Virus record (IMG/VR): IMGVR_UViG_3300025128_000452
Coordinates: 1 to 20,336 of that record
Strand: one strand, 5' to 3'
From: a virus
Length of the DNA stretch: 20,336 bases
Of this stretch, positions 1 to 20,336 are shown in pieces. Below the pieces are notes generated by a model that was given only the letters and a program-made list of their open reading frames with translations, searched no databases and had not been told where the DNA came from. The position numbers and the translations under genes are program-made. The stretch's first letter is position 1. Each line of letters starts with the position of its first letter.

Positions 1-182
1 ACACCCTGACCTGCATTACCATCAAACTTGGCTTTATTATTCATGGCTTCCACTAATTCCTTAAAGGGATCATTAAATGGTTTTCTTCTAGTGTATTTTT
101 TCTTATTTTTATTTACTCGCATTTTATATTTCGGTGTTCGTAATTCTTTGGCTATAAAATTGTTTTTCTTTTGAAAACTCAT
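1..182 (-). CDS. ArfA-like basic small protein (3' end cut by window edge)
   Basis: The leftward frame starts at ATG 182 and runs off the window, giving 60 residues. It is very basic. Residues 12-33 hold a pattern like the core of the alternative ribosome-rescue factor ArfA: a leucine, a proline two residues on, then an R-V pair followed by K-N-K-K, a tyrosine and an R/K-rich tail (RVNKNKKKYTRRK). In ArfA this region helps recruit release factor 2 to ribosomes stalled without a stop codon. The match is short and lacks the GKG of the bacterial protein. The residues after 35 do not look like ArfA. No good Shine-Dalgarno site precedes the ATG. It could instead be an unrelated basic phage protein. 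The coding call is moderately sure and the ArfA link tentative. Confidence 0.5.
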   Translation of the reverse strand, partial: MSFQKKNNFIAKELRTPKYKMRVNKNKKKYTRRKPFNDPFKELVEAMNNKAKFDGNAGQG

Positions 183-228
183 AAGAAGTTTGTTTTGTGT
201 TAAAGTTGGTTACAATTGCAATTGCTCA

Positions 229-240
229 GACCTCGTGGGG
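229..240. other. Candidate cohesive-end (cos) core
   Basis: GACCTCGTGGGG is a GC-rich island in an otherwise AT-rich region. It resembles the GACCTCGCGGG at the phage lambda left cohesive end, with one difference in eleven bases. It lies near the small terminase gene and close to an iteron pair that could serve as terminase binding sites. The similarity is short, and the true chromosome ends cannot be seen from the sequence. Confidence 0.2.
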
Positions 241-288
241 TGCTTGAATTATTTATTCTGGAAACTCATACCCAATGATTTATTTTTC

Positions 289-336
289 GCAGAATTTAGC
301 CAAAAAATATAAATTTGGGCAGAATTTGGTAAAAAA
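289..336. repeat. Two direct iterons spaced 30 bp
   Basis: GCAGAATTT occurs at 289-297 and 319-327. Each copy is followed by a purine, a G and an A-rich run, so the similarity extends over about 17 bp with three mismatches. The 30-bp spacing is close to three helical turns, which fits side-by-side binding of one protein. Small terminase or another phage regulator are possible binders. Confidence 0.5.
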
Positions 337-555
337 TTGTAAAAAATTTATTAAATGTTCCTATTTTGTTCCAAAAAAATGAAATTACATGAGCTTTTTG
401 TGTAAAAAAAGAACAATTTCATAAAACATTATTGATATTCTTACCTTTTTATCAATTGGATCTATTCCTTTACCTATTACTTACTATCTATTTTAAAACA
501 ATTTCATCAATATTCCGTCTATTATGGAATAAAACCTTAACGAAAGAGTTTACTT

Positions 556-687
556 ATGATGAATGAAGAACTTATAAATAAAATACTAGAATTACTTAAC
601 CCATTAGATATTGATAGTAGATACAAAGTCTTAGAAGATCTTAAAGTATCTTTAGATGAAATAGATGGTAATGATCTTGGTATTTAA
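556..687 (+). CDS. Small acidic helical protein, 43 aa, unknown
   Basis: The start is ATG 556 (or the adjacent ATG 559), with AAAGAG about 7 nt upstream as ribosome binding site. The product is acidic and leucine/isoleucine-rich. Its composition suggests one or two helices, with NPLD and SRYKVLEDL segments and a C-terminal DEIDGND stretch. It reads rightward while its neighbours on both sides read leftward, so it must have its own promoter, for which I see no strong candidate. I do not recognise a family. Its size and position between terminase and the repeat region suggest a small regulatory or accessory protein. Confidence 0.5.
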   Translation: MMNEELINKILELLNPLDIDSRYKVLEDLKVSLDEIDGNDLGI

Positions 688-758
688 TCATATGTTTATT
701 ATCTAGTTTCTTCCTAGTTTAGTATGAAGTGTACTTCCTATCAACAGGAAATATATTT

Positions 759-1187
759 CTAATCACTTTGCCAACTTATTTCTATCTTCTTATCATCGCT
801 ATCAGTTATAGATAGAGTTTGTTTTTCTGTGCCATAATACTTAGGAGCAAGTTTCCCTGCCTTCCATTGCATATTCTTACTATATACTTCCAGTAGCTTT
901 ACCTCCGACATACTGATCTTTTGTTTGTCTAAGGCATTCTCTATTCGTTTATCTATATCTCCAATAACATATTCTATGCCGAGTTCTTTGCTGCGAACAT
1001 AGGCATCCTTCAGCTTATCATCCTTTAAGATCCAATTCCTCCAGGACTGCCAAGTTATACCACATTCTTTTACTGCATCTCTTATGCTTATACCACGAGA
1101 GAGCTTGTCCAGTATCTCTTTAACAATTGACTTGGAATACTTGGTCGGTCTCCCTTTTTTAACTGGAATGATTTGTTGATTAGACAT
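759..1187 (-). CDS. terS: Terminase small subunit
   Basis: This 142-aa protein resembles phage terminase small subunits: the DNA-recognition part of the packaging motor, which binds the pac/cos site and hands DNA to the large subunit. The basic N-terminus carries KKGRPTKYS. A helix-turn-helix follows at about residues 20-52 (SIRDAVKECGIT then WRNWI), and then a helical oligomerisation region with a K-E-rich, AYVRSKELG-type segment typical of these proteins. The ATG overlaps the upstream stop as TAATG, so translation is probably coupled. It is the last gene of a three-gene leftward group. The large subunit is not in the window and would be expected beyond the left edge. Confidence 0.85.
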   Translation of the reverse strand: MSNQQIIPVKKGRPTKYSKSIVKEILDKLSRGISIRDAVKECGITWQSWRNWILKDDKLKDAYVRSKELGIEYVIGDIDKRIENALDKQKISMSEVKLLEVYSKNMQWKAGKLAPKYYGTEKQTLSITDSDDKKIEISWQSD

Positions 1188-1384
1188 TAGTGTAGTGTTA
1201 CCTTTTCATCCAATGGCTGCATATACTCTGTGTATTCTGGTAAGCTCTTGAAGTATTGGGCAAATTGTATTGCTTCTTCTTCAGTCTTAAAGTTTGCAAA
1301 CCTAATAATTATTTCTGGCTGCTTTGTTTCAGGATTATCTACCATAACCATACTACAATACAGATCGTCTATCAAAAGTTTCAT
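1187..1384 (-). CDS. Small unknown protein in the terminase group
   Basis: This 65-aa product has no recognised family. It looks like a compact alpha/beta protein: hydrophobic strand-like segments (KLLIDDLYCSMVMV, EIIIRFANF) are followed by an acidic helix (TEEEAIQFAQYFKSL). It sits between the upstream 92-codon gene, which it overlaps by 32 nt, and the small terminase gene, with which it shares a TAATG. The tight tiling on both sides argues that it is truly translated and co-regulated with packaging. Confidence 0.65.
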   Translation of the reverse strand: MKLLIDDLYCSMVMVDNPETKQPEIIIRFANFKTEEEAIQFAQYFKSLPEYTEYMQPLDEKVTLH

Positions 1385-1631
1385 TTAATAAATACCTAAT
1401 GTCCTCCAAAGTAAGATAATGTTTATGCCGATTCATTTGAGTATAAATATCTCTGACTTGGTTTGGCTGCATACCTGCGAGTGAACAAATAAAACTGAAA
1501 TCTTTGCTTGTAAGCCAGTCTTTAGCTTCCTGCTCGTATTTGGTATTCAACCTCGTCATCCAAAGGAATTTTCCTAAAGCATCGGTTAAACCCTGCACAA
1601 GAACAGCAATCCAAAGTTTCTGTTCTGACAT
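1353..1631 (-). CDS. Conserved small phage protein of unknown function
   Basis: This is a 92-aa helical protein. The N-terminal LWIAVLVQGLTDAL and the middle AKDWLTSKDFSFICSLAG follow a pattern I know from small phage proteins encoded just before terminase genes (tryptophan-rich helix, then W-L/F-x-S and CSLAG). The role of that family is not known to me. The ATG at 1631 lies only three bases from the T-run of an intrinsic-terminator-like hairpin, so expression should depend on read-through. There is no clear Shine-Dalgarno site. A later start at the internal ATG near residue 25 would remove the conserved N-terminus and is less likely. Confidence 0.65.
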   Translation of the reverse strand: MSEQKLWIAVLVQGLTDALGKFLWMTRLNTKYEQEAKDWLTSKDFSFICSLAGMQPNQVRDIYTQMNRHKHYLTLEDIRYLLNETFDRRSVL

Positions 1632-1634
1632 AAT

Positions 1635-1660
1635 AAAAAAACCATCTTTAAAAGATGGCT
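1635..1660 (-). terminator. Intrinsic terminator immediately before the terminase group
   Basis: Read leftward, GCCATCTTT and AAAGATGG form a hairpin (perfect inverted repeat 1642-1658) followed directly by seven T residues (1641-1635). This is a standard Rho-independent terminator. It lies downstream of the promoter at 1723-1695 and just before the ATG at 1631. It therefore blocks rather than ends the packaging genes unless polymerase is made termination-resistant. Confidence 0.75.
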
Positions 1661-1694
1661 ATAAAACTATTCACAATTATAGTGAGTGTATATA

Positions 1695-1723
1695 TTTATA
1701 AGGATTTACGATTGATTTGTTAA
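1695..1723 (-). promoter_or_regulatory. Sigma-70-type late promoter candidate with promoter-proximal -10-like element
   Basis: Read leftward, TTAACA (1723-1718) and TATAAA (1700-1695) are separated by exactly 17 bp, each 5/6 to consensus. Transcription would start near 1689-1687. A perfect TATAAT (1681-1676) lies about +7 to +14 in the early transcribed region. The terminator at 1660-1635 follows after a leader of about 50 nt. Confidence 0.5.
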
Positions 1724-1741
1724 TAGGAACAAATACAAAAC

Positions 1742-2242
1742 TTACATATCGTAATATAAGATTAATCGATCAAGAGCTTCTCGAAGTTCATCCATTCTTT
1801 TTTGAGCAGGTTGATTTCTTACAATGACTAACCACAATACATCCCAGAACTTTCCTATCTCTTTAATAATAATATGAAATTCACTATGAGCATCTATGTT
1901 TCTATGGACAAAATCCTCTTTAGTGCCACCAATAAACTCTTCTAGTCTAGCTGTAATCTTTGGCTCTAATCCTGATCTATGGCATAATTTTTCAAATTTA
2001 TCTCCTGCCCAAAATCTTTTACTATTTAATTCTCTATCCTTGATGTCCAATAATCCTCTAGCATAATAGTTTTCTAATACTGAATTATGTACTTTTTCTA
2101 AATGTCTATCTTGACCATAAAAAGCAAATCTAAATTTTTCTCCATCAACTTTCCTGGTTAATGTGCCATCTTCATTTCTCTCTAGTTCTTGGCTGCCAAG
2201 TTCAATGGGAACTCTATCTTTTTTCTTTTTTTTAGACACCAC
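1742..2242 (-). CDS. Unknown phage protein, possible DUF6456-like; antiterminator candidate by position
   Basis: I chose GTG 2242 because GAGGG lies 5 nt upstream; a second GTG at 2239 is equally possible and an ATG at 2266 is too far from any ribosome site. The product is about 166 aa. It has a lysine-rich N-terminus (SKKKKKDR), a strand-rich part (TRKVDGEKFRFAFYGQ), then helices with AGDKFEKLCHRSGLEPKIT, and a C-terminal helix ending ALDRLILYY. The segment of the form AG-x-F/L...GL-x-P-x-x-T, together with the C-terminal ALDRL-x-x-YY, recalls the alphaproteobacterial DUF6456 family, whose function is unknown to me. It overlaps the PAPS-reductase-like gene and directly precedes the promoter-terminator pair, the place where lambda encodes antiterminator Q. 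That role is a guess from position only. Confidence 0.7.
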   Translation of the reverse strand: MVSKKKKKDRVPIELGSQELERNEDGTLTRKVDGEKFRFAFYGQDRHLEKVHNSVLENYYARGLLDIKDRELNSKRFWAGDKFEKLCHRSGLEPKITARLEEFIGGTKEDFVHRNIDAHSEFHIIIKEIGKFWDVLWLVIVRNQPAQKRMDELREALDRLILYYDM

Positions 2243-3035
2243 ACATACCCTCATCACAAATATCATTAAATAAATCTTGTTGGTCTTTGTTAGGATCTAA
2301 GTCTGCCTCATCTAATGGAACACCAGACTTATGCAAAAACAATTCATCTTTTACACTTACAAATCCATTTCTAATTTTTTTATCTAAAGCAACAGCTTCA
2401 TCCCATTCTTCTTTGTTTTCTTTTACAAATCTCCATTCTTCGTTACTGTGATATGGACAAAAAGTACAAGCTGATCTGGGAGGTTTTGGATAACCTTTTT
2501 GTTCCATCCATTGTAAACAATGATGTCTGCGAATTTCTTTTGTTACTAAAGGATATTCATAAGTTATGTATTTTAATGGAGATCGCCTCATTCGTGCCAT
2601 TTCATCATAAGATATGCCAAATATTTGAGTAACTTTTTTATCTTTAGGTACTCTTTGCCTAAATCCTACTCCCAACAATTCTCTTACTTTTTTTATTAAT
2701 GGCTGTATTTTATAATCTTGTGTGCATTGCCTCATCATAATACCTTTTTTGCCAGTTTTTTTATTACGAGTAAAAAATGGAGACATAGCTACTCTAACAT
2801 TATTATTTACAGCTTTTATTGTATCTTCTCTAAGATTTCCTTTAGTTACACGATAAATAGGGTAAGAAAGTTGTTTTTCTAACCAATCTAAATGTTCATA
2901 CACTTTTTTTGGCTCTGACATTGTATCTGCAAATATGGCACAATCCACCATAGGTAATTCTCCATGTTCAATCATAAGTGCTAATGTTGTTGATTGTACT
3001 CCTGCTCCAAGAGACAAAACTCGTAAATCTACCAT
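2232..3035 (-). CDS. Phosphoadenosine phosphosulfate reductase-like ATP-pyrophosphatase
   Basis: This 267-aa protein belongs to the PAPS reductase / adenine-nucleotide alpha-hydrolase (PP-loop) superfamily. The PP-loop S-L-G-A-G-V-Q-S-T is at residues 8-16 and DTMSEPKKVYEHLDWLE at 37-53. MRQCTQDYKI near 101-110 and ACTFCPYHSNEEW near 190 supply cysteines that could bind a metal or cluster. Phage members are common but their substrate is generally unproven: sulfur activation, nucleic-acid modification and cysteine metabolism have been suggested. It overlaps DUF1376 upstream (ATGGTAG) and lies in the same operon as a Mom-like gene, which makes a nucleic-acid modification role worth considering. 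Confidence 0.8.
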   Translation of the reverse strand: MVDLRVLSLGAGVQSTTLALMIEHGELPMVDCAIFADTMSEPKKVYEHLDWLEKQLSYPIYRVTKGNLREDTIKAVNNNVRVAMSPFFTRNKKTGKKGIMMRQCTQDYKIQPLIKKVRELLGVGFRQRVPKDKKVTQIFGISYDEMARMRRSPLKYITYEYPLVTKEIRRHHCLQWMEQKGYPKPPRSACTFCPYHSNEEWRFVKENKEEWDEAVALDKKIRNGFVSVKDELFLHKSGVPLDEADLDPNKDQQDLFNDICDEGMCGV

Positions 3036-3805
3036 GCTTTAAATTCTTCTTCGGTTATGAGATTTTCTCTTCTCATTTGCCTGACCATATCGTCTGAAAT
3101 AAATGTTGTTCTAATTCCTCTTTTGACAAAATTAACATAATCTTTATGAGATTTTTTTGGTTGCACTCCAAATTCATTTGTTTCTTTTTTAGTTGGCAGC
3201 TCTTCTTCCCACCTGTTTTGATTTAACCAAGTGCTAAAGTGAGGAATAAATTTAGGATCATCAGCTTGGGAGCAAAGAGAGTTGTATTTTTCTATCAGGA
3301 TTTCAGGTTTTATGTCTTTGGCACTTTTAAGCCAAGAAGCATAGGCAACCTGCTTTGATCCTCTCCTAATGGATAACTTACTCCATATATTATTATATAT
3401 AGATTCAGAATCAGAATCAGATACTTTGCTAGAGTTTTGCTTGGCTTTTGCTAGACCTCCTTTTTTCCCTGTTTCTTGCCTAATTTTAACAATATCAACC
3501 TTGTTTTCCCTGTCTTTTTTCTGTCTTAACTGATGATAACGACCATCAATTAGCGTTAGTTTAGCGTTAATAACGAACATCAAATCTGCCTTTTGCTGTT
3601 CAACTACCTCTGGCTCATCGCTTGGATCTAAAACCATTCTACTGATAACATTAAAGTCATTTGGCAATCCTCTTCCATTTAAGCTGCCAAGATGTGTATA
3701 TAAACGAATATATAATCCTTCTTGCTGTGCTGTCATTCCAGAGCAACCCATTCTCCAGTCAGCGAAATAAAAATCTTGATAAGGAAATTTTATATCTTCA
3801 CTCAT
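3029..3805 (-). CDS. DUF1376 replication-related protein
   Basis: This is a 258-aa protein. Residues 5-95 match the DUF1376 pattern of phage replication proteins: FPYQDFYFADWRMG, then MTAQQEGLYIRLYTHLGSLNG and LPND. The middle is lysine- and serine-rich and probably disordered. Residues 140-205 contain KQVAYASWLKS and FIPHFSTWLNQNRWEEE, a signature seen at the C-terminus of phage replisome organisers and helicase loaders. It probably helps load helicase on phage DNA, though I infer this from family context. The gene starts two nucleotides after the Mom-like gene stop and overlaps the PAPS-reductase-like gene, so it is one operon. Confidence 0.8.
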   Translation of the reverse strand: MSEDIKFPYQDFYFADWRMGCSGMTAQQEGLYIRLYTHLGSLNGRGLPNDFNVISRMVLDPSDEPEVVEQQKADLMFVINAKLTLIDGRYHQLRQKKDRENKVDIVKIRQETGKKGGLAKAKQNSSKVSDSDSESIYNNIWSKLSIRRGSKQVAYASWLKSAKDIKPEILIEKYNSLCSQADDPKFIPHFSTWLNQNRWEEELPTKKETNEFGVQPKKSHKDYVNFVKRGIRTTFISDDMVRQMRRENLITEEEFKAW

Positions 3806-3807
3806 TT

Positions 3808-4464
3808 TTAAATTAACAATCCCTGTGTGGTAATATTGGTATCTGTTTTATAATTTTTGTTTTGAAACTTGGGATAATCAGAAATTGGATATTTAAGTTT
3901 TTTTAAAAGATTTTTTTTATCTTTTTTGTTTGCTAACACATAGATATACCTGTGTTTTCTTGGTCTATCTACTACATAAAATTTATCTGGATTATCTTTT
4001 CTTTCTTTTAAAGAGTATTGTTCTTGAACTGTTTTATTGTGTTTATTAGAATTTTTTTGTCTCCATTCAGTTCTTTTATCCGATAAACCAGTATAAATAA
4101 AATTTGTTGCTTGATAAATATAACCATTATGATTTTGGCTAGTGTCTGCATAAGAAACAATAATTGATGGTTTTTTTAAAAATTTAAAAGAATTTGCAAC
4201 TAAATAAGATGCTTCATTTTTTATGTTATTTTTTAAAACTAATCTGTTTAACTCTAAAACTATATTTTTATATGCATCTCCAGCTATTCCTCTACATAAT
4301 GCTTGTGATGGTGGAGAGCCATAAGTAACAATACCAACCAATTCACTTTCTTTAAACAAACCAAAAGAATGAGTTATGCTTGGTAATCTTTTTGCATAAT
4401 GAATATGTAAAATAAATGGCTTTGTATCGCTATATGAAATAGGCAAAACTTTATAACCTTTCAT
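3808..4464 (-). CDS. mom: Mom-like DNA modification protein (GNAT-type fold)
   Basis: This 218-aa protein resembles Mom of phage Mu and its many phage relatives. Mu Mom modifies adenine to N6-methylcarbamoyl adenine and protects DNA from restriction. Family marks are SFGLFKESELVGIVTYGSPPS (about residues 33-53), VLELNRLVLKN (near 70), ASYLVANSFKFL, IIVSYADTSQNHNGYIYQATNF (near 100-121) with YTGLSDKR, and a basic C-terminal segment KHRYIYVLANKKDKK. Unlike Mu mom, it is encoded in an early-looking operon, overlapping the winged-helix gene by 14 nt and followed by replication genes. No separate regulator resembling Mu Com is visible. Activity on this phage's own DNA is inferred. Confidence 0.8.
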   Translation of the reverse strand: MKGYKVLPISYSDTKPFILHIHYAKRLPSITHSFGLFKESELVGIVTYGSPPSQALCRGIAGDAYKNIVLELNRLVLKNNIKNEASYLVANSFKFLKKPSIIVSYADTSQNHNGYIYQATNFIYTGLSDKRTEWRQKNSNKHNKTVQEQYSLKERKDNPDKFYVVDRPRKHRYIYVLANKKDKKNLLKKLKYPISDYPKFQNKNYKTDTNITTQGLLI

Positions 4465-4726
4465 TTGCTAATTCTTTAACAATAACCAGATTTCGCTTTG
4501 TATATGGCTTTTTGACTATATATTGCTTGTGTTGTAATGCCTCTAGGTGCATAAAAACAGAGCTTGGTGTCTTATAACCCAACCCAGTCATTATATCCCT
4601 TACAGCAGGGCATTTTGCGTGTTTATCCCTATATTCTCTTATAAATTTAAGAACTTTAAGCTGCTTATCAGTTAAATTTTCAGCGACATCCATTGTCTTA
4701 TTACATAAATTACATTTTATTTTCAT
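4451..4726 (-). CDS. LexA-type winged-helix DNA-binding protein lacking a protease domain
   Basis: This 91-aa protein is almost entirely a LexA DNA-binding domain: LTDKQLKVLKFIREYRDKH, PAVRDIMTGLGYKTPSSVFMHLEAL and a short wing. The S24 autoprotease half is absent. A short N-terminal CNLCNK (Cys at 5 and 8) could bind metal. It is the first gene leftward from the divergent control region, opposite the XRE repressor, so it is in the Cro or second-regulator position. The start ATG at 4726 has no strong Shine-Dalgarno site. It probably regulates the leftward operon or the divergent promoter; targets are unknown. Confidence 0.75.
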   Translation of the reverse strand: MKIKCNLCNKTMDVAENLTDKQLKVLKFIREYRDKHAKCPAVRDIMTGLGYKTPSSVFMHLEALQHKQYIVKKPYTKRNLVIVKELANERL

Positions 4727-4763
4727 AATGTTTTTTGTTTGTTCTGATTTAGGGATATTTTTG

Positions 4764-4778
4764 CAATTTGTAAATAAT
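4764..4778. promoter_or_regulatory. Candidate operator CAATTTGTAAATAAT
   Basis: This 15-bp sequence matches CAATTTGCAAATAAT at 5573-5587 at 14 of 15 positions. Both contain the near-palindrome ATTTGYAAAT. It lies about 40 bp upstream of the winged-helix gene start, where a bound repressor could block leftward transcription. Confidence 0.35.
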
Positions 4779-4816
4779 AAAATATTTAAGCAATTATTAG
4801 TTATTTTATAAATTAA

Positions 4817-4845
4817 TTGACGAATGTAATATTATAGTATTTAAA
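4817..4845 (+). promoter_or_regulatory. Candidate promoter for the repressor gene
   Basis: TTGACG (4817-4822) and TTTAAA (4840-4845) have a 17-bp spacer, which would start transcription near 4852. AATATTAT is repeated at 4828 and 4848, 20 bp apart, overlapping this promoter. AGGGAG (4864-4869) then supplies the ribosome binding site for ATG 4879. Confidence 0.35.
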
Positions 4846-4878
4846 AGAATATTATTGATTATTAGGGAGTAATTGGTT

Positions 4879-5556
4879 ATGAATACAGAAATGACTAAAA
4901 TAAAAATAAATACTGATGAAGAAGATAATTATTATTATAATGAAGAACTTATTATTATTAAAAGTAAATCTGGTATTAAAAATAATGACATTATTTCAAG
5001 AGGAACTGGCATAGATAAATCAACAGTTTCCCTGCATTTTTCAGGAAAAAGATTAATTAATGTAGATCAAGCCAAACTATATGCTAATTTTTTTCAAGTT
5101 CCTATTCAAAGAGTTTTAGATAGCAACAAAGCTAAATATAGAATTATTGGTTATTTAGATGAAATAACTGGTGTTATTAAACCCTCTGATCCATTTAAAA
5201 ATGTGGAAATTGTAATATGTGAAAATGATATGGTGCAATACAATGATTTAGCTTTTTATTCTAAATTAGCCGATATGTTATTTTGGTTTCAACCAGATAT
5301 AAACTCCGATAATATGCAAGTAGAAGCATCTAAAAGTCATCCTAATGGAAGATATTGTTATATTGATGCCCTAAAAGATAATAAAGAAATTAAATTAGTA
5401 GGCGATATTAGAAAGAGAGATAAAAAAGATAATGTTGAAGTTTTTAATAGACATTCATTAAAATTGGAAAAATACCAATTAAATAAAGCATATCCTATAT
5501 CTACTATAAATTTCCTAGAATTTAGCAAAATTGTTAAAACAAGTTTAGTTCTATAA
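4879..5556 (+). CDS. XRE-family phage repressor (CI-like)
   Basis: I choose ATG 4879 because AGGGAG lies 9 nt upstream; the TTG at 4873 would be only 3 nt from it. The product is 225 aa. An N-terminal helix-turn-helix covers about residues 30-75 (KNNDIISRGTGIDKSTVS, then HFSGKRLINVDQAKLYANFF, a lambda-repressor-like fold). Beyond residue 90 the protein is strand-rich, in the position of the S24 peptidase-like half of CI/LexA-type repressors. I cannot identify a convincing Ser-Lys dyad, so self-cleavage is doubtful. It diverges from the LexA-type gene and precedes the early operon, and similar candidate operators lie on both sides of it. The role as lysogeny repressor is inferred. Confidence 0.75.
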   Translation: MNTEMTKIKINTDEEDNYYYNEELIIIKSKSGIKNNDIISRGTGIDKSTVSLHFSGKRLINVDQAKLYANFFQVPIQRVLDSNKAKYRIIGYLDEITGVIKPSDPFKNVEIVICENDMVQYNDLAFYSKLADMLFWFQPDINSDNMQVEASKSHPNGRYCYIDALKDNKEIKLVGDIRKRDKKDNVEVFNRHSLKLEKYQLNKAYPISTINFLEFSKIVKTSLVL

Positions 5557-5572
5557 TTTAAAATAAATTCCC

Positions 5573-5599
5573 CAATTTGCAAATAATTGTTGCAAATCA
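5573..5599. promoter_or_regulatory. Candidate operator cluster with TTGCAAAT repeats
   Basis: A perfect palindrome ATTTGCAAAT lies at 5575-5584, and TTGCAAAT occurs at 5577 and 5590, 13 bp apart. TTGCAAATCA (5590-5599) recurs at 11327-11336 after the integrase gene. The site overlaps a weak TTGCAA -35-like element and lies between the repressor and the first early gene. Confidence 0.4.
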
Positions 5600-5624
5600 C
5601 AAATTAATCCCTTAAATACCAAAA

Positions 5625-5655
5625 TAGTCAATATTGATTGCTCCTTTATTGACTA
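5625..5655. promoter_or_regulatory. Perfect 9-bp inverted repeat over an early promoter candidate
   Basis: TAGTCAATA (5625-5633) and TATTGACTA (5647-5655) form a perfect inverted repeat with half-site centres 22 bp apart, two helical turns. A nested palindrome TCAATATTGA (5628-5637) gives a third half-site. A rightward promoter candidate (TTGATT 5634-5639, 16 bp, AATAAT 5656-5661) overlaps it, so this looks like an operator. Confidence 0.45.
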
Positions 5656-5668
5656 AATAATTGGCTAG

Positions 5669-5697
5669 GTAGGGAGTTGGATGAGCTGACTCCCTAC
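5669..5697 (+). promoter_or_regulatory. 9-bp hairpin at the predicted 5' end of the early transcript
   Basis: GTAGGGAGT (5669-5677) pairs perfectly with ACTCCCTAC (5689-5697) around an 11-nt loop. No T-run follows on either strand, so it is not a standard terminator. GGGAG plus ATG 5681 makes a two-codon frame (Met-Ser-stop) inside the loop. A related element occurs at 11401-11442. Confidence 0.5.
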
Positions 5698-5720
5698 TCA
5701 AAAAAACAAGAGAGGTTAAT

Positions 5721-5927
5721 ATGCAACCAGACTTTGTTTTAGTGGATGAAAATTTTAAAAAACCACCACAGAAAAAAGTTGTCTGTTCAAAAGATGATTG
5801 GAAAAGAATGGATAAAGAGGAAGCACTAAAAAAAGATTGTGCTGAAAGAAAGAAATTAAATAATCCTCTAGGTAAAAACTCTAAATATGTGTGGCTAGGT
5901 ATAAAGAACACAACTGAAAGTTGCTAA
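5721..5927 (+). CDS. Small lysine-rich early protein, unknown
   Basis: This is the first gene of the rightward early operon, 68 aa. The ATG is preceded by GAGAGG about 6 nt upstream. The product is highly charged (lysine, aspartate, glutamate) with PPQKKVVCSKDDWKRMDKEE and two other cysteines, one at the C-terminal end. I do not recognise a family. It may be a short helical DNA- or protein-binding factor. Its stop codon overlaps the ATG of the next tiny frame. A similarly long frame on the other strand lacks a ribosome site and I treat it as a shadow. Confidence 0.6.
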   Translation: MQPDFVLVDENFKKPPQKKVVCSKDDWKRMDKEEALKKDCAERKKLNNPLGKNSKYVWLGIKNTTESC

Positions 5928-5971
5928 TGAGTCATATATGGGATTCATCAAAAAAGGAATTACCATTATGA
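5927..5971 (+). CDS. 14-codon coupled micro-ORF
   Basis: The frame encodes MSHIWDSSKKELPL. Its ATG overlaps the previous stop (TAATG) and its stop overlaps the next ATG (ATGA), so it bridges two genes by translational coupling. No strong ribosome site is present. It may be a coupling leader rather than a functional peptide. Confidence 0.3.
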   Translation: MSHIWDSSKKELPL

Positions 5972-6102
5972 AAAAGAAGGGAGTATGCACATTTTTCCTC
6001 CTAACAAAATATATTCCCTTCTTTAAACATTATTACTTCATCGCCAATTGGGAAGCTGAAGAACATATTATGAAAGTAAAAAGGAAAAATGCCAACAGGT
6101 AA
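5968..6102 (+). CDS. 44-aa basic aromatic small protein, unknown
   Basis: The ATG at 5968 has AAGGA (5954-5958) 9 nt upstream, a better ribosome site than that of many neighbours. The product begins MKKKGVCTFFLLTKYIPFF, with aromatic and hydrophobic residues to about residue 25. A charged end follows (EAEEHIMKVKRKNANR). The hydrophobic part could touch a membrane but is short for a full span. It overlaps the nuclease half-gene at 6089 by 14 nt. No family recognised. Confidence 0.5.
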   Translation: MKKKGVCTFFLLTKYIPFFKHYYFIANWEAEEHIMKVKRKNANR

Positions 6103-6379
6103 TTATTTATTAAAAGGAAAAAAAGTTCCAAGTGTTACTACTATAATAAGTAGATTTAAAAATGCGACTGGACTTATTATTTGGTCAAACAAATTAGGAT
6201 TGCAAGGCATTAATTATTTTGATGAATTAAATAAAGCTGCTGAAGCAGGAACATCATTACACGATTTAGCTGAATTACATATTAAGGGAGAAGAGTATCA
6301 GCTCCCAGATGATCCAACAGTTAGGCATTGCTTTAATCAGTTTTTAGAATGGTGGGAGGAATTTAGTAAAGATGAATAA
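6089..6379 (+). CDS. RecB/Cas4-like exonuclease, N-terminal part of a split gene
   Basis: This 96-aa protein corresponds to the N-terminal third of phage PD-(D/E)XK nucleases of the RecB/Cas4 group, which resect DNA ends for annealing-type recombination. Typical are VPSVTTIISRFK (residues 13-24), a tryptophan-rich helix, and AAEAGTSLHDLAELHI (50-65), whose His58 corresponds to a family active-site position. It stops at FLEWWEEFSKDE, where relatives continue into the catalytic core. That core is encoded in the next frame from 6372. AAGG lies just upstream of the ATG. The protein is probably inactive alone and may pair with the next product. Confidence 0.7.
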   Translation: MPTGNYLLKGKKVPSVTTIISRFKNATGLIIWSNKLGLQGINYFDELNKAAEAGTSLHDLAELHIKGEEYQLPDDPTVRHCFNQFLEWWEEFSKDE

Positions 6380-6746
6380 TTTTGAAATAGTTTGGACTGA
6401 AAAAAAAATGGGCAGTAAAAAATTAAAAGTTGGTGGTTGCCCAGACTTATTAGTTAAAAAAAATGGAGAGTATATTCTGGTGGACTTTAAAACTTCTAAA
6501 GCAATTTATTCTGATATGATTATTCAATTGTCAGCTTATGCACAATTAATAAAAGACTCTGAAGATATTGAAATTGATAAAGCAATTATTGTTCGTTTTC
6601 CAAAAGATGAAGAAATAAATAAACCAGAAATTACAACATTTTATAAAGAAGAACTTGCTCTTGGTTTAAAGCAATTCAAACTTTTTAAAGAAGCATTTGA
6701 TTTAGACAAAGACTTAAACAAAATATTGAAAGGAAAAAAGAAATGA
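6372..6746 (+). CDS. RecB/Cas4-like exonuclease, catalytic core part of a split gene
   Basis: This 124-aa protein carries the PD-(D/E)XK core: VGGCPDLLV with Asp25, ILVDFKTSK with Asp38 and Lys40, then IQLSAYAQL with the Q-x3-Y motif (Gln52, Tyr56). It lacks the N-terminal histidine helix, which lies in the preceding gene one frame away. The start ATG overlaps the previous stop within ATGAATAA. GGGAGGA lies 11 nt upstream inside the previous gene, so independent initiation is plausible. With the downstream ERF gene, which overlaps by 4 nt, it forms a nuclease-plus-annealase recombination pair. Confidence 0.75.
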   Translation: MNNFEIVWTEKKMGSKKLKVGGCPDLLVKKNGEYILVDFKTSKAIYSDMIIQLSAYAQLIKDSEDIEIDKAIIVRFPKDEEINKPEITTFYKEELALGLKQFKLFKEAFDLDKDLNKILKGKKK

Positions 6747-7312
6747 ACTTAAGTGAAGAAACATTAAAAAAAATAACATCAGGAAGGAAGGATCAGCTTA
6801 GAAAATTAAGAGATAAAGTTGAAATGATAGGAGAAACTTTAAAAGGAGCTTTAACTAAATTTCAAGAATTAAATGTTAGGGCATTAAAAGATTCAATTAA
6901 TCCACACTTCAAAAGTAAATATTCTGATTTAACAAGTGTTATTAATGCAGTTAATCATGGTGCAGAATTTGGTTTATCTTTTTCGCAATCAGTAGAATAC
7001 AAAAATATTTTACTTGAGAAATCACAAGAGAAAGATAGCACAACAACAAAGATACAAGAAATATACAGAGATATATTTGTTACAACAACAGTTAGACATC
7101 TTATAGATAAAGATACTTTGACTTGCATTGTTCCAGTTTTAATTAATGCAAACGATAAAGATAACCCACAAAAAATGGGATCAGCGATTACTTATGCTAA
7201 ACGATATGGATTGCAGTCCTTATATGGATTAGCGAGTGATGATGATGGTAATTTAGCATCAGAGAAAAGCCAAGCAAAAAAAGGAGCAGGAGAGGACTTT
7301 AATATAAAATGA
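6743..7312 (+). CDS. erf: ERF-family single-strand annealing protein
   Basis: This 189-aa protein resembles ERF (essential recombination function) proteins, which anneal complementary single strands during phage recombination and circularisation. Family marks are NPHFKSKYSDLTSVINAV (residues 51-68), GLSFSQSV (near 75), a conserved strand region to about 130, and GSAITYAKRYGLQSLYGLASDDDGN-like segment near residue 146 (written here as GSAITYAKRYG, then LYGLASDDDGN). The C-terminal tail is lysine-rich and short. It overlaps the nuclease gene (ATGA) and the next gene. The upstream nuclease probably supplies the single-stranded substrate. Confidence 0.85.
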   Translation: MNLSEETLKKITSGRKDQLRKLRDKVEMIGETLKGALTKFQELNVRALKDSINPHFKSKYSDLTSVINAVNHGAEFGLSFSQSVEYKNILLEKSQEKDSTTTKIQEIYRDIFVTTTVRHLIDKDTLTCIVPVLINANDKDNPQKMGSAITYAKRYGLQSLYGLASDDDGNLASEKSQAKKGAGEDFNIK

Positions 7313-7560
7313 GTGAGGATAAAAAATTTATAGGTGGTTTCTGGGCAAACGAGCCAAAGGTAGATTTTATTAAATGCAGCATAAACATTAAGAAAAAAGA
7401 TTTTGTCGATTGGTTACGAAAACAAGATCCTAATGATGAGTATGTTAAAATTGATGTTAAGGTAGGAAAAACTGGCAATTGGTATGCAGAAAAAAATAAC
7501 TGGAAACCAAAACCAAAAGAAGAAAAGCCAGACATCAATACAGATTTTAGTAAATTTTAA
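7309..7560 (+). CDS. Small conserved phage protein in the recombination operon
   Basis: The product is 83 aa, ATGA-coupled to erf. It opens with KFIGGFWANEPK, a strand-rich middle (FIKCSINIKKKDFVDWLRKQ, then EYVKIDVKVGKTGNWYAEKNNWKP) and an acidic-basic tail. Proteins opening with K-F-I-G-G-F-W are familiar to me from marine phages beside ERF or RecT-like genes. The fold may be a small beta barrel; a role with single-stranded DNA is a guess. No catalytic motif is visible. Confidence 0.65.
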   Translation: MSEDKKFIGGFWANEPKVDFIKCSINIKKKDFVDWLRKQDPNDEYVKIDVKVGKTGNWYAEKNNWKPKPKEEKPDINTDFSKF

Positions 7561-7910
7561 TGACTGAAGAATTTACAAAAGAAGAGGTTAAGATTTTGAA
7601 AAGGATATGTGAAAATCCTATCTTTAAAGAGTCCCAACCTCTTCCTGAAAATGTAGGCAAAGCACCACAACCATTACATCATTTAAAAAAAATAATTTGT
7701 AATTTTTATAATATTAAAGAAGAAGATTTATCAGGAACTAGAAGAGATAAACATTTTGTTCAAGCTAGAAGAGATTACTGCCACTTGGCTTTTAAGAACA
7801 CTAAATTTAGCACAACAATAATTGGGAATAAAATTAAAAAAGATTCTTCATCAGTTTTACACCATCTCAACAAACAGCCATTCAACATAGACAAGATTTT
7901 AAATGATTAA
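7560..7910 (+). CDS. Stand-alone DnaA domain IV-like DNA-binding protein
   Basis: In this 116-aa protein, residues 40-112 match the C-terminal helix-turn-helix domain of the initiator DnaA. Marks are an initial helix with IICNFYNIKEEDLSG, the basic loop TRRDKHFVQARRDYCHLAF (the DnaA RRxxxVxARxxAxYL-type signature) and a last helix DSSSVLHHL. In DnaA this domain reads DnaA boxes. There is no ATPase domain. It may bind phage or host origin sites as an initiator partner or a decoy. The start ATG overlaps the upstream TAA (TAATG), and the stop region overlaps the next ATG. Confidence 0.8.
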   Translation: MTEEFTKEEVKILKRICENPIFKESQPLPENVGKAPQPLHHLKKIICNFYNIKEEDLSGTRRDKHFVQARRDYCHLAFKNTKFSTTIIGNKIKKDSSSVLHHLNKQPFNIDKILND

Positions 7911-8154
7911 TAGAAAAATTGCCAACGAAAGACATAATTTAAAAAATCAATTAGTTAAACTAAAAGCTCAAGATGATTTACATAATCGTTTATTATATCA
8001 AATTGATAATTCAAATGAAACACCAGAACAACTTTTACAAAAAATAAAAACCTCTATTCAAAGTTGCTTAAGTAAAAGAGTAATAACAAGAAAATATATT
8101 AATGATCGTTTAGACAATATGGAAAGAATAAATCCGAAAGAAATTAGCACATGA
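7903..8154 (+). CDS. Small coiled-coil protein, unknown
   Basis: This is an 83-aa charged and helical protein: a basic N-terminal helix (NERHNLKNQLVKLKAQ), a glutamine-rich middle and a second helix with SIQSCLSKRVITRKYINDRL. I do not recognise it. It overlaps the DnaA-like gene by 8 nt and the endonuclease gene by 4 nt, so it is translated as part of the recombination-replication operon. It could be an accessory DNA-binding or partner protein. Confidence 0.6.
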   Translation: MINRKIANERHNLKNQLVKLKAQDDLHNRLLYQIDNSNETPEQLLQKIKTSIQSCLSKRVITRKYINDRLDNMERINPKEIST

Positions 8155-8540
8155 ATAAGTATCGTTCAGGATTAGAGAAAACCATAGCTGCCCAATTAAG
8201 AAAATTTAGAATTAAATTTGATTATGAAAAGTTAGTCATTCTTTACACAAAACCTGCACAGTCATCTACCTATACTCCAGACTTTAGGTTGGCTAACGGC
8301 ATTATTATTGAAACTAAAGGTCGGTTTGTTTTAGCTGATAGAAAAAAACATTTATTTATTAGAGAACAGTATGGACATAAATACGATATTCGCTTTGTGT
8401 TCAGTAATGCAAAAGCAAAAATTTATAAAGGATCTAAAACAACTTATGCCGATTGGTGCATAAAACATAATTTTAAATATTTTAACAAAACAATTCCGAT
8501 GAAATGGATAAAGGAGAAGCATGATACTCATTATTCTTAA
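8151..8540 (+). CDS. Phage T7-type endonuclease I (Holliday-junction resolvase)
   Basis: This 129-aa protein is close to the usual length of T7 gp3-family endonuclease I. The enzyme cleaves branched DNA such as Holliday junctions, with a PD-(D/E)XK fold. The opening YRSGLEKTIAAQL gives Glu9, YTPDF gives Asp44, and IIIETKGRF gives Glu54 and Lys56, matching the catalytic set. RFVFSNAKAKIYKGSKTTYADWC (about residues 80-102) is the typical C-terminal signature. It follows erf and the nuclease, completing a recombination set. A four-base overlap links it to the upstream gene, and its last codons overlap a tiny membrane-protein gene. Confidence 0.85.
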   Translation: MNKYRSGLEKTIAAQLRKFRIKFDYEKLVILYTKPAQSSTYTPDFRLANGIIIETKGRFVLADRKKHLFIREQYGHKYDIRFVFSNAKAKIYKGSKTTYADWCIKHNFKYFNKTIPMKWIKEKHDTHYS

Positions 8541-8610
8541 TGCACTTATTTTATTGGTCTTACTTTTTATTGCTTTGATGATTTATGCCATTGGAGATAA
8601 GTTGAAATGA
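8521..8610 (+). CDS. 29-aa single-span membrane microprotein
   Basis: AAGGAG (8511-8516) precedes ATG 8521 by 4 nt. The peptide starts MILIILNALILLVLLFIA and is a single hydrophobic span of about 22 residues, followed by the charged tail GDKLK. It overlaps the end of the endonuclease gene and is ATGA-coupled to the HNH gene. No homologue is recognised. A membrane peptide inside a DNA-processing operon is unexpected; possible roles are membrane anchoring or effects on the host envelope. Confidence 0.6.
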   Translation: MILIILNALILLVLLFIALMIYAIGDKLK

Positions 8611-8897
8611 AAAAACACATTAAAATTTTTGATGATTTCTGGTTGCCAGAATTAACTATTGCACAAACTTGGCAATGTTCAGTTTGTAATAGTTGGGAGG
8701 GTACTGATATACACCATATTTCTAGTCGTGGTCTTGGCTCAAGTAAGTACAAGGATTTTCTTGAAAATCTCATTTGTCTTTGTCGTTCCTGCCATCTTCG
8801 CTGCCACTCCGATAAAAATTTTAACAAAAAAGCAAGAATAATAAATTTACGATTAATAGCCGATAAACTGGAGAGTGAATTAGATGAGTTTAGATAA
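8607..8897 (+). CDS. HNH endonuclease
   Basis: This 96-aa protein has a clear HNH nuclease: structural zinc pairs Cys24-x2-Cys27 and Cys59-x2-Cys62, His36-His37 on the first strand, Asn54 (ENLICLC) and His63/His67 on the helix (CRSCHLRCH). HNH proteins nick or cut DNA. In phages they act as homing nucleases, packaging partners or NinG-like recombination factors. Position among recombination genes rather than beside terminase favours the last. Coupled by ATGA upstream and overlapping the next gene by 14 nt. Confidence 0.8.
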   Translation: MKKHIKIFDDFWLPELTIAQTWQCSVCNSWEGTDIHHISSRGLGSSKYKDFLENLICLCRSCHLRCHSDKNFNKKARIINLRLIADKLESELDEFR

Positions 8898-9255
8898 TAC
8901 TTTAAATAGATATGATCCTCATAAGATTGCTGAAGCTAAAATGGAAGCCATTATTGATTACAGAAAATGTAAAAGAGCTTTTAATCAACTAGCTAGAATA
9001 AAAGAGGAAAAAGAAAAAGGAAGATACTTGCATTATCGTTTTTTATCTAATGAAAAACATAGTGTGGAAGATGCGAAAGCCAAAGCAAAGACTGATAAAG
9101 AAGTTACTGAAGTTGTATCTAAACTAGAACAAGCAGAACAATTAATGGATGAATCTTTTGCTGAACTGGATCGCATTACAACCAAAATAGAATTAATGGC
9201 AGATGCCAATGCCACAGCTAGAGCTGAAATGAAACTTGGAGGTCTTACACCATGA
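8884..9255 (+). CDS. Coiled-coil phage protein, unknown
   Basis: This 123-aa protein is almost wholly helical. A conserved-looking region at 12-60 (PHKIAEAKMEAIIDYRKCKRAF, then LHYRFLSNEKHSVEDAKAKAK shortened here by eye) leads into a long coiled coil with KLEQAEQLMDESFAELDRI. I know similar proteins from phage early regions but no role. Coupled with both neighbours. A structural or adaptor function in replication or recombination is possible. Confidence 0.6.
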   Translation: MSLDNTLNRYDPHKIAEAKMEAIIDYRKCKRAFNQLARIKEEKEKGRYLHYRFLSNEKHSVEDAKAKAKTDKEVTEVVSKLEQAEQLMDESFAELDRITTKIELMADANATARAEMKLGGLTP

Positions 9256-9536
9256 CATATTATAGAAGAAAAATACAAAGGTTATGGAATGGGTATGCTT
9301 CGTTGAAAGATTATGAAGTGCAAAAAGCTATTGCTAAAGGTGGTGCAGTTTTAAGTTTAAATAAAACAAATGAAAAAATGACCTTGAGTAAAAATGAATT
9401 GGAATATGGATTACAAAGAAGAACAAGTAAAGAATTTCCACCTAATCCAAAATTAAATGAAACAGAGCCATTTAGATTATGTAATTTTTTTTGGAAACAA
9501 AAAGATGAAAACCAATTGGAGTTAATAAATGAGTAA
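9252..9536 (+). CDS. Unknown small protein
   Basis: This 94-aa basic protein starts MTYYRRKIQRLW. Its middle is helical (KDYEVQKAIAKGGAVLSL), and its C-terminal half contains FPPNPKLNETEPF and an LCNFFWKQKDENQLEL end. No family recognised. The ATG overlaps the preceding stop (ATGA) and its end overlaps the next gene by 8 nt, so it belongs to the same transcript. Confidence 0.55.
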   Translation: MTYYRRKIQRLWNGYASLKDYEVQKAIAKGGAVLSLNKTNEKMTLSKNELEYGLQRRTSKEFPPNPKLNETEPFRLCNFFWKQKDENQLELINE

Positions 9537-10029
9537 GAAAATAATTAAGATTGAACAAATAGATAAGGGAGGATTGAATGAAAGTGGAATTGAGGTAGAT
9601 AAGCTATGGGAGCTGCACTTTGAAAACCAGATTAATCCTCGTATATTAGATTCAACACAAATACTTCATTACTTAACCAAAGGCACAAGTCCTTCCAGGA
9701 ATATTCATCATTTTAGAAAATGGGAAAGCAAGTGCAAAGAAACAATCCATAATCATTGGTGTATAGTTTATAGCAATCCTATTGACCATTCCTTGCTGTT
9801 ACCAAGTAAATTTTATGATTTAATTTATGAAGGACACAGAAAAGAACAAGAAGAATTAAATCCTAAAGTAGAAGCTCCACCAAATCCTGCTCTTTTTACT
9901 GAAAGAATTACTACTCCAGAAGAAAAGGAAGAAATTGAAACATTAAGAAAAGAATTAGATGCTGATGAGGCATTTAAACTAGGATTACATTTACACGATG
10001 ATGAGATTGAAGAGGCAAAAAATGAATAG
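9529..10029 (+). CDS. Unknown 166-aa protein
   Basis: The product is unrecognised. It starts with a basic segment (SKKIIKIEQIDKGG), has a tryptophan- and histidine-rich middle (KWESKCKETIHNHWCIVYS) and ends in a strongly acidic helix (EEKEEIETLRKELDADEAF, DDEIEEAKNE). The acidic tail suggests interaction with a basic partner or DNA mimicry, but nothing proves this. It overlaps the 94-aa gene before it and the excisionase-like gene after it. Confidence 0.55.
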   Translation: MSKKIIKIEQIDKGGLNESGIEVDKLWELHFENQINPRILDSTQILHYLTKGTSPSRNIHHFRKWESKCKETIHNHWCIVYSNPIDHSLLLPSKFYDLIYEGHRKEQEELNPKVEAPPNPALFTERITTPEEKEEIETLRKELDADEAFKLGLHLHDDEIEEAKNE

Positions 10030-10228
10030 ACTTTATGAGATAAAAGATGTAGCAGTTAGATTAAATAGACATCCTCGCACTTGCAGGAAAGATATTAAAG
10101 ACTTACAAGCCAAATTTCCCAAAGATCCTGCTTTACATACATATATTGGTAAGCGATTACGATTTACCAATGAACATATTGAAAGGATAATTGTGTTATG
10201 CTCAAAGTCAAAAGAAGAAAAGATGTAA
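10022..10228 (+). CDS. Excisionase-like small helix-turn-helix protein
   Basis: I prefer the start ATG 10022, because GAGG lies 6 nt upstream and the ATG overlaps the previous stop (ATGAATAG); the frame could open 8 codons earlier at 9998. The 68-aa product begins MNRLYEIKDVAVRLNRHPRT and continues as a MerR/AlpA-type winged helix with IGKRLRFTNEHIERII. This is the pattern of phage excisionases and helix_turn_helix_17-type proteins. It directly precedes and overlaps the integrase gene by 31 nt, which supports a role in excision or int control. Confidence 0.65.
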   Translation: MNRLYEIKDVAVRLNRHPRTCRKDIKDLQAKFPKDPALHTYIGKRLRFTNEHIERIIVLCSKSKEEKM

Positions 10229-11265
10229 AGAATGATAATTATTATATATTTGGAACTTTTTATTATGAAGATCAAACTATATATGTAAGGAACATCAGCA
10301 CTAAAACAAACAAATACCAAGATGCTTGTAAGTTCGCAAACATTTATGAGAAAAAACTAGAAAAAGGAATATCTCAACTTACAAGTAAAAAATATAATGC
10401 TGCTGCTGATTTAAAGATTGCTGACGATGATCCAGATACATCTCCATCGCAGAAAACTATTAAGTTAGTAAAAAAAACAAAAGAATATCTAGGTCAATAT
10501 GACATCCGATTAATTGATAATGATTTGATTCGCAAAAAAGCATTTGAATGTTATCCAATGGAAGAATATTTAAAAAAGACTCCTTATAATGATTTGTCGG
10601 AAGAAGAGAAAAAACGAAAATCAGCAAGACTTAATACAATTAATAGAAGTTTTATTTGCCCTGTGTCGTTGGTGTTAAACTTTGCATCAGCAAAAAGATT
10701 GTGTGAAAAAATGGTTATTAATAGATTTAAACTTATTGAAAGAGATCCACTATATTTTACTCCTGAAGAAGTGGAAAAATGTTTGCAATCAACAAGTATG
10801 TTCCAAATTAAATTATTAATGGTTTTTTTAATTTATACTGGTGCAAGATTACAAGAAGCTCTGAACACCAAATGGGAAGATATACAAGACAACAAAATTC
10901 ATTTATGGGAAAATAAAGGCGATAAAGCTAGAGTTGTAGAACTACATAAAAATTTAAAAGAATGGCTTGATAAAGTTAATGATAAAGGAAAATATATTTT
11001 TATGTGGAGAAAAGCATGGGATAATAAAAAAGATGGCGAGGGATTATATTTTAATTGGAGAGATATGCTTCGACAAGCTAATATAAGTTTTGAGAAAACT
11101 CCTCATAAGTGCCGACATACATTTGCAACTTGGTTAAGAAAATATGCTAATTGTGATTTGCAGGATTTAAAAGACATTGGTGGTTGGAAAGATAGTAAAA
11201 GTGTTGAGGTGTATTCTCACATTATGCCTGATACAATGCCAAAAAAAATTAATTTATTGCCCTAA
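10198..11265 (+). CDS. int: Tyrosine-type site-specific integrase
   Basis: This 355-aa protein has the full catalytic set of tyrosine recombinases: Arg217 in LIYTGARLQEAL, Lys243 in NKGDKARVVEL, His303-x2-Arg306 in HKCRHTFATW, Trp330 in GGWKDSKS and the nucleophile Tyr339 in VYSHI. The first 60 residues are strand-rich and basic, in the place of an arm-binding domain, followed by a core-binding helical region. AAAGGA lies 10 nt before ATG 10198. It catalyses insertion into and, with the excisionase-like protein, removal from the host chromosome. The gene is at the end of the rightward operon, followed by noncoding DNA that probably includes attP. Confidence 0.9.
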   Translation: MLKVKRRKDVKNDNYYIFGTFYYEDQTIYVRNISTKTNKYQDACKFANIYEKKLEKGISQLTSKKYNAAADLKIADDDPDTSPSQKTIKLVKKTKEYLGQYDIRLIDNDLIRKKAFECYPMEEYLKKTPYNDLSEEEKKRKSARLNTINRSFICPVSLVLNFASAKRLCEKMVINRFKLIERDPLYFTPEEVEKCLQSTSMFQIKLLMVFLIYTGARLQEALNTKWEDIQDNKIHLWENKGDKARVVELHKNLKEWLDKVNDKGKYIFMWRKAWDNKKDGEGLYFNWRDMLRQANISFEKTPHKCRHTFATWLRKYANCDLQDLKDIGGWKDSKSVEVYSHIMPDTMPKKINLLP

Positions 11266-11402
11266 TTTTTATCCATTTTTTATCCCAGATGAAAAAAAAG
11301 GTAGGAAAACAGCCAAAAATTAGCTATTGCAAATCATTGGTAAAGATGCATAATAGGTAATGTAAAGTGATTAAAAGGGAAATTTGGTGACTTTATGTAA
11401 TA
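11266..11402. other. Noncoding region after integrase, candidate attP
   Basis: The stretch holds TTTTTATCC twice with an 11-bp period (11266 and 11277), AGGTA-type repeats (GGTAGG, GGTAAAG, GGTAATG) and TTGCAAATCA (11327-11336). These could be integrase arm and core sites. No tRNA 3' end is present, so the host target cannot be named. Confidence 0.3.
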
Positions 11403-11434
11403 GGGAGTTGCTAAAAATGATAAAAGTGACTCCC
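11403..11434 (+). promoter_or_regulatory. Second GGGAGT/ACTCCC element
   Basis: GGGAGT (11403-11408) pairs with ACTCCC (11429-11434). Three blocks are shared in order with the element at 5670-5708: TAGGGAGTTG, TGACTCCC and AAAAAACA. Here GGGAG also serves as ribosome binding site for a 21-codon frame at 11417. Confidence 0.4.
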
Positions 11435-11482
11435 AAAAAACATACCAGATTTTCGACAGATCACTTTGCAGAAAGAGAGTAG
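11417..11482 (+). CDS. 21-aa leader micro-ORF
   Basis: GGGAG lies 9 nt upstream of ATG 11417. The basic peptide starts MIKVTPKKHTRFST and ends three bases before the next ATG at 11486. It could be a leader peptide controlling the downstream gene. Its coding status is uncertain. Confidence 0.3.
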   Translation: MIKVTPKKHTRFSTDHFAERE

Positions 11483-11485
11483 CCA

Positions 11486-11680
11486 ATGATGGTCGAAACT
11501 ATGAACGAAGGAAAAAATAAGTTTGTTAAAGATCAGAATATTTCTGATAAAAAACTTAAAGAAGTAGATCAAGCTGTAAAAGAAACTGCACTAGATGGTG
11601 GAAAATCTTGGAATGCTTTATCTAAAGAAAAAAAAATTAAATTTTTAAATATTTTTAAAAAGGTGGCTCAATTAAGTTAA
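11486..11680 (+). CDS. Small helical protein after integrase, unknown
   Basis: This is a 64-aa charged and helical protein (DKKLKEVDQAVKETAL, KEKKIKFLNIFKKVAQL). A double ATG opens the gene, with AAAGAGAG (11472-11479) 6 nt upstream. It is separated from integrase by noncoding DNA and a hairpin element, so it may be expressed from its own promoter, for example during lysogeny. It ends tail-to-tail with the leftward late genes, overlapping the next gene by 9 nt. I recognise no family. Confidence 0.6.
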   Translation: MMVETMNEGKNKFVKDQNISDKKLKEVDQAVKETALDGGKSWNALSKEKKIKFLNIFKKVAQLS

Positions 11681-11689
11681 ATACTTAAT
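11671..11689. terminator. AT-rich inverted repeat between convergent genes
   Basis: ATTAAGT (11671-11677) and ACTTAAT (11683-11689) form a perfect 7-bp stem around TAAAT and cover the stop codons of both converging genes. The stem is weak (one GC pair per arm) and T-runs are lacking, so termination may be inefficient or factor-assisted. Confidence 0.3.
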
Positions 11690-11962
11690 ATCTACGACAC
11701 AACTTCTAGGGAAAGTTTCGACTCTCCCTAGTAAGTCATCTTTATCTTCTGAATTATCGTGTCCATCTATATCTGCTGCAATAGTAATATGCTCGTCAGT
11801 TTGATTAATTAAATAACCTATACTTTTAATTTTGCATGGTTTAACTTTAATTGCATCTTCTTTGCTCATCCAACCACTATCGCTTGATTCATTGGTATCC
11901 CACCACATGACTTCAACTGGAGAAAAGCATTTGCACTCTTCTAAACCACACGAACAAGTCAT
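11672..11962 (-). CDS. Cysteine-motif phage protein, unknown
   Basis: This 96-aa product begins MTCSCGLEECKCFSPVEVMWW, and its four cysteines in CxCGxxECxC could bind a metal ion. The body has the pattern W-x-D-T...GW, then KPCKIKSIGYLI, TDEHITIAADID and a C-terminal strand, which I associate with small beta-rich phage proteins of unknown role. It is the last gene of the late leftward block. Its ATG overlaps the stop of the preceding lysine-rich microprotein. The cysteine motif recurs in the 17-aa peptide at 15948-16001. Confidence 0.65.
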   Translation of the reverse strand: MTCSCGLEECKCFSPVEVMWWDTNESSDSGWMSKEDAIKVKPCKIKSIGYLINQTDEHITIAADIDGHDNSEDKDDLLGRVETFPRSCVVDIKYLT

Positions 11963-12051
11963 TTTTTCTTTTTAGATTTCTTTTTCTTATCTTTTTTCTT
12001 TTTAGGAGGTCTGCCTTTTTTACTCCCATAAGTTCCCATACCTTGTGGCAT
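11959..12051 (-). CDS. 30-aa polylysine microprotein with GRP motif
   Basis: The peptide opens MPQGMGTYGSKKGRPPKKKK and carries 14 lysines in 30 residues. Small phage proteins with this G-T-Y-G-S-K-x-G-R-P-P opening are familiar to me from marine phages; their role is unknown. KKGRPPKK resembles an AT-hook core that binds the minor groove of AT-rich DNA. GGA lies 7 nt before the ATG, and the stop is ATGA-coupled to the next gene. It could be a DNA-binding or virion-packaged peptide. Confidence 0.7.
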   Translation of the reverse strand: MPQGMGTYGSKKGRPPKKKKDKKKKSKKKK

Positions 12052-12054
12052 ATA

Positions 12055-12219
12055 TTATCCTTTCATTTGTTTTGATATATACATATTTTTAACAAGACTT
12101 GTTTTCTTGCCAAACTTTTTATCTGCTTTTGCTTTAGCTGATTTATAACCTTTTTTACCTTTTATTTTTTTACCTTTACCTTTGTATTCTTTTTCCCAAA
12201 CTTTTTTCTTTTCTACCAT
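12055..12219 (-). CDS. 54-aa lysine-rich basic protein
   Basis: This peptide has 21 lysines among 54 residues: MVEKKKVWEKEYKGKGKK, then a KKGYKSAKAKADKKFGKKT core and a less charged end with VKNMYISKQMKG. It looks histone-like in composition but matches no family I know. It overlaps the end of the 84-aa gene upstream (ATGGTAG). It is third in a run of four consecutive basic small proteins, which suggests a common job such as DNA condensation or binding to polyanions. Confidence 0.65.
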   Translation of the reverse strand: MVEKKKVWEKEYKGKGKKIKGKKGYKSAKAKADKKFGKKTSLVKNMYISKQMKG

Positions 12220-12467
12220 TTTACTTTATTACTCCAATAAGCTGCTGATGTTTTGCCTTTTGCTATATTTTTACTATGTCTAGCTTTGAATGATCTTGAC
12301 CTTGCTGTGTTTTTTTTATCTCCACTTACTCCTTTTTGACCAAAACGAATTAACTTCTCTTTACCATTATCTTTAACTAGAACAGCATGAGATTTTGTTT
12401 TGTGGTTAGGAGTTCTTTTAGGTTTAGAATAACCTGAAAATTTTTCGCCTCTATAAACAATTGACAT
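12213..12467 (-). CDS. Small basic conserved phage protein (DUF6321-like)
   Basis: This 84-aa basic protein has a familiar phage pattern: VYRGEKFSGYSKPKRTP, HKTKSHAVLVKDNGKEKLIRF, GQKGVSGD and a C-terminal SFKARHSKNIAKGKTSAAYW-SNKVKW. I link it to DUF6321, common in cyanophage- and pelagiphage-type genomes, with moderate confidence. Its biochemical role is not known. Its ATG shares bases with the stop of the preceding microprotein gene. The basic, R/K-rich C-terminal half may bind nucleic acid. Confidence 0.75.
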   Translation of the reverse strand: MSIVYRGEKFSGYSKPKRTPNHKTKSHAVLVKDNGKEKLIRFGQKGVSGDKKNTARSRSFKARHSKNIAKGKTSAAYWSNKVKW

Positions 12468-12586
12468 TATTTTTTCTTTTTCTTTTTCTTCTTTATTTTT
12501 TTGCCATATTTTTTAGACCACTCTTTAGCAATCGCAGGTTTGTTTTTATACATATACCTGCGTTGCTTTTCAGATTTAAAGGGCAT
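12467..12586 (-). CDS. 39-aa microprotein with polylysine tail
   Basis: It opens MPFKSEKQRRYMYKNKPAIA, a pattern seen in tiny proteins of many tailed phages, and ends with eight consecutive lysines (17 lysines in all). AGGAG lies 5 nt upstream of ATG 12586, a strong ribosome site, so the gene is very likely real despite its size. The start overlaps the preceding stop (TAATG). Function unknown; the tail suggests binding to DNA, RNA or the cell envelope. Confidence 0.75.
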   Translation of the reverse strand: MPFKSEKQRRYMYKNKPAIAKEWSKKYGKKIKKKKKKKK

Positions 12587-12720
12587 TAAGCTCCTGGAAT
12601 AATAATAACTTTAAGAATCACAAGAACAACAACAACTACGATACCTGCTTTAATCCAGTCCTTCATACCCCAGTCGTTCCATTCCTTTAAATGATTCCAT
12701 AGGTCTTTAATAAGATTCAT
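12586..12720 (-). CDS. 44-aa single-span membrane protein
   Basis: AGGAGG lies 5 nt before ATG 12720, an almost ideal ribosome site. An amphipathic tryptophan-rich N-terminus (MNLIKDLWNHLKEWNDWGMK) precedes one span rich in valine and isoleucine (about residues 25-42). I know this type of protein from marine phage lysis regions. It lies directly after the holin gene, so it may assist lysis as an antiholin- or pinholin-like partner, which is unproven. Confidence 0.75.
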   Translation of the reverse strand: MNLIKDLWNHLKEWNDWGMKDWIKAGIVVVVVLVILKVIIIPGA

Positions 12721-12729
12721 CTTACCTCC

Positions 12730-13110
12730 TTATTTTTTAAAAAATTTACTTGCTCCTTTAATCCCAAACGAAGCTGATACAATCACACCTAATGTGTATT
12801 TATACCAATCTGGAGTTTGAGATAATGCTTCAAATCCTCTTTCAACATATTCTACTGTAAAAGGAAGGAAGCAAAGTAGTAAGGGAATTGAAAAAAGTAT
12901 GGTTAAATATTCATCTTTCCACGATCCTTCAGCTTGTTTAATAGCTTGGACATCCCACTCAACTTCGCCAGAAATTTGCTTATTCAACATTTCTGTTTCA
13001 GCTTTTATTTTGGTTAATTTTTGTTCTGCTTTAGCTTTTTTACTTGCAACTACTCCTTTAACAACATCTCCTGCAACACCAAGTAAAGGTTTAATTAATA
13101 AATTTAACAT
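12730..13110 (-). CDS. Holin of the 3-TM (GTA-holin-like) family
   Basis: This 126-aa protein matches the three-span holin family first described for gene-transfer-agent release. The N-terminal hydrophobic segment (LLIKPLLGVAGDVVKGVV) is followed by a charged helix (AKAEQKLTKIKAETEML). Then comes the family signature QAEGSWKDEYLTILFSIPLL at about residues 59-78, a second span to about 87 and a third near 107-120. The holin opens the inner membrane at the end of infection. It overlaps the lysozyme gene by 7 nt, the standard holin-endolysin arrangement. Confidence 0.8.
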   Translation of the reverse strand: MLNLLIKPLLGVAGDVVKGVVASKKAKAEQKLTKIKAETEMLNKQISGEVEWDVQAIKQAEGSWKDEYLTILFSIPLLLCFLPFTVEYVERGFEALSQTPDWYKYTLGVIVSASFGIKGASKFFKK

Positions 13111-13532
13111 TGTTTCATAATCTCCGATAATCTTCTAGCTCTATTAGGCACTTGAGTTGCCCATTTAGAATCTAACATTTCTTTTGATGCTGTTTGATAA
13201 TCTTGTGTTTCTAATGCAGCAAACATTTTTTTAAATCTTGATACTCTTGGACTTCCCATATTAAAACACATATCAATTAAAACACAAAAAGCATCTGGAT
13301 GAATACTCTCTCTTGCAATAAGTTTTTCTGCATCCTTACAAGCAATATTAAAATCGTATTCAAAAGTTTTATTTAATTCTTTGCTATCATAGACTTTATC
13401 ATCATCCCAATTTTCATCAGGCAAACATAAATGCCCATATCCGATTGTTCTGTTTCCAAGATGATCCAGATAAACTTTATTTCTAAAACCTTCTTCTTTT
13501 TTAATATGGTCTTTTAATGTTTCAATGTCCAT
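13104..13532 (-). CDS. GH24 lysozyme (T4-type endolysin)
   Basis: I choose ATG 13532 (142 aa) rather than 13586, because MDIETLKDHIKKEEG aligns with the N-terminus of T4 lysozyme and GGGAG lies 11 nt upstream. The catalytic triad is visible with T4 spacing: Glu14, Asp23 and Thr29 (EEGFRNKVYLDHLGNRTIGYG). CVLIDMCFNMG and the C-terminal VPNRARRLSEI are typical of the family. It cleaves peptidoglycan between MurNAc and GlcNAc. No signal peptide or SAR segment is present, so it needs the adjacent holin to reach the wall. Confidence 0.9.
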   Translation of the reverse strand: MDIETLKDHIKKEEGFRNKVYLDHLGNRTIGYGHLCLPDENWDDDKVYDSKELNKTFEYDFNIACKDAEKLIARESIHPDAFCVLIDMCFNMGSPRVSRFKKMFAALETQDYQTASKEMLDSKWATQVPNRARRLSEIMKQC

Positions 13533-13726
13533 TTTTCTTGTAACTCCCTTTTTGCTTTTTCTAAATATACTGCTTGGTCTAAACATTCTTCAATAGCATT
13601 ATCAATTGCTGCGATAGCACTCATTGGTGTTGTAACCATTGTATTCTTGTATTTATTGATTCCTGCTTCAGAACGAGAAGCCATTTTATCCATTAAGTAT
13701 TGAACTAAAGGATCGTCTGTTGTCAT
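13514..13726 (-). CDS. Small helical phage protein, possible MazG/pyrophosphohydrolase-like
   Basis: I prefer ATG 13726, which overlaps the phosphoesterase stop as ATGA, over ATG 13741, which has GGAG only 1 nt away. The product is about 70 aa: LVQYLMDKMASRSEAGINKYKNTM, then AIAAIDNAIEECLDQAVYLEKAKRELQEK. The pattern of acidic residues in two helices ending with A-V-Y-L-E-K resembles the small all-alpha dATP/dUTP pyrophosphohydrolase-like proteins of phages. The metal-binding set is not complete, so activity is uncertain. It overlaps the lysozyme gene by 19 nt. Confidence 0.6.
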   Translation of the reverse strand: MTTDDPLVQYLMDKMASRSEAGINKYKNTMVTTPMSAIAAIDNAIEECLDQAVYLEKAKRELQEKWTLKH

Positions 13727-14433
13727 ATTGCACCAGTCCATTCTCCTCTATCATTAAGAGGCATTGCGTAAATAACTGGCTGTGAATTTATTATTGCACC
13801 TATACTAATAATTGGTCGTTTAATAAAGTTTTTTTGATACTTAAATGCTTCGTGCTTGGGATTAATACTACAACCTACACACATAGCAAAATTAAGAGCT
13901 GTTGGAGAACTCCAATAAGTTATCTGGCTGATTGTATGTTGATGACCAACCACCATTGAAAGTCCTAACTCTTTAGAACTAGATAAAACATTTGATTTAA
14001 AATGATGAGTAAAAAAAACTTTAGATTTATTTGGTAAGTCCAGAACAATTTTATCCTGCCAAGTCCATTTCCATTTTTTATCTATTTCTAAAATATCATT
14101 AATATTTCGTAAAAAAGAATTAGGTATTGCTGACTTTTCAGCAAGTCGTTGAATCCTTATGTCGTGATTACCATTAATAATTGGCATTGGAACTGGAAAT
14201 ATTTTTCGTAATTTTTTAATGCACTTAATGGCATCTTTAATTTCGTATTTAATATTTGGCAGCTCTGCACTATGTAAGTGTTGTGAAACACTATGAAAAT
14301 CCACTAGGTCTCCAATATGTAAAACCATAGTAGGATTTATTTTATCCTTGATTTTTTTTATCCATTCAAAATAACCTGGTATTTGATATGGAAAATGAGT
14401 ATCACTCAATATAAGTATTGATCTAGTATTCAT
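13723..14433 (-). CDS. Calcineurin-like metallophosphoesterase
   Basis: This 236-aa protein has all the metal-binding motifs of the family in order: Asp11-x-His13 (SDTHFP), Gly41-Asp42-x2-Asp45 (GDLVD), Gly88-Asn89-His90-Asp91, His143-His144 and Gly163-His164-x-His166 (GHQH). These coordinate two metal ions for phosphomonoester or diester hydrolysis; the substrate cannot be told from sequence. It lies in the lysis block. Its start is separated from the opposite-strand tRNA gene by 9 bases, and its stop is ATGA-coupled to the next gene. Roles in DNA repair, host RNA or cell-wall precursor hydrolysis are all possible. Confidence 0.85.
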   Translation of the reverse strand: MNTRSILILSDTHFPYQIPGYFEWIKKIKDKINPTMVLHIGDLVDFHSVSQHLHSAELPNIKYEIKDAIKCIKKLRKIFPVPMPIINGNHDIRIQRLAEKSAIPNSFLRNINDILEIDKKWKWTWQDKIVLDLPNKSKVFFTHHFKSNVLSSSKELGLSMVVGHQHTISQITYWSSPTALNFAMCVGCSINPKHEAFKYQKNFIKRPIISIGAIINSQPVIYAMPLNDRGEWTGAI

Positions 14434-14442
14434 ACAATCCCT

Positions 14443-14517
14443 GCTGTTGTAGCTTAGTGGTAAAGCACTTGCTTGGTAAGTAAGAGATCGAGGTTTCGAT
14501 TACCTCCAACAGCACCA
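14443..14517 (+). tRNA. trnT: tRNA-Thr (anticodon GGU)
   Basis: The cloverleaf is complete: acceptor stem GCTGTTG/CAACAGC, D stem GCTT/AAGC, anticodon stem CTTGC/GTAAG (one G-T pair) with loop TTGGTAA, T stem GAGGT/ACCTC with loop TTCGATT, then A-CCA encoded. The anticodon is at 14475-14477 and reads ACC and ACT. The G1-C72 and C2-G71 pairs fit threonine identity. It is transcribed against the surrounding late genes, and its CCA end touches the stop codon of the next gene at 14518. Confidence 0.95.
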
Positions 14518-14715
14518 TTAATCCACTAATTTAAAAAATGTATAGATTGCTCCTAGTATTGATCCAATAAATATGGCTGTTCGTATAGCACCTTTTCCAA
14601 GTGCCATTTCTTGTTTTAGTCTGATAACATCTTGGCGATTTTCTTTAACTTCAACTTTAATTTCATCTAAAGTTTTTTGTAAGTTATTGACTTGTGTTTC
14701 CCATTGCTCAGACAT
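14518..14715 (-). CDS. Small coiled-coil membrane protein (XhlA-like topology)
   Basis: In this 65-aa protein, residues 5-40 form a coiled coil (WETQVNNLQKTLDEIKVEVK then NRQDVIRLKQEMA) and residues 44-62 one membrane span (IRTAIFIGSILGAIYTFF). This is the topology of XhlA/hemolysin-type lysis accessory proteins, though sequence identity to them cannot be judged by eye. It lies between the glucosaminidase and phosphoesterase genes, overlapping the former by 8 nt. A lysis role is inferred from topology and place. Confidence 0.7.
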   Translation of the reverse strand: MSEQWETQVNNLQKTLDEIKVEVKENRQDVIRLKQEMALGKGAIRTAIFIGSILGAIYTFFKLVD

Positions 14716-15259
14716 CTTGACCTTTCACTATTAAAAATATTTCTGGGTATTCTCGTAATAAATAATCTACTGTTTTTTTAATTTTTTTTGTATATTCTTT
14801 ATCTATTGCAAAAGTATGCAAAGTATTAATAATTTCATCAAGATCAACTTCTCTTGTAACTGTTTCTTTATCTCGTACATTTCTGTATTCAACAAAATCT
14901 CTGCCTATATTAAGGAGAGTAATGTAATCTGCAACACTCTCACATTTTCTTCCATACTTTTTAAGAAGTATATCGCTATCAAGAGCTTTAATGTGTGGCT
15001 CTGTTTTATCAGTTTGAATCATGCCATAAAAATTATTACCTAATCTGGCAAATCGTGATTCTCCCCAATTAGATTCTAGTATGGCTTGGGCAACAGAAAT
15101 AACAACTACTGCTCTGTATTGAGGTGGTATAGCTGAATTAAAATGAACAGTACACTCTGTTATACCTCTGACAAATTCATCTTTGTTTGAGTATTTAAAA
15201 TCAAAGTTATAGCTAGATAAGCTGCACAACAATAAAGTTGCACATATAGATTTAATCAT
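14708..15259 (-). CDS. Secreted glucosaminidase-domain protein (Bax/FlgJ-like)
   Basis: The first 20 residues (MIKSICATLLLCSLSSYNF) form a likely signal peptide; the cysteine lacks a good lipobox. From about residue 28 the 183-aa protein follows the glucosaminidase fold (GH73-related): VISVAQAILESNWGESRFA with the catalytic glutamate in ILESNWG, then GNNFYGMIQ and SVADYITLLN. Such enzymes cut peptidoglycan at GlcNAc. As a second wall hydrolase beside the GH24 lysozyme, but with its own export signal, it could act at the outer face during lysis or be packed in virions. Confidence 0.75.
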   Translation of the reverse strand: MIKSICATLLLCSLSSYNFDFKYSNKDEFVRGITECTVHFNSAIPPQYRAVVVISVAQAILESNWGESRFARLGNNFYGMIQTDKTEPHIKALDSDILLKKYGRKCESVADYITLLNIGRDFVEYRNVRDKETVTREVDLDEIINTLHTFAIDKEYTKKIKKTVDYLLREYPEIFLIVKGQDV

Positions 15260-15260
15260 A

Positions 15261-15332
15261 TTAACTTTGTATTGCTAAAATTATTGACCCACCAATAAAA
15301 CTAACGAGATACATTGTAATAATTATTTCCAT
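15261..15332 (-). CDS. 23-aa membrane microprotein (tentative)
   Basis: The peptide opens MEIIITMYLVSFIGGSIILA, a single hydrophobic span. GGA lies 6 nt before ATG 15332. It ends one base before the start of the glucosaminidase gene. Size makes the call uncertain, but it fills an otherwise empty gap in a densely tiled operon. Confidence 0.45.
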   Translation of the reverse strand: MEIIITMYLVSFIGGSIILAIQS

Positions 15333-15368
15333 ACATTTCCAAAGTTAAAAAAAAGCAATATCCAAACA

Positions 15369-15605
15369 TTAATATTTGTCCTCTATAATTTTATAAATTT
15401 TTAAGTTACCTTCGCTGTCTGGTCTTAACTCAGCTTTGACTTGACCACATTCATAACGAATAACATTCTCTCTACCTTCTGCTAAATTTCTTTCAGCTTC
15501 TCTTTTAGCTTTTAAACAATGAGATAAACCATCTGTTATCATGTGTCCGTCTAACGAACCATTAACAAACATACAAAGACTAAAAACTGTTTCAATGACT
15601 CCCAT
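15369..15605 (-). CDS. Small exported-looking cysteine protein, unknown
   Basis: This is a 78-aa protein. The N-terminus MGVIETVFSLCMFVNGSL is hydrophobic and could be a short signal or anchor. Cysteines at residues 11, 30 and 53 lie in contexts (SLCMFV, SHCLKAKREAERN, YECGQVKAEL) that recall small phage proteins with a conserved C...C-L-K-x-K-R-x-x-E-R pattern. Function unknown. Its start overlaps the end of the next upstream gene by 14 nt. A disulfide-stabilised periplasmic protein is possible. Confidence 0.6.
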   Translation of the reverse strand: MGVIETVFSLCMFVNGSLDGHMITDGLSHCLKAKREAERNLAEGRENVIRYECGQVKAELRPDSEGNLKIYKIIEDKY

Positions 15606-15951
15606 TATTTCTTACCTTATCCTTTAATAATTCTATATTTTTTTGCATTTCTTCAACTTGGTCTTTTAAAAAAGTTATGTTGATATTGTTGCTTTCAATA
15701 AACTGTATTTCTTTTTCCATTGTTTCAAACTGACCAGATAAAAATTCAATCAACATATATAATTCTTGATTGACAGGAGTTTGATCTGCTTTTTTTAAGA
15801 GATCAGCTTCCATAAGCTGTCTTGCAGTTTCTAATTGTGTTATTCTTTGAGTTAAATCGCTATATGCAAATATTCCAATTCCTATCGCCATAATTAAAGC
15901 GATTAAATTTCGCATAGGCATACTGATAGCAGTATTGTCTGATATTTTCAT
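15592..15951 (-). CDS. Membrane-anchored coiled-coil phage protein
   Basis: In this 119-aa protein, ISMPMRNLIALIMAIGIGIFAY (about residues 9-30) contains a membrane span; the motif S-I/M-P-M/I-R-N-L-I-A is one I know from marine phages. The rest is a long coiled coil: QRITQLETARQLMEADLLKK and FLKDQVEEMQKNIELLKDKV. The topology suggests a protein that projects from the inner membrane, perhaps in lysis or superinfection exclusion; the function is unproven. ATGA-coupled to the cysteine peptide gene upstream. Confidence 0.7.
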   Translation of the reverse strand: MKISDNTAISMPMRNLIALIMAIGIGIFAYSDLTQRITQLETARQLMEADLLKKADQTPVNQELYMLIEFLSGQFETMEKEIQFIESNNINITFLKDQVEEMQKNIELLKDKVRNNGSH

Positions 15952-16001
15952 TTACCACAATCACACTCTGATTTGCCACATTCACAAGGTTTATTTAGCA
16001 T
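15948..16001 (-). CDS. 17-aa cysteine-rich micropeptide
   Basis: The frame encodes MLNKPCECGKSECDCGK. Its stop overlaps the next ATG (ATGA) and its start overlaps the upstream gene by 11 nt. The pattern CxCGxxECxC is the same as at the start of the 96-aa protein at 11672-11962. The ribosome site is weak. The repeated motif makes it more credible than its size suggests. Confidence 0.4.
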   Translation of the reverse strand: MLNKPCECGKSECDCGK

Positions 16002-16167
16002 CTTCTATTGCCTGTAATCTTTCTTGTTCATTTTCAATTTGTTTATTAGTAATATTTGTAGGATTACCGTCAAGCCATTCTAAAGTTCCATCAGCTTTAA
16101 AATTTACAAGTGCATCTTCTTTAAGTGATAATACTGCGTCTATTTTTTGTATTTTTCCATCTAACAT
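15991..16167 (-). CDS. Small tail-associated protein, chaperone-like
   Basis: I choose ATG 16167 (58 aa), which shares a TAATG with the fibre gene stop; the ATG at 16218 would lie deep inside that gene. The product has a strand-rich start (MLDGKIQKIDAVLSLKED), FKADGTLEWLDGNPTNI and a charged helix to the end. Small proteins of this kind follow fibre genes in many phages, where they may act as assembly chaperones. Its pairing with the preceding fibre gene follows the pattern of the two fibre-chaperone pairs to its right. Confidence 0.6.
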   Translation of the reverse strand: MLDGKIQKIDAVLSLKEDALVNFKADGTLEWLDGNPTNITNKQIENEQERLQAIEDAK

Positions 16168-16700
16168 TATGCTAATATCTCCGTGCAAGTTAATTGATAT
16201 TGACCACCATCTTGACAAGCATAAACAGCACTACCACTTGAACTTTCATAATATATTTTGTAGCTAATTTCTGAAGTTGATGATGGGCTATCAAGCCATT
16301 CTAAATTTAATGCTGAATAGTTTGTGCCACCTGAACTTGGCTCAACTCTATATAATCCCCAGTTATAAGAATTAGAGCTTAAATTTGTACTATCTCTATA
16401 AAGAGAAAATCTAACCCCTGTATCTGTTGGAGATGCTGCCATTCCAGTGTAAAATCTAATTAGAACTTTTGAAGAAGTTGCAGAACAAGTAATCGTTCTT
16501 GCAATTCCAGTATCTACTGGGGTTGTGCTTGTTGTTGTAATATGACTTGGTACATCAGCAACTTGAGTAACAACTAATTGACCCATTTTTCCTGCCGAAA
16601 GATTTGTTAATGCACTTCCATTAATAGCAGGTAAATTACCAGTTAATATTGTTGCATCTAAAGCTGATGCTGACCTTGCATTAAGTTTTGTTAGTGCCAT
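16167..16700 (-). CDS. Tail fibre/appendage protein (177 aa)
   Basis: The N-terminal part (ARSASALDATILTGNLPAIN) resembles the repeat-type linker of phage fibres. Residues 37-177 form a beta-rich C-terminal domain with GKMGQLVV, ITCSATSSKVLI, FSLYRDSTNL, LEWLDSPSSTSEISYKIYY and a final TCTEILA. The same landmarks occur in the same order in the 288-aa fibre at 19152-20018, so the two share a receptor-facing module. GGAG lies 8 nt upstream of the ATG, which overlaps the preceding fibre's stop. Probably a receptor-binding appendage. Confidence 0.75.
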   Translation of the reverse strand: MALTKLNARSASALDATILTGNLPAINGSALTNLSAGKMGQLVVTQVADVPSHITTTSTTPVDTGIARTITCSATSSKVLIRFYTGMAASPTDTGVRFSLYRDSTNLSSNSYNWGLYRVEPSSGGTNYSALNLEWLDSPSSTSEISYKIYYESSSGSAVYACQDGGQYQLTCTEILA

Positions 16701-17941
16701 TATTTATTCTCCAATGCTGTTACTTTAGTTTCTAAAGTTTCTATTTTTGTTATTGCTTCTTGTAATGCTCCAGTTAATAATGGAACTAATTTTGCTTGGT
16801 CAATACCTTGATATTTAGGAATAGTATTCCCATCATTATCTAATTTATTTGTACCATCTTCATTTTTTTCTATTCCATCTTTTTCGCCAATAATTGCTTC
16901 TGGAACTATTGAAGAAACCTCATGTGCTAAAAATCCATCTACTAAAGTATTTGTTTCATCTACTATAAAATTAAATCTTGCAGGTTTTAATTGTTTAAGT
17001 CTTGTTGTTGCATCAAAATCATAATTTACATTTTCTTTTAATCTGTAATCAGAAGAAGTTGCATATGTTGTTGTACTATTTGTGCCTGTAATTTGACCAC
17101 AAGTAGAGCCATTTCTATTAAAATTAAGTATATCTCTATTATTATTATCGGCATTTGTTCTAGCAAGAATTAATGGTAAATCTGTATCTGTTGCAATTAT
17201 AGAAGCACTACCATCTGTTAAAATAATTCCGTTATCTCCTGCTTGAGTTAAATTAGAATAAGCTGTTTCAGTTGTTCCTATTGAAACTTGACCACCTTCA
17301 CTAATTCTCATTTTTTCATTACCATTTGGTAAGAATGATAAATGTCCACCATGAACACCTCTTACAAAAGCTATATCGCCAGATGTATTTTTAAATCTTA
17401 AATTAACATCACCATTAGCTGAATCTCTAGTTAATTCTAATGGCTCTGCATCTGAACTTGTAATGTTAACAACACCACTTGCAAAAGTAAAATTAGACTC
17501 ACCCTCTAAAGTATTAGCTGTGCCACTACCTGTAATAACTCTATTGTCTGCGTTATTGTTTATGGTAGTTCCTGCAGCAGCCCAACTATTATCTCCTCTT
17601 AAAAAATTAGAACTACTAGGAGAGCCACTAGCAGATAATTGAGCTAACCCAACTGAATCATCACTCGGTACTCCTACATCTAAAGTATCTCCTAATATTA
17701 AAATAAAATCTATTACATCTGAACTTGTTAATGCACTTGCAAAGGTAATTTGAGATGAAGCTATTGTATATGAATTTCCACTAGATTGAACTACTCCATT
17801 TAAGGAAACTATACATTGATTTTGATTTGGATTAACTGCTACTCCACCAACTAAAAGATTATAAGTTGCTGTGGCAGAGCAGGTTATTGAATCTGCCTTG
17901 CGAAAATTTCCCTTCTCAGGACTATTGCCTATGTAAGCCAT
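16700..17941 (-). CDS. Tail fibre with C-terminal peptidase S74 chaperone domain
   Basis: In this 413-aa protein, the N-terminus MAYIGNSPEKGNF is shared in form with the 288-aa fibre and likely attaches to the tail. Residues 110-125 contain FLRGDNSWAAAG and 140-300 a beta-rich shaft. The S74 intramolecular chaperone domain starts at about 295: SSDYRLKENV with the Ser297-Lys302 dyad spacing, PARFNF, and GFLAHEVSSIVPEAI, ending in a coiled coil. S74 domains trimerise the fibre and cut themselves off. Start has AAGGAG 9 nt upstream. Host recognition is the probable role. Confidence 0.85.
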   Translation of the reverse strand: MAYIGNSPEKGNFRKADSITCSATATYNLLVGGVAVNPNQNQCIVSLNGVVQSSGNSYTIASSQITFASALTSSDVIDFILILGDTLDVGVPSDDSVGLAQLSASGSPSSSNFLRGDNSWAAAGTTINNNADNRVITGSGTANTLEGESNFTFASGVVNITSSDAEPLELTRDSANGDVNLRFKNTSGDIAFVRGVHGGHLSFLPNGNEKMRISEGGQVSIGTTETAYSNLTQAGDNGIILTDGSASIIATDTDLPLILARTNADNNNRDILNFNRNGSTCGQITGTNSTTTYATSSDYRLKENVNYDFDATTRLKQLKPARFNFIVDETNTLVDGFLAHEVSSIVPEAIIGEKDGIEKNEDGTNKLDNDGNTIPKYQGIDQAKLVPLLTGALQEAITKIETLETKVTALENK

Positions 17942-18265
17942 CTAACTACTCTCCTTTGGGTTGTCATCTTTAATTTTTTGTATTCTTGCTTTCCAATCAT
18001 CAATATTTTTAAATATTTCATCAAGTTGATCGCCAATATCTCCATATAAATTTCTTCTAGTTGCACGAATAGTATTATTATTTTCTAACTTAGTAGCTTC
18101 GCTATTAGTATCATTTAGTTGTGAATCTGTTGGTTTAGATTTTTCAGAAGATATATTCCATTCAGAAATATAATCTTCGCTACCATCATTCTGTAATTTT
18201 ACTTCTGATGTAAAATCTGGCTCTCTTCCTAAGTATATTTTTATTTTACTAGCTAATGAACTCAT
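17942..18265 (-). CDS. Tail fibre assembly chaperone-like protein
   Basis: This is a 107-aa protein. The N-terminal half is strand-forming ([19 protein letters not shown]), followed by [19 protein letters not shown]. The C-terminal half is helical: [20 protein letters not shown], then a KIKDDNPKE end. The pattern of a Q-L-D...W pair and an I-K/V-K-x-DNPKE tail is shared with the 96-aa protein at 18865-19155 and recalls the XkdW/DUF4376-type proteins beside fibre genes. It begins within the stop of the preceding fibre gene (ATGA), indicating coupled production with that fibre. Confidence 0.7.
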
Positions 18266-18861
18266 AATAATTTAAACCCTTCTATCCATGTTGATTTGTC
18301 ATCTCCTTCTTGGAATTTGGGTGTTCCTGCACCATTTGTTTTAATATATCCATAACCCTCTATATAATCATTTACTGCTAAATCTATAACTGTAGAACAA
18401 AGTAAACCAATTCCTAATATAGGATATTTAGTTCCAGAAATAAAACCTGCACCTGTTTGTCCAACACTATGATATGTAGCTCCATTTTTGTAAATATGAA
18501 CAAATGCTCCTACAATATCATTTTGTTGAGAAGAGCCACATTTGACTTTACATACAATAAAATACTTCCCCGCTTGACCTGATGGAACAGTAAATTTATA
18601 ATTTGATGTATCAAAAGCACCAGCAGTATCAATTCTTTCTGCATCAAATTGTATTTTAGTTGTAGTAGAATCAGAAATAGATTGGTCTGAGTCATTAGAT
18701 AAGTAAGCAGCAAAAACTGGAGTATTAGTTCCACCTGCTTCAGCCCAAGTTCCATCTCCTCGCCAAAAAGTTGAACTACTGGCAGAAGTACCAGAGTTTA
18801 AATTGGCAACAGGAAGATTACCTGTAATACCTTTTGTTACATCTATTTTATCTATTGCCAT
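18262..18861 (-). CDS. Tail fibre/appendage protein (199 aa)
   Basis: The short N-terminal linker [20 protein letters not shown] resembles that of the 177-aa appendage. Residues 32-44 hold [13 protein letters not shown], nearly the same as FLRGDNSWAAAG in the S74 fibre. The rest is a beta-rich, C1q/jelly-roll-like domain ([52 protein letters not shown]), a TNF/C1q-like pattern common in phage receptor-binding tips. AAAGGA lies about 8 nt upstream of the ATG. It pairs with the chaperone-like gene that follows. Confidence 0.75.
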
Positions 18862-18864
18862 ATT

Positions 18865-19155
18865 TTATTCCTTTGGATTATCTGTTTTTACTTTAGAAAT
18901 AGTATCTTTCCAAATTGTTGTGTTGTTTACTTGATCCCAGTATTGCATATCAAGTTGTTCTTGTATTGATGGATAAGCTGTTTGTCTTTTTGGTATATAA
19001 GCCATAGCTTCCATTTTAGCTTTTATTTCTGCTCTTGATATTTCAGGAGAAGAATCCCATTCAAAAGTACAAGTATCTATATTATCTCCACGAACAGTAA
19101 CTTGAGCATCAGGATTAATAGACATAATTGCATCTCCAATTAAAACTTTTATCAT
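18865..19155 (-). CDS. Tail fibre assembly chaperone-like protein (paralogue)
   Basis: In this 96-aa protein, the N-terminal part is strand-rich (VLIGDAIMSINPDAQVTV, IDTCTFEWDSSPEISRAEI). The C-terminal part YPSIQEQLDMQYWDQVNNTT, followed by WKDTISKVKTDNPKE, parallels the end of the 107-aa protein at 17942-18265. YPS/P-x-x-E-Q-L-D-M-x-Y-W-D is typical of DUF4376/XkdW-like fibre chaperones. ATGA overlap with the fibre gene before it shows coupling. Confidence 0.75.
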   Translation of the reverse strand: MIKVLIGDAIMSINPDAQVTVRGDNIDTCTFEWDSSPEISRAEIKAKMEAMAYIPKRQTAYPSIQEQLDMQYWDQVNNTTIWKDTISKVKTDNPKE

Positions 19156-20018
19156 GCTAGTACCTCCATTAAAGTCATTGTACTCGTACCAGTACCTCCA
19201 CTACCACTACTATTCATTAAGTTAAGTGTAGCAGAGCCATGTTCTGCATATTTAACAGAATAAGTTAGGCTGCTTGTACTCGAAGGTGAATCTAAATATG
19301 AAAAAACCATTGATTGTGTTGCTGTTTGAGATAGTGCGTTATAAACCAATATATCACTATATATTGCTAGTTCTGAACCTGCTCTATAAATTCTAAGTTC
19401 AGCATAACTATTAGCCGCACTAGACATAAGAGCTGGACAAACATAATGAAAATAAACTTTAGATGAAGTAGCAGAAGGTGTAATTGAAGCAGTTAAGGCT
19501 GAAGCTGTTAATGTGCCAGATGTAAAAGTTTCAGCACTACTTAAAGTTTCAGAAACAACTTGTCCTATTTTTCCCAAACCTTTTATATGACTATAATCTA
19601 CTCTTTTTAAAACTCCTGCATCAGATACTAATAATTCATCAGTATCGGCAGGTGTTGCTCCAAGAGCAGTTTGTGCTGATATAACATCAGTATTAAGTTT
19701 TGCTCCTGTAACAGCATTTGCTTGAAGCATAGCTGTTGTAACTGAATCACTTGCAGGAGAAACTGTGCCTACTGTTTTTCCTAAATAAACACAATACATT
19801 TCGTCTGTTCCTGCTGTTGCAGAAGTTAAAGTCAATGCTGTGCCAGATACAGTATAAGCATCAACTGGACTTTGACGAACATTATTTATAAACAGAGCAA
19901 TATCCTGAGTTGAGGATACAGCACTATCTAAAGTGTATGATGTCGTTGCTGATGTACTAAAATTTTGTTTTGCTAAAGTTAAAAATTTATCAGCAGGTGT
20001 GTTTCCAATATAGGGCAT
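19152..20018 (-). CDS. Tail fibre protein (288 aa)
   Basis: The N-terminus MPYIGNTPADKFLTLAKQNF, followed by a strand-rich attachment domain to about residue 85 (VSSTQDIALFINNVRQSP, DEMYCVYLG), is the common anchor of marine phage fibres. A linker with DSVTTAMLQANAVTGAKLNT (91-110) leads into the terminal domain at 149-288: GKIGQVVSETL, ITPSATSSKVYF, LRIYRAGSEL, FSYLDSPSSTSSLTYSV and MTLMEVLA. GGAG lies 7 nt upstream of the ATG. It probably binds the host surface and shares its tip module with the 177-aa appendage. Confidence 0.85.
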   Translation of the reverse strand: MPYIGNTPADKFLTLAKQNFSTSATTSYTLDSAVSSTQDIALFINNVRQSPVDAYTVSGTALTLTSATAGTDEMYCVYLGKTVGTVSPASDSVTTAMLQANAVTGAKLNTDVISAQTALGATPADTDELLVSDAGVLKRVDYSHIKGLGKIGQVVSETLSSAETFTSGTLTASALTASITPSATSSKVYFHYVCPALMSSAANSYAELRIYRAGSELAIYSDILVYNALSQTATQSMVFSYLDSPSSTSSLTYSVKYAEHGSATLNLMNSSGSGGTGTSTMTLMEVLA

Positions 20019-20029
20019 TAATTATCTCC

Positions 20030-20336
20030 TTATGTGCTTATTGCATCCACAACACTAACCCATGCGTCTAATGAACTAGCTGTGTCTGATTTAACATAGA
20101 GACGATCTCCTGATTGAACAACAATCTTTGCACCCCCATCTAATACCTGTAATGCCCCACCTGTGGGAATGGGTGCTGATTTAACTAAATAAATATCGTT
20201 TGATCCATCATTAATATAACAATCAACATTGATTGCTGATGTGCCAACATTTGCTAAAGAAATTCCAACGATTGCATCATAACTATCAAAATTAGAGCCA
20301 TCAGGAATATCAACAGCAGATGTACCGACATTATTT
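20030..20336 (-). CDS. Virion/tail protein, C-terminal part (start beyond the window)
   Basis: The frame enters from the right edge and gives 101 residues. It is strand-rich: SAVDIPDGSNFDSYDAIVGI, LANVGTSAINVDCYINDGSN, IYLVKSAPIPTGGALQVLDG, KIVVQSGDRLYVKSDTAS and an ending SVVDAIST. The order (I-x-V-x-x-N, P-x-G-G, K-I-V-V-x-x-G-D) resembles small beta-sandwich virion proteins of marine phages. Its AAGGAG-containing end supplies the ribosome site of the fibre gene at 20018. Its exact role cannot be assigned. Confidence 0.7.
   Translation of the reverse strand, partial: NNVGTSAVDIPDGSNFDSYDAIVGISLANVGTSAINVDCYINDGSNDIYLVKSAPIPTGGALQVLDGGAKIVVQSGDRLYVKSDTASSLDAWVSVVDAIST

Follow-up and report, generated by a model that had tools for sequence, protein, structure and literature searches.

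Organization of the locus

The window analyzed in this work, that is, the whole stretch of DNA, is 20,336 bases long and makes up an entire virus record of IMG/VR, which is possibly only part of a genome. A DUF1376-like gene is located upstream of o166, and on the minus strand o166 is followed by a promoter-like sequence, an additional -10-like hexamer, a predicted hairpin-type terminator, and an operon that includes the gene for the terminase small subunit (Table 1). The first-pass annotation had described this array as TTAACA-17-TATAAA, TATAAT, and a hairpin with seven T residues before an ATG, and all of these elements were confirmed on the minus strand at the positions listed in Table 1.

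Table 1. Coordinates of the promoter-terminator array and of the genes discussed in the text.
Feature	Position	Strand	Remarks
-35 element TTAACA	1718..1723	(-)	5/6 matches to TTGACA; same in 16/16 relatives
Promoter spacer, 17 bp	1701..1717	(-)	conserved in relatives; candidate antiterminator-binding element
-10 element TATAAA	1695..1700	(-)	TATAAC in L006, L007
-10-like TATAAT in initially transcribed region	1676..1681	(-)	proposed sigma-dependent pause element
Leader stretch from pause-like element to hairpin, not conserved	1661..1670	(-)	3-9/10 identical in relatives
Predicted intrinsic terminator, hairpin and seven T	1635..1660	(-)	3 nt upstream of ATG
92-aa gene, first behind terminator	1353..1631	(-)	conserved in 16 relatives
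65-aa ORF, second gene of late operon	1187..1384	(-)	conserved in relatives
Terminase small subunit	759..1187	(-)	Pfam PF20901 E 2.2e-11; phrog_1482 E 2.6e-17
o166, proposed late antiterminator	1742..2242	(-)	putative remote homologue of DUF6456/GafZ
DnaA domain IV protein	7560..7910	(+)	Pfam PF08299 E 2.8e-12

The -10 element, whether TATAAA or TATAAC, deviates from the consensus in its last base. The promoter spacer contains a consensus core, CRATYG, at 1714-1709, and the position of this spacer element agrees with that of the ZBE, ABE, and QBE of known systems (PMC11150451, PMC9371919). If the predicted +1 near 1688 is taken as the start, the TATAAT at 1681-1676 would be located at about +8 to +13. 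The hairpin begins at 1660, the seven-T run occupies 1641-1635, and the ATG follows at 1631-1629. The 63-nt leader folds with -14.7 kcal/mol (z -3.6), a value that was equalled by 0 of 200 shuffles, and the hairpin of the array is modest (-7 to -10 kcal/mol). Because the distance from the T-run to the start codon is only 3-8 nt across the window and its relatives, a second promoter does not fit there, and late transcripts from the array promoter or from further upstream must therefore cross the hairpin. In the relative L002, the small terminase gene is followed by ORFs that were read by eye as a large terminase and a portal.

Among the other genes in the window, a Mom-like DNA modification gene (3808-4464, minus strand; PF25680, E 9e-39) overlaps a gene at 4451-4726 on the same strand, whose product is small and carries a LexA DNA-binding domain. 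A tyrosine integrase gene is located at 10198-11265, and a tRNA-Thr (ggt) gene at 14443-14517 on the plus strand lies amid minus-strand genes and is possibly an attachment-site remnant or a phage-borne tRNA. The products of 16700-17941 and 19152-20018 (minus strand), with the similar starts MAYIGNSP and MPYIGNTP, are probably tail-fibre-like paralogues, and the region with which the protein encoded at 16700-17941 ends looks like an endosialidase chaperone.

Conservation of the promoter-terminator array

Lone promoter-like or terminator-like sites were found at chance frequency in the AT-rich window, and therefore neither kind of site means much by itself. When the -35 and -10 elements (each at least 5/6) were required together with a hairpin and T-run within 60 nt, this combination was found once in the window, at the array, and in 18 of 100 dinucleotide shuffles. 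With an extra -10-like hexamer added to the rule, the array was again the only instance in the window, and 2 of 100 dinucleotide shuffles had one. At the level of sequence, the strongest evidence for the array being real is its conservation in relatives. Sixteen relatives carrying the leader were available, nine found via the 92-aa gene and seven more via o166, and the array was kept in all of those having the downstream gene (16/16). The first-pass annotation had stated that its reading would be refuted if relatives lacked the terminator, and it was missing in 0 of the 16. That annotation had also singled out the TATAAT downstream of the promoter, and a -10-like sequence is indeed found in every relative at this position, but the hexamer is not invariant, being replaced by TAGAAT in the L026-L028/L031 group.

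The comparison with the distant relatives L026, L029, and L032, in which the o166 protein is 71-75% identical, was used to distinguish the parts of the array from their surroundings. In these relatives, 22-23 of 29 positions are identical in the -35 to -10 region, 20 of 24 in the region 1694-1671, which holds the TATAAT or TAGAAT (20-24 of 24 in the relatives as a whole), and 24-25 of 28 in the hairpin and T-run. In contrast, only 3-6 of 10 positions are identical in the stretch 1670-1661, and 29-53% of third codon positions are identical in matching codons of the neighbouring genes. The hairpin is retained in the relatives despite small sequence changes (dG -6.8 to -10.2 kcal/mol). Since the parts of the array are more alike than both the intervening 10 nt and the third codon positions, each of them, namely the promoter, the start region with TATAAT or TAGAAT, and the terminator, is by this measure under selection, with drift between them. 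The order of promoter, -10-like element, terminator, and terminase operon to which attention had been drawn is thus real and maintained by selection. A palindrome over the -35 element, TTTGTT-N6-AACAAA, was considered as the key element and rejected, since it is perfect in the window and close relatives and lost in the L026-L032 group.

In L003, L004, L028, and L031, additional DNA with an ORF separates o166 from the leader, and the leader is still intact. The interval separating o166 from the late promoter is an insertion hotspot, with different small ORFs in several relatives (L003 1275-1870; L004 1153-1740; L028 3522-3890; L031 3483-4300) and a related ORF common to L004 and L031.

Similarity of o166 to DUF6456 proteins

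With o166 alone, no useful E-value was obtained in Pfam or PHROGs, nothing relevant was found in INPHARED, the genome contigs database gave no match, and 385 alphaproteobacterial genomes gave a single weak match (E 0.02). There was also no match of o166 itself to PF20057 (DUF6456), the curated Pfam cut-off not being reached, and sub-threshold matches to DUF6456 were seen for 2 of 14 o166 relatives (best E 0.21). DUF6456 is an annotation carried by GafA homologues (PMC9638019), and GafZ is the counterpart of the C-terminal part of GafA (PMC9632790). A DUF6456 probe that is an approximate consensus brought up, in alphaproteobacterial genomes, a class of DUF6456-like proteins that are short, with a length of about 160-260 aa, and only matches confirmed with Pfam were used. 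A profile of 16 of these short proteins matched o166 (E 2e-10, Z=1000) and all of its relatives and no other ORF in the window, and the best E-value among 500 shuffled o166 sequences was 0.24. Alignment of o166 with the short proteins by hhalign gave 95.5% (E 1.5e-8), the alignment with DUF6456 spans the entire domain, and in the reverse search with 1,230 ORFs the short DUF6456-like proteins ranked first. These profile comparisons indicate that o166 is remotely homologous to DUF6456, which forms the C-terminal domain of GafA/GafZ; because it falls below the PF20057 cut-off, it is called a remote homologue here and not a member of the Pfam family.

The AlphaFold model of o166 had a pLDDT of 47 with close relatives alone in the alignment and 74.8 with DUF6456 rows included. 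The model matched a viral DUF6456 protein in Foldseek with an E-value of 3e-5, which is not independent support, since the alignment behind the model contained DUF6456 rows. No match to o166 was found in the PDB by sequence or fold, and the model resembles no solved antiterminator. Pfam scans with a cut-off as lax as E 10 gave no match of o166 to Q21 (PF06530), and the Q21 profile had no match in the window or in seven other phage records, with positive controls. Lambda-Q (PF03589) likewise did not match o166 in Pfam scans or any of 8 records in a six-frame search with a working control, and neither o166 nor its relatives matched Q82 (PF06323) in Pfam scans. By these searches, o166 belongs to none of the Q21, lambda-Q, and Q82 families.

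Short DUF6456-like genes in other phages and prophages

In the Bradyrhizobium phage ppBeUSDA76-2 (OP596614.1), a DUF6456-like gene (WAX24407.1) is flanked by a DUF1376 gene and the gene for the large terminase, and a hairpin-T terminator follows it. Three prophage proteins were used as queries against isolated phages and gave no match, and the matching PHROGs entries, phrog_31762 and phrog_21451, are listed as unknown function. A survey with eight terminase seeds covered 63 loci with short DUF6456-like genes (43 and 20 previously unseen). A large terminase was found at 21 of these loci, in all 21 cases downstream of the DUF6456-like gene and on the same strand, and these terminases come from several TerL families. 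A strict signature, with under 45 nt from the end of the terminator to the next ORF start, was found behind 10 of 43 DUF6456-like genes versus 68 of 1028 controls (p 6e-4), behind 7 of 18 near a terminase, and, with the rule unchanged, at 5 of the 20 previously unseen loci versus 32 of 537 controls (p 0.007), where loci from the same genome or genus are not fully independent. It was missing at 48 of 63 loci; either the leader layout is enriched at DUF6456-like loci rather than universal, or the rule is strict. Any terminator within 500 nt of the gene was found at 9 of 22 loci versus 24% of controls, a weak difference. A combined promoter and terminator unit was found at 5 of 43 loci versus 23 of 1001 controls (p 0.0045), but this rule was set after seeing the first batch and found 1 of 20 in the second, and for this reason the terminator-before-start rule was the one applied unchanged to the unseen loci.

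At some loci the arrangement closely reproduces that of the window: TTGACA-17-TACATT in L184, TTGACG-17-TACAAA in L226, and TTGACA-18-TATAAA in L250 are each followed shortly by a hairpin and T-run and then directly by an ORF. The first-pass annotation had named the gene preceding the array as the first antiterminator candidate, and this choice is supported by its DUF6456/GafZ homology and by the same position of such genes in other alphaproteobacterial phages and prophages. At L050, a chromosomal DUF6456 gene lies directly behind a gene for a DnaA domain IV protein, which is the gafYZ arrangement.

Some loci had unusual neighbours. At L230 (4920-6960), the DUF6456-like gene adjoins ORFs of a mobilisation type, which by eye resemble MobC and relaxase genes, and a hairpin-T terminator lies 4 nt ahead of the next ATG; a mobile plasmid or element may use the switch as well. 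At L187 and L189, an ORF resembling a secreted binding protein, an unusual cargo, is located between the DUF6456-like gene and the terminase gene.

Discussion

We consider it probable that the array and o166 together form a phage late-gene switch, in which Q-type processive antitermination is performed by a protein that is unrelated to the Q families and is shared with gene transfer agents (GTAs). Host RNA polymerase (RNAP) with a sigma70-type factor would initiate near 1688 from the promoter at 1723-1695, and sigma rebinding to the -10-like TATAAT would hold the polymerase. Without a helper, the polymerase would halt at the hairpin and T7 run after ~50 nt, leaving the terminase/structural operon off. 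The product of o166, a small DUF6456/GafZ-like protein, would bind the conserved promoter spacer and be handed to the paused polymerase, which would thereby become resistant to the hairpin and to further terminators, so that the late genes would be turned on. As in Q-type systems, the gene lies directly upstream of the putative late promoter and the late genes lie behind the terminator, and a -10-like sequence, TATAAT or TAGAAT, is present in the predicted initially transcribed region of all relatives.

The closest parallel for the protein is GafZ of Caulobacter crescentus, which has been shown experimentally to be the antiterminator of a GTA, acting with RNAP and Nus factors and letting RNAP pass terminators; it requires an element between -10 and -35 and works together with GafY and IHF (PMC11150451). 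The window and the Caulobacter gta promoter have in common a remotely homologous protein domain, a late-type cluster starting with terminase, a candidate binding element between -10 and -35, and terminators to be passed. They differ in that the terminator of the Caulobacter GTA is located behind the first gene, whereas that of the window is in a leader of ~50 nt before the first gene, and in that gafYZ is an operon located elsewhere, whereas o166 stands alone in a phage and adjoins its proposed target. The extra -10-like element was observed in the window and is a further point on which it is set against the gta promoter. The lambdoid phages, whose hosts are enterobacteria, offer a parallel for the layout. 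Their Q genes (PF06530, PF03589, PF06323; PMC7171158) also lie just before the late promoter, with the same order of promoter, -10-like element, terminator, and late genes, but o166 has no sequence match to the Q families and its model no match to a solved structure. It has been reported that the Q systems and AlpA of Pseudomonas aeruginosa need a promoter binding element, a -10-like sequence where transcription begins, in the initially transcribed region, as well as a downstream terminator (PMC9371919), and judged from the sequence, all three have candidate counterparts in the window. AlpA resembles the proposed switch in its element between -10 and -35, for which the window has a candidate, its -10-like pause element, and its intrinsic terminator downstream, and is unlike it in that the protein is unrelated to o166 by the searches made and controls lysis genes of programmed cell death (PMC9371919). 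Phage ppBeUSDA76-2 shares the gene order and the hairpin-T terminator described above; unlike the window, it is GC-rich and very divergent, and a clear promoter was not found between its DUF6456-like gene and the terminator.

Alternatively, o166 might be an activator of the late promoter, with the hairpin being a weak terminator that is crossed by ordinary read-through. GafA, when first described, was taken for an activator, with binding near -10/-35 and a contact to the omega subunit of RNAP (PMC9638019), the imperfect -10 element of the window could make an activator necessary, and the modest hairpin is in favour of this possibility. However, GafZ, which is the homologue of the relevant half of GafA, promotes terminator read-through (PMC11150451), and activation alone leaves the conservation of a hairpin and T-run directly before a start codon unexplained, so that we regard this explanation as unlikely. 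It is also conceivable, and in our opinion quite improbable, that the hairpin is a constitutive attenuator, or a terminator at the end of an early operon that insulates the late genes, and acts without a dedicated phage factor, transcription of the late operon coming from partial read-through or from a promoter within the 92-aa gene. Terminators at operon ends are common, and ~6-7% of control ORFs are followed by one that directly precedes a start codon; against this, the conserved promoter is upstream of the hairpin and not behind it in all relatives, the stretch behind the hairpin is too short to hold a promoter, and the initially transcribed region is conserved as strongly as the promoter.

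An antiterminator other than o166 seems very unlikely to us. The window does encode a DnaA domain IV protein, which is similar in kind to GafY, and GafY accompanies GafZ in Caulobacter (PMC11150451), so that this protein, an unrecognised N-like protein, or another phage or host factor might act at the terminator while o166 has a different role. Yet GafY without GafZ gave no read-through (PMC11150451), and the GafZ-like domain and the conserved position belong to o166. The DnaA domain IV protein, which is of the GafY-type domain/fold family, may function in replication or as a partner to o166. We give practically no credence to a promoter for a T7-type phage RNA polymerase at 1687-1678, where ACTCACTATA is an exact 10-mer of the T7 promoter core; this candidate was rejected because ACTCACTATA occurs as a single copy in the window and is not conserved, the relatives having AATCACTAGAATT or AATCAATATAATT in its place, and no gene for such a polymerase was noticed.

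Antitermination by o166 remains our preferred reading, and it bears on a wider group of genes. The known Q antiterminators belong to three unrelated families from lambdoid phages (PMC7171158). In the open literature, subscription papers and preprints aside, we did not find a phage-wide antiterminator role described for DUF6456/GafZ-like proteins, and the descriptions of GafZ that were surveyed there concern GTAs only. The layout recurring in unrelated alphaproteobacterial prophages looks like that of an unrecognised family of late-gene switches. We lean slightly toward the view that phages have a fourth class of Q antiterminators, hitherto unrecognised, which consists of the short DUF6456-like proteins and is widespread among the phages and prophages of alphaproteobacteria, and that the GTA regulators GafZ and GafA were domesticated from a phage late switch or share ancestry with it. 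With about 90 bp and one small protein, the locus offers a compact template for testing GafZ-type antitermination. Paired with a GafZ-like gene, the conserved leader of promoter, pause element, and terminator would fill the place of the late regulator that is missing in many phages of alphaproteobacteria and, if this is true, would link the control of gene transfer agents to a phage late switch.
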